In this document: in pieces, positions 1 through 64,000 of the stretch | Layout of the letters: each line of letters begins with the position of its first letter | How positions within the stretch are numbered: the stretch's first letter is position 1 | NCBI RefSeq assembly: GCF_018982885.2 | Contig: NZ_CP081848.1 | Location: 1,302,001-1,366,000 of the forward strand | From: Polymorphobacter megasporae | GTDB taxonomy: Bacteria > Pseudomonadota > Alphaproteobacteria > Sphingomonadales > Sphingomonadaceae | DNA length: 64,000 nt | Direction: 5' to 3' | The notes under the pieces: model-generated | Told to the model about the DNA's origin: nothing | Database searches by the model: none | Seen by the model: only the letters and a program-made list of their open reading frames with translations | Made by a program: the position numbers and the translations under genes

Positions 1-2186
1 TGGACCGCAGGGAAGTCGGCCTCGGTCACGAGCGATGCATCCCCGGCGAAATGTCCGACGGCGACCCGGCGCGGGCCGCCATCCATCGCCCAGCCCGGGC
101 CGGCGGGATCGAAGCGGGCGAGGGTCCGCGGCTCGATCTTCACGGTGGCGCGCCGCGTCTGGCCGGGCGCGAGGGTGACCCGACTCCAGCCCGCGAGGCG
201 ATCGGTCCTGACGCCGGCGCTGCTCGTCGCCGCGACATAGACCTGCGCGACGTCGCTTCCGGAGCGCTTGCCGGTATTGGTCACGTCGAAGCTGATCGTG
301 GACGACTTGGGGTCCACTTTCAGCCCAGTGTAGCGAAACTGCGTGTACGACAGGCCGTAGCCGAATGGGAACGCGGGGCGCAGCTTCTGCCGCTGATACC
401 AGCGGTAACCGACATCGGCGCCTTCGACATAGTCGACCGGAAACGACGCGAGATCACCCTTCTCCCCGGCGGCCCTGAGCGCGCCTAGGCCAAGCGCGAC
501 CGGACGGGGAGCATCCTCGGTACGGGCAGGAAAGCTAATCGGCAGGCGCCCGGCTGGATTGACGCCGCCAAGGATCAGCCGGGCGATCGCCTCGCCGCCG
601 CGCTGCCCTGAATACCAGGCTTCGAGGACCGCCGGGACGCGGTCGAGCCACGGCATCAAGACGGGGCCGCCGGTTTCGAGCACGACGAGGGTCCGCCGGT
701 TTGCCGCCGCGACGGCATCGATCAGAGCATCTTGCTTGTCTGGCAGCGCCAGCGTTTTGGCGTCAACTGCCTCGGTCTGCCATTGCGTCGCAAAGACGAT
801 CGCGAGGTCGGCATCGCGCGCAGCGGCTGCGGCCGCCGCCGGATCGTTGCCGTCGACATAGGTGATCGTCGCGCCGGGCAGGGCTGCGCGCAAGGCGAGC
901 AGGGGCGATGACGCGTGCCATGTCACCCGCGCAAACGATGCCGCGGCCCCCGATTTCAACGGTATTTCGACCGGTGCTCCGCCCACCGAACGGACCTGCG
1001 ACGAGCCGCCGCCGGACAGCACACCGACATCGGCATGGCCGCCGATCAGCACGATGCGCCGAGTGGTCCGGGCAAGCGGCAGCAGGTCGCCATTGTTCTT
1101 GAGCAGGACCGCCCCTTCCTCCGCCGCACGCTGGGCAACGGCAGCATGCGCGGCATAATCGATCGGCTGCGGCGACGCCGGTGCGGGATGATCGATCAGG
1201 CCGGTGTCGATCACCCCGTAAAGGATCCGCGTCACCATGTCGTCGAGCCGAGTTGCGGGAACACGCCCGGCTGCGATCGCGTCCCTGAGCGCGGTCCCGA
1301 AATACACCGCTTTGTCGAGTTCCTGCCCCGACTCCTGGTCGAGCCCGGCGAGCGCCGCCTTGTCGGTCGAATGGACCGCCCCCCAGTCCGACATCACCCA
1401 GCCGCGATAGCCCCAGTCGTTCTTGAGCACCCCGGTCAGCAACGCCGCGTTCTCGCAGGCATAGTCGCCGTTGATCCGGTTATACGCGCACATCACCGAC
1501 CCCGGATGGCCGCGTTCGATCGCGAGCTGGAAGGCGAGCAGGTCGCTTTCTTTGAGCGCCGCAGGGTCGATCCGGGCGTCGAGCACCGTTCTTCCTGTTT
1601 CCTGCGAGTTGAGCACATAGTGCTTGATCGTCGAGACGATGTGGTTGCTTTGAACGCCGCGGATCGCTTCTCCCGCCATCGTTCCGGCAAGCAGCGGATC
1701 CTCACCGAGATATTCGAAGTTGCGCCCGTTCCACGGATCGCGCGTCAAATTGACTCCGCCAGCGAGCAACACGTTGAAAGTCTTGGCGCGCGCCTCGGCG
1801 CCGATCATCGCCCCGCCGGCATACGCGAGATCGGGATCGAAACTTGCGGCCGTGGCGAGCCCGGCCGGAAGCGCAGTAGCGACGTCGCCCTTGCGCTGCT
1901 CGATCTGATTGGCGACCCCAAGGCTCGCGTCGCTCTCGCGCAGCGTCGGGATGCCGAGCCGCGGAATGCCGAGAATATGCCCCGCCGACGGCGTCATCGA
2001 GATCGGCGGAACCGGCTTGGCCAGTGGTGGGAAATAGCCGTGGACGAGGGCAAGCTTTTCCGCGGTCGTCATCTTCACGACCAGCGCAACCGCGCGGTCC
2101 TGGACGGCGTCGGCTTGGGCCAACGACGGCATGGTGAGGGTTACAGCACCAGTCGTGACCAATGCCGCTATCGAAAATGCCTTCAT
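1..2186 (-). CDS. Glycoside hydrolase family 3 beta-glucosidase-like, exported (3' end outside window)
   Basis: An open frame runs from ATG at 2186 to the left edge without a stop, giving about 728 residues; only a few C-terminal residues seem to be missing. The N-terminus starts MKAFSIAALV and reads as a Sec signal peptide ending near SLAQA. The family nucleophile motif GWVMSDWGA is present, with the Asp at about residue 267 (codon 1386-1388). Upstream are the usual GH3 N-domain motifs (LGIPRLGIPTL, GEDPLLAG, KHYVLNSQE). The C-terminal part has the fibronectin III-like domain common in this family (SFDVTNTGKRSGSDVAQVYV). Expected role is hydrolysis of beta-linked glucosides or xylosides in the periplasm. 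The exact substrate cannot be read from the sequence. It is divergent from the DUF3237 gene. Confidence 0.93.
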   Translation of the reverse strand, partial: MKAFSIAALVTTGAVTLTMPSLAQADAVQDRAVALVVKMTTAEKLALVHGYFPPLAKPVPPISMTPSAGHILGIPRLGIPTLRESDASLGVANQIEQRKGDVATALPAGLATAASFDPDLAYAGGAMIGAEARAKTFNVLLAGGVNLTRDPWNGRNFEYLGEDPLLAGTMAGEAIRGVQSNHIVSTIKHYVLNSQETGRTVLDARIDPAALKESDLLAFQLAIERGHPGSVMCAYNRINGDYACENAALLTGVLKNDWGYRGWVMSDWGAVHSTDKAALAGLDQESGQELDKAVYFGTALRDAIAAGRVPATRLDDMVTRILYGVIDTGLIDHPAPASPQPIDYAAHAAVAQRAAEEGAVLLKNNGDLLPLARTTRRIVLIGGHADVGVLSGGGSSQVRSVGGAPVEIPLKSGAAASFARVTWHASSPLLALRAALPGATITYVDGNDPAAAAAAARDADLAIVFATQWQTEAVDAKTLALPDKQDALIDAVAAANRRTLVVLETGGPVLMPWLDRVPAVLEAWYSGQRGGEAIARLILGGVNPAGRLPISFPARTEDAPRPVALGLGALRAAGEKGDLASFPVDYVEGADVGYRWYQRQKLRPAFPFGYGLSYTQFRYTGLKVDPKSSTISFDVTNTGKRSGSDVAQVYVAATSSAGVRTDRLAGWSRVTLAPGQTRRATVKIEPRTLARFDPAGPGWAMDGGPRRVAVGHFAGDASLVTEADFPAV

Positions 2187-2238
2187 CGACCGGTCCCCGT
2201 TCGTTTGTCGCCTACAGCGGTAATCGATCATCAAAGCT

Positions 2239-2267
2239 TTGACGACAGTCTGCTTTTGCCGAATCAT
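2239..2267 (+). promoter_or_regulatory. Candidate sigma-70-type promoter for the DUF3237 gene
   Basis: TTGACG at 2239-2244 and AATCAT at 2262-2267 are separated by 17 bases. The expected start site would lie about 30 bases before the GTG at 2301, leaving room for the GGGAGGGA ribosome binding site at 2289-2296. This is judged by eye from consensus similarity only. Confidence 0.35.
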
Positions 2268-2300
2268 AAGCTCAGTTTTGCGGTTCCGGGAGGGAAGAGT

Positions 2301-2816
2301 GTGATTCGCCGATCGATCGTGCTGAGTACGCTCGTCGCTGCAGGATTGCCGGGAAATGCCGTCGCGCTGACGCCTCACGCCGACCAGCCCCCGGTGGCCG
2401 AATTTGTGTTTGAGGAGGTGGTGACGCTCGCGATTGATGTAAAAGTCGGCGAGACGCCGCTGGGTGGACGGAACATTGTGCCGATCACGGGCGGGACCTT
2501 CGAGGGCCCCCGGCTTCGCGGGACGATTATGCCCGGAGGCTGGGACTGGCAGCTTGCGACGACTGGCGGCTGCTTCAAGCTCGAAGCCAATTACATGCTC
2601 CGCACCGATGACGGCGCGGTCATCAACATCGCCAATAAAGGTACCTCATGCCGCGATCTCGCCGAACCGGGCGCGCGGCTGATCACCGTACCGACCTTCG
2701 AAGCACCTCTCGGACGCTATGCGTGGCTGAACGACGGCGCATATTGGGGGACGCTCGAGGGCACGAAGGTTGAAGGAAAGCCTGCGGTGCGCATAAGGAT
2801 ATACAAAGCGCGGTAG
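2301..2816 (+). CDS. Exported DUF3237 family protein
   Basis: A 171-residue protein. I chose the GTG at 2301 because a GGGAGGGA ribosome binding site precedes it and because it places a clean signal peptide at the N-terminus (MIRRSIVLSTLVAAGLPG, likely cut after NAVA). The frame is open much further upstream, but that part is antisense to the GH3 gene. The mature part matches the DUF3237 (UPF0311) pattern: VGETPLGGRNIVPITGGTF near the front, then GGWDWQL, LRTDDGAVINI and a C-terminal IRIYK. The molecular function of DUF3237 is not established. Export is inferred from the leader. Confidence 0.85.
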   Translation: MIRRSIVLSTLVAAGLPGNAVALTPHADQPPVAEFVFEEVVTLAIDVKVGETPLGGRNIVPITGGTFEGPRLRGTIMPGGWDWQLATTGGCFKLEANYMLRTDDGAVINIANKGTSCRDLAEPGARLITVPTFEAPLGRYAWLNDGAYWGTLEGTKVEGKPAVRIRIYKAR

Positions 2817-2948
2817 CGCGCTGCTGGATGGTTGTCCGGGCTGCGAAGCTGCAGCCTGAGTGACGCACCCGCGCCTTTGACTTGCTGCCTGGGGCAGGGC
2901 GGCGCATGTGGCGGCGCGCGCTTGCCGCTGGCAAACTGGAGAGCGGAC

Positions 2949-3875
2949 ATGGATCGACCGCAAACCGGCAGCCCTGGAGCTGAGCGCGCCACCGCCGTGT
3001 TGCGCGTGCTGGCAGTGCTTGCCGCATTCGGCGTGACCGGGTGCAGCTCGGTCGTGCTCGATCCGAAAGGGCCGGTCGGGTCGGCCGAGACTATCATCCT
3101 GTACAACGCGCTCGCGATCATGCTCGCCATCGTCGTGCCGACGATCGTCGCGACGCTGGTGGTGGCGTGGTGGTTCAGGGCGTCGAACACGCGCGCGAAA
3201 TATCGCCCTGAATGGGTGTTCTCCGGACGGATCGAGCTCGTCGTCTGGTCGATCCCGCTGATGGTCATCCTTCTGCTCAGCGGCGTGATCTGGAGCGGGT
3301 CGCACGCGCTCGATCCGGCGCAGCCGCTCCGCTCGACGGTCAAGCCGCTCGAGGTCGAGGTCGTGTCGCTCGATTGGAAATGGCTGTTCATCTATCCGGC
3401 ACAGGGCGTCGCCGCGGTCAACGACCTCGTCGTGCCGGCCGGCACCCCGGTCCATTTCCGGCTGACCTCGGCGAGCGTGATGAGCGCGTTCTTCGTGCCG
3501 CAGCTCGGCAGCATGATCTACACAATGAACGGCATGGCGACCCAGCTCAACCTGATGGCCGATCGCCCGGGCGACTTCGACGGACGATCGTCGCACTATA
3601 ATGGCGACGGCTTCCCGGGGATGCATTTCAAGCTGCACGCGGTCACGCCCGAGCAGTTTGCCCAATGGGCCGCGACGGCAGGGCGCGGGACGACCGTGCT
3701 CGACGCGGCGGCGTATCAGCAATTGGCGCGGCAGAGCATCGACAACGAGCCGCTCGTCTACGCCCGGGCGGCACCGGGCCTGTTCGACGACATCGTGCGG
3801 CAAAAGCTGCCGCCGGGTCCGGGGCCAAAAGCCGATACCGCGTCCCCGCGCGAGGAGATCAAGCATGCTGGGTAG
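2949..3875 (+). CDS. cyoA: Cytochrome bo3 ubiquinol oxidase subunit II (CyoA)
   Basis: A 308-residue lipoprotein subunit of the quinol-oxidising terminal oxidase in the inner membrane. ATG at 2949 has GGAG upstream and gives a leader with lipobox GVTGC (Cys32). Two membrane helices follow (about residues 50-75 and 95-120), then a periplasmic cupredoxin-like domain. As expected for quinol oxidases, the CuA cysteine pair of cytochrome c oxidases is missing (the region reads [18 protein letters not shown]). It is first of four overlapping genes; its stop overlaps the start of cyoB by 11 bases. Confidence 0.96.
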
Positions 3876-5850
3876 ACTGTCATGGGCGGCGATTCCGCTC
3901 GACTCGCCACTGCCGATCTTCGCGTCGCTCGTCGTCGGCCTCATCATCCTCGGCGTCATCGGCTGGGTCGTGGTGAAGGGGTACTTCCCGTATATTTGGG
4001 ATGAGTGGATCACCAGCGTCGACCATAAGCGGATCGGCGTGATGTATACCCTGCTTGCGCTCGTCATGCTGCTGCGCGGGTTCACCGATGCGATAATGAT
4101 GCGGGCGCAGCAGGCGATGGCGCTCAACGCGCCCGGCTACCTGCCACCCGAGCATTACGACCAGGTCTTCTCGTCGCACGGCACGATCATGATCTTCTTC
4201 GTCGCGATGCCGTTCATGATCGGGCTGATGAACTTCGTCGTGCCGCTGCAACTCGGCATCCGCGACGTCGCTTTCCCGACGCTCAACTCGGTCAGCTTCT
4301 GGCTGACCGCGACCGGCGCGTTGCTGGTCAACATCTCGCTCGTCGTCGGCGAATTCGCTCGCACCGGCTGGCTGCCGTATCCGCCGCTGTCGGAACTCGC
4401 GTATTCGCCGGGGGTCGGGGTCGATTATTATCTATGGGCGCTACAGATATCAGGCATCGGGACGCTGTTGTCCGGCATCAACCTCGTGACGACGATCCTC
4501 AAGACCCGTGCGCCGGGGATGGGGCTGATGCGGATGCCGATGTTCTGCTGGACGTCGCTCGCGTCGAACCTGCTGATCATTGCGGCGTTTCCGATCCTGA
4601 CCGCGACGCTCGCGATGCTCCTGCTCGACCGCTACCTCGGCTTTCACTTCTTCACCAACGAAGCCGGCGGCAACGTCATGATGTTCATGAACCTGATCTG
4701 GGCATGGGGCCACCCCGAGGTCTACATCCTGATCCTGCCCGCGTTCGGCATCTTTTCCGAAGTCATCGCGACGTTTTCGAGCAAGCCGCTGTTCGGCTAC
4801 CGTTCGATGGTGCTCGCGACGATGGTGATCTGCATCTTCGCCTTCACCGTCTGGCTCCATCACTTCTTCACGATGGGAGCGGGAGCGAACGTCAATGCCT
4901 TCTTCGGGATCATGACGACGATCATCGCGGTCCCGACCGGGGTCAAGGTGTTCAACTGGATGTTCACGATGTACGGCGGCCGCCTCCGCTACGAGCCCCC
5001 GCTATTATGGGCGGTCGGGTTCATCATCACCTTCGTGATCGGCGGCATGACAGGCGTTTTGCTCGCGCTACCGCCGGTCGACTTCCTGCTCCACAACAGC
5101 CTGTTCCTCGTCGCGCACTTCCACAATGTCATCATCGGCGGCGTGCTGTTTGGCGGCTTTGCCGGCTACAACTACTGGTTCCCCAAGGCGTTCGGTTTCA
5201 AGCTTCATGCCGGGCTCGGCAAGGCGGCGTTCTGGTTCTGGCTGGTCGGCTTTTATGTCGCGTTCATGCCTCTGTATGTCCTTGGCTTCCTCGGCATGAC
5301 CCGGCGGATGCAGCATTACGACGTTCCGGCTTGGCGTCCGTGGCTACTCGTCGCGGGCGCCGGAGCCGGGCTGATCGCGATCGGCATCGTCCTGATGATT
5401 GCCCAGCTCGTCGTCAGCATCCGGCGGCGTGAGGCGCTGCGCGATACGACTGGCGACCCGTGGGACGGTCGGACACTCGAATGGGCGACGACCTCGCCGC
5501 CGCCGAGTTATAATTTCGCGGTCCTGCCCGAAGTCTCCGGCGAGGATGCCTATTGGGCAATGAAGCAGCACGCGCGCGAAGACACGCCGCCAGTGCTCGC
5601 TGCCTTCGTGATGCCGCGGAACACGGCGACCGGCATCGTCTGCGCGTTCTTCGCGACGGTGATGGGCTTTGCGCTGATCTGGCACATATGGTGGATGGTC
5701 ATCCTCGGCGGGCTCGGCGCATTCGCCACCTTCGTTGTCTTCGCGTGGCGCGATCAGACCGAGGAAGAGATTTCCGTCGCGGAACTGAAGCAGCGGGAAC
5801 AGGCGTCACGTGCATCGCGCCGCAGCACGCTCGTGGGAGAAGTCGCGTGA
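3865..5850 (+). CDS. cyoB: Cytochrome bo3 ubiquinol oxidase subunit I (CyoB)
   Basis: The 661-residue catalytic haem-copper subunit, close to the usual 663. It reduces oxygen to water and pumps protons. The CuB ligand and cross-linked Tyr are in HPEVY (His283, Tyr287), and the His pair is in WLHHFF (332-333). AHFHNV carries the late haem histidine. ATG at 3865 follows CGAGGAG and lies inside the end of cyoA, which fits translational coupling. The frame is open upstream of this ATG, but that part is a second reading of cyoA. About fifteen hydrophobic segments are visible. Confidence 0.97.
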
Positions 5851-6461
5851 GTGCCGCTACGGCAACCGCCGCCGGCGATGTACCCGAAGGCGGTGTCGCC
5901 CCGGTCCGCATCGTCGTCGCGTACGGCTTCTGGATCTTCCTCGTCAGCGATATCATCATGTTCGCCGGCTTCTTCGCCGCTTATGCGGTGCTGTCGGGCG
6001 CGACCGCAGGCGGGCCGAGCGGACGCCAGCTGTTCGACCTGCAGACGACCGCGATCGAGACCGGCTGCCTGCTGGTGTCGAGCTTCACCTGCGGCCTTGC
6101 CAGCATCGCCGCCGATGTCCGCAACAAACTCTGGTTTACCGTCGCGATGGCGGCGACCTTCGTGCTCGGGGCGACGTTTGTCGGCATCGAGGTCAACGAG
6201 CTGTCGCAGCTGGTCGCACGCGGCGCTGGCCCCGATCGCAGCGCCTTCCTGTCGGCGCTGTTCGCGCTGGTCGGCTGCCACGGGCTCCACGTCACGATCG
6301 GGCTACTGTGGCTGCTGACGATGGTCGCGCAGGTCTTCGCCAAGGGCTTCCGCGAGGATATCATGCACCGCATCCTGTGCTTCACGCTGTTCTGGCACGC
6401 GCTCGACATCATCTGGGTGGCGCTGTTTACCGTAGTGTATCTGCTCGGAGTTGCCACATGA
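5847..6461 (+). CDS. cyoC: Cytochrome bo3 ubiquinol oxidase subunit III (CyoC)
   Basis: 204 residues, the normal CyoC length, with five hydrophobic helices. The GTG at 5847 overlaps the TGA of cyoB (GTGA). The first helix region reads [18 protein letters not shown], a hallmark of the family, and a later stretch reads [17 protein letters not shown]. It is a structural, non-redox subunit that stabilises subunit I. The gene is part of the cyoABCD overlap chain. Confidence 0.96.
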
Positions 6462-6847
6462 ACGGGCCGCAGCGCAGAAAGCCGGAAACAGCGCCCGGCG
6501 ACAAGCGGCCTGAAGCCAGTGACGTCGGCAGCGCCGTGCGGGGCTACGCTATAGGCCTGGTGCTCGCCGTCGGGATGACTGCAGTCTCCTTCTATATCGT
6601 CCACAGCCCGCTGATCTGGACGCCGGGGATCCCGATGGGCCTCATCGTGCTGGCGATCGCGCAGATGGGCGTCCACCTCGTGTTCTTTCTTCACGTCAAC
6701 ACCGGCCCCGACAGCACCAATACGACATTGGCGCTCGCGTTCGGACTGTTGATCGTGTTCCTGATCATTGCCGGGTCATTGTTCATCATGACCAATCTGA
6801 ATCACAACATGCTCCCGATGGATCAGGTCATGCAGATGCAGCGATAG
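6458..6847 (+). CDS. cyoD: Cytochrome bo3 ubiquinol oxidase subunit IV (CyoD)
   Basis: 129 residues with three membrane helices. ATG at 6458 overlaps the cyoC stop (ATGA). The motif AQMGVHLVFFLHVN is typical of the CyoD/CtaF family. The charged N-terminus (about 30 residues) is somewhat longer than in E. coli. The haem O synthase gene cyoE, which ends the operon in enterobacteria, does not follow. Instead a convergent gene ends 31 bases away, so haem maturation must be encoded elsewhere. Confidence 0.95.
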   Translation: MNGPQRRKPETAPGDKRPEASDVGSAVRGYAIGLVLAVGMTAVSFYIVHSPLIWTPGIPMGLIVLAIAQMGVHLVFFLHVNTGPDSTNTTLALAFGLLIVFLIIAGSLFIMTNLNHNMLPMDQVMQMQR

Positions 6848-6878
6848 ACCGGCTGCGCAGCGACGCCTCGTTCATCGA

Positions 6879-8564
6879 TCAGCGCGCCGCGAACAGTTTC
6901 TCCCGGACCTTGGCGATGCCGAACTTGAAGGCTTGATCGAGCTTGATGTGCGGCATGGCCGGAATCTCATCAGGATTGATGACGGCGTGCAGGATCGCCG
7001 GGCCGGGCGTGGCGAGGAACTCGCGCATCGTCGCCGCCAACATCGCGGGATCGCGCGCGGTGAAGCCTTTGACCCCGCAAGCCCGGGCGAAGGCAGCAAA
7101 GTCGATGTTCGGAAAGTTCGCGCCCTTCGTCGCGGGGTTGCCGGCACCCTCCTGCTCGAAGTGCACAAGGCCCCAGCCGCCGTTATCGTAAACGATGACC
7201 TTGACCGCGAGACCATGCTCGACGGTCGTCATGAATTCGCCGAGCAGCATGGTGAAGCCACCGTCGCCGGCGTGGAGGATCACCTGCCGGTCGCGGTCGA
7301 GAAGCTGCACGCCATTGGCGATCCCAAGCCCGGTGCCAACTGCAGCGTTGTTGAACGACCCGGTGATCTGCTGCAACCCGCGCGGCCGCGTCCAGTTGCC
7401 CGCCCATAGCGTGACTTCGCCGGTGTCGGTAACGAACACCGCGTCGTCATCGGCCATGTCGCTCGCCAGTCGCGCCACTGCTTGCGGATGGATCAGGTCG
7501 CTGCTTCGTGCCGGGTCGGCTTTCTCGTCAAGCATCGTGGCCCAGCTACGCCGCGCTTTGTTGGCTTCATCGAGGAAGCCGGTGTCGGCACGCTGCGGCA
7601 GGTCTTCGAGCAGCATCGAAATCGCCGGGCGAACCGATCCGACGATGCCAAGCTCGACCGGCGTGCGACGGCCAAGGGCAAAGGCGCGCTCGTCGATCTG
7701 AACGACATGGCCGTGCTTGGGCAGATACTCGACATAGGGATAGTCGGTGCCGAGCATCAGCAGCAGATCGGCGTCCATCACCGCGTCGGTCCCGGCTCGC
7801 CCCCCGATCAGACCGAGACCGCCGATCCAATTGGGGTGATCGAACGGCAGTAGGTCGAGCGCGCGGTAAGTGTGGACCAGCGGCGCATGCAGGCGCCGCG
7901 ACAGTGCGTCGAGCTCGAGCGCGGCGCCGTGCGCGCCGTTGCCGCACAGCAGCGTCACGGTCTTCGCCGCGCCGATCAACGAATGCAGTGCGACCATATC
8001 CGACGGCACTGGCGCGACGTCGGGGCGTGGTCGCAGCGTCGCCATGCTCGGCACCTTGCCGTGAGCTCTGGCGCCGAAGACGTCGGGCGGGATGCTGATA
8101 TGCGCGACGCCGCGCTGACCATACGCCTCGGCAATCGCCTGGTGGAACACCGCCGGGGCCTGCGAGGCGCTCGCCAGCGTTTGCGTGTACACCGCGACAT
8201 CGCGGAACAGCAGGTCGGGCGTGTCCTCCTGCAGATAGTCGGTTCCGCGCAGCTCGGTCGGCACGCCGCCAGAGATCGCCAGCACCGGAGCATGATCCTT
8301 GCGCGCCTCGTACAGCCCGGCGACGAGGTGGTTGCCGCCCGGCCCAGTGGTGCCGCAGCAAACGCCGAGGCGGCCGGTCAGCTTGGCCTGCCCGGCCGCC
8401 GCCAGCGCCGCGCCTTCTTCATGCCGGACTCCGATCCACTCGATGACCTTCTGGCGGCGGATGGCGTCGGTAAAGGGGTTGAGCGCATCGCCGACGACAC
8501 CGAAGACCTGCCGGACACCGATCTCCGCCAAGGTTTCCACAAGCAATTCGGCGACGGTGGTCAT
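6879..8564 (-). CDS. ThDP-dependent enzyme of the pyruvate oxidase/PoxB family
   Basis: 561 residues from ATG at 8564 (GGAG about 9 bases upstream). It has the three-domain ThDP fold: an N-terminal Pyr domain with the catalytic Glu in VRHEEGAAL (about residue 50), a central FAD-type domain, and a C-terminal PP domain with the ThDP motif GDGG followed by DNGGWG about 27 residues later. Overall it resembles PoxB (pyruvate to acetate plus CO2, electrons to ubiquinone). The C-terminus stops at IAKVREKLFAAR, about where the extra membrane-binding peptide of E. coli PoxB would begin. Pyruvate:quinone activity is therefore plausible but not certain; an acetolactate synthase-like role is the main alternative. 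It is convergent with cyoABCD. Confidence 0.85.
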   Translation of the reverse strand: MTTVAELLVETLAEIGVRQVFGVVGDALNPFTDAIRRQKVIEWIGVRHEEGAALAAAGQAKLTGRLGVCCGTTGPGGNHLVAGLYEARKDHAPVLAISGGVPTELRGTDYLQEDTPDLLFRDVAVYTQTLASASQAPAVFHQAIAEAYGQRGVAHISIPPDVFGARAHGKVPSMATLRPRPDVAPVPSDMVALHSLIGAAKTVTLLCGNGAHGAALELDALSRRLHAPLVHTYRALDLLPFDHPNWIGGLGLIGGRAGTDAVMDADLLLMLGTDYPYVEYLPKHGHVVQIDERAFALGRRTPVELGIVGSVRPAISMLLEDLPQRADTGFLDEANKARRSWATMLDEKADPARSSDLIHPQAVARLASDMADDDAVFVTDTGEVTLWAGNWTRPRGLQQITGSFNNAAVGTGLGIANGVQLLDRDRQVILHAGDGGFTMLLGEFMTTVEHGLAVKVIVYDNGGWGLVHFEQEGAGNPATKGANFPNIDFAAFARACGVKGFTARDPAMLAATMREFLATPGPAILHAVINPDEIPAMPHIKLDQAFKFGIAKVREKLFAAR

Positions 8565-8726
8565 CAGCAAAGGCTCCAGCAGCTAGGACCGGGTAACGCG
8601 CGACGCCCGCCCGCGGCTACCACCGCCACTCATTCTCTGTGCGGCAACATCGCGGGATCCGGGGGTGGTAATCATACGCCATTGGACGCATTGGACCTGC
8701 TCGGCAGCGAAGCGAGGACCGTGTAA

Positions 8727-9575
8727 ATGAGCAAGCAGTTTGCGAGCGCGGTCCTGAATTCAACGCGCGATTGGTTTCGTCGCGCATCTTACGGTGCGAC
8801 CGGCTTTGCTCTCATCGCCTCGTCGGCTGTCTTTGCGCAGATCGTGACGATCCCTTTCGGCGGCCCACGCCCGGTAAAGCCGTCGCCGAACGCCAATCTG
8901 CTCGGTGCGCCGGCGGACATCGCCGCAGCTGTGGCCGCCAAAGGACGGCCGTCGGTCATGCGCAGCCTCGACGATCAATATCACCCCGCCGACGTGCTCA
9001 CCTTTCTCGGCCTGACGCGCGGCGTCCGGGTGTTCATCGTCGAGCACGATCCCGGATATTTTGGTGAAATCGTCGGAGCTGCGGTCGGACCCGGGGGAAG
9101 GGTCACCGAACTCGTTCGCCGCGCCGTGATTCAAGATGCAGTCGCGCGGTCGAGGTTGAGCGATGCCATCGGCCGCGCCCCCAGCCTGGCGCTTCTCGCC
9201 GCCGAACCCTCGACGGTCCGGCTGGCCCCGGGCAGCCTCGATTTCGTCTTGCTTCATCTTGCGTACGAGCAGTTGCCGTCGGACGCGGCTGCACCCGGCG
9301 CCTCGAATCCTGGTGTGAGCGCATTCCTCAACAAGCTGTTCATCGCTCTGCGACCCGGTGGCATCGTCGGTGTCGTCGAACCGTCTGTCGACGCGGGCGG
9401 AGCCGGCCGCGATTCAGCGAGCGTCAAACGCGACTTCCAGCAGGCCGGCTTTGTGCTTGATGCCGCAGGTCGTATGCGCGGCGAAGAGGATGACACCGGC
9501 CTCGGCCAGCCGCAGGCCGCGACCGCCGGCAGCGCACCCGGCAACTTCATCTTGAAATTCAGGAAGCCGGAATAG
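8727..9575 (+). CDS. Exported methyltransferase-like protein (COG4798 type)
   Basis: 282 residues with ATG at 8727, preceded by GAGGA. A signal peptide ends around SAVFAQ (residues 33-38). The mature part follows the layout of the predicted exported methyltransferases of COG4798: [20 protein letters not shown], then a first-strand segment [20 protein letters not shown], then a late [10 protein letters not shown] strand. The glycine-rich SAM loop is poor (HDPGY instead of a GxGxG pattern), so SAM binding is uncertain. It is divergent from the ThDP enzyme. The function is unknown. Confidence 0.7.
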
Positions 9576-9683
9576 CCGCGGTGTCGGCGTTTTGCTTGGC
9601 GCGTCGAAGTGCACGCTCATCAAGACGCGATCGAAACCTGCTAGAGGCGAATGACCACGCACGGCATCAGCAAGATCGATGTT

Positions 9684-9760
9684 TGGTGCACCCGGAGAGA
9701 TTCGAACCCCCGACCCCTGCCTTCGGAGGGCAGTGCTCTATCCAGCTGAGCTACGGGTGC
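9684..9760 (-). tRNA. tRNA-Arg (anticodon CCG)
   Basis: Read on the minus strand: acceptor stem GCACCCG pairs with CGGGTGC. The D-arm contains AGCTCAGCTGGATAGAGC. The anticodon stem CTGCC/GGCAG encloses loop CTCCGAA, giving anticodon CCG. The T-arm has GGTTCGAATC. The 3' CCA is encoded in the genome (9684-9686). The cloverleaf is complete and 77 bases long with CCA. Confidence 0.97.
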
Positions 9761-9817
9761 GTGCGGCGGCTTTAGCAAAGTCGCGGCCAACGCGCCAGCA
9801 GGCTATTTCCAGGGAAT

Positions 9818-10222
9818 CTACTTCGCAGCCGAGGTATAGGGGACGAAGGGGCCGAGGCCGCAGCTGGCACCGCGGCTCGGGCCGCCGCCCTGGATGATGA
9901 CGGTTATGATATCGACTGAACATAGCTGGCTAAGCGATGTCGAATAGCTGAAGGCGCGCTCGAAACCGAGTTGCGGGCAGCTGTTGGGCAAAGTGTTTCG
10001 CAGCACTTCGCGGTCGCTGAGGTAAAAATCGATGGTGCGGTCATCGACGACCCTTGCCTCGCGGACGCGGTTCAATTGAACGCAGGATTTCGTAATGGCC
10101 GAAGACTTTGCGGGGGCGACAGTCGTTGCAACCGCTACTGCCGACTTCTCCGGCGGCGTCGCCGTACACGCCGTCAATCCACTGCCGAGCACAAAGCAAA
10201 ACGCTGGAACAACCTGCCGCAT
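9818..10222 (-). CDS. DUF6491 family lipoprotein
   Basis: 134 residues with a lipoprotein leader (MRQVVPAF..., lipobox LTAC, Cys19). The mature part has ARVVDDRTIDFYLSDREVLR, then NSCPQLGFERAFSYSTS, then LSQLCSVDIITVI. This pattern is shared by the DUF6491 proteins common in sphingomonads. Four further cysteines in the mature part could form disulfides. No biochemical role is known. The gene lies between tRNA-Arg and nth on the same strand as both. Confidence 0.8.
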   Translation of the reverse strand: MRQVVPAFCFVLGSGLTACTATPPEKSAVAVATTVAPAKSSAITKSCVQLNRVREARVVDDRTIDFYLSDREVLRNTLPNSCPQLGFERAFSYSTSLSQLCSVDIITVIIQGGGPSRGASCGLGPFVPYTSAAK

Positions 10223-10327
10223 CGTGTCTTCTCGATCTGCCTAATAGGACGCGACGCTACTAAATACTAATGGTACACCTTAAGCAACCGGCTCTGAACA
10301 GGCCATGAACTCGACACCACCCTTTGG

Positions 10328-10969
10328 TCAGGATGAGAGACGCGTCTTTGGCAAATACGCACAGACTTCGAAAACGATGCATCGCCAGCACTCCGGCTTT
10401 CGCGCGAGGCAGACGTAGCGGCCATGCAGCAACAGCCAGTGATGTGCGTGGCGTCTGTAAGCAGCTGGAATGACTGCCATAAGCCCGTCCTCGACAGCGC
10501 GGGGCGTGGCACCGGGCGCGAGGCCGGTGCGATTTGCCACACGAAAGATGTGGGTGTCGACGGCGCAGGTCTCGTCGCCGAAAATCTCGTTGAGGATGAC
10601 GTTGGCGGTCTTTCGGCCGACTCCTGGGAGGGCTTCGAGCGCGGCGCGATCGTGGGGGACCTCGCCCTTATGGTTCGCGATGAGCGCGGCGCTCAGTGCT
10701 AACACGTTCTTTGCCTTGGTGTTGAACAGGCCGATCGTGCGGATGTGGTTACGAATTTCGTCCTCGCCGAGGGCGACCATCATTTCCGGGGTGCTGGCGG
10801 CGGCGAACAGGCCCTTGGTCGCGCGATTGACGCCGATGTCGGTCGATTGTGCCGACAGGACGACGGCGACGAGCAACTCGAACGGGTTAGCATAGTCGAG
10901 CTCGGTCGTCGGGGCGGGGTTGCCCGCGCTCAGCCGCGCAAACAGCGTCTCAACATCCTCCGGACTCAT
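10328..10969 (-). CDS. nth: Endonuclease III (base excision repair)
   Basis: 213 residues from ATG at 10969 (E. coli Nth has 211). The helix-hairpin-helix LPGVGRKTANVIL contains the catalytic Lys120, and AVDTHIFRVANR contains the catalytic Asp138, at the same numbers as in E. coli. The C-terminal 4Fe-4S cluster motif C-x6-C-x2-C-x5-C is complete (CLARKPECWRCIVFEVC). It removes oxidised pyrimidines and cuts abasic sites. The frame continues upstream past this ATG, but the extra part does not resemble Nth. No strong ribosome binding site is visible. Confidence 0.97.
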   Translation of the reverse strand: MSPEDVETLFARLSAGNPAPTTELDYANPFELLVAVVLSAQSTDIGVNRATKGLFAAASTPEMMVALGEDEIRNHIRTIGLFNTKAKNVLALSAALIANHKGEVPHDRAALEALPGVGRKTANVILNEIFGDETCAVDTHIFRVANRTGLAPGATPRAVEDGLMAVIPAAYRRHAHHWLLLHGRYVCLARKPECWRCIVFEVCAYLPKTRLSS

Positions 10970-11045
10970 CGGGCGCACACGGCCCGCACACGCCCGCACG
11001 TCGTCCGGCGCAGATACAACCCACGCGCGCCCAATCGGCTCACCC

Positions 11046-12926
11046 TCACTCGACGACCGGCAGCTCGATCGCGCTCGCGGTCGCCCCGCCGCGAAGCACG
11101 CTTTCGGTCGCCGCGCGATAATCGCCGGGCTTCGCGTCGAAGATGTTCGACACGAAGGTCTGCGGGTTGCGGTCGTACAGCGGGAACAGGCTCGACTGGA
11201 TCTGGACCATGATCCGGTGCCCGGGCAGGAAGACATGGTCGGCGTTGGGCAGCGCGAAGCGATACTTCTGGGCCACGTTGACCGGGATCGCGGTCGGGGC
11301 CGACAGCGAATCCCGATATCGCCCGCGGAAGATGTCGAGCGCGATCGGCAACTGGTAGCCGCCCAGCTCGGGCTGCGACGGCACCTCGTCGGGGTAGACG
11401 TCGATCAACTTAATCACCCAGTCGGCGTCGGTCCCGGTCGTCGCGGCGAACAGGTTGACCATCGACTGGCCGGCGATGTGAACCGGCGCAGTCAGGACCG
11501 GCCCGACATAGCTGAGGACGTCAGTCCGCGCGTTCGCCGGGCGCTGGTCGGTAACGAGCCATTGCGTCCACACGCTGCGGTCCTCCATCCGGACCGGGCG
11601 GGGCACGAACGGGATCGGGTGCGCCGGGTCGGAGACATAATCGTCGTGCCCCTCGGCCGCCGCGCCGAAGCCGAGGCCCATGTTCGCCTGGAGGTACAGC
11701 GGCTTGAGCGCAGCAACCTTCGGCCAACTGTCGAGCCGCCGCCATTTGTTCGTGCCCGTCTCGTAACTCCACACCGGCGGTGTAGCGGCCTTGGGTGCGT
11801 CGTCCTTCAAATACTGGTCGAGGAACGGCTGCATCACGTCGCGGCGGAATTCGAGCGCGGTGTCGCCGGTGAACTTGATCGGCCCGAGGCTCGACCCGTC
11901 GTAATTCACGCCGCTGTGCCGCCACGGCCCGACGACGAGATAGGTCGGCGCGACGTTGAGCGGCTTGAGCGCGGCATAGACCGCATAGGCGCCGTAGATA
12001 TCCTCCTGGTCCCAGCGTCCGACGATGAGCATCGTCGCGACATGCGGCGGATGCGCGGCGAGCGTCTTGTCGAGCGCCTGCTCCGACCAGAAGCTGTCGT
12101 ACGCCGGATGCTGCATGACCTTTTGCGAATAGGGCAGGTCGGCAAGACCGTATTTCCGCGCGTAATCGCCGCTCGATCCGGCGCGGAGATACGCGGTGTA
12201 GTCGTCGTAGACCCCTTGCGCGATCGCGTCGCCGTCGTCCTTCACTTCGGTCTGCGAAGCATGATAGCCCCAGACGTTCTGCCTGAACGCGCCGTTGTGG
12301 AACCAGTCGTCGCCGCGCCAGCCGTCGACCATCGGTGACATCGGGATCGCGACCTTCAACGCCGGATGCGGGTCGGTCAGCGCCATCAGCACGGTCATCC
12401 CCTCGTACGACGAGCCGATCATCCCGACCTTGCCGTTCGATTCAGGCACGTTCTTGACCAGCCAGTCGATCGTGTCCCACGCGTCGGTCCCGTGGTCGAC
12501 CTTGGTCGGATTGAGCGGCCCGCGGACCGGGCGGACCATGACGTACTCGCCGCCCGATTTATACTTGCCGCGGACGTCCTGGAAGACGCGGATATAGCCG
12601 GCGGCGGCGAAGATCTCATCGCCCTGCGGCAGCATCGACACCATCGACGGGCTGACGTTGCGCTCGGCACGCTTGTCGGCGTGGTAGGGCGTGCGCGTCA
12701 GGATGATCCCGGCGTGCGTCGCCCCCTTCGGCACGACGATGACGGTGTGGAGCTTGACCCCGTCGCGCATCGGAATCTCGACGGTCCGCTTGACGTAATC
12801 GGCGGCGGCGTCCGACGTGGGATTGGTGAAGTGCTTGGGGATGTCGGGGGTCAGCGCCGTGATGGCGGGGGCCGGGGCCGCGAGCGCGTGGGTGGCGAGG
12901 ACAGCGGTCAGCGCAAGGATTTTCAT
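11046..12926 (-). CDS. CocE/NonD family hydrolase (X-Pro dipeptidyl-peptidase S15 type), exported
   Basis: 626 residues; ATG at 12926 gives the short signal peptide MKILALTAVLATHALAAPAP. The N-terminal alpha/beta-hydrolase domain starts IPMRDGVKLHTVIVVPKG. It has the nucleophile motif GSSYEG (about residue 180), which is typical of alpha-amino-acid ester hydrolases. RWDQEDIYGAY and VGPWRHSG carry the likely Asp and His of the triad. The C-terminal jelly-roll domain ends with PGHRIMVQIQSSLFP. It likely cleaves acyl or amino-acyl esters or amides in the periplasm; the substrate is not known. nth lies 76 bases downstream on the same strand. Confidence 0.9.
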   Translation of the reverse strand: MKILALTAVLATHALAAPAPAITALTPDIPKHFTNPTSDAAADYVKRTVEIPMRDGVKLHTVIVVPKGATHAGIILTRTPYHADKRAERNVSPSMVSMLPQGDEIFAAAGYIRVFQDVRGKYKSGGEYVMVRPVRGPLNPTKVDHGTDAWDTIDWLVKNVPESNGKVGMIGSSYEGMTVLMALTDPHPALKVAIPMSPMVDGWRGDDWFHNGAFRQNVWGYHASQTEVKDDGDAIAQGVYDDYTAYLRAGSSGDYARKYGLADLPYSQKVMQHPAYDSFWSEQALDKTLAAHPPHVATMLIVGRWDQEDIYGAYAVYAALKPLNVAPTYLVVGPWRHSGVNYDGSSLGPIKFTGDTALEFRRDVMQPFLDQYLKDDAPKAATPPVWSYETGTNKWRRLDSWPKVAALKPLYLQANMGLGFGAAAEGHDDYVSDPAHPIPFVPRPVRMEDRSVWTQWLVTDQRPANARTDVLSYVGPVLTAPVHIAGQSMVNLFAATTGTDADWVIKLIDVYPDEVPSQPELGGYQLPIALDIFRGRYRDSLSAPTAIPVNVAQKYRFALPNADHVFLPGHRIMVQIQSSLFPLYDRNPQTFVSNIFDAKPGDYRAATESVLRGGATASAIELPVVE

Positions 12927-13008
12927 CGGTGGATTTATGCGGAAGCGATGCCGCGCTGGCAACTGCGCACCTCCCGTCTGGGTTACGAAACTCAGCCCAG
13001 CCCGCGCA

Positions 13009-13341
13009 TTAGATGACCGTCTTCGCCGCCGTTGTGACGACCGCCATGATCGCGTCCCATGCCGCCGCGACCGCCGCCTCGGCAACGACGATGCCGATAT
13101 CCTGATAGCCCAGCAGGACGTTCTGCACGGCGAGCTTCTGGTTATCCTCGAGCAGTTTGATATCGCTCGGCGAAAACGTGGCGCGCTCGATCTCGATTTC
13201 GATCGCGGTTTGGGCCAGCGCGCCGAATGCGGCCTTTGCCGCCGGGGCGACGATCGCCAATTCGGTGTGCAACACGGCCTCCGCAGCGGCTGTGCCCGAT
13301 GTTGCTGCGAGTTTGAGGGTCGCGCCCCAATCGATCGCCAT
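13009..13341 (-). CDS. Small Ala-rich protein of unknown function
   Basis: 110 residues. ATG at 13341 has a strong AGGAGG 7 bases upstream, which decides the start. The protein is rich in Ala, Val and Ile and looks mostly helical. There is no signal peptide or lipobox. An amphipathic middle part reads EIEIERATFSPSDIKLLEDN and the C-terminal third is hydrophobic (VAEAAVAAAWDAIMAVV). I do not recognise a family. It begins 14 bases after the stop of the lipoprotein gene upstream, so the two are likely co-transcribed. Confidence 0.75.
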   Translation of the reverse strand: MAIDWGATLKLAATSGTAAAEAVLHTELAIVAPAAKAAFGALAQTAIEIEIERATFSPSDIKLLEDNQKLAVQNVLLGYQDIGIVVAEAAVAAAWDAIMAVVTTAAKTVI

Positions 13342-13355
13342 GGCTGTGCCTCCTG

Positions 13356-13865
13356 TTATTGGGTCGCTGTCGCCGTGCTCGTCGTCGATGCCTTGCCCGC
13401 GCTGGCGACGCCCTTCAGCGACAGCTCGTACGTCAGCAGCACCGCGAAATTGGCATTGAGTTGTTTGCGCGTGATCGCGACGACCGGCCCCGGGATGATG
13501 TCGTCGGTCTTGTGCGCCGCCTTGAGATTGCTCATCTGCTGGGCGAGGTTGGCGAAAAACTGCGGCAGGTTCGCCGTCGACCGGTCCTGCACCGCCTCCA
13601 TCCGCATCGCGAGCGCGACGAGATCGCTGTCGACCTGATCGTAGAAGGCGGCGTTCCTGGCAAAGCTCGCGCTTTGCCGCACCGCCGGGTCGGTCGACTC
13701 CGCCGCAGAGATCAGCGTCACCAGCCGCCCGTCGATCTCGCGCTGCACCGCCGAGATCGCGCTGTCGGTTGTCGCGTCGTATTGGGGGACGGTCACGCAC
13801 GCGGCCGGCAGGACGGCAAGCGGCAGCGCGAGGCACAGGACTGCGATCAGCCGCTTGTGGTGCAT
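13356..13865 (-). CDS. Lipoprotein of unknown function
   Basis: 169 residues with a clear lipoprotein leader (MHHKRLIAVLCLALPLAVLP, lipobox PAAC, Cys23). The mature part is predicted mostly helical and has several short acidic/basic stretches (AISAVQREIDGRLVTLISAA; VDSDLVALAMRMEAVQ). The tail is rich in Ser, Thr and Ala. I do not recognise a family. It is the first gene of a two-gene unit with the small Ala-rich protein and is divergent from the M20 hydrolase gene. Confidence 0.75.
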   Translation of the reverse strand: MHHKRLIAVLCLALPLAVLPAACVTVPQYDATTDSAISAVQREIDGRLVTLISAAESTDPAVRQSASFARNAAFYDQVDSDLVALAMRMEAVQDRSTANLPQFFANLAQQMSNLKAAHKTDDIIPGPVVAITRKQLNANFAVLLTYELSLKGVASAGKASTTSTATATQ

Positions 13866-14027
13866 GTGAACCCCCGACTTCGATCCCCGGCGATGCCGCC
13901 GATCGTGCCGCGAAATGATGCGCAGGATTGTGTGAGGTGACAAGAGTGCTGCCGCCGCTCGAGCTGGCTTGTGCCGCTGCCACGCCGTGCTAGCTTCGAT
14001 CGTCCCTAACCTTAAGGCTCCTCCCCG

Positions 14028-15443
14028 ATGCGATCGATCGTCTTGTCCGCAAGCCTCGTGGTCAGCCTGCTTGTCGCGCCAATCGCAGCGCTCGCTGCCC
14101 CGCGCCCCGACCAGACGGCATTCGTCGATCTCTACCGCGAACTCGTCGAGACCAACACGACGCTGTCGGGGGGCGACTGCACGGCCGCGGCGGCGAAGAT
14201 GGCGGCACGATTGAAGGCGGCGGGGTTTGCCGATGCCGACCTCCATCCGTTCCAGGCCGAGGGGCATCCGAAGGAGGGCGGGCTCGTCGCGGTGCTGCCG
14301 GGCTCCGACCCCAAGGCGAAGGCAATGCTGTTGCTCGCACACATCGACGTCGTCGAGGCGAAGCGCGAGGACTGGGCGCGCGACCCGTTCAAGCTGGTCG
14401 AGGAGGGCGGCTATTTCTACGCGCGCGGCGCGAGCGACGACAAGGCGTCGGCCGCGGTGTTCGTCGATACGCTCGTCCGCTTCAAGACCGGCGGGTTTAA
14501 GCCCCGGCGAACCGTCAAGCTCGCGCTGACCTGCGGCGAGGAAACCGCGAGCGCGTTCAACGGCGCAGGCTATCTCGCGAGCCACGAGCGCAAGCTGATC
14601 GACGCCGCGTTCGCGCTCAACGAGGGCGCGGGCGGGCGGCTCGACGCCAACGGCAAGCCGATCGCGCTCAACATCGAGGCGGGCGAGAAATTCCCGCAGG
14701 ATTATCGGCTCGAAGTGACCAACCCCGGCGGGCACTCGTCGCGCCCGGCGAAGGACAATGCGATCTACCGCCTCGCGCACGGGCTGGTGAACATCGAGGC
14801 TTACCAGTTCCCGGTCGAGGTCACCGACGCCTCGCGCGGCTATTACAAGACGATGGGGCCGATGGTCGGCGGCGCGATGGGGGCAGCGATGACGACGATC
14901 GCGGGCGACCCGAAGGATGCCGCAGCGGCGGCGGTGATCGAGGGCGATCCGGGGTATAACGGCATGCTCCACACGACGTGCGTCGCGACGATGCTCGATG
15001 CGGGCCACGCGACCAACGCGCTGCCGCAGCGCGCACGGGCGAACATCAACTGCCGCATCTTCCCGGGCACGTCGGCCGAGCAGGTCCGCGCGACGCTCGA
15101 ACGGCTGGTTGCGGACCCGGCGGTCAAGGTGACTGCGATGGGGTCACGGAGCGAAGTGACCAAGGCACCGCCGCCGCTGACGCCTGAAATCATGGGGCCG
15201 ATCACCAAGGTCGCGGCGACGATCTGGCCCGGCACGCCGATCATCCCGATCCTCACCGCTGGCGCGACCGATGGCGCGTTCCTGTCGCCGGTCGGCATCC
15301 CGACCTACGGCGTCACCGGCATGTTCGGCGACCCCGACGGCAACGGCGTCCATGGCCTGAACGAACGCATCCGCGTGGCGTCGTTGTTCAACGGCCGCGA
15401 TTTTCTCTACGGGATCGTCAAGCTCTACGCGATGCAGGAGTAA
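14028..15443 (+). CDS. M20/M25/M40 family zinc metallohydrolase, exported
   Basis: 471 residues with a signal peptide ending in AALAA (about residue 24). Dinuclear metal-site residues are visible: His105 and Asp107 in LLAHIDVVE, Asp137 in GASDDKA, and the catalytic Glu pair in CGEETAS (171-172). A lid/dimerisation domain follows (EVTNPGGHSSRP contains its conserved His). GATDGAFLSPVGIPTYGV near the end is typical of the family. It is expected to cleave peptides or acylated amino acids in the periplasm. It converges with the MFS gene, with no gap between the stops. Confidence 0.92.
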   Translation: MRSIVLSASLVVSLLVAPIAALAAPRPDQTAFVDLYRELVETNTTLSGGDCTAAAAKMAARLKAAGFADADLHPFQAEGHPKEGGLVAVLPGSDPKAKAMLLLAHIDVVEAKREDWARDPFKLVEEGGYFYARGASDDKASAAVFVDTLVRFKTGGFKPRRTVKLALTCGEETASAFNGAGYLASHERKLIDAAFALNEGAGGRLDANGKPIALNIEAGEKFPQDYRLEVTNPGGHSSRPAKDNAIYRLAHGLVNIEAYQFPVEVTDASRGYYKTMGPMVGGAMGAAMTTIAGDPKDAAAAAVIEGDPGYNGMLHTTCVATMLDAGHATNALPQRARANINCRIFPGTSAEQVRATLERLVADPAVKVTAMGSRSEVTKAPPPLTPEIMGPITKVAATIWPGTPIIPILTAGATDGAFLSPVGIPTYGVTGMFGDPDGNGVHGLNERIRVASLFNGRDFLYGIVKLYAMQE

Positions 15444-17045
15444 TTATTTGAGCAGCACCGCCGCCTTGAGCACCGCCATATAGACGCCCCACGCGATCGG
15501 CAGCCCGACCGCCGCCCACGCAAGGATTGCGGTCAGACTCGCCCCGCCGGTGTGCCCCGCGGTCGTCTCGACTGGAGTGGCGACGGGCGTCGTGTCCTCC
15601 GCCATGTGCCACTTCGCGGCGACCGGGCGAACGAGGAGGTTGGCGACGAAGCCGACCACGAGCATCGCCGCGAGGATCAGGTAGATCGGGCCGTACACCT
15701 CGGCGCGCGGGACGCCCTCGGCGATCCGCGCGTCGCGCATGCCCGCGACGAGCAGCGGCCCGGCGATTCCGGCGCACGACCATGCGGTCAGCAGCCGCCC
15801 GTGGATCGCGCCGACGTACTTCGTCCCAAACAGGTCGGCGAGATACGCCGGGACCGCCGCGAACCCGCCGCCGTACATCGACGCAAGTACCGCGAAGGTG
15901 ACGATGAACAGCCCGATCGAGACCCCGGCGAAATGCGGCGCGGCGAGGCCGTAGAGGACGGCCCCGAGCGCGGTCATCACCGCATACAGCGGTTTGCGGC
16001 CGATCCGGTCGGACAGCGCCGCCCAGAAGAAGCGCCCGCCGATATTGAACAGGCTGATGATGCCGACGAAGCCCGCGCCGATCGTCGCCGCCGCTTTCTT
16101 CTGGCTCGCGTCGAAGTTGGTGAACAGCGCGGCAGCATCGCCGATCAGCCGCCCGCCGAACAGCTCCTGGAGCATCGGCGAGGCGACGCCGATGATCCCG
16201 ATCGACGCCGAAACGTTGAGAAACAAGACCGTCCAGACCAGCCAGAATTGCGGCGTCCGATGGGCATTGCCGAGCGCGACGTTGAAGCGGCTCAGTGTCG
16301 TCGTCTCGGGCGAGGTCCAGCCGGCGGGAGCATAACGGTCGGGCGGGACACGGTAGCCGATCGCGCCCGCCATCATGAAGACGAAATACCCTGCGGCGAG
16401 GACGAGGAAGGTCTGCCACACGCCGACCCCGGTGGCGCTGGCGAAGTGCTTCATCAGCAGGTCGGCGAGCGGCGAGCCGATCAGCGCGCCGCCGCCGAAG
16501 CCCATGATCGCCATCCCCGTCGCCATGCCGCGCCGGTCGGGGAACCACTTGATCAGCGTCGACACCGGCGAGATGTAGCCGAGGCCCAGCCCGATGCCGC
16601 CGATCAGCCCCGAGCCGAGCCAGATCAGCCACAATTGGTGGAGCGAGACGCCGATCGCGGCGATGCCCATGCCGCCGCACCAGCAGAACGCCGCGACGAC
16701 GCCCGCCTTGCGCGGTCCGACGCGCTCGAGCCAGCCGCCCCAGATCGCCGCCGCCGCGCCGAGCACGACGAAGAACAGGGTGTACGTCCAGACGAGATCG
16801 CTGACCCGCCAGTCGCACGTCGTCGTCGTCAGCGCGGTGGCGAGCGACATGCCCTTGCAGACGACCGGGTCGCCGATGCCGATCGCGTGAGCGAGCGGCA
16901 GCCAGAACACGCTGAAGCCGTACGCCATCCCGATGCACAAATGGATCGCCAGCGCGCACGGAGGGACGAGCCAGCGGTTGAACCCCGGTCCGGCGACGGT
17001 ACGCGCACGGTCGAGCCAGCCAGTTGCCGGGATTGTCGCCATCAT
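15444..17045 (-). CDS. OFA-type MFS transporter (oxalate/formate antiporter family)
   Basis: 533 residues with twelve hydrophobic helices. The family motif KWFPDRRGMATGMAIMGFGG lies between helices 4 and 5. A long hydrophilic loop separates the two halves and further segments match OFA carriers (FGGRLIGDAAALFTNFD, YLADLFGTKYVGAIHGRLL). Two ATGs are adjacent (17045 and 17042); GGGGAG is better spaced for the second. The carrier probably exchanges small carboxylates; the substrate cannot be deduced. It is divergent from the Nramp-like gene. Confidence 0.88.
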   Translation of the reverse strand: MMATIPATGWLDRARTVAGPGFNRWLVPPCALAIHLCIGMAYGFSVFWLPLAHAIGIGDPVVCKGMSLATALTTTTCDWRVSDLVWTYTLFFVVLGAAAAIWGGWLERVGPRKAGVVAAFCWCGGMGIAAIGVSLHQLWLIWLGSGLIGGIGLGLGYISPVSTLIKWFPDRRGMATGMAIMGFGGGALIGSPLADLLMKHFASATGVGVWQTFLVLAAGYFVFMMAGAIGYRVPPDRYAPAGWTSPETTTLSRFNVALGNAHRTPQFWLVWTVLFLNVSASIGIIGVASPMLQELFGGRLIGDAAALFTNFDASQKKAAATIGAGFVGIISLFNIGGRFFWAALSDRIGRKPLYAVMTALGAVLYGLAAPHFAGVSIGLFIVTFAVLASMYGGGFAAVPAYLADLFGTKYVGAIHGRLLTAWSCAGIAGPLLVAGMRDARIAEGVPRAEVYGPIYLILAAMLVVGFVANLLVRPVAAKWHMAEDTTPVATPVETTAGHTGGASLTAILAWAAVGLPIAWGVYMAVLKAAVLLK

Positions 17046-17209
17046 TCACTCCCCGGGGGCTCGGCTGTGGCCCTTACCCATCTTGGCTAGGGCAATGGGT
17101 ACGCTAGCGATACCGTTCATATTTCGCTGCGACCGCGCGCCGCCGTACCGGCTTGGTGATTGCTGCGTCGCGTCGTAAGGATTCGGTGCGGCAACGATCG
17201 GACCCAGCG

Positions 17210-18514
17210 ATGACTGACGGCGCTCCTCCCGCAACCCCCAATCCGCCTGGAGCCGTCAAGCAGCCGACCCGGCCGAAACTGTCCGAAGTGCTCGGTCCCG
17301 GGCTGATCACCGGCGCGTCGGACGACGACCCGAGCGGCATCGCGACCTACTCGCAGGCGGGGGCGCAGTTCGGCTACGACCTCGGCTGGGTGATGCTGTT
17401 CAGCTACCCGCTGATGTGTGCGATCCAGGAGATCAGCGCGCGGATCGGGCGGGTGACCGGGCGGGGCATCGCGGGCAATCTCCGGCTGCATTACGCCAAG
17501 CCGGTGGTGTTCGGGCTCGTTGCGCTGCTGCTCATCGCCAACACGATCAACCTCGGGGCCGACCTCGGCGCGATGGCGGCGGCGGTCGGACTCGTCATCG
17601 GCGGGCCGCATCTGTTGTATGTCGCGCTGTTCGCCTTGCTGTCGGTCGGGCTCGAGGTGTTCGTCCGCTATTCGCGCTACGTCGCGGTGCTTAAATGGCT
17701 GACGCTGTCGCTGTTCACCTATGTCGGGGTCGCGCTCGTCGTCCATATTCCCTGGGCGCACGTCGCCTACCGCATGGTCGTGCCGCATCCGGTGTGGTCG
17801 GCGGCGTATCTCACCGTCATCGTCGCGATCTTCGGCACGACGATCAGCCCGTATCTGTTCTTCTGGCAGGCCGGGGAGGAGGTCGAGGACGTCAAGGAAC
17901 GGCCCGGCGCCCGACCGTTGACGCGCGCGCCCGATCAGGCGGCGGCCGAATTCCAGCGGATACGCTGGGATACCTATATCGGCATGGCGGTGTCGAACGT
18001 CGTCGCGCTATTCATCATCCTGACGACCGCGGCGACGCTCAACGCGCACGGCGTCACCGACATCCAGACGTCGGCGCAGGCGGCAGAGGCGTTGCGCCCG
18101 GTCGCGGGACCGCTGGTCTTCACCGTCTTCGCGCTCGGCATTATCGGCACCGGGCTGCTCGCGCTCCCGGTCCTCGCCGGGTCGGCGGCGTATGCGGTGG
18201 GGGAGGCGGTCGGCGCGCATGTCGGTCTCGCCCGCAAACCATCGCGGGCGAAGCTGTTCAACGGGGTGATCGTCGCCGCGACGCTGGTCGGCGCGTTTCT
18301 CAACTTCACCCCGCTCGACCCGATCAAGGCCTTGTTCTGGACCGCGGTGATCAACGGTGTCGTCGCGGTGCCGATCATGGCGATGATCGTCCTCCTCGGC
18401 AGTCGGACCGACGTGATGGGCGATTTCGTCCTGCCGCGCGGGCTGAAGACGATCGGCTGGGTGACTACGGTGGTGATGGCGCTCGCGGCGGCGGGGATGT
18501 TCGCGACGATGTGA
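17210..18514 (+). CDS. Nramp-family divalent metal transporter, divergent subtype
   Basis: 434 residues from ATG at 17210; a TTG 57 bases upstream is in frame but less likely. It has eleven or so hydrophobic helices and the Nramp opening LGPGLITGASDDDPSGIATY. In classical Nramp proteins the first helix has DPGN and helix 6 has MPH, both metal-binding. Here these read DPSG (residues 40-43) and ISPY (about 210). The protein is thus in the family but outside the classical Mn/Fe group, and its ion may differ. It is convergent with ccrM, with two bases between the stops. Confidence 0.85.
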   Translation: MTDGAPPATPNPPGAVKQPTRPKLSEVLGPGLITGASDDDPSGIATYSQAGAQFGYDLGWVMLFSYPLMCAIQEISARIGRVTGRGIAGNLRLHYAKPVVFGLVALLLIANTINLGADLGAMAAAVGLVIGGPHLLYVALFALLSVGLEVFVRYSRYVAVLKWLTLSLFTYVGVALVVHIPWAHVAYRMVVPHPVWSAAYLTVIVAIFGTTISPYLFFWQAGEEVEDVKERPGARPLTRAPDQAAAEFQRIRWDTYIGMAVSNVVALFIILTTAATLNAHGVTDIQTSAQAAEALRPVAGPLVFTVFALGIIGTGLLALPVLAGSAAYAVGEAVGAHVGLARKPSRAKLFNGVIVAATLVGAFLNFTPLDPIKALFWTAVINGVVAVPIMAMIVLLGSRTDVMGDFVLPRGLKTIGWVTTVVMALAAAGMFATM

Positions 18515-18516
18515 GG

Positions 18517-19590
<1,074 letters not shown>

Positions 19591-19593
19591 CTA

Positions 19594-19642
19594 GAATCGC
19601 TGTGAGTCCCGGGCGAGTCCGCGTCAAGCTGCGAATGGAATC
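19594..19642 (-). promoter_or_regulatory. Cluster of four GANTC methylation sites in the ccrM upstream region
   Basis: GANTC sites begin at 19594, 19604, 19615 and 19638, i.e. 10, 11 and 23 bases apart, starting 22 bases upstream of the ccrM ATG (19572). A possible -35 hexamer TTGACG (minus strand, 19627-19622) lies among them. These are the substrate sites of the enzyme encoded just downstream, so self-control by methylation is likely. The 5-bp sites are certain; the regulatory role is inferred. Confidence 0.6.
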
Positions 19643-19741
19643 AGCGTGTTGCCGCGATGTTCTGAACTGCCGCTCGAAGCGCTATGGATTGAGTGCGCAG
19701 AATGCCCGACCCCCCACGGCTGGCGGTGTTGCCCGAAAGAC

Positions 19742-20359
19742 TCAGCCGCGCGCCGATTGCATCACCGCCGCGACGGGGGCGAAGCTGTAGCGGTGGTGCG
19801 CGGTCGCGCCGTGGCGCGCGAGCCCGGCGAAATGTTCGCGGGTCGAATAGCCCATGTTGGTCGCCCAGCCGTAATGCGGGTGCTCGGCGGCAAGCTCGGC
19901 CATCACCCTGTCGCGGGTGACCTTGGCGACGATCGAGGCGGCGGCGATCGACAGGCACAGCGCGTCGCCGCCGACGACAGTGGTCGTCGCGTGACCCCAT
20001 TTCGGGCTGCGGTTGCCGTCGACGAGGACGTGACGCGGGGCGAGCTTCAGCGCGGCGACCGCGCGCTCCATCGCCAGCATCGTTGCCCAGTAGATATTGA
20101 GGTGGTCGACCTCCTCGACCGAGGCGATGCCGACGCCGATCTCGGCGCAGTCGCGGAGCATCGCCAGCAGCGCTTCGCGGCGCGCGGCGGTCAGGACCTT
20201 CGAATCGTTGAGGCCTTCGGGGTAGCAGTCGGGGTCGAGCACGACCGCAGCAGCGACGACCGGCCCGGCAAGCGGCCCGCGCCCGGCCTCATCGACCCCG
20301 GCGCAGCGCGGGCCGTGGCGGGTTTCACGGGTAAGACAGGGGGAGGGGAGGGTCGGCAT
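19742..20359 (-). CDS. rnhB: Ribonuclease HII
   Basis: 205 residues. The catalytic Asp-Glu pair is in GVDEAGRGPLAGPV (about residue 22), a further Asp in HVLVDGN, and the late acidic region is around IAAASIVAKVTRDR. It removes RNA from RNA-DNA hybrids and misincorporated ribonucleotides. It lies 169 bases upstream of ccrM on the same strand. A 76-bp palindromic element sits just upstream of its start. Confidence 0.96.
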   Translation of the reverse strand: MPTLPSPCLTRETRHGPRCAGVDEAGRGPLAGPVVAAAVVLDPDCYPEGLNDSKVLTAARREALLAMLRDCAEIGVGIASVEEVDHLNIYWATMLAMERAVAALKLAPRHVLVDGNRSPKWGHATTTVVGGDALCLSIAAASIVAKVTRDRVMAELAAEHPHYGWATNMGYSTREHFAGLARHGATAHHRYSFAPVAAVMQSARG

Positions 20360-20400
20360 CGCGCCCTTCTACTCTGACTGTGATTCTCGCGAAACCTTGG

Positions 20401-20476
20401 TGTCATCCCCGCGTAAGCGGGGACCCAAGGTCACTACCCTCGGTGACTTTGGCTCCCCGCTTACGCGGGAATGACA
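20401..20476. repeat. Palindromic repeat element, copy 1 (intergenic)
   Basis: Two 33-bp arms (20401-20433 and 20444-20476) are inverted complements with three mismatches around a 10-base centre. Each arm also contains its own small hairpin: CCCCGC and GCGGGG around GTAA, or its complement. The element lies between the start of rnhB and the stop of thiD, touching the latter. It is homologous to copy 2 at 26646-26719. It could also act as a transcription terminator for thiD. Confidence 0.9.
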
Positions 20477-20477
20477 C

Positions 20478-21266
20478 TTATTGGTGAAGCATCCACCCGT
20501 GTCCCAGCGGCCCATGCCCCGCGCCGAACCCCGGCGCATTGGCAATCGCCCCAAGCACATACGCTCGCGCCGCCGCGACCGCATCGGCAAGCGGCTCGCC
20601 CCGCCCCAGCCCGACAGCGATCGCCGACGCCAGCGTGCAGCCAGTGCCGTGGGTGTGCCGGGTCTCGATCCGCGCGCTGGCAAACCGCGTCTGGAGATTG
20701 CCGGTGATGAGCCAGTCGGCGACCTCGTCGCCGCCAAGATGCCCGCCCTTCGCCAGGACAGCCCGCGCGCCCATCCCGAGCAATTCCTGCGCCGCGAGGA
20801 CCGCATCGCCCTCGTCCTCGACGTGCGTCCCGGTCAGCGCGGCGAGTTCGGGCGTGTTCGGCGTGACGATCCTCGCCAGCGGCAGCAAATGCCGGACCAG
20901 CGCCTCGACGGCATCATCGGCGAGCAGGCTCGCCCCGCCCTTCGCCACCATCACCGGATCGAGCACGATCGGCACTCTCACCCCGCGCAAGACCTCCGCC
21001 ACCGCCGCGATCAGCGCGGCATCGCCAAGCATCCCGATCTTGACCGCATCGACCCCGATATCGTCGATCACCGCGCGCATCTGCGCGACGACGATCTCCG
21101 CCGGGATCGGATGAACGCCGCTCACCACAAGCGTATTCTGCACCGTCACCGCAGTCACCGCGGTTGCCGCATAGCCGCCGAGCATCGTCACCGTCTTGAT
21201 GTCGGCCTGAATGCCCGCCCCGCCGGAGGAGTCCGAGCCGGCGATGATAAAGATGCGGGGAATCAC
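20478..21266 (-). CDS. thiD: Hydroxymethylpyrimidine/phosphomethylpyrimidine kinase
   Basis: 262 residues from GTG at 21266, which overlaps the DUF1272 stop (GTGA). The frame is open further upstream, but that region codes for DUF1272 in another frame. Ribokinase-fold motifs are IAGSDSSGGAGIQADIKT at the N-terminus, IVLDPVMVAKGG in the middle, and the anion-hole motif HGTGCTLASAIA near the end. It phosphorylates HMP and HMP-P in thiamine biosynthesis. It is third in the operon glmM-DUF1272-thiD; no TPP riboswitch is visible because the gene is coupled to the upstream ones. Confidence 0.95.
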   Translation of the reverse strand: MIPRIFIIAGSDSSGGAGIQADIKTVTMLGGYAATAVTAVTVQNTLVVSGVHPIPAEIVVAQMRAVIDDIGVDAVKIGMLGDAALIAAVAEVLRGVRVPIVLDPVMVAKGGASLLADDAVEALVRHLLPLARIVTPNTPELAALTGTHVEDEGDAVLAAQELLGMGARAVLAKGGHLGGDEVADWLITGNLQTRFASARIETRHTHGTGCTLASAIAVGLGRGEPLADAVAAARAYVLGAIANAPGFGAGHGPLGHGWMLHQ

Positions 21267-21487
21267 GGCTTGTAGTGGCGAACCGTCGACGCCGGATGCT
21301 TTGCCAGCATCGCCGCCGGGCGGATCGGGCGCCGCTCGAAGCCGCCGCCGCAGTTCGGGCAGACGTTCGCCATCGGCCCGTCGACACACTCCGGGCAGAA
21401 GGTGCATTCGTAGGTGCAGATGCGTGCGTCGGCGTCGGGGGGCAGGTCGCGGCCGCAGCGTTCGCAGTCGGGTCGCAGGTCGAGCAT
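21263..21487 (-). CDS. DUF1272 zinc-ribbon-like protein
   Basis: 74 residues. The conserved pattern [36 protein letters not shown] and RPIRPAAMLAKHPAST matches DUF1272. Four Cys pairs suggest bound zinc. The ATG overlaps the glmM stop (ATGA) and the stop overlaps the thiD start (GTGA), so translation of the three is coupled. The function is unknown. Confidence 0.92.
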   Translation of the reverse strand: MLDLRPDCERCGRDLPPDADARICTYECTFCPECVDGPMANVCPNCGGGFERRPIRPAAMLAKHPASTVRHYKP

Positions 21488-22824
21488 CAGCCCGCCGCCA
21501 CCACTGCGGCGCAGATCTCGTCGACGACTTCGGTGACCAGCCCGATGTCCTCGCCTTCGGCCATGACGCGGATCAGCGGTTCGGTGCCCGATTTGCGGAT
21601 CAGCAGGCGGCCGGTGCCGTTCAACCGTGCCTCGCCCGCCGCGATCACGCGCTTGACGCCGTCGGTATCGAGCGGCGCGCCACCCGAGAAGCGGACGTTC
21701 TTGAGCAATTGCGGCAGCGGGTCGAACAGATGGAGAAGTTCGCTCGCCGGCTTGCCGCTCGTTACCAGCACGCTTAAAATCTGCAGCGCCGCAACCAGCC
21801 CGTCGCCGGTCGTCGCGTAGTCGCGCAGGATGATGTGCCCCGACTGCTCGCCGCCGACGTTGAAGCCGCGCGCGCGCATCGCCTCGAGGACATAGCGGTC
21901 GCCAACGTTGGTCCGTTCGAGCGTCAGCCCCTGTCCCGTCAGGTAGCGTTCGAGCCCGAGGTTCGACATCACCGTCGCGACGAGCCCGCCGCCCTTGAGC
22001 TTGCCCTTTTTCGCCCAGTCGGTGACGACGAGCGCCATCAACTGGTCGCCGTCGACGAGTGCCCCGTTTTCATCGGCGACGATTAGCCGGTCGGCGTCGC
22101 CGTCCAGTGCGATACCGATGTGGGCGCCGCTGGCGACGACGCGCTCCTGCATCGCCTCGGGGTGGGTCGAGCCGATCCCGGCGTTGACGTTGAAGCCGTC
22201 GGGGTCGACGCCGATCGGGATGACGTCGGCGCCCAATTCCCACAACGCCATCGGCGCGACCTTGTACGCCGCGCCGTGGGCGCAATCGATGACGATGCGG
22301 AGCCCGTCGAGGCGCAGCCGGTCGGGAAAGCTCGACTTCGCCGAATGGATGTAGCGTCCCTGCGCGTCGTCGATGCGGCGCGCACGGCCGATCGCGGCGG
22401 GGGCGGCGAGGACCGGCGCGGTGTCGATCAGCGCCTCGATCTCGAGCTCGTCGGCGTCGGACAATTTATACCCGTCGGGGCCGAATAGCTTGATCCCGTT
22501 GTCGTGGAACGGGTTGTGGCTCGCCGAGACCATGACGCCCAAGTCGGCGCGCATCGAGCGTGTCAGCATCGCCACCGCCGGCGTCGGCATCGGCCCGACC
22601 TGAACGACGTCCATGCCGACGCTGGTGAACCCCGCAGTCAGCGCCGACTCGATCATATAGCCCGACAGCCGCGTGTCCTTGCCGATCAGGACGCGGTGCT
22701 TGTGGCTGCCGCGGAGGAACTTCGTCCCCGCCGCCTGACCGACGCGCATCGCCACTTCGGGCGTCATCGGCGCGGTGTTGGTCAGGCCGCGAATGCCGTC
22801 GGTGCCGAAATATTTGCGCGTCAT
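21487..22824 (-). CDS. glmM: Phosphoglucosamine mutase
   Basis: 445 residues, the standard length. It starts [13 protein letters not shown]. The phosphoserine motif is MVSASHNPF with the active Ser102, the same number as in E. coli. The Mg loop is DGDADR, and the sugar and phosphate motifs are GGEQSGHI and [15 protein letters not shown]. It converts glucosamine-6-phosphate to glucosamine-1-phosphate for UDP-GlcNAc, hence peptidoglycan and LPS. It is the first gene of a coupled three-gene operon and is divergent from the aldo/keto reductase gene. Confidence 0.97.
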
Positions 22825-22893
22825 GGTGCTTCATTACCCCTTAACGAGTCATACCTTGGGGCAACGCCCTACCGCAAGCATCGGAGACACGGC

Positions 22894-23892
<999 letters not shown>

Positions 23893-23895
23893 GCC

Positions 23896-24678
23896 TTACC
23901 GCTCAACGACCGGCGCGGCGGCAGCCATCATGTCGAACAACCGGTCGGGATCGCTCCCGCGCATCTTGCCGAGCATCATCTCGGGACCATCGCCTACCAA
24001 AATCTCGCGCGTCCCCGCTGCCATCCCGGCAAGGATCGTCGCGGCGGCGCTTTCGGGGCTGACCCCGGCGTCGATGCTCGCGTCGCTACGCCCGCGCTCG
24101 GCCCCGCCGCCCTCAAGCGCGTGGACCGCGATGCCGGTCCGGACGAAGCCCGGGGTGACGACATGGACCGCGACGCCGTACTGGGCGATTTCGGCGCGGA
24201 GTGCGTCGGCGTAGCCGATCATCGCGTGCTTCGCGGCGCAATAGCCGGTCCGCATCGGGCTCCCCGCCTTGCCAGCGATCGACGCGATCATCACGATGCG
24301 CCCCGCCTTCGCCGCGACCATGCCGGGAAGGACGAGCTGCGTCAGCCGCACGGGCGCGAAGAAATCGACCTCCATGATCCTGCGGTAGACCTCGAAATCG
24401 GTATCGAGCGCGAGGCTGCGCTGCGAGATGCCGGCGTTGTTGACGAGGATGTCGACCGGCCCAGCGTCGGCGGCGATGCCCGGCAACGCGCCGAGATCGG
24501 TCGTGTCGAAGGCGATCGTCCGCGCCCCCTGGCACTGGCCCGCGATTTCGGCGAGCGCGGCTTCGTTGCGCCCCGACAGGACAAGCTTCGCGCCCTCGGC
24601 GGCGAAGGCGACCGCGAGCGCCGCGCCGATCCCCGACGACGCGCCGGTGATCCAGACCGTCTGTTCGGCGTACTTCAT
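23896..24678 (-). CDS. Short-chain dehydrogenase/reductase
   Basis: 260 residues. Classical SDR motifs: cofactor loop TGASSGIG (11-18), NNAG (80-83), catalytic Ser133, Tyr146 and Lys150 in the pattern S-x12-YCAAK. The Arg after the first strand (SGRN) suggests NADP preference. The start overlaps the stop of the NnrU gene (ATGA), so the two are translationally coupled. The substrate is unknown. Confidence 0.93.
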   Translation of the reverse strand: MKYAEQTVWITGASSGIGAALAVAFAAEGAKLVLSGRNEAALAEIAGQCQGARTIAFDTTDLGALPGIAADAGPVDILVNNAGISQRSLALDTDFEVYRRIMEVDFFAPVRLTQLVLPGMVAAKAGRIVMIASIAGKAGSPMRTGYCAAKHAMIGYADALRAEIAQYGVAVHVVTPGFVRTGIAVHALEGGGAERGRSDASIDAGVSPESAAATILAGMAAGTREILVGDGPEMMLGKMRGSDPDRLFDMMAAAAPVVER

Positions 24679-25331
24679 CCCATCCCCCACAGGTTCGGCC
24701 CGCCCGCATAGGGATGGGCGAAGGTCGCGACAGCGAACAGCACAATGCCGCCGATCAGCGCGACCCAGCCGGGCATCGCGAAGCCGCGCCCGAACGGCAT
24801 GAAGCTTGTCGCCGCTTCGTGTGCGCCCCACGCCGCGCCGAGTTGTTCGCGCTTCTTGCGGTCCTGAAAGTGTGCGCCGACCAGCGCGAGGATCAGGACG
24901 GCGCTGCTCAATGCGATGTCGCGGCTGGTCCCGCCGAGCGTCGCGTGGACGATCGCCCACAAAGCGAACGCCCACATCATCGGGTGGCGGGTGATGCGCT
25001 GGACTCCACGCGGGCCGGCGGATGCAGCGGCGGCGGGGGTCCCCATCAGCGCCGGGTTCGGCGCGGTCATCGATCCGACGAACAGGATCATCGCGATCAG
25101 CATCACCACCCCGGCGAGCGGCCACGCCCATGCCGGGGCAGTCCACACGACATCGACCGGAGCGCGACGCCACTCGAACACCGCCCAGCCAAGCGTGGCG
25201 AACGCGACGAGCGAATAGACCCCGGCGAACCCGCCCGCGCCGAACGCCTTGACGAGTGGCGCGCGGAGGGGGTGCGACAGGAGGAAATGGCTGCCGACGA
25301 ACGCGACGAGGGCGATGATGAGAAGCGTCAT
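24675..25331 (-). CDS. NnrU family membrane protein
   Basis: 218 residues with about six hydrophobic helices. Family signatures include FVGSHFLLSHPLRAPLV at the N-terminus and RITRHPMMWAFALWAIVH in the middle, with the conserved His residues of NnrU and related methyltransferase-like membrane proteins. NnrU is linked to nitric oxide reduction in some denitrifiers, but no denitrification genes are nearby. Here it is coupled to an SDR. Confidence 0.85.
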   Translation of the reverse strand: MTLLIIALVAFVGSHFLLSHPLRAPLVKAFGAGGFAGVYSLVAFATLGWAVFEWRRAPVDVVWTAPAWAWPLAGVVMLIAMILFVGSMTAPNPALMGTPAAAASAGPRGVQRITRHPMMWAFALWAIVHATLGGTSRDIALSSAVLILALVGAHFQDRKKREQLGAAWGAHEAATSFMPFGRGFAMPGWVALIGGIVLFAVATFAHPYAGGPNLWGMG

Positions 25332-25370
25332 CGTCCTTCCCCCTCCCCCACGGTCGCGGCCGCGTGCATC

Positions 25371-26753
25371 CTAAGGCCGATACGCCAGCGGCAGCGCGTC
25401 GTGCTGCAGATGCAGATACCGGTCGCGCAACTCGGTCTGGCGCGAGGTGATCGGCTGGGCGACGCCGTCGATCAGCACCGCGACCGGGGCCGATTGAAGC
25501 TCGAGCGGGTCGCCGTCCCAGACGACGAGGTCGGCGCGCTTGCCCGGGGCGATCGTGCCGGTGTCGGTCATGCCGAAGATCTCGGCGGGGTTGCGGGTGA
25601 TCAGGCTCAACGCCTGGTCGCGGGTCAACCCGACGCCGCCCGGCAAGCGGCCCTGCGCGACGATGTTGCCCGCGAATTGCGTGACGTTGCGCGGCTGGTT
25701 GGTCGACTCGCCGCCCGACGTGCCGAGGCCGACGAGGACACCCGCCGCGACGAGCCGCCCGACGTTCGACTTGGTCGACGCGATCGTCTCGAACGCATCG
25801 GGCAGGTCGTCGATCGCGCTGGTGATGACGGGGACGTGCGCCGCCGCGATCCGGTCGGCGATCGTCCAGCCCTCGCGCGCGCCGAACAGGATCAGGCGAA
25901 GCTTGGGGAAGTCGGTGCGCAGCGCGAGGACCGCGAGAATGTCCGACGCGCGCTCGACATGGACGACGAGCGGCTGCTGCCCCTCGACGACAGGTACCAA
26001 CGCGGCCGTATCGGCGCGCGGATAGAGGTTCTCGTGGTTGCCGGTCTCGCGGCCGCGATGCGCGGCGTACTCGCGGGCCTCGTCGAGCGCGTTTCTGAAC
26101 GCGGCGAACGACGCTGTGCGGCTGCCCCCCGCCGCCTCGGCACCGTTCTCGCCGAGTTCGACGAGCTGGAAAGCCTTGCCGCGCGTCAGGATATCGGGGC
26201 CGTCGGACAAGCGGATCAGCGCGCCCTGCCCGGCGAAGATGTCCCTGCTCGCTTCGGGGGCGACGACCGCGCGGGTGACCCCGCCGGCGCGCGCGACCGC
26301 GATCCCGGTTTCGCGCCCGTTGAGCGCCGGGACGACGTCGAGCGCGGCGGAGAAGGGCGACTTGTTTGCGCGGGTATCGTTCGCCTCGCGGACGCCGCCG
26401 ACCTCGTCGATGCCGAGGTCGGACATGCCGACGACGAGTCCGGGGGTGATGACCTTGCCGGTCGCGTCGATCGTCTGCGTGCCCGCTGGCACCGCGACAC
26501 CGCTGCCGACCGCAATGATGCGCCCATTATCGACGACGACGGTCGCATTCTCGATCGTCGCCCCCGCGCCGGTCATCACCGTCCCGCCGGTGAAGGCGAC
26601 GGGAGCGGCGGTGGCGGGAAGCGCGGAGCATCCCCAACCCAGCATTGTCATCCCCGCGAAAGCGGGGACCCAATGTCGCAACATTGTGACCTTGGGTCCC
26701 CGCTTTCGCAGGGATGACAGCGAGAGCGTGATTAGAAACGGCACCCGATTCAC
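25371..26753 (-). CDS. Amidohydrolase-like exported protein with a repeat inserted in its leader
   Basis: 460 residues if it starts at GTG 26753. That start overlaps the upstream stop (GTGA) and follows GGGAG, so I prefer it over internal ATGs at 26684, 26651 and 26645. The leader begins MNRVPFLITLSL; a 74-bp palindromic repeat is then read in frame as about 25 residues; LGWGCSALPATAAP completes the leader. The body has the imidazolonepropionase-like layout (VAFTGGTVMTGAGATI; APGKRADLVVWDGDP). However, the first metal motif HxH is replaced by GMS (GLVVGMSDLG), and the late Asp region reads GLGTSGGES. It may be catalytically inactive or use a different metal site. Confidence 0.8.
   Translation of the reverse strand: MNRVPFLITLSLSSLRKRGPKVTMLRHWVPAFAGMTMLGWGCSALPATAAPVAFTGGTVMTGAGATIENATVVVDNGRIIAVGSGVAVPAGTQTIDATGKVITPGLVVGMSDLGIDEVGGVREANDTRANKSPFSAALDVVPALNGRETGIAVARAGGVTRAVVAPEASRDIFAGQGALIRLSDGPDILTRGKAFQLVELGENGAEAAGGSRTASFAAFRNALDEAREYAAHRGRETGNHENLYPRADTAALVPVVEGQQPLVVHVERASDILAVLALRTDFPKLRLILFGAREGWTIADRIAAAHVPVITSAIDDLPDAFETIASTKSNVGRLVAAGVLVGLGTSGGESTNQPRNVTQFAGNIVAQGRLPGGVGLTRDQALSLITRNPAEIFGMTDTGTIAPGKRADLVVWDGDPLELQSAPVAVLIDGVAQPITSRQTELRDRYLHLQHDALPLAYRP
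26646..26719. repeat. Palindromic repeat element, copy 2 (in frame inside a gene)
   Basis: The same family as the element at 20401-20476: inverted arms of about 32 bp, each with a CCCCGC/GCGGGG mini-hairpin (loops GAAA and TTTC). The loop bases differ from copy 1 (GTAA and TTAC), but the two arms changed together, so pairing across the whole element is kept. It lies inside the leader-coding part of the downstream amidohydrolase-like gene. Confidence 0.9.
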
Positions 26754-28171
26754 TTGACGTCTCCCGAGCCGGGCTGGCCGAGTTCGAAGTCGGTTCGCGG
26801 GCGGCGGTTGGGGTCGGCGGCGTCGTACATCAGCGCGCCGTCGATCCACACGCGTTCGGGACGCGAATAGACGCTGAACGGGTCGCCGTTCCACAGCACG
26901 ACGTCGGCCATCTTGCCAGGTTCGAGGCTGCCGGTTTGCTTGTCGATGCCGAGCCCCTTCGCCGGGTTCAACGACAGCCATTCGAACGCGACCTCGGGGG
27001 CGACGACGATGCCCGCCCGGCGTCCGGCGGCCATCGCCTTCGCGGCTTCCTGGTTCAAACGCTGGATGCCGTTCGGGTCGTCGGAGTGGACGATCGCGCA
27101 CGCCCCGGCGTTGTGAACCATGGCAATATTCTCGCGGATGCCGTCATAGCTTTCCATCTTGAAGCCCCACCAGTCGGCCCACATCGCCGAGCAGATGTTC
27201 TCCTTCCGCAGCAGGTCGGCGATCTTGTAGCTTTCGACCGCGTGGTGGAACGCACTGACATGATAGCCGAATTCCTTCGACATCGCGATCACGTTGGCCA
27301 TCTCGTCGGCGCGGTAGCAGTGGTTCTGGACGAGGATGTCGCCGTTCAACACGCCCATCAGCGTGTCGTTGACGAGTTCGCGCTTGGGCGCGTCGGTCGG
27401 CTTTGCGGTCCCGGCCTTCGCCTTCTTGGTATAATCGTCCCACTTGCGCTTGTAGATCACCGCGTCGGACCACGCCTGGCGGTCGACCGCGATGTTGCCC
27501 ATCCGCGTCTGCGGCGAGATGTTGCGGCTGCCGTAGACGCGCTTTGGGTTCTCGCCGCACGCCATCTTGAGGCTCGGCTTGGCCCCGGGGAACTTCATGT
27601 CCTGCGCGGTCCGGCCGAGGACGTTCTTGACCGTGACGCCGCGCCCGCCAAACAGGTTCGCCGAACCCGGCAAGATGTGAAACGTCGTCACGCCGCCTGC
27701 GAGTGCGCGGGTAAAGCCGGGGTCCTGCGGCCAGATCGAATGTTCGGCCCAGACGTCGGCGGTGTTCGGACGCGTCGCCTCATTGCCGTCGCTGTTCGCC
27801 TGGACGCCGGGCGACGGATAGTCGCCGAGGTGGCTGTGGATGTCGATGATGCCGGGCGTGACGAACTTGCCCGCCGCCTCGATCACCGTTGCGCCTGCCG
27901 GGATCGCGACGGTCGCGCCGACCTCGGCGACCTTGCCGTTTTCGAGCCGGACCATGCCGGGGGCGAACTTCCGCCCCGCGCCGTCGTACACCGTCGCACC
28001 GCGGATCACCGTCGTGACGCCGGGGTAGGGATGGTACGTCGACGGGTACGGATCGGTGGGAATCGCGACGATCTCCGCCGGCCCCGCCGCCTTGTCGCCC
28101 GCAGTCTTGGGATGCTCGCCGGACGCGCACGCCGCGACCCCGAGCAGCGCGAACAGAAACAGCCGCCGCAT
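26750..28171 (-). CDS. Amidohydrolase lipoprotein (imidazolonepropionase-like)
   Basis: 473 residues from ATG at 28171, which overlaps the stop of the peptide carrier gene (ATGA). The lipoprotein leader is MRRLFLFALLGVAAC (Cys15). Metal-dependent amidohydrolase motifs are complete: HxH in GIIDIHSHLGD, His in VQNHCYRADE, His in VSAFHHAVE, Asp in IVHSDDPNG, and the closing beta-sandwich motif LEPGKMADVVLWNGDP. Together with the neighbours it suggests peptide or dipeptide breakdown in the periplasm. It is the second gene of a coupled three-gene operon. Confidence 0.9.
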   Translation of the reverse strand: MRRLFLFALLGVAACASGEHPKTAGDKAAGPAEIVAIPTDPYPSTYHPYPGVTTVIRGATVYDGAGRKFAPGMVRLENGKVAEVGATVAIPAGATVIEAAGKFVTPGIIDIHSHLGDYPSPGVQANSDGNEATRPNTADVWAEHSIWPQDPGFTRALAGGVTTFHILPGSANLFGGRGVTVKNVLGRTAQDMKFPGAKPSLKMACGENPKRVYGSRNISPQTRMGNIAVDRQAWSDAVIYKRKWDDYTKKAKAGTAKPTDAPKRELVNDTLMGVLNGDILVQNHCYRADEMANVIAMSKEFGYHVSAFHHAVESYKIADLLRKENICSAMWADWWGFKMESYDGIRENIAMVHNAGACAIVHSDDPNGIQRLNQEAAKAMAAGRRAGIVVAPEVAFEWLSLNPAKGLGIDKQTGSLEPGKMADVVLWNGDPFSVYSRPERVWIDGALMYDAADPNRRPRTDFELGQPGSGDVK

Positions 28172-29952
28172 CAATCGACTCCGTGCATCAGGCGTTTGAG
28201 GAGGGGCGAAATCACGAGGAGGACCAGCCCGATCCCCGCCGCGATCAGACCGATCGTCTGGAACACCCCGGCATAGGTATCGAGGCTGACCTTCAGATTG
28301 GTCACCTGCCCGCCGACCGTTTCTACGCTCGCGACCTGCGCGACGACCCCGGCGACGTACTGCGCGCAGCTGATCGACAGGAACCACACCCCCATCATCA
28401 TGCCGACGATCCGCGCAATCGACAGCTTGGTGATCATGCTCAACCCGACCGGCGAGATGCACAATTCGGCGAGTGAATGGACGAGGTACAGCCCCGCGAG
28501 CCACCAGATGCCGACCTTGAAGTCGGGCCCGGCGAACTTCGTGCCGAACACCAACAGGAGGAAGCCCGCCCCGACGCCGATCAGCGCGACGCCGAACTTG
28601 ACCGGGATGCCGGGCTCGATGCCGCGCTTGGCGAGCGTGACCCACAGCTTCGCGAGCATCGGCGCGCAGACGACGATGAAGAACGCGTTGAAGAACTGCG
28701 TCTGCCCCGCGGTGATGCTGAAGTTGGGGAACAGCGACGGGAACATGCGGAGGTCGGTGTTGCGGTCGGCGAACAAGGTCAGCGACGACCCCGCTTGCTC
28801 GAACAACGTCCAGAAGACGACGTTGAAGACGATCAGGACGATCGCCGCGACCATCATCTCGAACTCCTGCCGCGTGCCGGCGCGGAGGCTCCAGATCGGG
28901 ATGCCGATGACCGATGCGAGGAAGGTGAAGAACAACACTTTGCCGAGGATCGGCAGGCCGAGGATGTACCCGCCGATGCCCTGTCCCTTGATCGGCGGCG
29001 GGGCGTCCATCAGGTTGGTGAACAGGAACCAGATCAGCGGGATCGCAAGCAGCGCGAGGACGTAGATCATGATCCCCTTGTCGCCGCCCGCCTGGACCGG
29101 GGTCTCACCGATTCCCGCCATCTTCGGCCCGGCGAACTGGATCAGCCCCCACGACACCGCCATGCCGATCGCGGCGAGGCCGAACCCCGCCCACCAGCCG
29201 AGCCCGTCCCAGACGCCGGGGATGCCGACCGCAAGCAGCGGACACAGCAATTGCGAGAACAATGAGCCGAGGTTGATGCCCATGTAGAAGATCGTGAACC
29301 CGGCATCGCGCCGCCGGTCGCCGTTGGCATACAGCGAGCCGACCATCGTCGAGATGTTCGGCTTGAAGAAACCGTTGCCGACCGTCACCGCCGACAGGCC
29401 GATCAGCATGATCATCGTATAGAGCGGGTTGCGCTCGCCGCCGGGGACGAAGCCGCCCTTCGCCACCGTCCGGTCGACCACGCCGTCGGCACCGGTCAGC
29501 GTCACCGAGCCATCGTCGTTGCCCTTGATCGCGAGCCGCTTGCCGTGGTCGACGACATATTGCTGCTTGGCCGCGGTCGAGCGGTCGACGACGACTTCGT
29601 AGCGCTGGCCGTCGATCGTCGCGAACGGCTTCGCCGCGTCGCCGCCGAAGCATAGAGTAAGATATCCGCACGCCATGACGATCGCGCCGAACTTCACCGA
29701 CCGCTTCGACCCGAGGTAGCGATCGGCGATCAGCCCGCCGACGAGCGGGGTCAGGTACACGAGCGCGGTGAAGCCGCCGTACAGGCTGGTCGTGGTCGAA
29801 TCGCTGAACAGGAAATGGTCGGCGAGGTAGAGCGTGAGCAGCGCCCGCATGCCGTAATAACCGAAGCGCTCCATCGCCTCGGTCGTGAACAGCCGCGCCA
29901 GTTGCCGGGGATGGCCGAACCACAACGGTCCGGCGGCGGGGATACTGGCCAT
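28171..29952 (-). CDS. POT-family proton-coupled peptide transporter
   Basis: 593 residues; ATG at 29952 has GGAG 4 bases upstream. POT signatures: the ExxER-type motif TTEAMERFGYYGMRALL in helix 1, then GGLIADRYLGSKR, and GNGFFKPNISTMVGSLY in helix 5. A long extracytoplasmic loop after helix 4 (about residues 105-165) is hydrophilic, as in several Gram-negative POT carriers with extra helices. It imports di- or tripeptides with protons. It is first in an operon with two amidohydrolases. Confidence 0.94.
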   Translation of the reverse strand: MASIPAAGPLWFGHPRQLARLFTTEAMERFGYYGMRALLTLYLADHFLFSDSTTTSLYGGFTALVYLTPLVGGLIADRYLGSKRSVKFGAIVMACGYLTLCFGGDAAKPFATIDGQRYEVVVDRSTAAKQQYVVDHGKRLAIKGNDDGSVTLTGADGVVDRTVAKGGFVPGGERNPLYTMIMLIGLSAVTVGNGFFKPNISTMVGSLYANGDRRRDAGFTIFYMGINLGSLFSQLLCPLLAVGIPGVWDGLGWWAGFGLAAIGMAVSWGLIQFAGPKMAGIGETPVQAGGDKGIMIYVLALLAIPLIWFLFTNLMDAPPPIKGQGIGGYILGLPILGKVLFFTFLASVIGIPIWSLRAGTRQEFEMMVAAIVLIVFNVVFWTLFEQAGSSLTLFADRNTDLRMFPSLFPNFSITAGQTQFFNAFFIVVCAPMLAKLWVTLAKRGIEPGIPVKFGVALIGVGAGFLLLVFGTKFAGPDFKVGIWWLAGLYLVHSLAELCISPVGLSMITKLSIARIVGMMMGVWFLSISCAQYVAGVVAQVASVETVGGQVTNLKVSLDTYAGVFQTIGLIAAGIGLVLLVISPLLKRLMHGVD

Positions 29953-30180
29953 GAAACTCCCTTGACGCGCCAGCCGCTCGAACGGCGGCCGTTGGGGGTA
30001 CACTAGCGGGACGTGCGGGGGGAGCAAGGGGGAGGCGCTAGCGGCACCAGCCGCGCGCGGGTGGAGGTTGGATGTCAACGAGCCGGGGAGAGGCGGCGGC
30101 TTGCGCCCCTGAATCGACCGTATGATCGATGGGGCGTGTTCGCGCTTGCGGACCTTTCAACCAGGCGATCTAAGGCGAGC

Positions 30181-30591
30181 ATGGCTTCCTTAATTATCCG
30201 GTACGAACCCGATCCTGAAGACGAAGTCGGTAAGCTTTGGTTTAATTTCAGGGCAGACCGCTTCTCGGGTTCGGCATTTTTCTGGTCGAACTTGTTTGAG
30301 TTCGCGGAGATCATCAGCAAGCTGCAGTGTTATCCGCTAGGCGATCCAGTCAAATGGACTTGGGGCTACGAGGAATCCGAAGGAAGTAATCTCGTCTTGG
30401 GGTTGTCTGTTATGCAAGTCGATCACGCAGGAAAATTGAGAGCCACAATAGAGATAGCCGATCTCTATGACACATCACGCCGTCTCACGACTAAGTTCGA
30501 GACCGAATATAACGCGTTAGATATTCTTTGTGGCGGGTTGAAACTGATCGTGTCGCAACGAGCAGGAGAGGCATTGCTCTCTGGGCGTTGA
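30181..30591 (+). CDS. Small orphan protein, AT-richer than its neighbours
   Basis: 136 residues from ATG at 30181 with AAGG 5 bases upstream; the frame is open further upstream, but codon use there is unlike the gene. No signal peptide, Cys cluster or membrane helix. It is rich in aromatic residues (WFNFRADRF, FFWSNLFEF, WTWGYEE) in an alternating beta pattern, followed by an acidic helical tail. Size and layout remind me of small immunity-like or DUF6228-type proteins, but I cannot assign a family. Base composition is clearly lower in GC than the flanking genes, suggesting recent transfer. Confidence 0.65.
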   Translation: MASLIIRYEPDPEDEVGKLWFNFRADRFSGSAFFWSNLFEFAEIISKLQCYPLGDPVKWTWGYEESEGSNLVLGLSVMQVDHAGKLRATIEIADLYDTSRRLTTKFETEYNALDILCGGLKLIVSQRAGEALLSGR

Positions 30592-30715
30592 GATATGCTT
30601 CGCCACCCTCACTTTCAGCTTCCAGATACAAAAGCCAAGCACTTTATTACTTTGGTCGCGCTCCTTTGCGGCGCAGCCTAGAAAGCGCGCACGGACTCGG
30701 CTACCAGCCCCCCCC

Positions 30716-31288
30716 ATGCTCAACGACCGCTCCTCCCCCCTCGCCCTCCTCGCCACGCGGCGGTCGGGGAAGCCGCGGGATATGGTCGCGCCGGGGCCCG
30801 ACGCGGGGCAGCTTGCCGAGATCCTGCGCATCGCCGCGCGCGTGCCCGACCACGGCAAGCTGGCCCCGTGGCGCTTCGTCACCGTCGCCGCCGATCGGCG
30901 CGCGGCGTTCGGCGAGATGCTCGTCGCGGCGTATCTGCTCGGCCGCCCAGAGGCGCGGCCCGCCGAGCTCGACGAAATTCGCGGCTTCGCGCAGCAGGCC
31001 CCGACACTCGTCGTCGTGCTGTCGCGGGTCGATACGTCGAGCAAAATTCCGGCGTGGGAGCAGGAGTTGTCGGCCGGGGCGGCGTGTGCGCTGCTCGAAG
31101 TCGCCGCGACCGCGATGGGATTCGTCTCGGGCTGGCTGACCGGCTGGGCGGCATATTCGGACGCGGTGATCGCAAGTGTCGGCGCGCCGGGCGACCGCAT
31201 CGCCGGGTTCTTCTTCATCGGCTCGCCCGCGCGTGACCTCGACGAGCGGCCGCGTCCCGACATGGCCGATATCCTTCACGCGTGGTGA
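30716..31288 (+). CDS. Nitroreductase family protein
   Basis: 190 residues. FMN-binding family features: RRSGKPRDM at the N-terminus, ARVPDHGKLAPWRFV (phosphate-site region), and the C-terminal FFFIGSPARDLDERPRP. It resembles the short YdjA-like group that uses NAD(P)H to reduce nitroaromatics or quinone-like compounds. No clear ribosome binding site; the ATG follows a run of C. Confidence 0.88.
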   Translation: MLNDRSSPLALLATRRSGKPRDMVAPGPDAGQLAEILRIAARVPDHGKLAPWRFVTVAADRRAAFGEMLVAAYLLGRPEARPAELDEIRGFAQQAPTLVVVLSRVDTSSKIPAWEQELSAGAACALLEVAATAMGFVSGWLTGWAAYSDAVIASVGAPGDRIAGFFFIGSPARDLDERPRPDMADILHAW

Positions 31289-31350
31289 AGCACGCCCGGT
31301 AATCGACCGATAAGGTTGACGCCCGGGTGTTCTAGGACGATACCACAGTC

Positions 31351-31698
31351 ATGTGGCAGGGCGACCGACCCATTTATCTCCAGATCCGCGATCTCATCAT
31401 CGCCCGGATCATCGACAGCGAGACCGGCACGCAGGCACCGCTGCCGTCGGTGCGTGCGCTCGCGACCGAGCTCGACGTCAACCCGCTAACCGTCGCCAAG
31501 GCGTATCAGGAGCTCCGCTCGTCGGGCCTCGTCGCGGCGCGCAAGGGCGTTGGCCTGTATATCGAGCCGGGCGCGGCGGCGGCGCTGCTCGCGTCCGAGC
31601 GCGCGGCGTTCATGGCGACCGACTGGCCGCGCATCCGCCGCCGGATCGACCGGCTCGGCCTGTCGGCGGCCGACCTGTTCGCGACGCAGGATGCGTGA
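31351..31698 (+). CDS. GntR-family (YtrA-type) transcription regulator
   Basis: 115 residues. The winged-helix domain occupies about residues 1-75 (PIYLQIRDLIIARI, PSVRALATELDVNPLTVAKAYQEL, then the wing SGLVAARKGVGLYI). A short C-terminal helical tail replaces the large effector-binding domains of other GntR groups, as in YtrA. No ABC transporter genes, the usual YtrA targets, lie beside it. The next gene, cysQ, begins 18 bases downstream. Confidence 0.9.
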   Translation: MWQGDRPIYLQIRDLIIARIIDSETGTQAPLPSVRALATELDVNPLTVAKAYQELRSSGLVAARKGVGLYIEPGAAAALLASERAAFMATDWPRIRRRIDRLGLSAADLFATQDA

Positions 31699-31716
31699 GG
31701 CGCAGCCTGTTTCGCG

Positions 31717-32505
31717 ATGATGATCCGCCCCGACCTCATCGATGCCCTCGCCCCCGTCATGCGCGCCGCCGGCCGCCTGATCGAGGAGGTCCGCGAAGCG
31801 GGGTTCGAGACCCGCGGCAAGTCTGACGCGTCGCCGGTGACCGAGGCCGACGAGCGCGCCGAGCTGCTGATCACCGCAGCGCTCGCCGCCGCCGACCCCG
31901 ATACCCCGATCGTCGGCGAGGAGGCGCACGCCGCCGGCCACCGTCCGCCGCCGTGCGGACGCTTCTGGCTGATTGATCCGCTCGACGGAACGCGCGATTT
32001 CATCGCCGGGCGCGCGGCGTATTCGGTCAACATCGGGCTGATCGAGCATGGCCGCCCGGTGCTCGGCCTCGTCCTCAGCCCGCGCGACGGCGTGCTGTGG
32101 GCGGGCGCGGAGGGGCATGGCGCGTTCCGGCAGGACCCCGGCGAGGACCGCGTGGCGATCGCGACGCGGCTGTGCGCCGTGCCGCCGGTCGTTGTCGTCA
32201 GCCACAGCCATCTCGACGACGAGACCCGCGATTACCTGTCGCGGCTCGGCATGGTCGCGCTCGAACCTGCCGGATCGAGCCTGAAGTTCTGCCGCCTGGC
32301 CGAGGGGAGCGCCGACGTCTATCCGCGCTACGGGCCGACGATGGAGTGGGACACCGCGGCGGGGCACGCAATCCTCCTCGCTGCGGGCGGAACGATGCAC
32401 AGTCCGGGGGGGACCGACTTTGCTTATGGCAAGCCGGGGTATCTCAACAGCGGCTTCCTCGCGGTCGGCGATGCGGGAACATTCGACCGGCTGCCGCCGC
32501 TGTAA
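31717..32505 (+). CDS. cysQ: 3'(2'),5'-bisphosphate nucleotidase CysQ
   Basis: 262 residues; ATG at 31717 or 31720. Inositol monophosphatase fold: metal-site motifs KSDASPVTEADERAE and IVGEEAH, the signature FWLIDPLDGTRDFI, and the late motif MEWDTAAGHAIL. The size and the GTRDFI form fit CysQ, which recycles PAP/PAPS from sulfate assimilation. Confidence 0.92.
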   Translation: MMIRPDLIDALAPVMRAAGRLIEEVREAGFETRGKSDASPVTEADERAELLITAALAAADPDTPIVGEEAHAAGHRPPPCGRFWLIDPLDGTRDFIAGRAAYSVNIGLIEHGRPVLGLVLSPRDGVLWAGAEGHGAFRQDPGEDRVAIATRLCAVPPVVVVSHSHLDDETRDYLSRLGMVALEPAGSSLKFCRLAEGSADVYPRYGPTMEWDTAAGHAILLAAGGTMHSPGGTDFAYGKPGYLNSGFLAVGDAGTFDRLPPL

Positions 32506-32520
32506 TCCCGGTCGGGCGCG

Positions 32521-33186
32521 CTAAGCCGCGACCTGAAAACGCAACAGCTTCGCCTTTGTCGCGACGAGCGCCGACAGCGGCCCACCGATCGCGCGGGCAA
32601 ACGCCGGGTCGGTGACGTCGAGCCCGCCGGTCAGCGCCCCATACGCCGGCAGCACGAGCTTGCTCGGCGTCATCGCAAAGCACCGCCGCACGATCCGCCG
32701 CCCGCGCAGCGTCAGCCGCAGCTTGGGATGGTAATGCCCTGAAATCTCGGGCGCGGGATCACGGGTCGCCTCGTGGCGCAGATTGATCCCGTCGACCGCC
32801 GCCTCGACCATCACGCGCCCGCCGAGCACGCCCGCGCTCGCGTCGTCGTGATTGCCGGCGATCCACACCCAGTCGAGGTCGCGCGTCAGCCGCCGCAGCG
32901 TGTCGCGCGCCGCGACCGGCAGACGCGCCGCCCCGCCGGTGTCGTGGAAACTGTCGCCGAGGCACCACAATTGCGTCGCCCCGGTCGCCTCGACCGCGTC
33001 GATCAGGCAGGCGAGGGTGTCGAAGCTGTCGTACGGCGGCAGGAACTGGCCGTGGACACCGTAAAAGCTCGCCTTTTCGAGGTGGAGATCGGCGACGAGC
33101 AATGCATTGCGCGCGGGCCAGTACAACGCTCCGCACGGCTGGGGCACGAACGTTGCGCCTGCGAACGAAAGGGAAACGGCGGGCAT
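32521..33186 (-). CDS. pdeM: Ligase-associated DNA damage response endonuclease PdeM
   Basis: 221 residues from ATG at 33186. Metallophosphoesterase motifs in order: ADLHLEK, LGDSFHD, AGNHDD, and GHYHPK. The form (SGHYHPKLRL, PAYGALTGGLDV) matches the ligase-associated PdeM group, normally encoded with an Lhr-like helicase and an ATP-dependent DNA ligase. Those partners are not in this window. Confidence 0.88.
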   Translation of the reverse strand: MPAVSLSFAGATFVPQPCGALYWPARNALLVADLHLEKASFYGVHGQFLPPYDSFDTLACLIDAVEATGATQLWCLGDSFHDTGGAARLPVAARDTLRRLTRDLDWVWIAGNHDDASAGVLGGRVMVEAAVDGINLRHEATRDPAPEISGHYHPKLRLTLRGRRIVRRCFAMTPSKLVLPAYGALTGGLDVTDPAFARAIGGPLSALVATKAKLLRFQVAA

Positions 33187-33271
33187 CGGCGCGGTATGCG
33201 TCAAGCGGGGGGCAGGGTGCAAGGGCGGTGTGCGCTGGCAGGCATCGGGCCCGGGCGCGCCTGCGATCGAC

Positions 33272-34417
33272 CTAAGCCCGGATCAACCCAGTCATCGGTC
33301 GCGCGCTCGTCGCCTGCGCGAACAGTCCGCGCCCGACGCGCTCGGGATCGAGCGCGAGGCTCTCGGCAGCAGCCCCGGCGATCAGCGTATCGAGCGCGAT
33401 CGTCGGGCGTAGGTCACGCGCCTGGTAAAGACTGCCGTTCGCAAGTCCCGGCCAGTCGGCGACGACCCGTCCGCCCTTGACCGCGCCGCCGACGAGCATC
33501 GCCACCGAGCCGGTTCCGTGGTCGGTGCCGCCGGTGCCGTTGACCGCCGCGGTGCGCCCGAATTCGGTCGCGACAAGCACCGTCGTCGTCGCCCACGCCG
33601 TTCCCATTCCGTCGCGCATCGCCGCGAGCATCGCGTCGAGATTCTTGAGCTGGTTGGCGAGGCGGCCCTTTTGCGCGCTGTGCGTATCCCAGCCGAGCGT
33701 CTCGAGCATGGCGATGCGCGGGCCGTTGGGCTTGGTCAGGAAGCTGGCGGTCAGGCGCCCCAGGCTGGCGGGGTCCTGCCCGGCGGCAGCATCGGCGGCG
33801 AGGCCCTTGGTCTCGAGCGCCGCCTGCCAGACAGGGTGGAGCTGCGGGTCGGCATCGTACAGCGCGGCGACGCGCGCCATCAGGTCGTCGGCGGCATGCG
33901 GCAACGCGGACGGCGCGAACGATGCGACCTGCACCGACCCGCGCAGCGCGGCAGGTACCGTCGGCGCGATCGCAATCGCCTCGTCGCTCGCGCGCGGCAG
34001 CATCGCCACAAGCCGATTGAGCCAGCCGTCGCGCACCGCATAGGGCTGGGTGCCGCCGGTCTCGAGGACGTTCTGCCCGTCGAAATGCGAGCGGTCGCGG
34101 TACGGCGAGGCGACGGCGTGGACGAACAGCGCCTGCCCCTGGCCGTACATCCGGCCGACCTCGACGAGCGACGGGTGGAGCGTGAACATGGCGTCGAGCT
34201 TCGTGCCCGCGGGATCGCCGATCAGCCCGCCGCGCAGGGCGGCAAACGCCGGGTCGCCGGTCGGGCGCAGGACGTCGAGCCCATCGGCCGCGCCGCGCTG
34301 GATAATGAAGACGAAGCGGCGCTCGGTCGGCACGGTGGCGAGCGCGAGGCTGGGACTGACGAACAATGCGCCAGCACCGAACGCGGCGGCGGATAGCAAT
34401 TGGCGGCGAGCGATCAT
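33272..34417 (-). CDS. DUF1501 domain exported protein
   Basis: 381 residues. The N-terminus MIARRQLLSAAAFGAGALF has a twin Arg before a hydrophobic stretch and may be a Tat signal. The body has the sulfatase-like DUF1501 pattern: FVFIIQRGAADGLDVL, DRSHFDGQNVLE, LGWDTHSAQ, ATEFGRTAAVNGTGGTDHG. Four bases separate it from the DUF1800 gene upstream, whose end carries its AGGAG. The DUF1800/DUF1501 pair is widespread; its function is unknown. Confidence 0.93.
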   Translation of the reverse strand: MIARRQLLSAAAFGAGALFVSPSLALATVPTERRFVFIIQRGAADGLDVLRPTGDPAFAALRGGLIGDPAGTKLDAMFTLHPSLVEVGRMYGQGQALFVHAVASPYRDRSHFDGQNVLETGGTQPYAVRDGWLNRLVAMLPRASDEAIAIAPTVPAALRGSVQVASFAPSALPHAADDLMARVAALYDADPQLHPVWQAALETKGLAADAAAGQDPASLGRLTASFLTKPNGPRIAMLETLGWDTHSAQKGRLANQLKNLDAMLAAMRDGMGTAWATTTVLVATEFGRTAAVNGTGGTDHGTGSVAMLVGGAVKGGRVVADWPGLANGSLYQARDLRPTIALDTLIAGAAAESLALDPERVGRGLFAQATSARPMTGLIRA

Positions 34418-34421
34418 CGGA

Positions 34422-35840
34422 TCATCTCCTCAGGAAATCAGGCGAGACCAGCATCAGCGCGATCGCGCCGGCCGGGCTTTCGGATCGCGCGATCTGGCTG
34501 GCGGTCGCGGCGCTGAGTGCGGGCATGATCTTCGGCGCGATCACCCGCGCATCGACCCTTTCGCCGAGCGGGGCGGCAAGCCGCTGCGCGATCTCCACCC
34601 GGCGCAACAGCGCGTCGGACCCGGCCCAGCTCGCCGCGACATCGTCCCAGCCTGCAGGCGCTCCCGGCTTCCACACCCGCTGGCCGAGCTGAGTCTGTAA
34701 CGTCGCGATCTGGATGTCACCGATCGCGCGATGGCCGACGCCGCGGAGCGACGAGATCGTCCACTCCCACGGTGTCTTGAACTTGGCGGCAGTCGGCAGC
34801 CATGGCTCGGGCGAGGCGATCAGTGTGCGGTACACGTCCGGCAAATGCCCCTTGCTGCTCGTGAAGCTGTCGGCCAGCCGGGCGACCAGCGCCGGCGCCG
34901 GCTCGTCACCCGCGAAATGGCGGGCGAGCTTGGTCGCGACGTGAGTCGCGGTCGCCGGCGCGTGGGCGAAGTCGAGCAACGCCGCCCGCGCCTGTCCTTC
35001 GCCGTCCTGCGCATAACGCTTGCCGAGGATCGTGCGAACGCCCGGTTCGTGCTGCGCCGGGCGGAAGGCAAAACCATCGGGATCGCCCATCGCCGCCCGG
35101 CCGCCGCCGAGCCCGTCGACCGACCAGCCGGTCATCGCGCGGGCGAATTCGGTGACGTCGGCCTGCGTGTAGCCCGAGCGGACGCCCAGCGTGTGCAGCT
35201 CCATGATCTCCCGCGCGAGATTTTCGTTGAGCCCGCGCTTGCGGTCGGGATTGCGCGCGGCGGCAGGGCTGTCGGGGCCGATCGACTGGACCTGGTTGAG
35301 GTAGATCAGCATCGCGGGATGGTGCTCGACCGCCAGCATCATGTCGGTAAAACTGCCCAGTACATGCGGCCGGATCGCGTCGCGCTCGAACGCCGCGGCA
35401 AAGGCGGTGACGCGCGGATTGTCGGCCGAGATACAGAAATGGTTCGACCAGAAATGCACCATCCGCTCGACGAACGGCGCCTCGGTCGCGAGCGCGCTGT
35501 CGGCGCGAGCCTGAACGCCGGCGCGGTACAGCTCCTGCACGTCCTGGCGGAAATCCTTTCGCTCGGCCTTGAGCCCACTCTTGGCGTCCGCCGCGCCTTC
35601 GGGCGCGGGTGTCGCCTGCATCGCGAGACGGCGGTTCGCCTGCTGCGCCTCGCGATACTGCGCCACAGCCTTTCCAGCGTCTTCGAGAGCAGCAAACCCG
35701 GCGGGTCGGACATCGAAATGTGTGAACTGGTCGGTTAGCCAGCGCTGCGGATCGCTCGGCAGCGCTTCGTCAGGACGCGCGCCGAGCCCGAAGCGGTTCA
35801 GCGCGATGGCGGCAGGGGACGGGCCGGTTGGCTGGGACAC
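34422..35840 (-). CDS. DUF1800 domain protein
   Basis: 472 residues from GTG at 35840 (GAGG upstream). DUF1800 signatures: ALNRFGLGARPDE at the start, VERMVHFWSNHFC, LNENLAREIMELHTLGV, YTQADVTEFARAMTGW, and HFAGDEP. No signal peptide is obvious with this start. It always pairs with DUF1501, as here (4-base gap). Confidence 0.93.
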   Translation of the reverse strand: MSQPTGPSPAAIALNRFGLGARPDEALPSDPQRWLTDQFTHFDVRPAGFAALEDAGKAVAQYREAQQANRRLAMQATPAPEGAADAKSGLKAERKDFRQDVQELYRAGVQARADSALATEAPFVERMVHFWSNHFCISADNPRVTAFAAAFERDAIRPHVLGSFTDMMLAVEHHPAMLIYLNQVQSIGPDSPAAARNPDRKRGLNENLAREIMELHTLGVRSGYTQADVTEFARAMTGWSVDGLGGGRAAMGDPDGFAFRPAQHEPGVRTILGKRYAQDGEGQARAALLDFAHAPATATHVATKLARHFAGDEPAPALVARLADSFTSSKGHLPDVYRTLIASPEPWLPTAAKFKTPWEWTISSLRGVGHRAIGDIQIATLQTQLGQRVWKPGAPAGWDDVAASWAGSDALLRRVEIAQRLAAPLGERVDARVIAPKIMPALSAATASQIARSESPAGAIALMLVSPDFLRR

Positions 35841-35905
35841 TGGGAAGTACCTCGGCGTGATCTACTATCCATTGAACGCGGAACGGTGGCGTTTCCGTCG
35901 CGTCT

Positions 35906-36352
35906 TTATTCAGCGGCAGGCGGAGCCCGCTCGGCCCGCCGCGTCATCGCGGCGGCGAGCGTCGCCCGGTCGGCGAGCGGCAGCGTCGCGGCATAGGCAA
36001 CCGCCCGCCGCTCGACTGCGGCGCGGACCGCGATGTCGGCGACACGTGCCCGATCGAGTGCGGCGTTGACCGCGGCCTGATCGACGTTTGGTTGCCGCAA
36101 TAGCGCTGCTGCCTCGGCCTTCGCCGCCCGGCTGGCGACGATCGTCGGGCGCATCGATCGGCGGGCATCGCGCAACGCCATGCGGAACGGCCGCCGCTCG
36201 GCGCTGGGGAGCTCAGCCCCCGCGACGCGCAGCGACCCGGCGTTGATCATCGGCCCGCCGGTGCGGAGCGACACTAGCCCCGCGGCCAACGCGCCTGACA
36301 GAAACAGGTTGAGGACCACCGAGACAGCAAGCGCAATGCGGATTCTGCTCAC
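35906..36352 (-). CDS. CnrX-like periplasmic protein (Metal_resist family) lacking His and Cys
   Basis: 148 residues from GTG at 36352, with AGGAG 8 bases upstream. One N-terminal membrane anchor (residues 6-28) is followed by a helical periplasmic domain of the heavy-metal sensor/resistance type (FRMALRDARRSMRPTI, ADRATLAAAM). CnrX itself binds metal through His, Glu and Met. This protein has no His and no Cys at all, so it may sense something else. It is the third gene of a sigma/anti-sigma/sensor unit. Confidence 0.7.
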   Translation of the reverse strand: MSRIRIALAVSVVLNLFLSGALAAGLVSLRTGGPMINAGSLRVAGAELPSAERRPFRMALRDARRSMRPTIVASRAAKAEAAALLRQPNVDQAAVNAALDRARVADIAVRAAVERRAVAYAATLPLADRATLAAAMTRRAERAPPAAE

Positions 36353-36354
36353 GA

Positions 36355-36753
36355 TCAGCTCTCCTGCCTACCGACGTCGCCGAACGACGTTGCGCCGCCC
36401 GACGCATCGATCGGCGGCATTATGGCGACGGCCGCGGTGCCTGCCGCCGCCCCGGCGAGCGCCGCAGCGATCCCGACGCCCGACCACCAGAGACGTGCCC
36501 GGCGGACCAAGTCGCGTGACGGCGCAGGGGCACTACCGAGCACGCGTTCGCGCAGCGCGGTGGAGGCGGCGGGGACCGTCCACGCGTCGAGCGCCTCGTC
36601 GAGCTCCAGCGCCGACGCGAGGATAACGCCCGCTTCAGGCTCGGCAGCGATCTGCATCGCCGCAGCACGTTCGGACTCGGGCCAGCGTGCAACGACGCCG
36701 CCATAAGCGTCGGCCAGCGCCGCGAAGCGCTCAAGCGTTATGGATACGGTCAT
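36355..36753 (-). CDS. Putative anti-sigma factor, single membrane helix
   Basis: 132 residues. The N-terminal half is soluble and acidic (ADAYGGVVARWPESERAA; ASALELDEALDAW). One membrane helix lies around residues 88-110 (VGIAAALAGAAAGTAAVAIM), and a short tail faces the periplasm. The start overlaps the sigma factor stop (ATGA). Its position directly after an ECF sigma gene and its topology suggest an anti-sigma factor; no zinc motif is seen. Confidence 0.7.
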   Translation of the reverse strand: MTVSITLERFAALADAYGGVVARWPESERAAAMQIAAEPEAGVILASALELDEALDAWTVPAASTALRERVLGSAPAPSRDLVRRARLWWSGVGIAAALAGAAAGTAAVAIMPPIDASGGATSFGDVGRQES

Positions 36754-37304
36754 GCCTCACCCTCCTGCAATCCGCCGAGCCTTGCACGCAAGGTGCGCCG
36801 CCCGCGGGCGAGCAGCGATTCGAGTGCCTCGACGCTGAGCTCGAGCGCCGCCGCCGCCTCGGCGCCCGACAAATCCTGATAATGAACGAGCAAGATCGCA
36901 TCGCGCTGCCGCTCGGGCAAAGCGGCGATCGCGAGGGCAACGGCGCTGCCCCGCTCCGCCTCGATCAGCCCGGCTTCGGCATCGGGCGCCGGATCGGGGA
37001 CGTCCGGCACGGCGTCGCCCGTCGTTACGCGCTTGCGGCGCAGCCGGTCGCGGCAGAGATTGAGGACGACGGTGTGGAGCCAGGTATCGAACCGTGCGCG
37101 GCCCGGCTGCCACGCTCCGGCGTTGCGCCAGACGCGAACGAAGGTTTCCTGCGCCACGTCCTCGGCTTCCGCGACGTCGCGGAGCATACGTGTGGCAAGG
37201 CTGAGGACACGCGGCAGCTTGGCCGCAACGAACGCGCGCGTCGCCGCCGGCTCGCCGCGACCGACGCGCTCGATCAGTTGCGTGTCGGGATCCCGATCGT
37301 CCAA
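36750..37304 (-). CDS. ECF-type RNA polymerase sigma factor
   Basis: 184 residues. The only usable start in this frame is TTG at 37304, since a stop lies five codons upstream; AGGA lies 10 bases before it. Region 2 reads RMLRDVAEAEDVAQETFVRVW and includes the core-binding and -10 helices (FDTWLHTVVLNLCRDRLRRKR). Region 4 reads LPERQRDAILLVHYQDLSGA followed by the -35 helix. It overlaps the putative anti-sigma gene and is probably held inactive at the membrane. The EF-hand lipoprotein gene ends 35 bases upstream. Confidence 0.92.
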   Translation of the reverse strand: MDDRDPDTQLIERVGRGEPAATRAFVAAKLPRVLSLATRMLRDVAEAEDVAQETFVRVWRNAGAWQPGRARFDTWLHTVVLNLCRDRLRRKRVTTGDAVPDVPDPAPDAEAGLIEAERGSAVALAIAALPERQRDAILLVHYQDLSGAEAAAALELSVEALESLLARGRRTLRARLGGLQEGEA

Positions 37305-37339
37305 CTCCGCTCGATCCTACCATCGCCGCCGGCATGGCG

Positions 37340-37762
37340 TCATGACTCGGCGCCGTCACCGGCGACGCGCGATTTGTCATGCGCCGCCGCTCGTTCGGCT
37401 GGACTCAGGACGCCGTCGCCATTGCTGTCCAGCCGCGCGAAGCGCTTCGCCAGCATGGCATCGATCTCCGCCTTGTCGAGCATGCCGTCACCGTTCCGGT
37501 CGATCCGGGCAAACCGCTTCGCCGGGTCACCTTTGCCGGCCTTGGCGGCGGCGAGGAACTCGTCCCGGCTGACACGGCCGTCGCCGTCGGTATCGGCGGC
37601 CAGCAGCTTGCGTTCGTGCCGCTGAACATATTGCTGGAGCGTCACGCCGCCGGAAGCGGCACCTCCGGCGGGTGCCTGCCGGGCGGCAGGCTGGGCGCAC
37701 GCCGCAATGGGAGTGAGCATCAGCGCAAAGGCCGCGCTGCGAAAAGATAGCACCTTGGTCAT
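37340..37762 (-). CDS. EF-hand lipoprotein
   Basis: 140 residues. The leader has lipobox IAAC (Cys22). Three EF-hand loops are visible: DTDGDGRVSRDE, DRNGDGMLDKAE and DSNGDGVLSPAE, each with the Asp/Asn pattern for Ca binding. A linker of about 25 residues rich in Ala and Gly precedes them. It is 35 bases upstream of the sigma factor gene on the same strand. Confidence 0.9.
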   Translation of the reverse strand: MTKVLSFRSAAFALMLTPIAACAQPAARQAPAGGAASGGVTLQQYVQRHERKLLAADTDGDGRVSRDEFLAAAKAGKGDPAKRFARIDRNGDGMLDKAEIDAMLAKRFARLDSNGDGVLSPAERAAAHDKSRVAGDGAES

Positions 37763-37794
37763 GGTCTGGACCTTCAACAGAGTATCACGCTCGA

Positions 37795-37831
37795 CCGCGG
37801 ACGGACCGCTCGATGAGCGGCCCGTCCGCGG
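37795..37831 (-). other. Long perfect-like hairpin between two small genes
   Basis: Arms CCGCGGACGGACCGCTC (37795-37811) and GAGCGGCCCGTCCGCGG (37815-37831) pair over 17 bases with one G-U pair on the minus-strand RNA and a 3-base loop. No U-run follows, so it is more likely an RNA stabiliser or processing site than a terminator. It lies between the GCG_CRPN gene and the EF-hand gene. Confidence 0.6.
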
Positions 37832-37842
37832 GCAATCGGCCG

Positions 37843-38094
37843 TTAGCGGTAGCGCCAACCGCCACGCCACGAATAGCGATGGCCCCAGTAGCGATGCCCG
37901 TCCCAATAACCGCGGCCGGGATAGAACACGCCGACCCGAACGCCCGGCGCGACAAAGCCGGGGCCGTAATTCGGGCGGCAATAGCCACCGGGGCCGCGGT
38001 GCCCGCCCGGGCCGCAGCCTTGCGCCGCTTGCGCCGGTGCCACCGCCACCAACGCCGCTCCAGCCGCGATCGCGGCAAGCAGGATAGTCTTCAT
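37843..38094 (-). CDS. Small secreted Gly/Arg/Trp-rich protein (GCG_CRPN type)
   Basis: 83 residues. ATG at 38094 has GAGGAG 7 bases upstream. The signal peptide ends APAQAA (about residue 23). The mature protein begins with the GCGPGGHRGPGGYCRPN motif (the prefix known from GCG_CRPN proteins), then a Gly/Tyr/Arg/Trp-rich tail (GYWDGHRYWGHRYSWRGG). One Cys pair may form a disulfide. The role is unknown. It may be the first gene of the minus-strand unit that includes the EF-hand lipoprotein and the sigma factor. Confidence 0.8.
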   Translation of the reverse strand: MKTILLAAIAAGAALVAVAPAQAAQGCGPGGHRGPGGYCRPNYGPGFVAPGVRVGVFYPGRGYWDGHRYWGHRYSWRGGWRYR

Positions 38095-38264
38095 GATCGT
38101 CTCCTCGCATTCATGCCGGCGACCTCTCTGACCGCCGAACACCCTGTTGAACGTAAGCCCGCGTCGCTTCCGTCGCTCGGCGGGCCCGGCCGTCAAAATA
38201 GACCTTTGACTCCCGGTCTGGCGGACGCGTTGAGCGTGCCGGTCAGAGGTGTAGAGACCGGCGC

Positions 38265-38792
38265 ATGATCCTTGACACGCTCGGCTGCCGCATCTGCATC
38301 ATGGGGCCGTCGGGCAGCGGGAAGTCCACCCTGGCAACGGCCATCGGGCGATCGCGCGGACTGCCGCCGGTTTACCTCGATCAGCTTTACCATCGCCCTG
38401 ATACCAACTGGCAGCCGCGCCCTGCCGAAGAATTTACCGCATTGCATGACGAAGCGCTCCTCGGCGCGCGCTGGGTCATGGACGGTAATTATTCGCGATT
38501 GTTGCCGCAGCGATTGGCGCGCGCGACGGGCGTCATCCTCCTCGACGTGCCGGTGATGACCAGCCTCCTGCGGTATCTGCGCAGGGCGTGGTTCGAACGC
38601 GACCGGCACGGCGGGCTGGAAGGTGGCCGGGACGGCGCGAGATGGGCAATGATCCATCACATCGCCGTCGTCGCGCCGCACAGCCGCCGACGCTATGCCG
38701 AGATGTTCGGCGGAATCGGCTTGCCGAAGGTCAGTTTGGTAACGTCACAGGAGCTGGCCCGCTTCTATCGGCTGGAGGGGCTCGACCGGTGA
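38265..38792 (+). CDS. P-loop kinase-like protein (FlaR/adenylate kinase-related)
   Basis: 175 residues. Walker A GPSGSGKST lies at about residues 14-22. The pattern VYLDQLYHRPDTNWQPRP, ARWVMDGNYSRLLPQRL and a basic helix with RYLRRAWFERDRHG is typical of the small P-loop proteins annotated as topology modulators (FlaR). It probably binds and phosphorylates a nucleotide-like substrate; no activity is known. It is divergent from the secreted GCG_CRPN protein. Confidence 0.85.
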   Translation: MILDTLGCRICIMGPSGSGKSTLATAIGRSRGLPPVYLDQLYHRPDTNWQPRPAEEFTALHDEALLGARWVMDGNYSRLLPQRLARATGVILLDVPVMTSLLRYLRRAWFERDRHGGLEGGRDGARWAMIHHIAVVAPHSRRRYAEMFGGIGLPKVSLVTSQELARFYRLEGLDR

Positions 38793-38915
38793 GGTCGCGC
38801 GCATTATTGCGCCAAATCGCACGTTGGATCGTTTTACAGCCACAACGGTTGTCATCGTTACGGCTGACGGTGTTTTCCAACCGCGCCGGCGGGCAAATGG
38901 GCAAGGGAGCGATCG

Positions 38916-39686
38916 ATGGTAAGGAAAATGGGCAGCCGAACTGCGGTCCTGGCATTCGTGGCGGCAATCGGCATCGCGGGCTGTCAGAGCAAATCTCCGC
39001 CACCAGCGGTCGCTCCCGCGCCGCCGCCGGCCCCGGCGCCCGTGGCGGCGCCCCCGGCACCCGCGCCGATATCGCTGACCCGCAAACAGCGAATCGCCAA
39101 TGCGCTGATCGCGCTTAACAACGGGCAGGTCGCTGCGGCTCGCGTCGGGATCGTCGATATGTTGGCGCAAACCCCGGGTGATCCGGTCGCGAGCGATCTG
39201 CTGCGCCAGATCGACACCGATCCCAAGGTGCTGTTGGGCGAGCGAAGCTTCGCCTACGAAATTCATCGGCACGAGACTTTGTCGATGATCGCCCACCGGT
39301 TTCTGGGCAATTCCAACCGCTTCTGGGCACTCGCCCGTTACAATAATATCGCCGTGCCATCGAGCGCCGGGGCGGGACAGGTCATCCAGGTTCCTGGAAC
39401 TGCTCCGGTCAGGGCAGCGCCGCGCGTCGTCAAGCCAGCGCCGTCCGACTCGGCGTCGGCACCCGCGATAGCGACTCCTGAGCGTGGACCTGGCGGGTCG
39501 CCGACGGCCGCCGATATCGCATCGGCAAACCGTCTGCGCGGCGCGGGTCTCGACGAGATGGCACGGGGGTCGATCGACAAGGCGGTCGGCCTGCTCGAAC
39601 GCGCGTCAGCCCTTAATCCGCAGGATGGCGCTATTCAGGGTGACCTCGCCCGAGCGCGGAAGATCCAGGCGACCCTGCGTCACTGA
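38916..39686 (+). CDS. LysM/TPR-type lipoprotein next to the T6SS kinase
   Basis: 256 residues; ATG at 38916 has GGGAG 6 bases upstream. Lipobox IAGC (Cys23), then a Pro/Ala-rich linker (about 25-55), a helical pair (60-100), a LysM-like domain (YEIHRHETLSMIAHRFLG, about 112-160), a second Pro/Ser linker, and a C-terminal TPR-like helical pair. It is likely anchored in the outer membrane and touches peptidoglycan. It converges with the kinase gene, with seven bases between the stops. It might serve the T6SS, whose usual lipoprotein TssJ is absent here, but this is only positional inference. Confidence 0.8.
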   Translation: MVRKMGSRTAVLAFVAAIGIAGCQSKSPPPAVAPAPPPAPAPVAAPPAPAPISLTRKQRIANALIALNNGQVAAARVGIVDMLAQTPGDPVASDLLRQIDTDPKVLLGERSFAYEIHRHETLSMIAHRFLGNSNRFWALARYNNIAVPSSAGAGQVIQVPGTAPVRAAPRVVKPAPSDSASAPAIATPERGPGGSPTAADIASANRLRGAGLDEMARGSIDKAVGLLERASALNPQDGAIQGDLARARKIQATLRH

Positions 39687-39693
39687 TCGGCAC

Positions 39694-41787
39694 CTAGCGC
39701 CGCGCAGGACCGATCAACGTGTCCTGATTGTCATCGTCATCGTCGTCGAAGTCCGGCGATGACGGTGGCTCAGGTGCTTTGACCACCGTCGTCGTCGGCT
39801 TGGCGTTCGGGGCCAGACCGATTTGCGTCCGGTCCGCAGCCTCATCCCACAAAGACGCGTCGTCGGCCGTGGATTCAGGCTGTGGCTCGGGCTCAGGTTC
39901 TGGAGCCGGCGGAGGAGCGGGCTCGGCAATCGGGGCAGACTCCGGCAGCGGAGGCACGATCTCCTCCACCAGCGCCTCGGGAGCGGCGTGCGGCTCGGCC
40001 GGCTCGGGAGAAATGGCCTCGACTGGCGTAACTGCCGGCTCGATCGGCAGTTCTTCGGGCTCGGGTGAAGTCGGTGCCACCGCTGCGACCGCGACGGCAG
40101 GTGCGATTGCGGCTGGCGGACTGACCGTGGCCGCCGGTGCGCTGACCGGCGTGTCGAGCGCGAGATGCTCGACCGATTCGATCCGTTCCTGCAGCGCGTT
40201 GGCAGCGAGGTTGAAGCTGTCGAACAATTCGCCGAATTCGTCGCGCCGTGTGTGCGAAATGCGGAAGTCGAGATTGCCGCCCGCGACCTCGAGCAGCGCC
40301 GCTTTTGTCCGGCGGAGTGGGACGGCCAGCGCGCGCGCGCCGAAATAGCTGGTCAGCGCCACGCCCCCGACGGTGGTCAGCCCGAGAAAGGCGAGGAGGA
40401 CCTGCGCCAGCCGGGCGGCAGCTTCGAGACTGGCCTTGCTGACCTCGACGTCGACTTGCCCGAAGCTGCGTCCGGCATACGTGATCGGGCGAACAAAGCG
40501 GAACACGCCGGGGCCGCCTGCGACATCCTGCGACAGGACCGTCAGTCCCTCCCGTCGCGAAATGACCTCGCCGGAGTGCGGCGCGGAATACGGCTTGCCC
40601 GCCATCGCTGCGTCGCTCGACGCGTGGACGATGCCATCGGCGCCGACGACGACGATGCGCCGGATCGTCGGGTCGTCGCTGGCGCTGCGGACGAAGGCCT
40701 CGACCGCGAGCCAGTCCTGCTGCGCCCCCGGCAGCGTCGCATTCTCGACCGCCCGGAGAGCGGCATTGCTCGCGACAAACGACGAAATCGCGTCGCCCGA
40801 CGCCAGTGCGACATTCTCCATCGCGGCATATTGGCGCGTCAGCACAGTCCAGATCGCGGCGCCAAGCAGCAGCGCGGTGATGACCGCAAGCATCACCGGC
40901 AGGCGGACCTGAATCGGCAGATAGGCGTGCCGCGCCCCGGCCTCGGCCCCAACTGCGGTCAGCGCGGCGAGTTCCTTGCGCATCGCCTCGGCAAGCTGCC
41001 GCCCATCGGCAAAGCGCATTCCGGGCTGCTTCGACAACAGCTTGGAGACGATGAACTGGAGCCCGCCGGGGGTCGACGGTGCGATCGTCGCCAGCGCATC
41101 GGGGTCGCCCTGGACGATCTGGATCGCCAGCGTTGCCGAGCTGCCGCCCTGGAAGGCGCGCCGTCCGGACAGCATTTCGTACAGCACCGTGCCGACCGAA
41201 AACAGGTCGCTGCGGCCGTCGATCGCGCCGCCGAGCGCCTGTTCGGGGCTCATGTACCGGGGGGTGCCGAGCACCTGACCCGCCTGCGTTCGGACGCTTT
41301 CGGCTTCGAACAGCATATCGCCGACGCGGGCGATGCCGAAATCGAGCAGTTTGACCGAGTGGCCGTCGGGCGCGACGATGATGTTCGACGGCTTGATGTC
41401 GCGGTGGACGACGCGCTGCGAGTGGGCGAAGGCGAGGGCGTCGGCGAGCTGGATGCCAATACGCAGCGTCGTGATCGGGTCGAGTGCGCCGTCTTGCAGA
41501 ACCTGGTCGAGCGGGCGGCCCTCAAGCAGTTCCATCACGATGTACGGCGTGCCATCGGCTTCGCCGACGTCGTAGATCGTGACAATATTGGGGTGGCTCA
41601 GCGCGCCGGCGGCCTTCGCCTCGCGCAGGAAGCGGTCGGCATATTGCCGGTCGCGCAGGAATTCCGCCTTGAGCAGCTTGACCGCAAGCGGCCGTGCGAT
41701 TTGGGGATCGAACGCGCGATAGACGTCGGCCATCGCGCCTTCGCCGATCCGACCTTCGATTCGGTAGCGACCAACGATTTCAAGCAC
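39694..41787 (-). CDS. ppkA: T6SS-associated Ser/Thr protein kinase (PpkA-like)
   Basis: 697 residues from GTG at 41787 (GGGG 8 bases upstream); an ATG at 41856 would add 23 residues but lacks a ribosome site. Kinase domain: IGEGAMADVY, Lys37, HRDIKPSN (Asp130), DFG (149-151) and a GTPRYMSPEQ activation segment. One membrane helix near residues 290-310, a periplasmic domain, a second helix near 475-495, then a HAMP-like segment (RRTKAALLEVAGGNLDF), then a long Pro/Glu/Ala-rich tail. The tail ends with DRTQIG (Thr654) and DTLIG (Thr690). Such kinases turn on T6SS through FHA proteins. The gene is divergent from tssA. Confidence 0.93.
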   Translation of the reverse strand: MLEIVGRYRIEGRIGEGAMADVYRAFDPQIARPLAVKLLKAEFLRDRQYADRFLREAKAAGALSHPNIVTIYDVGEADGTPYIVMELLEGRPLDQVLQDGALDPITTLRIGIQLADALAFAHSQRVVHRDIKPSNIIVAPDGHSVKLLDFGIARVGDMLFEAESVRTQAGQVLGTPRYMSPEQALGGAIDGRSDLFSVGTVLYEMLSGRRAFQGGSSATLAIQIVQGDPDALATIAPSTPGGLQFIVSKLLSKQPGMRFADGRQLAEAMRKELAALTAVGAEAGARHAYLPIQVRLPVMLAVITALLLGAAIWTVLTRQYAAMENVALASGDAISSFVASNAALRAVENATLPGAQQDWLAVEAFVRSASDDPTIRRIVVVGADGIVHASSDAAMAGKPYSAPHSGEVISRREGLTVLSQDVAGGPGVFRFVRPITYAGRSFGQVDVEVSKASLEAAARLAQVLLAFLGLTTVGGVALTSYFGARALAVPLRRTKAALLEVAGGNLDFRISHTRRDEFGELFDSFNLAANALQERIESVEHLALDTPVSAPAATVSPPAAIAPAVAVAAVAPTSPEPEELPIEPAVTPVEAISPEPAEPHAAPEALVEEIVPPLPESAPIAEPAPPPAPEPEPEPQPESTADDASLWDEAADRTQIGLAPNAKPTTTVVKAPEPPSSPDFDDDDDDNQDTLIGPARR

Positions 41788-41880
41788 GATGAACGCCCCT
41801 GTCAGACGTGCTGTTGCGCGCCTTGCACGGGCTTTTAGGACAGAATAGTAAGGCATCGCAATGGTGTCGGGGAAACATTG
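41788..41880. promoter_or_regulatory. Divergent promoter region between the kinase and tssA
   Basis: This 93-base gap must drive both the kinase gene and the tss operon. On the plus strand a weak pair, TTGCAC (41823-41828) and TAGTAA (41846-41851), is 17 bases apart. I see no clear RpoN site and no obvious operator palindrome. Confidence 0.3.
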
Positions 41881-43005
41881 GTGATCGACCGGATCGAGAC
41901 CGACACGCTGCTCGTACCATTCGCCGTCTCGCCCGCCGGCGACAGCGTGCGTGAGGGCGGACCCGGATCCGACCTTTATCTTCGCATTAAGGATGAGCGC
42001 GCTACGGCTCGAATCGCCGAGCGCGAGGCGAGCAACGCCGAAAGCGACAGCGATCCGCTCCGTGCCGGGCTGATTCACTGGTCGAACCTCGCCGACGGCG
42101 CGACGACCCTGCTCACCGAACATACCAAGGACCTCGAAGTCGCGGCGTGGCTGACCGAGGCGTTGCTGCGCACCGGCGGCGTCGCGGGTCTCGGCGACGG
42201 CTTCGTTCTCCTTGACGGTTTGATCACGGCGTTCTGGGACGACGGCCTGTGGCCGGCGGCCGATGAAGACGGTGACGAAACCCGGCTTGGCGCACTGTTC
42301 GGGCTGTTCGGCCGCGGCGGCACGGGCACGTTGCTCCAGCCGCTCAAACTTGTCCCGCTATCGGATCGCGGCGGTGTCGCGGTGACCTTGTGGTCGGCGG
42401 AAGTCGCGTTCGCCCCGCCGACGTCGCGCAGCCCTGACGAGGACGTGCAGGCGCTCGCCGATAAGCGGCGGACCGAATTGCTCGATGCGGTGACGAACGG
42501 AATTGCGCGGTCGCCGCGGCCGTTCCTGCTCGCGCTGCGCCACGATCTCGATCGCGCGGCGACCGCGCTCGAGCAGTTGATGCAGACCATCGACCGGGTG
42601 AGCACTGTCGGCCGCTTCGGCTCACAGATCGGCGAGCCGCTCGCGACGGCGATCAAGCTGCTCGACGATAATGCCGGGAATGTCTTCGCCACAACGTCGA
42701 TCGAGACGGCGGCCGCGTCGCCGGTCGGCGAACCCGCTGCCGCAGGCACGACCGCGCCGCCCAGCAGCAATTCGCCGCTGTCGCGCGACGGTGCGCTCAA
42801 CCAGATCCTAACGCTGGCGGATCACTTCGAACGCAGCGAACCGCAGTCGCCGATCGGGCTGTCGCTGCGTGAAGTTGTCCGTCGCGCACGCATGCCGCTG
42901 GAAGATCTGCTTTCGGAATTGCTTCCTGATCCGGGCATGCGCACACTTTTTTTGCAACGGGCAGGTATTCGATCGGCAACTTCAGACGTTGAGCAGATGG
43001 AATGA
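41881..43005 (+). CDS. tssA: T6SS protein TssA (ImpA N-terminal domain)
   Basis: 374 residues from GTG at 41881 (GGGGA 7 bases upstream; a TTG three bases earlier is less likely). The N-terminal ImpA_N domain (about 10-130) shows DSVREGGPGSDLYLRIKDER and FWDDGLWPAADEDG. The C-terminal part (about 300-374) is short (ILTLADHFERSEPQSPIGL, then DLLSELLPDPGMRTLFLQ). TssA caps the growing sheath and helps prime it from the baseplate. It is first in the tss operon; tssB begins 15 bases downstream. Confidence 0.94.
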   Translation: MIDRIETDTLLVPFAVSPAGDSVREGGPGSDLYLRIKDERATARIAEREASNAESDSDPLRAGLIHWSNLADGATTLLTEHTKDLEVAAWLTEALLRTGGVAGLGDGFVLLDGLITAFWDDGLWPAADEDGDETRLGALFGLFGRGGTGTLLQPLKLVPLSDRGGVAVTLWSAEVAFAPPTSRSPDEDVQALADKRRTELLDAVTNGIARSPRPFLLALRHDLDRAATALEQLMQTIDRVSTVGRFGSQIGEPLATAIKLLDDNAGNVFATTSIETAAASPVGEPAAAGTTAPPSSNSPLSRDGALNQILTLADHFERSEPQSPIGLSLREVVRRARMPLEDLLSELLPDPGMRTLFLQRAGIRSATSDVEQME

Positions 43006-43020
43006 TTTTCGGAGGGCACC

Positions 43021-43548
43021 ATGGATAGCGTTCACGACAAGCTGAAGAAGGTTCGCAAGCCGCGCGTTCACATCACGTATGACGTCGAGACCGAGGGCGC
43101 GGTCGAGGTCAAGGAACTGCCGTTCGTCGTCGGCGTGATGGGCGATTTCTCGGGCGATCCGACCGAGCCGCTGGCTCCGTTGAAGGATCGCAAGTTCATC
43201 CAGATCGACCGCGACAATTTTGATCAGGTGCTCCGCCGGATGGCGCCGGGCCTCCAGTACCGGGTTGAAAACACCCTCGCTGCCGACGGGTCGGAGATGG
43301 TGGTCAATCTGAAGTTCGAGTCGATCGAAGACTTCGAGCCGGGCCGGGTCATCGAGCAGGTCAAGCCGCTCAAGCATCTGCTCGAGACGCGCAACAAGTT
43401 GCGTGACCTGATGACCAAGGCGGATGGTTCGGAACAACTGGAAAATCTGCTCGAATCGATCCTCAAGGACCAGTCGAACCTTGACCGATTGAAGCGTGAG
43501 CTTGATCCTTCTGCCGAGACGCCGACCACCCCAAGCAAGGAGGCTTGA
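43021..43548 (+). CDS. tssB: T6SS contractile sheath small subunit TssB
   Basis: 175 residues; GGAGG 5 bases before the ATG. Conserved TssB parts: [20 protein letters not shown] near the N-terminus and [34 protein letters not shown], and the C-terminal helix around [17 protein letters not shown]. It forms the sheath around the Hcp tube together with TssC. Three bases separate it from tssC. Confidence 0.97.
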
Positions 43549-43551
43549 GCC

Positions 43552-45039
43552 ATGGCTAGCCGGTATCAGGCCGACCCGCGGGCAAATACTGTCCAGGAGG
43601 GGGCGAGCGTCCTCGACCAGGTCATCGGTGCGACCAAGCAAACCGAGGCATCCGAAGTCACGGAGCTTCTTCGCGCGCTGACGGATGAGGCGACGGCGGG
43701 AACGGTGACGTTCTCGAAGAACCTCATGGTCACGATGCGCGACGCGATCGCGAAGCTCGACCAGATGATGTCGAAGCAGCTCGCCGAGGTGATGCATCAC
43801 GAGAAGTTCAAGGCGCTCGAAGGGTCGTGGCGCGGGATCCATTACCTCGTCCAGAACAGTTTGACCGGACGCGACCTCAAGATTCGCGTGATTAATGCCT
43901 CGAAGCGTGATCTTGCACGCGACCTGTCGAAGGCGGTCGAGTTCGACCAGTCGACGCTGTTCAAGAAGATCTATGAGAACGAGTTCGGCACGCCCGGCGG
44001 CGAACCGTACAGCGTGCTCGTCGGCGACTATTACTTCGGCAACGGGCAGGAAGACATCGAGCTGCTGCGCAACCTGTCGGGCGTCGCGGCGGGTGCGTTC
44101 GCTCCGTTCGTGTCGGCGGCTGCGCCGAGCATGTTCGGCTTCGACAGCTTCGAGGAATTGTCCCAGCCGCGCGATCTTTCAGATAAGTTCCAGGCGACCG
44201 AGTTCAGCAAGTGGCGCAACTTCCGCGACACCGAGGACAGCCGCTTCGTCACGCTGACGATGCCGCGCGTGCTCGCGCGCCAGCCGTATGGCGAGACGAC
44301 GAAGGCGGTCGACGAGTTCGGTTATGAGGAGGCACCGTTCGATGCGAACGGCGCGCCCAAGCCGATGAAGCACGGCGACTATTGCTGGATGAACGCGGCG
44401 TATGCGCTCGCCCAGCGGATGACCAATGCCTATTCGGAGTCGGGCTGGACCACCGCGATCCGTGGCGCCGAGGGCGGCGGTAAGGTGTCGAACCTGCCGA
44501 CTCACCTGTTTCAGTCGGACGACGGCGATATGTCGGAACAGTGCCCGACCGAGATCGCGATCACCTCGCGGCGCGAGAAGGAGTTGAGCGATCTCGGCTT
44601 CCTGCCGCTGTCGCACTACAAAAACACCGACTACGCGGTGTTCTTCGGTGCGCAGACGACGCAGCGGCCGAAGAAGTTCGATCGTCCCGAAGCCACTGAG
44701 AACGCAGCGATTTCGGCGCGCTTGCCGTACATCATGGCGACGTCGCGGTTCGCGCATTATCTGAAGGTCATGGCGCGCGACAAGATCGGCTCGTTCATGG
44801 AAGTCGAGGACGTGTCGATCTGGCTCAACCGCTGGATCCTCAACTATGTCAACGCTGCCGAGGGCGGGGGTCAGGAAATCCGCGCCAAGTTCCCACTGCG
44901 CGAAGCCCGCGTCGAGGTAACGGCGGTGCCGGGGTCGCCGGGGAGCTACAACGCCGTCGCCTATCTCCGTCCGTGGTTGCAGATGGAGGAATTGACGGCG
45001 TCGCTCCGGCTCGTCGCGCGCATCCCGAAGAAGGCGTAG
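43552..45039 (+). CDS. tssC: T6SS contractile sheath large subunit TssC
   Basis: 495 residues, the usual length. Conserved blocks: [54 protein letters not shown], and the closing [17 protein letters not shown] with [21 protein letters not shown]. It forms the outer sheath with TssB. A second TssC-like gene follows 26 bases downstream. Confidence 0.97.
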
Positions 45040-45065
45040 CGCCGGAAAGATCGAGGGAAAGACCC

Positions 45066-46553
45066 GTGCTCGCCGCGAGCCAAGCCGATCCGGTCGCGGC
45101 GGAGCCTTTCGATCTCGATTTCGTCACGCGCCTCGGGCGTGGCGCGATCGCGAGCGAGGCGATCGCTGACTTCGTCGCGGCGACGCCTGGCGACGCGATC
45201 GCGCTGTGGTTCGGCGAGGACGCCCCGGTGTCGGCGCGGTTGTTGCAGCTCCGGCTCGACCGCGCCATCGCGGCGATCGATGCGGCACTGTCCGCAGCGG
45301 TCGTCGCACTGATCGGCCACCCGCGGTTCCGCGCGCTCGAATCGGCGTGGCGCGGCGTCGCGTGGCTGACGCAAAGCCTGATGCCCGACAACATGACCCA
45401 GTTGCGCCTGCTCGATGTGCGCTGGCACGAACTGGCACGCGACCTCGAGCGGGCACCGGAGTTCGATCGCAGCGCGCTGTTCCTCAAGGTTTATGAGGAT
45501 GAATTCGGGACGCCCGGCGGGACGCCATACTCGCTGCTGATCTCGCTCCACGAAGTCCGCCATCGTCCGGCAGCGGGGCATCCGGTCGACGACATCGCCA
45601 CCCTCCGCCACCTGTCGACAGTTGCCGCCGCGGCATTCGCGCCGATCATCCTCAACGCGGCCCCGGCGTTGTTCGCCGCTGACACCCACGCCGACCTCGA
45701 CCTGCGGCGCTCGGTATCAGCGCTGTTCCGCCAGCTCGAATACGGCCGCCTCCAGGCGCTGCAGCGTCACCCCGACACGCGCTTCCTCGGCCTCGTCGCG
45801 CCGCGCATCATCGTGCGCGCGCCGTGGGAGCGGGCGAGTCTGCCCGACCTCGCCTTCCGCTACACCGGCAACGACCGGGCGCTGACGGCGGGCGGTTCGC
45901 TGGCGGTCGCGCATGTCGCGATGCGCGCGTTCAACGACCATCGCTGGCCAGCGTCGATCACCGGCACGGTTCGCGACGAATTCGGCGGTGGCTTGATCAC
46001 CGGACTTCCAGAAATGTCGTTCGACACCGACCGGCGCGGCGTCGCGATCCAGCCGCCGATCGAGGTCAATGTGTCGGACACGATCGACCGCGAGCTCAAC
46101 GACGCAGGGATTATCGCCATCCGTTGCGTCCGCGATACGCCGTGGCTCGCGGTGTATAGCCTGCCCTCGATGCACCGGTCGGAGGCGGTCTATCACCTCG
46201 AAGCCGCCCGCGCGAACGACCGGCTGAGCAGTATGCTCAGCTACATGCTCTGCGTTGCCCGCTTCGCCCATTATATCAAGGTGATCGGCCGCGACATGAT
46301 CGGCTCGATGCAATCCGCGAGCGAGGTCGAGGCGCGGCTCCAGCGCTGGCTCAATACCTATACGACCACTGGCGACCGGCTCAGCGCCGAGATGCAGGCG
46401 CGCTACCCGCTCGAGGAAGCGCGCATCCGCGTCGTCGACGCGCCCGAGCGCCCCGGTGCGCTTGAATGCTCGGTCTGGCTGCGCCCGCACTTCCAGATCG
46501 ACCAAGCGGTGTCGGAATTTCACCTTGTCACCGTCGTGGCCCAGCCCGGATAA
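45066..46553 (+). CDS. Second TssC-like sheath protein (ImpD type)
   Basis: 495 residues from GTG at 45066, preceded by GAGGGAAAG. It aligns end to end with TssC: ALESAWRGVAWLTQSL, FLKVYEDEFGTPGGTPYSLL, LSYMLCVARFAHYIKVIGRDMIGS and the closing EEARIRVVDAPERPGALE. The first 80 residues, where TssC interlocks with TssB, differ strongly from TssC. Some imp-type clusters carry such a paired copy (ImpC and ImpD). Its exact role is unclear; only one TssB is present. Confidence 0.92.
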   Translation: MLAASQADPVAAEPFDLDFVTRLGRGAIASEAIADFVAATPGDAIALWFGEDAPVSARLLQLRLDRAIAAIDAALSAAVVALIGHPRFRALESAWRGVAWLTQSLMPDNMTQLRLLDVRWHELARDLERAPEFDRSALFLKVYEDEFGTPGGTPYSLLISLHEVRHRPAAGHPVDDIATLRHLSTVAAAAFAPIILNAAPALFAADTHADLDLRRSVSALFRQLEYGRLQALQRHPDTRFLGLVAPRIIVRAPWERASLPDLAFRYTGNDRALTAGGSLAVAHVAMRAFNDHRWPASITGTVRDEFGGGLITGLPEMSFDTDRRGVAIQPPIEVNVSDTIDRELNDAGIIAIRCVRDTPWLAVYSLPSMHRSEAVYHLEAARANDRLSSMLSYMLCVARFAHYIKVIGRDMIGSMQSASEVEARLQRWLNTYTTTGDRLSAEMQARYPLEEARIRVVDAPERPGALECSVWLRPHFQIDQAVSEFHLVTVVAQPG

Positions 46554-46565
46554 GAAAGAACAGCG

Positions 46566-47327
46566 ATGAGCATCAGTGACAGCCTTCGCGACGGCGATCT
46601 CGACGCGGCGCGTGCCGCCTCGATCGAAGCCGTCCGCGCCAATCCGGCGAGCGCGCGCGATCGCCTCGCGCTCGCCGAAGTGCTGATCGCGCTTGGCGAC
46701 CTCGAACGCGCCGACACCCACCTCGACGCGGCACAGAACCTCGACACGAGCTTTGCCCTTGTCGTCGCGCTCGGGCGCCAGCTGATCCGCGCGGCGACGT
46801 GGCGGAACGAGACGTTCACCGCCGGCCGCCCGCCCGAACTCGTCACCGCGCGGACGCCGGCCGTCGATGCCGCGCTAGCGGCCATCCTCGCGGCGCGCAG
46901 CGGGGGAGAACCGGCGGTCGAGAGCGAAGAGCCGACGACCACCGGGACAATCGACGACCGGCCGTTCTCCGGGTGGCGCGATGGCGACGACCGCACCGCC
47001 GGCGTTCTTGAAGTGCTGACCTCGACAGGCAATTATGTCTGGGTGCCGTTCGAGCATGTTCGCGGTCTCCGCTGGCTGGCGGTCGAGCGGCTGCGCGATA
47101 CGATCTGGCGGCCCGCCGAACTCGAAGTCGCCGATGGTCCAACCGGCGTCGTCTACCTGCCCGTGATCTACCACGCCGGGTCCGAGCAGACGCCGCAGCA
47201 GAAGCTCGGTCGCGAGACCGACTGGCTCGATGGCGCGATTGTTTGCGGCCTCGGGCTGCGGACGTGGCTGATCGGCGACGAGGCGGTCAGCCCCGGCGAC
47301 TTTGCCCAGTTGACGGTCACGGCGTGA
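46566..47327 (+). CDS. tagJ: T6SS accessory protein TagJ (ImpE)
   Basis: 253 residues. The N-terminal half is a TPR-like helical region (SLRDGDLDAARAASIEAVRA, LAEVLIALGDLERADTHL). The C-terminal half has the ImpE beta domain (WVPFEHVRGLRWLAVERLRD, WRPAELEVADGPTGVVYLPV). TagJ binds the TssB sheath protein in other systems. Its stop overlaps the tssE start. Confidence 0.95.
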   Translation: MSISDSLRDGDLDAARAASIEAVRANPASARDRLALAEVLIALGDLERADTHLDAAQNLDTSFALVVALGRQLIRAATWRNETFTAGRPPELVTARTPAVDAALAAILAARSGGEPAVESEEPTTTGTIDDRPFSGWRDGDDRTAGVLEVLTSTGNYVWVPFEHVRGLRWLAVERLRDTIWRPAELEVADGPTGVVYLPVIYHAGSEQTPQQKLGRETDWLDGAIVCGLGLRTWLIGDEAVSPGDFAQLTVTA

Positions 47328-47755
47328 GCGGCGGATCGGTCCTCGACCGGCTCTCGGAGGTGGTTCCGGGCCGCGCCGTCACGGCGCAGCGCGAGGGCAT
47401 CCGCCGCGATATCGAGGCGCTGCTCAACACCCGCCGCCGCATGCTGACGAGCCCCGCCGAACTCGACGAACTCGAAGGCTCGCTGCTCGATTACGGCCTC
47501 GATGATTTCACCCACGAATCGCAAATGTCCGAAGGGTTTCGCGACGAATTCGTCGAGAGCGTCGAGCGCCTCGTCCGTCGCTTTGAGCCGCGGCTGACGC
47601 GTTTCGCGGTGACGATCGTGCCCGATCAGGATCAGCTCGACCGGACGCTGCGCTTCCGCATCACCGGGCTGGTGACGCTTAGCGGCGTGGCGCAAGAGAT
47701 GCAGTTCGACAGCCATGTCGACCCAGTGCGCGGCCATTTCGTGGTCAGGCCCTAG
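47324..47755 (+). CDS. tssE: T6SS baseplate protein TssE (gp25-like)
   Basis: 143 residues from GTG at 47324, overlapping the tagJ stop (GTGA). gp25-like features: RRDIEALLNTRRRMLTSPAE, then EGSLLDYGLDDFTHES, and the C-terminal EPRLTRFAVTIVPDQDQLD. It links baseplate and sheath. The frame is open upstream, but that part reads across tagJ. Confidence 0.94.
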   Translation: MSGGSVLDRLSEVVPGRAVTAQREGIRRDIEALLNTRRRMLTSPAELDELEGSLLDYGLDDFTHESQMSEGFRDEFVESVERLVRRFEPRLTRFAVTIVPDQDQLDRTLRFRITGLVTLSGVAQEMQFDSHVDPVRGHFVVRP

Positions 47756-47767
47756 CCGGAGTCCGCG

Positions 47768-49585
47768 ATGTTCGACGACCTGCTGCCCTATTATAACGCC
47801 GAGCTTCGCTTCATGCGCGAGATGGCGGGTGAGTTTGCGAAGACGAACCCCAAGATCGCCGGGAGGCTGCGGCTATCGTCGAACGCGATCGAGGATCCGC
47901 ATGTCGGGCGGATGATCGAGGCATTTGCCTTTCTCGCCGCGCGGACCCGTCTGAAGTTGGACGACGACTTTCCCGAACTGACCCACTCGATGCTCGGCAT
48001 CCTCCAGCCGCACACGCTCGCGGTGTTCCCGTCGATGTCGATCGCCGAGATCGCGCCGACGGTGGGTCTGCAGCACGAGGTCGTGCTGCCGGCCGGCAGC
48101 GAGATCGCCACCGAGCCGGTCAACGGCGAGCCGGTCCGCTATCGGACGACGTACCCGGTGTCGGTCTGGCCGATCGCTTTGACCGGGGCGCGGGTTTCGG
48201 GGCTGCCGCTCGCGGCGCCGCGTAATCCGCGCGCGGCAGCCGCCGCCAGCGTTCTCCGGCTCAGCCTCGCGTGCACCGAACCCGACGCGACGTTCGGCAA
48301 GCTCGGGCTCGACACGCTCCGGGTCCACCTCCATGCCGAGGCGCGGGTGGCGAACATCCTGTACGAGCTGATCCTCGGCGGGACGGTGTCGATCGCGCTC
48401 GCCGATTCAGCCGCGGACCCCAATCCGGTGATCCTGCCGGCGAGTTCGATTCGCAGCGTCGGTTTCGCCGATGAGGACGTGTCGGTGCCGCTGCCGCCTG
48501 CTGCCGAGCCGGCCCTCGCGCTGGTCGGCGAGTATTTCGCCTTTCCCGACAAGTTCATGTTCTTCGACCTGACCGGATTGTCGGCGAAGACGCTGCGCGA
48601 CGGCGGCTCGACGATGGAGGTGTTTCTCTATTTCGATCGCTTCGATCCCCCGCTCGAACGGCTGGTGACCAAGGACCGCTTCCGCCTGTTCTGCACCCCC
48701 GTCATCAACCTGTTTCGCGACCGGGCCGAGCCGATCCGGCTGACCCCGGGGCGGTTCGATCACCGCATCGTCCCCGATGCGCGGCGCGAGAGCGTGATCG
48801 AGGTGCATTCGGTCGACACCGTCACCGTCACCGACCGGACGGGCAAGGTCCAGCCGTTCCAGCCGTTCTTCGGCATCGGACGACCGCGCGCGGGGGCCGA
48901 CCTGCGCTATTGGCACACCGCGCGACGCGCCAATCCGCGCGCCGACGGCGGCGACGATGTCTTTATCTCGATGATCGATACCGCCGGCCTGCCGGTCGCC
49001 GACGCCGAACTGGTCGCGTCGATCGAACTGACCTGCACCAACCGCGAACTGCCGCGCGCGCTGCCGTTCGGCGAGGGGCGGCCGCGGCTAACGATCGTCG
49101 GCGCGCCCGACACCGTCGGCACTGCGAGCTTCCTCATCTCGCCGACCGATCCGCTGCGCGCGCGGCGCGGTCGTGGCGAACTGTGGCGGCTGATCAGCCA
49201 CATGTCGCTCGCGCATATGAGTGTGGCCGACCCTGAAGTTTCACTCGCGGTGGTCAAGGAGCTCCTTGCGCTGCACGATCATAGCGACGCCTCGGCGGGC
49301 CGCGTCGTGGTCGAGCGGCTGACCGCGGTCGAAGGAACCCCGACGACGGCGCGCGCCCCGGCGGCGGGGCATGTCGTCTTCCTCCACGGCACCGACCTGC
49401 GGATCGAATTCGACGACAAGCGGCTGTCGGGGACCGGGACCTTCCTGCTCGGGGCGGTGCTGGCGAACGTCTTCCGCTCGATGGCGGCGATCAACACCTT
49501 CAGCCGGACATCGCTCTGGCTGCGTGGCGAGCGGCGGCCATGGCAGCAGTGGGCGGCGCACACCGGAACGCGGCAGATCATTTGA
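47768..49585 (+). CDS. tssF: T6SS baseplate protein TssF
   Basis: 605 residues; GGAG 6 bases before the ATG. The family start FDDLLPYYNAELRFMREMAG and PKIAGRLRLSSNAIEDPHVG are clear; later blocks are ELTHSMLGILQPHTLAVFPS and the beta-rich middle. It forms the baseplate wedge with TssG. The last 46 bases overlap the start of tssG. Confidence 0.97.
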   Translation: MFDDLLPYYNAELRFMREMAGEFAKTNPKIAGRLRLSSNAIEDPHVGRMIEAFAFLAARTRLKLDDDFPELTHSMLGILQPHTLAVFPSMSIAEIAPTVGLQHEVVLPAGSEIATEPVNGEPVRYRTTYPVSVWPIALTGARVSGLPLAAPRNPRAAAAASVLRLSLACTEPDATFGKLGLDTLRVHLHAEARVANILYELILGGTVSIALADSAADPNPVILPASSIRSVGFADEDVSVPLPPAAEPALALVGEYFAFPDKFMFFDLTGLSAKTLRDGGSTMEVFLYFDRFDPPLERLVTKDRFRLFCTPVINLFRDRAEPIRLTPGRFDHRIVPDARRESVIEVHSVDTVTVTDRTGKVQPFQPFFGIGRPRAGADLRYWHTARRANPRADGGDDVFISMIDTAGLPVADAELVASIELTCTNRELPRALPFGEGRPRLTIVGAPDTVGTASFLISPTDPLRARRGRGELWRLISHMSLAHMSVADPEVSLAVVKELLALHDHSDASAGRVVVERLTAVEGTPTTARAPAAGHVVFLHGTDLRIEFDDKRLSGTGTFLLGAVLANVFRSMAAINTFSRTSLWLRGERRPWQQWAAHTGTRQII

Positions 49586-50574
49586 CCGCCGACCCCGACA
49601 TCGTCGAGTTCTTCGAATTCGTCCGGGAACGGCTCGAGGCGGCGCGGCGCGACGTCACGCACGCGGCGACGATCGGGGGCGACGATTCGCCGGTGCACGA
49701 AGCTGTGCGGTTCACCACCGCCGTCGGGCAGCGGCATTTCGCCGACGAGGTTGCCAATATCGCCGGTGCCGACGGCACGACGTCGGTGACGGTCGCCTTC
49801 ATGGGGCTGACCGGGCCGAGCGGGGTCCTTCCCGACCATTATACCGAGCGCGTGGTCGACGAGCGGCGCGAGCGAAACTTCGCATTCGGCGAGTTCCTCG
49901 ATATGTTCAACCACCGCGCGCTGAGCCATTTCTGGCGGGCGTGGGCGAAATACCGGTTGCCGATCGCGTTCGAAAGCGATGGCGGCAGGCTCGACGACAG
50001 CTTCAGCCGCGCGCTCAAGTCACTTGCAGGGCTCGGCGTCGCGAACGAGCCCGTCCGCGACGAGGCGTGGCTGTCGATGACCGGTGCGATGTCGCGGCGC
50101 GTGCGGTCGAGCGGCGCGCTGCGACGGATCGTCGAGGGCATCTACGGCCTCCCCTTCGAGATACTCGAACTTCGCGGACGTTGGGTCGATCTCGCACCGT
50201 CCGAGCAAACCCGGCTGGGAGCCGGCTTGGCCGATGACGGCGCGTTCGCCACGCTGGCACAGGATGCTGTCGCCGGTGCCGCGATCTGGGACGTCGTCAG
50301 CCGTTTTCGTGTCCGCGTCGGGCCGCTCGATTTCGAAGACTTTCAGAAGTTTTTCGCCGGGACCACCCGGGCGGAGATCACCGACACGATCCGCCGCGCG
50401 GTCGGCGGTAACATCGACTTCACGATCCAGCTGGTCTTGCGCGGCGATGCGGTGCCGCAACTCCGCCTCGATGATGCGGCGGTCCCCGCGGCGCTTGGCC
50501 AGTCGACGTGGCTGCTGGCTGGCCCAGCGACGGGCGATCGGGACGAAGCGGTCCTTAACAGCGGCGGATATTAA
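49540..50574 (+). CDS. tssG: T6SS baseplate protein TssG
   Basis: 344 residues; the ATG at 49540 lies inside tssF, and an alternative start could be later. Conserved parts: IVEFFEFVRERLEAARRDV, ADGTTSVTVAFMGLTGPSGV, the loop GEFLDMFNHRALSHFWRAWA, and the end block DVVSRFRVRVGPLDFEDFQK. It bridges TssF dimers in the baseplate. A gap of 131 bases follows before tssH. Confidence 0.95.
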   Translation: MAAVGGAHRNAADHLTADPDIVEFFEFVRERLEAARRDVTHAATIGGDDSPVHEAVRFTTAVGQRHFADEVANIAGADGTTSVTVAFMGLTGPSGVLPDHYTERVVDERRERNFAFGEFLDMFNHRALSHFWRAWAKYRLPIAFESDGGRLDDSFSRALKSLAGLGVANEPVRDEAWLSMTGAMSRRVRSSGALRRIVEGIYGLPFEILELRGRWVDLAPSEQTRLGAGLADDGAFATLAQDAVAGAAIWDVVSRFRVRVGPLDFEDFQKFFAGTTRAEITDTIRRAVGGNIDFTIQLVLRGDAVPQLRLDDAAVPAALGQSTWLLAGPATGDRDEAVLNSGGY

Positions 50575-50705
50575 ATATCATGCGATTGGACCTTTGGCGG
50601 ATCGTGAGCGTTCGATAGGGAACGTGGGGTGTGAGTTTCGCGCCGTTGGTGGAACTCGATGAAATCATTTGCTGCGGCCAATCGGTCGCGGCTGCGGGGG
50701 CAGCG

Positions 50706-53336
50706 GTGGATATCAAGGCACTCGTAGACCGCTTGGCACCCGAGTCGCGATCGGCGCTCGAGGCAGCCTCGGGCTTGACTCTGTCGCGCACCCATTATGA
50801 CGTTGAGATCGAGCATTGGTTGCTCAAGCTGATCGAAAGCGGCGATTCCGCGATTGGGCGGATCCTGTCGCATTACGAGGTCGATGGCGGGCGCGTGGCT
50901 GCCGACCTTGCGGCGACGCTCGACCGGCTCCGCACCGGCAATGCTCGGGCCCCGGCATTATCGCCCCGGCTGGTTCGCTGGATGCGCGAGGCGTGGCTAT
51001 TCGCCAGCCTGGGCGTTGGTGCCGGATCGGTCGCTCCGGCGCACCTGCTCGCGTCGCTGATGAACGACGATATGCTCGCGAGTGCGATCCGCGAGAGTTC
51101 GAGCGCGCTTCGCCGGATCGATGCGCGAACGCTTACTGAAAACTTCGCGATCATCGCGGCGCCCGCCGCCACTGCCGATGCTCCGGCTGACCAGCCCGCC
51201 AATCCAGGCGGCGGCGGGACCGCCAGCACCGCGGCACTCGACAAATATTGCATCGACCTCACCGATCGTGCCCGCTCAGGCGGCATCGACCCGGTGCTCG
51301 GGCGCGATCCGGAAATCCGTCAGCTGATCGACATCCTTACCCGGCGGCGGCAGAACAACCCGATCCTCACCGGCGAGGCGGGGGTGGGCAAGACTGCGGT
51401 GGTCGAAGGGTTCGCGCTGCGGATCGCGGCGGGTGAGGTGCCCGATGTGCTCAAACAGGTTCGCCTGCTCAGCCTCGATCTCGGACTGTTGCAGGCGGGT
51501 GCGGGCGTAAAAGGCGAGTTCGAAAACCGGCTCAAGTCGGTCATCAGCGAGGTAAAGGCGTCGCCAACGCCGATCGTGATGTTCATCGACGAGGCGCACA
51601 CGCTGATCGGGGCGGGGGGTGCCGAGGGTCAGGGTGACGCGGCGAACCTGCTTAAGCCCGCACTTGCGCGCGGCGAAATGCGGACGATCGCGGCGACGAC
51701 GTGGGCCGAGTACAAAAAGTATTTCGAGAAGGACGCCGCGCTCACCCGCCGCTTCCAGGTGGTCAAGGTCGAGGAGCCCAACGAGGCCGACGCGATCAAG
51801 ATGGTCCGCGGGCTCGTCGCGACGCTCGAGAAGCATCACAATATCCGCATCCTCGACGAAGCGGTCGACGCCGCCGTTCGCCTGTCGCATCGCTACATCT
51901 TCGGGCGGCAGCTGCCCGACAAGGCGATCGCGCTGCTCGATACGGCGTGCGCGCGCGTCGGCATGAGCCAGGCATCGACCCCCGCGTCGATCGAGGCGAC
52001 CGATCGGCAGCTCGCGGCCCTCGATATCGAGGCGGGCATCCTCGAGCGTGAAACCGCAGGCGGTTATGACCATACGGCGCGGCAGCAGGACATCGTTACG
52101 GAACGCGAGGCGGTCGCGGCGAAGCGCGTCGACCTCGTCGCGCGGTGGGAGGCGGAGCGGCAACTGGTCGACGACATCGCCGCATTCCGCCGTGATGCCG
52201 AAGGCCCGGCTGAGGATGCGTCCGAGGCTGCTGCGACGAGTCCCGATACAATTACGCAATTGCGTGCGGCGCGCGCCGAACTGGCCGCGCTTCAGGGCGA
52301 AACGCCGCTCGTGCTCGATGTCGTCGATCGGGTGGCGGTGGCCGATGTCGTCGCCGGCTGGACCGGGATCCCGGTCGGCCGGATGGTGGCCGACGAGATC
52401 GCCGGGATCATCGATTTCGAAGCGATCATGGCGCAGCGGATCCGCGGCCAGCCGCAGGCGCTCGCCGCGATCGGCAGCGCGATGCGCGCGAACCGCGCCG
52501 GTCTGACCGACCCCAACAAGCCGGTCGGCGTCTTCTTGATGGTTGGCCTGTCGGGCGTCGGCAAGACCGAGACGGCGATGGCGCTCGCGGACCGCTTCTA
52601 CGGCGGTGCCGACAACATGACCGTGATCAACATGAGCGAGTTCAAGGAGGAGCATAAGGTCTCGATGCTCCTCGGCGCACCGCCGGGCTATGTCGGCTAC
52701 GGCGAGGGCGGGGTATTGACCGAGGCGGTCCGCCGCCGCCCGTTCAGCGTCATCCTGCTCGACGAAATGGAAAAAGCGCACCCCGGGGTGCAGGATGTTT
52801 TCTACCAGTTGTTCGACAAGGGGCGGGTCAAGGACGGGCAGGGGCGCGACGTCGATTTCCGCAATGCGATGATCATCATGACGTCGAATGCGGGGTGGGA
52901 GGCGATCGAGCCGTTGTGCGCAGATCCCGATATCCCGCCGAGCGTCGAGGCGCTTGAGCAGGCGCTGCGGCCGAAGTTGCTCGACCATTTCCGCCCCGCC
53001 TTTCTCGGCCGCGTGACGGTCGTGCCGTATCTGCCCCTCCCGCCCGCGATCATCCGCGAGATCATCGGCCTCGCGCTGGGGAAGATCGCGCGGCGGCTGA
53101 CGGCTGCTTACGGAGCGACGTTCACCTGGAGCGATGCGGTCGTCGACTTGATCGCCGCGCGCTCGACCGAGTCACAAAGTGGCGCGCGCGCGATCGATGG
53201 TGTGGTTAACCGGGGTCTTCTGCCGGAATTGTCAACACTGATACTAAATCGTTTGCAGAGCGCAACTAACGTCGCCTTTGTGCGTACTGATGTTGATGAT
53301 AGAGGTAATTTCCTTTATCGATTCGATGATCAGTGA
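50706..53336 (+). CDS. tssH: T6SS sheath-recycling AAA+ ATPase TssH (ClpV)
   Basis: 876 residues from GTG at 50706; a GTG at 50631 would add 25 residues unlike other ClpV proteins. Double AAA+ protein: first Walker A GEAGVGKTA and Walker B IVMFIDEAHTLIGAGG; second Walker A GLSGVGKTET and Walker B ILLDEMEKAHP. It disassembles contracted sheaths. The last 150 bases are visibly richer in A and T than the rest, and a weak promoter for hcp may lie there. Confidence 0.96.
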   Translation: MDIKALVDRLAPESRSALEAASGLTLSRTHYDVEIEHWLLKLIESGDSAIGRILSHYEVDGGRVAADLAATLDRLRTGNARAPALSPRLVRWMREAWLFASLGVGAGSVAPAHLLASLMNDDMLASAIRESSSALRRIDARTLTENFAIIAAPAATADAPADQPANPGGGGTASTAALDKYCIDLTDRARSGGIDPVLGRDPEIRQLIDILTRRRQNNPILTGEAGVGKTAVVEGFALRIAAGEVPDVLKQVRLLSLDLGLLQAGAGVKGEFENRLKSVISEVKASPTPIVMFIDEAHTLIGAGGAEGQGDAANLLKPALARGEMRTIAATTWAEYKKYFEKDAALTRRFQVVKVEEPNEADAIKMVRGLVATLEKHHNIRILDEAVDAAVRLSHRYIFGRQLPDKAIALLDTACARVGMSQASTPASIEATDRQLAALDIEAGILERETAGGYDHTARQQDIVTEREAVAAKRVDLVARWEAERQLVDDIAAFRRDAEGPAEDASEAAATSPDTITQLRAARAELAALQGETPLVLDVVDRVAVADVVAGWTGIPVGRMVADEIAGIIDFEAIMAQRIRGQPQALAAIGSAMRANRAGLTDPNKPVGVFLMVGLSGVGKTETAMALADRFYGGADNMTVINMSEFKEEHKVSMLLGAPPGYVGYGEGGVLTEAVRRRPFSVILLDEMEKAHPGVQDVFYQLFDKGRVKDGQGRDVDFRNAMIIMTSNAGWEAIEPLCADPDIPPSVEALEQALRPKLLDHFRPAFLGRVTVVPYLPLPPAIIREIIGLALGKIARRLTAAYGATFTWSDAVVDLIAARSTESQSGARAIDGVVNRGLLPELSTLILNRLQSATNVAFVRTDVDDRGNFLYRFDDQ
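53293..53321 (+). promoter_or_regulatory. Weak promoter candidate for hcp inside the tssH end
   Basis: TTGATG (53293-53298) and TATCGA (53316-53321) are 17 bases apart in a locally AT-rich stretch. The expected start would be about 50 bases before the hcp ATG. An internal promoter would explain the high Hcp level that most T6SS need. The match is weak. Confidence 0.25.
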
Positions 53337-53376
53337 GTCGTTTGTTTTCAGTCGCAATCTGACATAGGAGTGTAAC

Positions 53377-53865
53377 ATGCCAGTTTATTTGAAGCTCGGT
53401 TCTTTGCAGGGTGCAGTCACCGCCGGTCCGTACAAGGGCTGGATCGAAATCGATTCGTACAGCTGGGGCTTCTCGGTTGCCGTTCAGACGACCGCCGGTG
53501 CTGCTGGCAACCGTATGTCGTCGGGTAAGGTCACGCCGGGCGACGTCCACCTCGTCAAGCGTCAGGACGATACCACGACCCAATTCATGCTGCAGTCGCT
53601 CGAAGGCAAGAACACGCCCGAAGCGCAGCTTGCCGTGACGATCCAGGCGTCGGACGGTGCCGAGGCGAAGTACATCGAATACGTCATGAAGAACGTGATC
53701 TGCACGTCGTTCACGACGTCGGGGCAGAGCTCGGGCGGCGAGCCGATGGAAAACATCGCGCTCAACTTCAGCCAGGTCAACTTCAACCAGTTCCTGCGTG
53801 ACGACACGAACGCCGAGCGCGCTGTTCGCGGCGGTTACGACTTTACGACTGCGAAGAAGGTCTAA
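53377..53865 (+). CDS. hcp: T6SS tube protein Hcp (TssD)
   Basis: 162 residues, the standard size; TAGGAG before the ATG. The Hcp pattern is GWIEIDSYSWGFSVAVQTTA, GDVHLVKRQDDTTTQFMLQ, and the closing ENIALNFSQVNFNQFL. It forms the inner tube that is ejected with VgrG. No C-terminal extension, so no fused effector. Confidence 0.97.
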   Translation: MPVYLKLGSLQGAVTAGPYKGWIEIDSYSWGFSVAVQTTAGAAGNRMSSGKVTPGDVHLVKRQDDTTTQFMLQSLEGKNTPEAQLAVTIQASDGAEAKYIEYVMKNVICTSFTTSGQSSGGEPMENIALNFSQVNFNQFLRDDTNAERAVRGGYDFTTAKKV

Positions 53866-53880
53866 ACATTTAAGGATGGG

Positions 53881-53910
53881 TCCGCGGGCGGTGCATGCAG
53901 CGCCTGCGGA
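53881..53910 (+). terminator. Hairpin after hcp
   Basis: TCCGCGGGCG (53881-53890) and CGCCTGCGGA (53901-53910) pair with one G-U pair around a 10-base loop that contains TGCATGC. It starts 16 bases after the hcp stop. Only a short T-rich stretch follows, so it may be a partial terminator or an mRNA stabiliser. Confidence 0.45.
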
Positions 53911-53943
53911 TCGTCCTGACCGCGAGAAACAGAAAACCAGTGC

Positions 53944-55587
53944 ATGGCGCGCGATACCAACAAATTCATCCGTTTGATCGAAGCGCCGGGCGTCGTCACC
54001 GACCATTATCTATTCAAGGTCGATGGCTCCGAGGCCCTGTCCGAGCCATTCCATTACCGCCTGCAGATCCGTTCGCAGGGTGAGGTCGCCGACGCTGCGA
54101 CGTGGGTGAACGCATCGATCACCTTCGCCGTCGGGATATCGGACAACATCGACCGCAAGATCAACGGTCGCTGTGTTCGTTTCGAGCATCTGTATCAAAA
54201 GGGCGGATACACTGAATTCGCGATCGAGCTCGCCGCGTCGTTCGAGGCGTTGAAGCAGCAGCGGCACCGCCGCCTGTGGACCGGCAAGACCGCCAAATTC
54301 ATCGTCGCCGACGTCCTTCGCGGCAACCAGATCACCTTCGACGACAGCAAGGTCGGAGCGCAGCCGACGCGCGAGATGTGCGTCCAGCAAAACGAGACCG
54401 ACTTCGATTTCGTCTCGCGGCTCCTCGAGGACGAGGGCGTCTTTTACTATTTCCGCTACGACGCGGGCGCGGGGCCGTACAAGCATCGCATGTTCATGGC
54501 CGATAGCGTCGCGGGCTACGACGACGGCGAGCCGTTCGAGATCTCGTTCCGGCGCGACCATCTGCTGCGCGGCGTCCAGGGCGTCACGCTCGGTCACGGG
54601 GCCTCGCCCGGCGCTGCGGTCGTCCACGAATACGACTACAAGAAGCCCGGCTCGCTGACCCCGATCCAGGTGCCGACGCGCCTCGGCTCGGCCAACCAGG
54701 CGAGCGCGGTCTATGACTGGCAGTCGGGCCATTCCGATCCCGAAGCCGGACGCCGTCGCGCCAAACTCGCCATCGAGGAAGCCGAAAGCGGCGCGATGAC
54801 GATGAGCGGCAACGGGTCGTATCTCGCCTTCGAGCCCGGCAAGCGTTTCCAGATCGACGACACACGGCTCAATCCGCGCGAGCGGCGCATCGTCATCCGG
54901 TCGGTCAGCCACGCGATCTTCGACCCGTCGGGGCTGAGCGAGGGCGAGCCGCATTACGACCAGTCGTTTGCCGCACAGCCGAGCGCCGATGTCTTCCGCC
55001 CGAAGCGCACCACCGCCAAGGCGGTCGCCAGCGGCCCGCAAAGCGCGATTGTCGTCGACCAAACCGATCCTGAGGGGTTCGGTCGGGTCAAGATCCAATA
55101 TCATTGGGACCGCGCCGCGGCGTCGACCTGCTGGGTCCGCGTCCTCCAGCAATGGGCAGGCAACAAGATCGGCTCGCAGTTTGTCCCGCGCCCGGGGATG
55201 GAGGTCATGATCGACTTCCTCGAGGGCGATCCCGACCGGCCGGTTCTCGTCGGCTGCCTGTTCAACGGCAAGAACGCGCATCCCTATCCGGTGCCGGCGA
55301 ACCTGACACAGGCGGGCTGGCGGACGTCGGGGCCGGGCGGCCTCGCGCACGAACTGTTGTTTGAGGACAAGGGCGGCGGCGAAGAAATCTTCATGCAGTC
55401 GGGCCGCGACTATCGCCGCATCGTCAAGCGCGACGAGACCGCGACGATCACGCGGTCACAAAAAGTCGATGCGCAGGACATCACCCTGACGGCGACGACG
55501 AGCATCAAGCTCGAGGTCGCCGGAAATACGATCGTGATCGACGCAAGCGGCGTGACGATCAACGGGAAAATGATAAACCTGAACTGA
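53944..55587 (+). CDS. vgrG: T6SS spike protein VgrG (TssI)
   Basis: 547 residues. gp27-like part: FIRLIEAPGVVTDHYLFKVD at the start and QQNETDFDFVSRLLEDEGVF in the middle. OB-fold region: IVVDQTDPEGFGRVKIQYHW and WAGNKIGSQFVPRPGMEVMI. Late block SGPGGLAHELLFEDKGGGEE, then a short beta-spike region (ITLTATTSIKLEVAG). There is no extra C-terminal enzyme domain, so cargo would have to be a separate PAAR or effector, none of which is in the window. Confidence 0.97.
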   Translation: MARDTNKFIRLIEAPGVVTDHYLFKVDGSEALSEPFHYRLQIRSQGEVADAATWVNASITFAVGISDNIDRKINGRCVRFEHLYQKGGYTEFAIELAASFEALKQQRHRRLWTGKTAKFIVADVLRGNQITFDDSKVGAQPTREMCVQQNETDFDFVSRLLEDEGVFYYFRYDAGAGPYKHRMFMADSVAGYDDGEPFEISFRRDHLLRGVQGVTLGHGASPGAAVVHEYDYKKPGSLTPIQVPTRLGSANQASAVYDWQSGHSDPEAGRRRAKLAIEEAESGAMTMSGNGSYLAFEPGKRFQIDDTRLNPRERRIVIRSVSHAIFDPSGLSEGEPHYDQSFAAQPSADVFRPKRTTAKAVASGPQSAIVVDQTDPEGFGRVKIQYHWDRAAASTCWVRVLQQWAGNKIGSQFVPRPGMEVMIDFLEGDPDRPVLVGCLFNGKNAHPYPVPANLTQAGWRTSGPGGLAHELLFEDKGGGEEIFMQSGRDYRRIVKRDETATITRSQKVDAQDITLTATTSIKLEVAGNTIVIDASGVTINGKMINLN

Positions 55588-55647
55588 AGTTGTCGCGCCG
55601 CGTATCGTGCGGCATGAGTCCACTGACGGCGAAGCGCGGGAGAGACG

Positions 55648-57297
55648 ATGATCAGGCTGCGACTCCATAGCTCCAACGAGCCTTCGCAGCAGCTCGACCA
55701 GCGGATGGTCGGCGAGGACCCGATCACCGTCGGTCGTGATGCCGGAGCGGATTGGGTCATCGCCGATCCCGGCCGGGCGTTGTCGCGGCGGCACTGCACC
55801 GTCCGTGCCGTCGGCGGCAAGATCGGCGTCCGTGACACCAGCGCCAACGGCACCTTCGTCGGCGACGATGGCGAGCGCATCGCCAGCGGCGCCGAGACGC
55901 TCGTCGCGCCCGGCGGGTCGATCCGGCTCGGCACCTTCACGCTGTCGGTCGAGGCGCTCGCCGACGATGCACAACCGGCGAAGGCCCCGGGGTCGTCCGC
56001 GCCGCATGTCTCGCTGTTCGATCCGCCGGCGGGGCTCAATCCGGCGCAGTCGGCGTCGCGCCCGGCGCGGCTCGATCCGTTCGCCAGCCAGCTTCCGCCC
56101 GACCCGTTGCTCGCCGATCACAAGCCGACCGATCGCGTCACGCTCGGCGACGGCGACGCGTGGGACAATCGCCCGGCGGCGCGCGCTGGTGACTGGAAGC
56201 TCCCGCGCGATCGCCCTGAACACGATCAACTGATCGGGACGCCGCGCGAATGGGCCGAACCGGCACGGGTCGAGCGCGACGCCGGGTTCGGCTTCGATGT
56301 GCCATTCGACCGGCCGATCCTGTCGCAGGCCCCGGCGACGCCTGAGCATCTCGCGATCCCCGAGGATTGGGCCGAGCCGGTTGCCGCGCCTGAGGAAAAG
56401 ACAGCGAAGCCGACCAAGCGCGCTGCCGCCAAACGCGCGGTCGCTGCCCCCGTCGAGCCCGAAATCCCCGAAGTCGAGGCCGCTGAGATCGAGACCGTTG
56501 CGGCAGAGCCCCCGGTCATTATGCCCGCACCGCCAGAGCCGGTGAAAGCGCCAACCGTGCCGGTCAAGGCCGCCTTCGAACCGGTTAAAGCAGCGCCCGA
56601 GCCGGTCAGGACGCCGCCCGTAAAGGCACCGCCGCCGCCGAAAGCGCCGCCGCCGGTCCACGCCGAAGCGCCGTCAGCGATGGTCCCCGACGACCTGTTC
56701 GATGCATTCTGCGCCGGTGCGCGGCTGTCGCCGTCGAGCTTCCCCGAAGCCGAACGCGCGGCGGCGATGGTTCGGCTCGGCGAGGTCTATCGCGGCATGG
56801 TGCTTGGCCTCGCCGACCTGATGGGCGAGCGGACCGCGCTCAAAAGCGAATACCGGATGTCGCGGACGATGGTCCGGCCCGAGCAGAACAACCCGTTCAA
56901 ATGGGTCCCGCCGCAGCGGCTCGCGGTCGAGGTCCTGCGCGGGGCCGACATCGGCTTCGCAGGCGGTGCCCAGGCGGTGACCGAGAGCTTTCGCGACATC
57001 AAGACCCATATCTTCTGCGTCCTTGCCGGCATGCGCGCCGCGATCGGCACGACCATGACGACGCTGTCGCCGGCGGCGACCGAGGCCGCGGTCGAGGGCC
57101 GGTCGTTCCTGATCAAGGCGCAGCGCGATGCGGCGTTATGGGTGCAATATGCCGAGCGTTTCGACCGCTTTAAGGTCGATGGCGAGGATGTCGACGGCGT
57201 GATCAATCGCGCTTTCCGCACCGCCTACGAGAAGCAGCTTGCGGAACTCGACGCGAAGGCGGCGGGCTATGACGGGCCGCCACAGGGACAGCATTAG
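55648..57297 (+). CDS. tagH: T6SS FHA-domain protein (TagH)
   Basis: 549 residues; GGGAG before the ATG. The N-terminal FHA domain (about 1-100) keeps the phosphothreonine-binding residues: Arg30 in VGRD, Ser46-Arg47 and His49 in LSRRHC, and Asn67 in SANGTFV. A long Pro/Ala/Glu-rich linker (about 110-350) follows. The C-terminal TagH domain (about 355-540) has LSPSSFPEAERAAAMVRLGE and NNPFKWVPPQRLAVEVL. It is the likely reader of the kinase signal. Its stop overlaps the tssK start. Confidence 0.96.
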   Translation: MIRLRLHSSNEPSQQLDQRMVGEDPITVGRDAGADWVIADPGRALSRRHCTVRAVGGKIGVRDTSANGTFVGDDGERIASGAETLVAPGGSIRLGTFTLSVEALADDAQPAKAPGSSAPHVSLFDPPAGLNPAQSASRPARLDPFASQLPPDPLLADHKPTDRVTLGDGDAWDNRPAARAGDWKLPRDRPEHDQLIGTPREWAEPARVERDAGFGFDVPFDRPILSQAPATPEHLAIPEDWAEPVAAPEEKTAKPTKRAAAKRAVAAPVEPEIPEVEAAEIETVAAEPPVIMPAPPEPVKAPTVPVKAAFEPVKAAPEPVRTPPVKAPPPPKAPPPVHAEAPSAMVPDDLFDAFCAGARLSPSSFPEAERAAAMVRLGEVYRGMVLGLADLMGERTALKSEYRMSRTMVRPEQNNPFKWVPPQRLAVEVLRGADIGFAGGAQAVTESFRDIKTHIFCVLAGMRAAIGTTMTTLSPAATEAAVEGRSFLIKAQRDAALWVQYAERFDRFKVDGEDVDGVINRAFRTAYEKQLAELDAKAAGYDGPPQGQH

Positions 57298-58649
57298 TGT
57301 ATTGGGACAATAAGGTTCTGTGGGCGGAGGGGATGTTCCTCCGCACGCAGCATTTCCAGCAGTTCGAGCGTTACGTCGAACGGACTGCGCAGTCATCCGT
57401 CCGCTGGCTGCAGCCGCTGGCGTGGGGATTTGCCCGGCTCGAGATCGACGATGCCTTGTTGCAGACCGGTATCATCGCGGTCTCGCGCGCATCGGGCATC
57501 CTGCCCGATGGCACGGTCTTTGAAGTTCCCGGCACCGACGACCATCCGATCCCGCTCGACGTCCCCGGCGACCTCAAGAACGTCGTCGTCCATCTGACGC
57601 TGCCGATCCGCCGCGAAGGCGGGACGAGTGCGCGGCTCGCGGCACCGCGCGCCGGTGACGCCGCGGTTCGGTGGACTGGGCAGGAGGTCGAAGTCGGCGA
57701 TACCGTCGCCGGGTCCGAAGCACGCGCGACGCTGATCGTCGGCAAGCTCGAACTGCGCCTGATGCACGACAATCAGGAGCGCGCCGGTTACGTCTCGCTG
57801 CCGCTGTGCCGCCTCGTCGAAAAACGCCTCGACGGGTCGATCGTCCTCGACCCGGCGTTCATCCCGACCTCGCTCAGTTGCGCCGCGTCGGAGCGGCTGA
57901 CGAGCTTCATCGCCGAAATGCGCGGCCTGTTGCAGCATCGCGGTGCGGCGATCGCCAACCGCCTGTCGAGCCAGGGTGGCAAGAGCACCGCCGAAATCAG
58001 CGACTTCCTCGTCCTGATGCTGGTCAACCGCAACGACATGCTGCTGCGCCATCTCGGCTCGCTCCAGGATCTCCACCCCGAGGCGCTGTACCGCACGTTC
58101 GTCGAACTTGCGGGCGAGCTGGCGACCTTCACCGAGGCTGCGACCAACCGTCCGCCGCAACTGCCGCCGTACAACCATGCCGATCTCGCCGGGTCGTTCC
58201 AGCCGCTGATCGGCTTCCTGCGCGAATCGCTGTCGGCGGTGTTCGAGCAGACTGCGATCCCGATCGCCCTCGAGGAACGCGCCTTCGGCATCCGCGTCGC
58301 CAAGATTACCGACCGCTCGCTGTTCACCGACTGCGTCTTCGTCGTCGCCGCAAGGTCGTCGATCGACGCCGAGCTGCTCCGTGCCAACCTGCCGAAGCGA
58401 ACGACGATCGGCGCGGTCGAGCGCATCCGCGATCTCGTCAACCTCCAGCTTGGCGGCGCACCGATTCGCCCGCTGCCCGCCGAGCCACGGCAGATTCCAT
58501 TCCGGTCGGGCATGATCTACTTCGAAATCAACACGCAGTCGGAGGACTGGCGACTGATCGAGCAATCGGGCGGCATCGCCATCCATGTCTCGGGTGACGT
58601 GCCCGATCTCGCGCTCGACCTATGGGCGATCCGGGGCCGCATCCGGTGA
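57297..58649 (+). CDS. tssK: T6SS baseplate protein TssK
   Basis: 450 residues from GTG at 57297, sharing one base with the tagH stop. The family start MYWDNKVLWAEGMFLRTQHF is exact. Later blocks are RLVEKRLDGSIVLDPAFIP and the C-terminal head with PFRSGMIYFEIN. It docks the baseplate onto the TssJLM membrane complex. Its stop overlaps the tssL start (GTGA). Confidence 0.97.
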   Translation: MYWDNKVLWAEGMFLRTQHFQQFERYVERTAQSSVRWLQPLAWGFARLEIDDALLQTGIIAVSRASGILPDGTVFEVPGTDDHPIPLDVPGDLKNVVVHLTLPIRREGGTSARLAAPRAGDAAVRWTGQEVEVGDTVAGSEARATLIVGKLELRLMHDNQERAGYVSLPLCRLVEKRLDGSIVLDPAFIPTSLSCAASERLTSFIAEMRGLLQHRGAAIANRLSSQGGKSTAEISDFLVLMLVNRNDMLLRHLGSLQDLHPEALYRTFVELAGELATFTEAATNRPPQLPPYNHADLAGSFQPLIGFLRESLSAVFEQTAIPIALEERAFGIRVAKITDRSLFTDCVFVVAARSSIDAELLRANLPKRTTIGAVERIRDLVNLQLGGAPIRPLPAEPRQIPFRSGMIYFEINTQSEDWRLIEQSGGIAIHVSGDVPDLALDLWAIRGRIR

Positions 58650-60049
58650 GCCGCAGCCCGTTCACCCCCGACGGGGATCGAACGCAGATCGGCGCCCCGC
58701 CGGGTGGCGACCGGACGGAGATCGGCGCGCCCGGCCCGTTCGATCGTCCGGCCTCGGCACCGCGCCCGAGCGACGACAGCGGCGACCGGACGATGATCGG
58801 GGCGAGCACCGGCGGGGCCATAGCGGCCAGCCCGTTCGCGCCCGCCAAGCTGACGCTCGACCAGCTGCCCTCGGTGGGCGGCAATCCGCTGATCGCGGCG
58901 GGCACGCCGCTGATCGCGCTCGCGGGGGGACTGCGGACCGTTCTCGCGCAACAGGAGACCGGCCGCCTGCGCCGGATCGTCATCGAGGAATTGCGCCGCT
59001 TCCAGGCGCGGACGCGCGAGTCGTCGATCGGCGAGGAGGAAATCCGCTACGGTCATTATGCGCTGTGCGCGCTGCTCGACGAGGTGATCATGTCGACGCC
59101 ATGGGGCGTCGGCACCGGCTGGGGCAAGCAGTCGCTCGTCGCCACTTTCCACAACGAAGTCGTTTCGGGCGACCGCATGTTCGAGGTCGCCGATGCGCTC
59201 GAGGCACGTCCGGGCCGGTCGCCCGCGCTGCTCGAACTGCTGTACGTCTGTTTCTCGTTCGGCTTCGAAGGACGGCTGCGGCTCGAGCGCGGCGGTGCGT
59301 CGAAGCTGCTCCAGCTGCGCGAGCGGCTGTACACCGCGATACGCAACCTGCGCGGACCGATCGAGCGCGAACTGTCGCCGCAGTGGAAGGGGATCGACGC
59401 GGCGTATCGCCCGATCGCCGCCGATATTCCGCTGTGGGTACTGCTTGCCGGGTTCGCCGCGCTGATGCTCCTGATCTACGCCGGCTTCGTCTTCACGCTC
59501 GGGCTGGTCGACGGCAGCGCGCGACCGCTCGGCGCGATCTATGCCGCCGGTCCGGCAAAACTGGCACGCGCGGCCCCTGCGCCGCCGTCGGATAACCGGC
59601 TTTATCTGACGATCCTCGACATCCTCAAGCCCGACATCGACGCCGGGCGTGTCGGCGTCACCGATGACCCCGGTGCGGTCGGTGTGCGGCTACTCGATCG
59701 GGGCTTGTTCGCCAGCGGTTCGGCCGACCTCGACGCCGGTTTCGGCCCGACGATGGGGCGCGTCGCGCAGGCGATCGGCCTCGTCACCGGCCCGGTCGCG
59801 GTCGCTGGACACACCGACGCCCAGCCGATCCGCTCGCTGCGCTTCCCTTCGAACCAGTCGCTGTCCGAAGCGCGCGCTAGTGCGGTCGTCGCCGCTTTGA
59901 CCGCCGCCGGGGTGCCGGGCGACCGGCTCAAGCCGACCGGATACGGCGAGACCCAGCCGATCGCCGACAACAAAAGCGAAAGCGCGCGCCGCCTCAACCG
60001 TCGTGTCGAGGTAACGATCCCAAAGACTTACGCCGAGACCCCGCGCTAA
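58646..60049 (+). CDS. tssL: T6SS membrane protein TssL with OmpA-like domain and Thr-x-Ile-Gly repeats
   Basis: 467 residues from GTG at 58646. The first 55 residues carry DRTQIG, DRTEIG and DRTMIG (Thr13, Thr24, Thr49), spaced by Pro/Gly/Ala-rich linkers. Then the DotU domain (about 70-260; LTLDQLPSVGGNPLIAAGTP), one membrane helix (about 263-288), and a C-terminal OmpA-like peptidoglycan-binding domain (AGHTDAQPI, LSEARASAV, NRRVEV). The N-terminal motifs are likely docking sites for the FHA protein after phosphorylation. Its stop overlaps the tssM start by one base. Confidence 0.95.
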   Translation: MSRSPFTPDGDRTQIGAPPGGDRTEIGAPGPFDRPASAPRPSDDSGDRTMIGASTGGAIAASPFAPAKLTLDQLPSVGGNPLIAAGTPLIALAGGLRTVLAQQETGRLRRIVIEELRRFQARTRESSIGEEEIRYGHYALCALLDEVIMSTPWGVGTGWGKQSLVATFHNEVVSGDRMFEVADALEARPGRSPALLELLYVCFSFGFEGRLRLERGGASKLLQLRERLYTAIRNLRGPIERELSPQWKGIDAAYRPIAADIPLWVLLAGFAALMLLIYAGFVFTLGLVDGSARPLGAIYAAGPAKLARAAPAPPSDNRLYLTILDILKPDIDAGRVGVTDDPGAVGVRLLDRGLFASGSADLDAGFGPTMGRVAQAIGLVTGPVAVAGHTDAQPIRSLRFPSNQSLSEARASAVVAALTAAGVPGDRLKPTGYGETQPIADNKSESARRLNRRVEVTIPKTYAETPR

Positions 60050-63000
60050 TGCTATACCGTCTTCGCCGTATGTTCGTCCGGCGGCCGCCGCGATGGCTGA
60101 TGATCGCGGTCGGCATCGTCTTCCTTGCGCTGTTCGTCTGGTTCGCCGGGCCGCTGGTGGCGATCGCCGGGGCGGTGCCGCTGGGCAGCGTGGTCGCGCG
60201 GCTTGTGACGATCGCCGTGATTCTTGGCGTCGTCGGTGCGATCTGGGGCTACCGGCGGTGGCGGACGGCGCGGCGCAACCAGGCGATGGTCGACGACCTC
60301 GCTGCGATCCCGCCCGCCGCCCCCGACGATGCCGACGAAGACGTCGCCGCGATGAACGAGCGCGCGGCACAGGCGCTCGCGTTGATGAAGACGACGCGCG
60401 TCGGCAAGGCCAAGGCGTTCATCTACGAGCTGCCGTGGTACCTGATCATCGGGCCGCCGGGCGCGGGCAAGACGACGGCGCTACAGAACGCTGGGCTCGA
60501 TTTCCCGGTGACGCAGTCGCTCGGCGACGGACCGGTGCGCGGCATCGGCGGGACGCGGACCATCGAGTGGTGGTTCACCGACCGCGCCGTGCTGATCGAC
60601 ACCGCCGGGCGCTACACGACGCAGGACAGCGACAAGATCGTCGACGGCAAGGCGTGGACCGGGCTGCTCGACCTGCTCAAGCGCCACCGCCCGCGCCAGC
60701 CGGTGACCGGCATCATCGTCGCAATTTCGACGACCGACCTGATCGGTGCCGACGAAGCGGCGGCGCTCGCGCATGGCCGCGCGATCCGGCAGCGGCTGAA
60801 CGAGGTTCAGACCGCCTTCGGCCTGCGCGTGCCGGTCTATGTCACGCTGACCAAGCTCGACCTGCTCGCGGGGTTCACCGAATTCTTCGACGACCTGCCG
60901 CAATCGGAGCGCGAGCAGGTTTGGGGCGGCACCTTCGAATTCGTCGTCGGGACCGGGCTGAACAAGGAGGCGGTCGACGAGACGACGCTCGGACGGCTGT
61001 TCGACGGGCTGATCCGACGGCTCGACGAGCGGCTGCTGCTCCGCATCCAGGCCGAACCCGATATCGCGCGGCGGGGTCTGGTGTTCGGCTTTCCCCAGCA
61101 GGTTGTGACGCTCCGCTCGCCGCTGCTGGCGATGATGCGGATCATCGCGCGCGAAACCAAGTTCGAGCCGACCCCGCTGGTGCGCGGCTTCTATCTGACG
61201 TCGGCGACGCAATTCGGCCGGCCGATCGACCGCCTGATGAACGCGCTCTCGGCGCGGATTGGCGTCGTCCTCGCGACCCCGCCCGGCGACGGTCCGCGCG
61301 GCCGCAGCTACTTCCTCCACGACCTGCTGACGCGGGTGGTGTTCCCCGAGGCGGCGATCGCCGGGCGCGACATCAAGGCCGAACGCCGCCGCCGCGCAAT
61401 CCGCCTCGCCGCGCTGGGAGTCGCCACCGCCGCAGTCGTCGCCGCGACGATGGTGTGGACGCTGGCGTACCTGCGCAATTCGGCGCTGATCACGCGGCTC
61501 GAACAGCGCGCCGACATCCTCCACCGCGACGTCACCGTTCTCGGTACCGAGCCGGTCGCCGACAGCGACCCGCTGCGTCCGCTCGCGGTCTTGAACGAAG
61601 CGCGTGCTTTGCCGTTCGGCAGCGCCGCACCTGCAGTCGATCGCTCGCCGGGGTTCAGCTGGGGCATCGGCCGCGAAAAAGCGCTGCGAACCCAGGTCGA
61701 TGGCACATATGTCAACTTGCTCAACCACCAGTTCCTGCCGCGTCTGCTGCTGTCGGTCGAGGGTGAGCTCAGCCGTTTAAACGCGCAGGGCGATGCCGCA
61801 CGCGACCCGGGCAAGGCGGGCCGCGCCGCCGATCCGCGCCCGGCAATCTACAACCTGCTGCGGATCTACCTGATGCTCGGCCGGGCCCCCGGAGCGCCGC
61901 TCGAACGGTCGGCGATCACCAGCTATTTCGCCGATCGCTGGGCCGACCTGCTACCGGCCGAGGAGCAGAGCGACACGCGCGCCGCTCTCGAGGCCCATCT
62001 CGACACCCTGCTGGCGAGCCCGATGACGCCCCCGGCGCTCAACGCGACCCTGATTACCGATGCGCGCCAACGGATCGGGACCCTTGGGCCCGGCGAGCGC
62101 GTCTATGTCCGGATGCTTGCCGACCAGCGCCTCCGCGACCTGTCGCCATTTGCCTTGACCGACGTCCCGGGCATCGCCAATTCGCGCCTGTTCCTGCGCA
62201 AGTCGAACGTGCCGCTGTCGACCGGCCTGCCGGGGATGTTCCGCCACGGCAACTTCTATCCGGTCGTCCTGCCGACGATCAGCCGCTACGCCGCGCAATC
62301 CGCCGACGAAGGCTGGGTCACCGGCGAGCGCGACGCGGGCGGAGCCGGGATCGGCCGGATCAAGGACGCGCTGCTGACCGCGTATCTCGCCGACTTCACC
62401 AATCGCTGGGACGACTTCATCGACGATATCGCGGTCAGCGGCGAGCGCCCGATCCGCGACCGCATCCAGCTTGCGACCCGCCCGCCGTCACCGGTGCGGT
62501 CGTTGTTCAACACGCTGGCGAGCGAGACCAACCTGACGCCGCCGTCGCTCAAGCAGGGGTCGAGCGGGCGCAATGCGCTTCAGGTCGCGTCGCTGTTCTC
62601 GCGTAACATCTATCGCGGCCTCCAGCGCGGCAACGCCATCGGCAGCGCGATCCAGAACGGGCCGCCGGGCCCGGCGGGGCCGCTCGACGAGGTGATCGCG
62701 CATTTCGCGTGGTTGCGCGACATGATCCCGCCGGGCGGGGCGGGTCCGCTCGATCAGGCGCTGGCGGCGCTCGGCGATGTCGGCAGCGCAGGCGGCGCGG
62801 CGGCGGCGGCGGCGGGTATGGGCAATCCCGCGCTACAGGCACAAAGCTCGGCGGCGGCGATGGCGGCGACGGCCAAGCTCGGTACGGTGTCGTCGACCCT
62901 GCCCCCGCAGGCGGGCGCGCTGTTCGAAGGCTTCGTCAAGGCGTCGGCGACCCAGCTCAACCATGACGCGCGCGACGCGGTGCGCGGGCAGTATGGCGCG

Positions 63001-63663
63001 CAGTTGCTGCCCGAATGCCAGTCTATCGTGAAGGGCGGCTATCCGTTCGGCGGCACCCCGTTGCGGCAGGTTTCGCTCGATGACTTCAGCCGCTTGTTCC
63101 GCCCGTCGGGGCTGCTCGATGCTTTTCAGAAGACGACGCTTGCCGGGCAGATCGATACCGGTGCGGCACGCTGGACGCTGACCCCGTCGGGCAAGGCGCT
63201 CGGGCTCGACCCGGCGGCGGTCGGCCGGTTTCAGGATGCGGCGAAGATCAGCGCCGCGTTTTTCCGGCCCGGCGATATCCGCCCCAATGTGCCGGTTACG
63301 ATCGAGCTTATCCGTCTTGCCGGAGCCCAGTCGGTGACCCTCGTCGTCGGCGGCATCCCCGCGACCTTCGCCGCGAGCGGCGGGCAGCCGGTCGATGTCC
63401 GCTGGCCGGGGAGCCTGCCGGGCGCGTCGATCGGCTTCCAGCGAATTCCCGCCCCGCCGGCCCCCGTGCCGCCGCGAACATGGCCGGGCGAGTGGGGCTT
63501 TGCCGCGATGATGCACGACCTCGGCGGGAGCAGCGCCGACCGCAACGGTGTGATCCTCACCGTCAACGACGGCGCGTTACAGGCGAAGGTCCGACTCCGC
63601 ATCGCGAACAACCCGTTTGCGACGACCAATCTCGCGGCGTTTCAATGTCCGGTGAAATTGTGA
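60049..63663 (+). CDS. tssM: T6SS membrane protein TssM (IcmF)
   Basis: 1204 residues, typical size. Two membrane helices lie near the N-terminus (about 15-70). A cytoplasmic domain has Walker A GPPGAGKTT (135-143), intact here. A third membrane helix is near 456-480, and a large periplasmic part follows with the IcmF-related and DUF1215-like region. An Ala-rich stretch lies near residue 905. It forms the inner ring of the membrane complex with TssL. It overlaps tssL and tagF. Confidence 0.97.
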   Translation: MLYRLRRMFVRRPPRWLMIAVGIVFLALFVWFAGPLVAIAGAVPLGSVVARLVTIAVILGVVGAIWGYRRWRTARRNQAMVDDLAAIPPAAPDDADEDVAAMNERAAQALALMKTTRVGKAKAFIYELPWYLIIGPPGAGKTTALQNAGLDFPVTQSLGDGPVRGIGGTRTIEWWFTDRAVLIDTAGRYTTQDSDKIVDGKAWTGLLDLLKRHRPRQPVTGIIVAISTTDLIGADEAAALAHGRAIRQRLNEVQTAFGLRVPVYVTLTKLDLLAGFTEFFDDLPQSEREQVWGGTFEFVVGTGLNKEAVDETTLGRLFDGLIRRLDERLLLRIQAEPDIARRGLVFGFPQQVVTLRSPLLAMMRIIARETKFEPTPLVRGFYLTSATQFGRPIDRLMNALSARIGVVLATPPGDGPRGRSYFLHDLLTRVVFPEAAIAGRDIKAERRRRAIRLAALGVATAAVVAATMVWTLAYLRNSALITRLEQRADILHRDVTVLGTEPVADSDPLRPLAVLNEARALPFGSAAPAVDRSPGFSWGIGREKALRTQVDGTYVNLLNHQFLPRLLLSVEGELSRLNAQGDAARDPGKAGRAADPRPAIYNLLRIYLMLGRAPGAPLERSAITSYFADRWADLLPAEEQSDTRAALEAHLDTLLASPMTPPALNATLITDARQRIGTLGPGERVYVRMLADQRLRDLSPFALTDVPGIANSRLFLRKSNVPLSTGLPGMFRHGNFYPVVLPTISRYAAQSADEGWVTGERDAGGAGIGRIKDALLTAYLADFTNRWDDFIDDIAVSGERPIRDRIQLATRPPSPVRSLFNTLASETNLTPPSLKQGSSGRNALQVASLFSRNIYRGLQRGNAIGSAIQNGPPGPAGPLDEVIAHFAWLRDMIPPGGAGPLDQALAALGDVGSAGGAAAAAAGMGNPALQAQSSAAAMAATAKLGTVSSTLPPQAGALFEGFVKASATQLNHDARDAVRGQYGAQLLPECQSIVKGGYPFGGTPLRQVSLDDFSRLFRPSGLLDAFQKTTLAGQIDTGAARWTLTPSGKALGLDPAAVGRFQDAAKISAAFFRPGDIRPNVPVTIELIRLAGAQSVTLVVGGIPATFAASGGQPVDVRWPGSLPGASIGFQRIPAPPAPVPPRTWPGEWGFAAMMHDLGGSSADRNGVILTVNDGALQAKVRLRIANNPFATTNLAAFQCPVKL

Positions 63664-64000
63664 CAGCGACCGTCGGCTTCTTCGGCAAGCTGCCCGCGCA
63701 CGGAGACTTTATCCGGCGCGGCCTGCCGACCGCGGCGACCTCTCTGCTCGACGACTGGGTGCAGGCGGGTTTCGGCCGGGCGGATGATCCTGCCGCCGCG
63801 ATCCGCGGCCTGCCGCCGGTGCGCTTCGCGAGCAGCGCAGTCGTCGACGGCGCGCTTTGCCTTGGGACGATGATCGCGAGCAACGACAGCGTCGGACGTG
63901 ATTACGTTCTCGTCGCCGTCCATTTGTCGCCAAACGTGTCTGGGGCGCTGCCCGAGCCGTTGCCTGACGCGTGGGACGATTGGTGCGCCCGCGCCGAGGC
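63660..64000 (+). CDS. tagF: T6SS-associated protein TagF (cut by the right edge)
   Basis: At least 113 residues, still open at the window end. GTG at 63660 overlaps the tssM stop (GTGA); an ATG at 63645 in the same frame would add five residues. The family start TVGFFGKLPAHGDFIRRGLP and the following LLDDWVQAGF match TagF/ImpM. In other systems TagF represses T6SS and can bind the FHA protein. The rest, and what follows, lies outside the window. Confidence 0.92.
   Translation, partial: MTATVGFFGKLPAHGDFIRRGLPTAATSLLDDWVQAGFGRADDPAAAIRGLPPVRFASSAVVDGALCLGTMIASNDSVGRDYVLVAVHLSPNVSGALPEPLPDAWDDWCARAE

Follow-up and report, generated by a model that had tools for sequence, protein, structure and literature searches.

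The window analysed here, i.e. the whole 64-kb stretch of DNA, belongs to a host genome of 4.89 Mb in three contigs and carries on its minus strand the gene order glmM, a thiD-like kinase gene, rnhB and ccrM (Table 1). The methyltransferase gene is CcrM-like. Pfam analysis identified the N6_N4_Mtase (PF01555; 226.5 bits) and RAMA (71.2 bits) domains in its product, which is the only ccrM-like match in the genome and scores 595.8 bits with the NCBIfam CcrM model, i.e. below the model's own cut-off of 830. The closest named loci are those of a Polymorphobacter MAG (L007; 97% over residues 1-265) and of a lichen Sphingomonadaceae MAG (L002; 90%). An imperfect inverted repeat, ccccgcgtaagcggggac ... 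ccccgcttacgcgggaatgac, which looks like a dispersed repeat element, lies between the thiD-like gene and rnhB (window 20400-20476).

Table 1. Genes, predicted promoter elements, GANTC sites and NrdR-box-like palindromes of the ccrM region (window positions; offsets relative to the -35 hexamer)
Feature	Position	Strand	Basis or remark
ccrM, GANTC adenine methyltransferase, 351 aa, GTG start 19572-19570	18517..19572	-	Pfam N6_N4_Mtase + RAMA
GANTC, offset +23, about -6 to -2	19594..19598	.	sequence; absent in L002, L007, L083
-10 element CACAGC (predicted, weak), 17-bp spacer from -35	19599..19604	-	family consensus CANNNT
GANTC, offset +13 = -16 to -12; last base = first base of -10	19604..19608	.	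conserved
GANTC, offset +2, just past -35 hexamer	19615..19619	.	conserved, sliding
-35 hexamer TTGACG (predicted)	19622..19627	-	sequence + comparison
GANTC, offset -21, upstream of -35	19638..19642	.	at -19 to -21 in L002, L007, L083; further out, position more variable
NrdR-box-like palindrome, box B, promoter-proximal	19679..19694	.	6.7 bits, genus-left-out matrix
NrdR-box-like palindrome, box A, distal	19711..19726	.	1.1 bits, genus-left-out matrix; 16-bp spacer to box B
fifth GANTC, overlaps rnhB stop	19739..19743	.	sequence
rnhB, ribonuclease HII, upstream of ccrM	19742..20359	-	NCBIfam NF000595 235.5 bits, cut-off 167

As the initial annotation had described, four GANTC sites lie within 49 bp directly upstream of ccrM (starts at 19594, 19604, 19615 and 19638; spacings of 10, 11 and 23 bp). 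Their clustering is indeed above chance, as random placement at the density of the window would yield 0.35 runs of four within 49 bp in a genome of 4.89 Mb. The window contains 98 GANTC sites, or 1 per 653 bp, against a dinucleotide-shuffle mean of 342, which corresponds to an approximately 3.5-fold depletion, and GANTC is reported to be rare across the alphaproteobacteria in general (PMC3973325). The ccrM cluster is the sole run of four GANTC within about 120 bp in the window. A pattern search of the whole genome revealed four runs of four sites within 63 bp (expectation 0.80), the others being located at C1:414867-414929 (63 bp), C1:900238-900293 (56 bp) and C2:118823-118869 (47 bp). The last of these (G000:C2:118823-118869; L245:1824-1870) is a second helically spaced run, with distances of 11, 10 and 21 bp; about 55 bp separate it from a downstream ORF of 170 aa, to which Pfam assigns no confident family. 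One other run is flanked by a DUF3576 gene and a gene without family assignment.

The comparison with relatives comprised 195 non-redundant ccrM upstream regions, 118 from Sphingomonadales (the order set) and 77 from other alphaproteobacterial families, one per family (the class set). For the class sample, in which matches were found in 176 of 241 genomes, 80 regions were taken, one per family; a further 20 loci came from another search. Exact duplicates (5 of 110 loci), near-identical regions (7 of 202) and regions in which the anchor motif was absent (3 of 100; L156, L163 and L208) were removed. A usable TTGAC, picked by the count of GANTC following it, was present in 105 of 105 loci, and the aligned profile was built from 93 loci, with the doubtful anchors L031, L040, L065, L088 and L091 and near-identical loci left out.

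The TTGAC-aligned profile consists of CTTGAC[GC], a GANTC with a sliding start (0-5) and a GANTCA at +13. The offset of GANTC from the -35 hexamer peaks sharply at +13 (93 order and 32 class loci) against at most one locus in either set at +10 to +12. The motif TTGAC-N14-GANTC occurs in 92/118 order and 32/77 class loci, with shuffle means of 0.15 and 0.05, respectively. The sites are therefore largely conserved, and the possibility raised in the initial annotation that relatives lack them is not borne out. The +13 site is accompanied by a GANTC located 0-6 bases past the hexamer in 81/118 order and 25/77 class loci, and the two are spaced 7-13 bp apart in the core loci, mostly 10-12. The exact core is absent from 26/118 and 45/77 loci. 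At the conserved sites the G, A, T and C are kept and the middle base is free.

When the hexamer at a 17-bp spacer is read in the 124 core loci, it takes the form CANNNT; 121 of these loci have A at -11, and 66% have T at -7. These are the two most conserved positions of the sigma70 -10 element. An A is the next base after only 3 of 106 first sites and after 17 of 98 window sites on each strand; as it is uncommon after GANTC elsewhere, the second GANTC is placed at -16 to -12. The comparison shows the layout, i.e. TTGACS, a 17-bp spacer, CANNNT, a GANTC at -16 to -12 and usually a second GANTC after the -35, to be that of a sigma70-type promoter, as read from conservation. No description of the +13 GANTC layout was found in the mostly open-access literature searched on the ccrM promoter and GANTC.

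In the window, the predicted transcription start lies near 19592 and the GTG start codon at 19572; the predicted -10 is devoid of T at -7, and the GANTC sites at 19615 and 19604 are inside the -35 to -10 region. In Caulobacter, the GANTC sites of ccrM are found in the leader. The initial annotation had drawn on this precedent, but the window sites are located upstream of and across the predicted start, within the core promoter and not in the transcribed leader. On the other hand, its proposal that the cluster is tied to ccrM control gains from the comparison, as the sites fall inside the predicted ccrM core promoter and the arrangement is found in relatives. Of the nearest relatives, L002 and L007 share the sites at -20/-21, +2 and +13, and L083 shares those at -19 and +13; the +23 site is absent from all three. 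Nor is the dense layout unusual, as had been thought: at least four GANTC within 49 bp are present in 35 of the 195 ccrM upstream regions. The cluster is thus a promoter architecture of a known control kind, not an odd phased array.

Based on these observations, we consider it likely that the GANTC cluster constitutes a methylation-sensitive ccrM core promoter, which would be read by GcrA together with sigma70 and would be subject to CcrM feedback and to an upstream NrdR-like input. GcrA is encoded in 29 of the 30 genomes searched, including the host genome. GcrA binds sigma2 and stimulates the opening of methylated promoters (PMC7403470), it prefers methylated GANTC (PMC3667746), and in Caulobacter the activation of starts that have a GANTC between -35 and -10 falls at 40-60 min of the cell cycle (PMC4287350). 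From the presence of GcrA and the Caulobacter literature we infer a GcrA-sigma70 promoter timed by the replication fork and damped by remethylation. GcrA carried by sigma70 would recognise the (hemi)methylated sites next to the weak -10 and would help to open the ccrM promoter after fork passage; full remethylation by CcrM would then lower its firing, which would amount to feedback of CcrM on its own gene, although the sign of this effect is only presumed. The NrdR-like box pair would add an input from the dATP/ATP-sensing regulator of ribonucleotide reductase. A GcrA 7-mer, YGAKTCG, has been published (PMC7987155); among the second sites of the 124 core loci, only 15 carry it in full, though 114 carry YGAKTC on either strand.

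The arrangement resembles the GcrA/CcrM-controlled sigma70 promoters of Caulobacter mipZ, ctrA P1 and podJ P2, which have a GANTC between or beside the -35 and -10, and both GcrA and CcrM are encoded here. The published positions are -29/-28 for ctrA P1 and -24 for podJ P2 (PMC4287350). Unlike at those promoters, the target here is ccrM itself, each promoter has two to four sites, one of which keeps its place at -16 to -12 across many families of the class, and the action of GcrA is presumed. The motif TTGAC-N14-GANTC is little used elsewhere in the host genome, with 17 matches against 5 for the control, most of them inside or overlapping ORFs, which speaks against the proposed reading. One match (G000:C1:1502177-1502200; L132), TTGAC-N14-GAGTC, stands directly before a receiver-domain gene (C1:1501788-1502162; DivK-like by eye) and is possibly another methylation-controlled promoter.

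The conserved GANTC at -16 to -12 might instead be plain sigma-recognition sequence, the methylation of which has no regulatory role. Its fixed distance from the -35 agrees with such an explanation, as does the judgement that some GANTC sites of Agrobacterium are possibly mere core-promoter parts for sigma binding (PMC11514494). However, we regard it as unlikely. The first site slides by several bases and yet remains GANTC, and the second keeps four fixed letters around a free middle base, which argues for a methylation site rather than a sigma contact. Moreover, extra GANTC sites are enriched around the core (3.28 and 3.22 per 190 bp, compared with 0.89 and 0.79 in shuffles), and the controlled gene encodes the GANTC methylase itself.

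Another alternative is a Caulobacter-like negative feedback exerted through leader sites, with CtrA as the activator. Caulobacter provides the precedent, as CtrA activates ccrM there from hemimethylated DNA only (PMC2217572), and a CtrA homologue is encoded in the host genome (346.5 bits, just under the cut-off of 350 of the Rhodobacterales model); in addition, CtrA-like half-boxes occur in 29 of the 92 core loci of the order. As the initial annotation had noted, there is, however, no CtrA box around the window core (locus L001), i.e. neither GTTAACY nor TTAA-N7-TTAA, and the sites are in the promoter instead of the leader, which makes this alternative quite improbable. The counts for the core loci, which are no proper comparison, gave no pointer to an excess of GANTC in loci without a CtrA half-box. 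The promoter of the window resembles that of Caulobacter ccrM, which is itself most probably methylation-sensitive (PMC3973325), in that methylation of its own GANTC sites probably affects its control (PMC3973325, PMC2217572); it differs in that it has no box for CtrA, the known activator in Caulobacter, and has NrdR-like boxes upstream. An earlier survey of 37 genomes listed GANTC upstream of cell-cycle genes, ccrM included, from which methylation control was not derivable (PMC2877005).

Helical spacing for cooperative protein binding to phased GANTC, independent of promoter geometry, would account for the 10- and 11-bp spacings, which stand as near-whole turns, and for some 10.5-bp periodicity of the extra sites relative to the second site in the core loci (R 0.27), but it is very improbable, as the 23-bp spacing is out of phase (2.2 turns), the fourth site is not kept, the pair spacing ranges between 7 and 13 although the second site keeps a constant distance from the -35, and the 10.5-bp signal stems partly from conserved GANTC at -99/-98 and -80, at the NrdR-like boxes. 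Phasing as the organising principle of the sites was therefore rejected: pair spacing tracks promoter geometry, and the 10/11-bp distances arise because the second site is fixed to the -35 and the first slides.

Besides the proposed methylation-sensitive core promoter, the ccrM region contains a second putative element. When the order loci were searched for motifs upstream of the core, a 16-bp palindrome emerged, which is present as a pair. With a matrix trained without the genus of the window and its near relatives (genus-left-out matrix), the ccrM pair is the best in the window (7.8, next 1.3), and the pair upstream of the host's own nrdA, GCACTATCTGTAGCCG / ACACAAGCCGTGGTGG, 32 apart, scores 12.5. 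A de novo motif search of 30 nrdA upstream regions alone gave cCACaAgATcTtGTGg as the top solution; these were 30 of 39 ribonucleotide-reductase matches examined (40 genomes searched, 37 with a match). When the resulting nrdA matrix was applied to the window, the ccrM pair ranked 1 of 191,859 pair positions (8.1, next 5.6), a score that barely exceeds 7.8, the 99% shuffle level of ccrM loci. Of 25 genomes, 24 encode NrdR, among them the host genome (C1:3225774-3226193; 164.6 bits, cut-off 124.65), where the nrdR gene and the CtrA homologue are about 0.9 kb apart on opposite strands (G000:C1:3224212-3226193).

NrdR needs two boxes in helical register and binds best at spacers of 15-17 bp (PMC12051234). 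Taken together, the same motif at nrdA, the presence of NrdR and the two-box spacing lead us to read the palindromes as NrdR boxes; those of the window are probably NrdR boxes as well, degenerate here and strong in relatives. The strict pattern CWCWANATNTWGWG has no match in the host genome, hence the description of the window boxes as degenerate, and there is no GANTC inside them.

Six of the eleven same-family genomes with any match to CWCWANATNTWGWG have one at ccrM (G007, G009, G013, G020, G021 and G023). With the nrdA matrix, 111/118 order loci are above the 99% shuffle level, a count that includes pairs inside the rnhB coding sequence. The intergenic counts, for which the rnhB end was located by tblastn in 89 of the 118 order loci and a pair score of at least 7 was required, replace our counts of 108/118 loci and of 65/67/47 GANTC-bearing boxes, which were inflated by pairs in the rnhB coding sequence. 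An intergenic pair is present in 54/89 order loci, compared with 3/890 shuffles, and the nrdA matrix matched the same place in 53 of the 54. The spacings of these pairs are 31, 32 and 33 in 2, 13 and 39 loci, respectively. The remaining 35 of the 89 loci, those of Kordiimonad type included, have no intergenic pair; in some of them, such as L014 and L045, strong boxes fall before the script-located rnhB end. A group of pairs at 110-112 bp (Kordiimonad-type) was considered as a further helical step and rejected, as these lie inside the rnhB coding sequence where its end was located. The pairs of the class set are mostly of this rejected kind: of its 65 loci with rnhB located, only 3 have an intergenic pair, and thus the NrdR-like box element appears to be mainly one of Sphingomonadaceae.

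The distance from box B to TTGAC takes the values 37 (1 locus), 47 (1), 66-68 (8), 77-79 (36), 88-90 (5) and 98-99 (2), with none between. Six distance classes so well in phase occurred in 0.09% of simulations, in which the classes were set post hoc and the loci are related, so that the helically stepped box-to-promoter distance is suggestive only. Among the 54 pairs, 34 carry a GANTC at the inner end of box A and 39 at that of box B, 23 of them in both places, and none has one at an outer end; the nrdA pairs (n=19) have 0 inner and 2 outer GANTC. Two copies of a 16-bp palindrome, separated in most loci by 16-17 bp (published best 15-17 bp; PMC12051234), and the same motif upstream of nrdA in the genomes compared make the ccrM pair similar to the NrdR boxes of ribonucleotide reductase operons. 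In contrast to those boxes, the target is ccrM, the boxes are well upstream of the -35 at helically stepped distances, and their inner half-sites contain GANTC in many relatives. Two further observations concern similar sequences elsewhere. In one relative (L256; G037:C2:512652), a strong NrdR-like palindrome precedes an ORF resembling parE (by eye) by 90 bp. In G022, CACTACATCTAGTG occurs at 23 places, and the one copy examined (L277) is beside a transposase-like ORF (by eye); these copies are probably part of an insertion sequence.

In Pseudomonas aeruginosa, NrdR represses reductase genes and activates topA (PMC4409342). Boxes placed upstream of the -35 in helical steps would fit either activation through contact with RNA polymerase or repression through looping. 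We tentatively propose, as a possibility that we hold to be somewhat doubtful, that ccrM of Sphingomonadaceae belongs to the NrdR regulon, that the dATP/ATP-loaded NrdR tetramer may bind a box pair on one helix face relative to the ccrM promoter and that methylation of the inner-half-site GANTC by CcrM may gate this binding; the lineage of the window would then have kept degenerate boxes, with its methylation sites confined to the core promoter. The mostly open-access literature searched on NrdR with ccrM, DNA methylation or Caulobacter yielded no report that NrdR acts on ccrM; CcrM is unmentioned in the accessible part of PMC12186491, and ccrM is absent from the main text of a reconstruction of NrdR regulons (PMC5343134).

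CtrA is dispensable in several alphaproteobacteria, Sphingomonas melonis included (PMC8116508), and the timing of CcrM outside Caulobacter is for this reason largely open. A layout common to many families offers a concrete place where methylation could act. The link to NrdR is the part likely to surprise a specialist, as the NrdR-like boxes point to a direct route by which the supply of deoxynucleotides could act on DNA methylation. If real, these boxes would tie CcrM to DNA replication, and, should the proposed regulon membership be true, one promoter would respond to the nucleotide pool as well as to the methylation state of freshly copied DNA.

Follow-up and report, generated by a model that had tools for sequence, protein, structure and literature searches.

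In the PknB-GarA pair of M. tuberculosis, an FHA protein docks on the autophosphorylated kinase and is itself phosphorylated. Docking goes through the activation loop, with no separate tail motif, and the pair is not part of a secretion system, unlike the T6SS cluster considered here. In the T6SS threonine-phosphorylation pathway the described targets differ. PpkA phosphorylates Fha at Thr362, Thr438 and Thr640 in P. aeruginosa, Serratia and Acidovorax, respectively. In Acidovorax, Fha foci require active PpkA but neither Fha T640 nor TssL, kinase-dead PpkA binds Fha less in pull-down, and PpkA and Fha form condensates; the authors suggested that catalytic residues stabilise the PpkA-Fha contact (PMC12607579). 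P. aeruginosa-type PpkA has a single transmembrane segment (TM) and a periplasmic C-terminus (PMC12607579). In Agrobacterium, PpkA-dependent pT14 of TssL, within the peptide DLPpTVVEI, binds Fha with a weak affinity (Kd about 0.5-1.6 mM), and phosphorylation of Fha was not detected (PMC3953482).

Here we analysed a Polymorphobacter T6SS cluster within a 64,000-nucleotide stretch of DNA (the window). The cluster encodes a divergent kinase, a TssA-like protein, TssB, TssC, a second sheath-like frame, an ImpE-like protein, a TssE-like protein, TssF, TssG, ClpV, Hcp, VgrG, Fha, TssK, TssL, TssM and the start of tagF (Table 1), where T6SS gene names beyond Pfam/TIGRFAM-type matches were assigned by reading the sequence. 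A Hanks-type kinase, an intact Fha as reader, a PppA-like PP2C phosphatase as eraser and TagF are co-encoded with the T6SS, and the kinase stays adjacent to it in relatives. The locus resembles the A. tumefaciens pathway (PMC3953482) in having a kinase, an N-terminal TssL Thr site, Fha R30/S46, TagF and PppA in the T6SS. With P. aeruginosa, Serratia and Acidovorax it shares a membrane kinase, PppA, TagF and an Fha threonine, Thr407, at a matching place and in the context T-x6-NNP[LF]K. The genome has no FHA matches beyond one pair, and only one pair of Hanks kinase matches is full-length; all four belong to its two T6SSs, and a third kinase match is partial. Far from both T6SSs, at C1:521469-522853 (L249), a PP2C domain adjoins a partial Hanks kinase match. 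The second, distant T6SS (C1:3469255-3489000, near 3.47 Mb; L045, L046) encodes a separate set of Fha, kinase and PP2C. QKTVFRPSP and ERTTFQPF are present in the TssL of that system, and ERTVMVS in its kinase, before the kinase domain.

Table 1 Positions of the features discussed, in window coordinates unless marked as genome coordinates.
Feature	Position	Strand	Basis or remark
Hanks-type kinase gene, divergent	39694..41787	-	GTG at 41787, 697 aa
Kinase C-terminal DTLIG, Thr690 (39718-39720)	39709..39723	-	translation; seven residues before C-terminus
Kinase tail DRTQIG, Thr654 (39826-39828)	39817..39834	-	translation; no conservation in aligned relatives
Kinase activation loop T167-Q-A-G	41278..41289	-	form like the TssL motif; RTQAG
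fha/tagH	55648..57297	+	PF00498 1.7e-10, PF20232 6.9e-38, TIGR03354 202 bits
FHA domain	55723..55932	+	R30, S46, R47, H49, N67, G68 intact; Foldseek top match 3po8
Fha Thr407 site RTMVRP, then NNPFKW	56863..56880	+	T in 6/6
tssL	58646..60049	+	GTG start overlapping tssK stop; N-terminus of ~80 residues with motifs
TssL motif 1 DRTQIG, Thr13 (codon 58682-58684)	58676..58693	+	translation, D11 first
TssL motif 2 DRTEIG, Thr24 (codon 58715-58717)	58709..58726	+	translation, D22 first
TssL motif 3 DRTMIG, Thr49 (codon 58790-58792)	58784..58801	+	translation, D47 first
tagF start, runs past window end	63645..64000	+	TagF-like by reading, not family search
PP2C phosphatase (PppA-like), just beyond window	genome C1:1366319-1366861		PP2C family match

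Behind its motif-bearing N-terminus, TssL has a DotU domain (residues 81-282; Pfam PF09850, E 6e-57) and a C-terminal OmpA-like domain (residues 354-452; Pfam PF00691, E 2e-15). A preliminary description of the locus had reported three DRTxIG motifs in TssL, at Thr13, Thr24 and Thr49, and translation confirms their residues and coordinates. Searching the genome (4.89 Mb, both strands) with the back-translated pattern GAYMGNACNNNNATHGGN, and with the pattern read backwards as control, we obtained 16 matches vs 2 for the control. Four of the 16 lie in the T6SS locus, and those of the others whose loci were inspected fall in unrelated or tiny frames. Under a Poisson model with the rest-of-genome rate, finding at least three matches within ~126 bp has p ~5e-12, calculated for a region picked post hoc.

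For conservation we aligned six TssLs and seven kinases from the window, Sphingomonas jatrophae, S. montana, S. sp. CFBP 8760, a lichen Sphingomonadaceae MAG and Caulobacter-like MAGs. The described triple site stands for Thr13, present in 6/6 sequences, and for Thr24, a threonine in 5/6, but Thr49 is confined to the Polymorphobacter window and its closest relative (2/6). R12, T13 and I15 are all invariant and, together with P5, F6 and G10, are among the few N-terminal positions that are invariant in 6/6. Loss of the motifs from close relatives had been named as evidence against a phospho-switch; in Sphingomonas and Caulobacter the motifs are kept. Their copy number turns over fast within the aligned lineage. 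Caulobacter TssL has ERTVIRP and DATQVG at the motif sites, which connects the T-x-I-G and T-x-I-R-P forms. Many TssLs, including many alphaproteobacterial ones, have a (D/N/S)PF tripeptide a few residues before the Thr motif (DDPFG, NPFAE, SPFTP); here it is residues 4-6 (58655-58663).

The suggestion that the Agrobacterium site is multiplied threefold in this TssL is contradicted by the published peptide (PMC3953482), which is a single DLPpTVVEI and differs from the two to three DRTxIG sites found here, and we rejected it. Instead of DLPTVVEI at residue 14, the Polymorphobacter protein has PFTPDGDRTQIG, and what the two share is the place and a T-x-(I/V) core. DRTxIG is therefore another sequence at a comparable place.

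The kinase domain is PknB-like (Pfam PF00069, E 4.5e-44). Its best Foldseek match is M. tuberculosis PknB, and PknB-GarA (6i2p) is among the closest folds for kinase and FHA domain. A hydropathy-based scan places TMs at residues 298-316 and 460-478; between them lies a periplasmic Cache-like sensor (weak sCache match, Pfam), and a HAMP domain follows the second (Pfam, E 3.8e-10). Residues 539-697 are disordered in the AlphaFold model, and because of the two TMs and the HAMP domain the C-terminus is predicted to be cytosolic. In this it differs from P. aeruginosa-type PpkA. It also differs from the kinases of the Agrobacterium-like systems in our survey, ~305-aa frames with neither a TM nor a self-site, whereas the Cache-HAMP kinase has a site in its tail. 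The lack of a self-site in these small kinases speaks against the shared mark proposed below.

Translation also bears out that the kinase ends with DRTQIG (Thr654) and DTLIG (Thr690). Of the proposed motif copy on the kinase tail, the Thr690 site is upheld by the alignment: Thr690 is the sole conserved one among ten tail threonines and occurs in 7/7 Sphingomonas and Caulobacter kinases, in the variants DTLIG, GTVIG, STVTG, HTLVG, STLAG and, twice, RTVIS. Thr654 is private to the window sequence among the seven kinases. Over the 153 positions of the tail, only P558, D686, T690 and P694 are invariant.

Similar sites overlooked by the preliminary description are found in the kinase activation loop and at Fha Thr407. 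The loop, RTQAG here, has TQIG in 5/6 relatives and TQVG in 1/6; several other T6SS kinases have TVIG, and Pseudomonas-like kinases have DDRTQF in the loop while their TssL has DRTQF. This common form suggests that the motif may mimic the kinase autophosphorylation site. The same likeness agrees with another reading, in which the motif would be a mere kinase substrate consensus that copies the activation loop, the tail would be autophosphorylated without Fha docking, and Fha would read TssL only. We consider this unlikely: the tail threonine is conserved in all seven kinases in an otherwise turning-over tail, and membrane kinases of differing architecture have a site on their cytosolic side (see below), a pattern suggestive of more than autophosphorylation by chance. 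The activity-dependent PpkA-Fha binding in Acidovorax (PMC12607579) likewise favours docking and is what a self-marked kinase would predict; a kinase self-mark may be an alternative to the proposed contact through catalytic residues.

Fha is composed of an N-terminal FHA domain, a long linker and a T6SS_FHA_C domain; a sequence search of Fha against the PDB returned no match. It was rightly described as an FHA protein with intact phosphothreonine-binding residues, as R30, S46, R47, H49, N67 and G68 are kept across aligned relatives and R30 and S46 are invariant. In Agrobacterium Fha, the pThr-binding residues that were mutated are likewise numbered R30 and S46; in contrast to that protein, in which phosphorylation was not detected (PMC3953482), Fha here has a candidate Thr site. 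The context of Thr407, RT-x6-NNPFKW, is conserved in relatives (RTMVRPEQNNPFKW here) and agrees with the Fha1 Thr362-type pattern of a threonine ~135 residues from the C-end followed by NNP[LF]K. With 142 residues to the C-end, a distance similar to the 134-135 in Pseudomonas-like proteins, Thr407 probably corresponds to P. aeruginosa Fha1 Thr362; how exactly the two match depends on the length that we assume for Fha1. In FHA-bearing kinase-less systems (n=6), LQPIEDNPL replaces the Fha Thr site. The Fha linker contains a second box, at residues ~193-203, with (Q/E)LIGTPxxW or VIGAPxxW, which is conserved lineage-wide and whose motif position is mostly without Thr.

For the wider survey, DotU-bearing loci were taken from ~500 genomes belonging to this class and phylum, and 60 loci were read, 21 of them with wider flanks. 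Systems were called kinase-less when no kinase was found in the stretches read; compared with the first 20-kb stretches, the wider flanks moved L138, L152, L166, L182 and L189 to the kinase-bearing group. Kinase-bearing T6SSs across Proteobacteria have T-x-(I/V/F/L)-x-P near the TssL N-terminus, as in DRTILRPRPG, NRTVIRPNPG, DRTQFMPRPG and DKTVFGGP/DRTVIGG, while kinase-less ones are at about chance level. A loose [polar]T-x-phi motif occurs in 31/37 kinase-bearing TssLs vs 11.1 expected from shuffling, and in 7/18 kinase-less TssLs vs 4.9 expected. The p-value for the association of motif with kinase presence (Fisher p=0.0014) is optimistic, as survey genomes are related and motif and kinase labels cluster by lineage on the tree, so that the observations are not independent; row S_G085b of that tree is a fragment. 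T-x-phi-x-P motifs being widespread on TssL, we rejected the idea of a sphingomonad oddity. A literature text search for 'TVIRP' matched no T6SS paper. FHA domains mostly take their specificity from the pT+3 residue. That residue is G in the Polymorphobacter motifs and R, M, K or another one elsewhere, which counts against the reading preferred below.

In tension with that reading, too, kinase and TssL motif do not always occur together. Motifs with no kinase found nearby are present in L149, G095 and G104, and kinase-bearing systems without TssL motif are the Serratia-like L152 and L166 as well as L159 and L168. The Serratia-like systems, with kinase and Fha, agree with Fha Thr438 as the sole reported target in S. 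marcescens (PMC6082577).

The motif definitions were shaped during inspection of TssL, which makes a test on kinases with the TssL-written regex the cleanest. We applied it to 24 TM kinases of the survey from outside the window-kinase family, with TMs called by hydropathy and the periplasmic parts as internal control. Cytosolic parts contain 17 motif sites in 3066 residues vs 2.9 expected, and periplasmic parts contain 5 in 7561 residues vs 9.1 expected (p=2e-7, again optimistic for related genomes). An earlier kinase regex had been adjusted after inspection; the rerun with the TssL regex left the outcome unchanged. For six sphingomonad kinases the counts are 5 cytosolic sites vs 0.7 expected and 1 periplasmic site vs 2.0 expected. 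HAMP kinases, with their cytosolic C-terminus, have the motif in the C-terminal tail; in single-TM kinases it precedes the kinase domain or sits between that domain and the TM. In sphingomonads, kinases belonging to the other T6SS type carry it N-terminal to the kinase domain (DDKTVIRP, DDRTVFQP, EERTVFMP, ERTVMVS). In a second alphaproteobacterial lineage, the Cache-HAMP T6SS kinases of L143 and L144 have tails with DATLISP/DATLIAP, and the TssLs are without the strict motif.

These distributions also bear on whether the boxes are phosphorylated at all. As they lie within Gly/Pro-rich stretches and their sequence is only loosely constrained across the phylum, they could be low-complexity repeats or an unphosphorylated structural element of the TssL N-terminus. 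This seems very improbable to us, given the association of the motif with the kinase, its cytosolic enrichment in kinases, the threonine conserved in a diverged kinase tail and the pThr demonstrated at a comparable place in Agrobacterium (PMC3953482).

The reading that we prefer, and regard as fairly probable, treats the T-x-I-G boxes as copies of a single short linear motif that depends on phosphorylation: the cluster kinase would write it, the FHA domain would read it, and both the kinase and TssL would bear the mark. Upon a periplasmic signal, the Cache-HAMP kinase would autophosphorylate its activation loop (T167-Q-A/I-G) and tail Thr690 (here also Thr654). The FHA domain would bind the phosphorylated kinase in the manner of GarA and PknB, and Fha would gather at the membrane. 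The same kinase would phosphorylate TssL Thr13 and Thr24 (here Thr49 too), providing two to three docking sites that may hold Fha on the TssL-TssM complex. Fha Thr407, with its similar sequence, could be a third kinase target, and PppA and TagF would counteract the phosphorylation pathway. Phosphorylation, FHA binding and the order of events we infer from sequence. As a hypothesis, a phospho-switch with TssL Thr13/Thr24, kinase Thr690 and Fha Thr407 as candidate conserved sites is well supported: motif constraint in relatives, wide sharing of the motif between TssL and the cytosolic side of kinases and the co-encoded writer, reader and eraser partly bear out the initial proposal, several of whose specifics were corrected.

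The weak single-site affinity in Agrobacterium (PMC3953482) counts against the preferred reading, though it would also be a reason for having several copies. Their multiplicity might even be the function, with several pThr on TssL, kinase and Fha driving multivalent Fha condensation at the membrane. This overlaps with our preferred reading and differs in the purpose of the copies, which would not be one-to-one docking. It fits the weak affinity, the PpkA-Fha condensates of Acidovorax (PMC12607579) and the two or three TssL motif copies that are also found in several other lineages, but one copy suffices in many kinase-bearing systems and copy number turns over rapidly in this lineage; we see it as possible, if rather doubtful.

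More tentatively, and with less than even confidence, the motif as a mark on both kinase and TssL may be extended to a general T6SS phospho-code, in which an activation-loop-like motif is placed on the cytosolic side of the membrane kinase, at whichever end that is, on TssL and on Fha. The autophosphorylated kinase would recruit Fha first and then pass it on to TssL, where it would mark the same motif. In the P. aeruginosa, Serratia and Acidovorax models Fha is the substrate, whereas here TssL has candidate sites too; if true, the code would unite the 'Fha is substrate' and 'TssL is substrate' versions of the pathway, and active sites would be predictable from sequence across Proteobacteria. 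Through the conserved self-motif of the kinase, Fha recruitment can be probed one residue at a time.

L187 (G481) is an independent multi-copy case: its TssL has TVFGG, TVIGG and TWLGG, and its kinase has N-terminal DKTQIAP and DRTEIAP. L182 (G438) contains two different TssL genes within ~14 kb and therefore probably represents two T6SSs.
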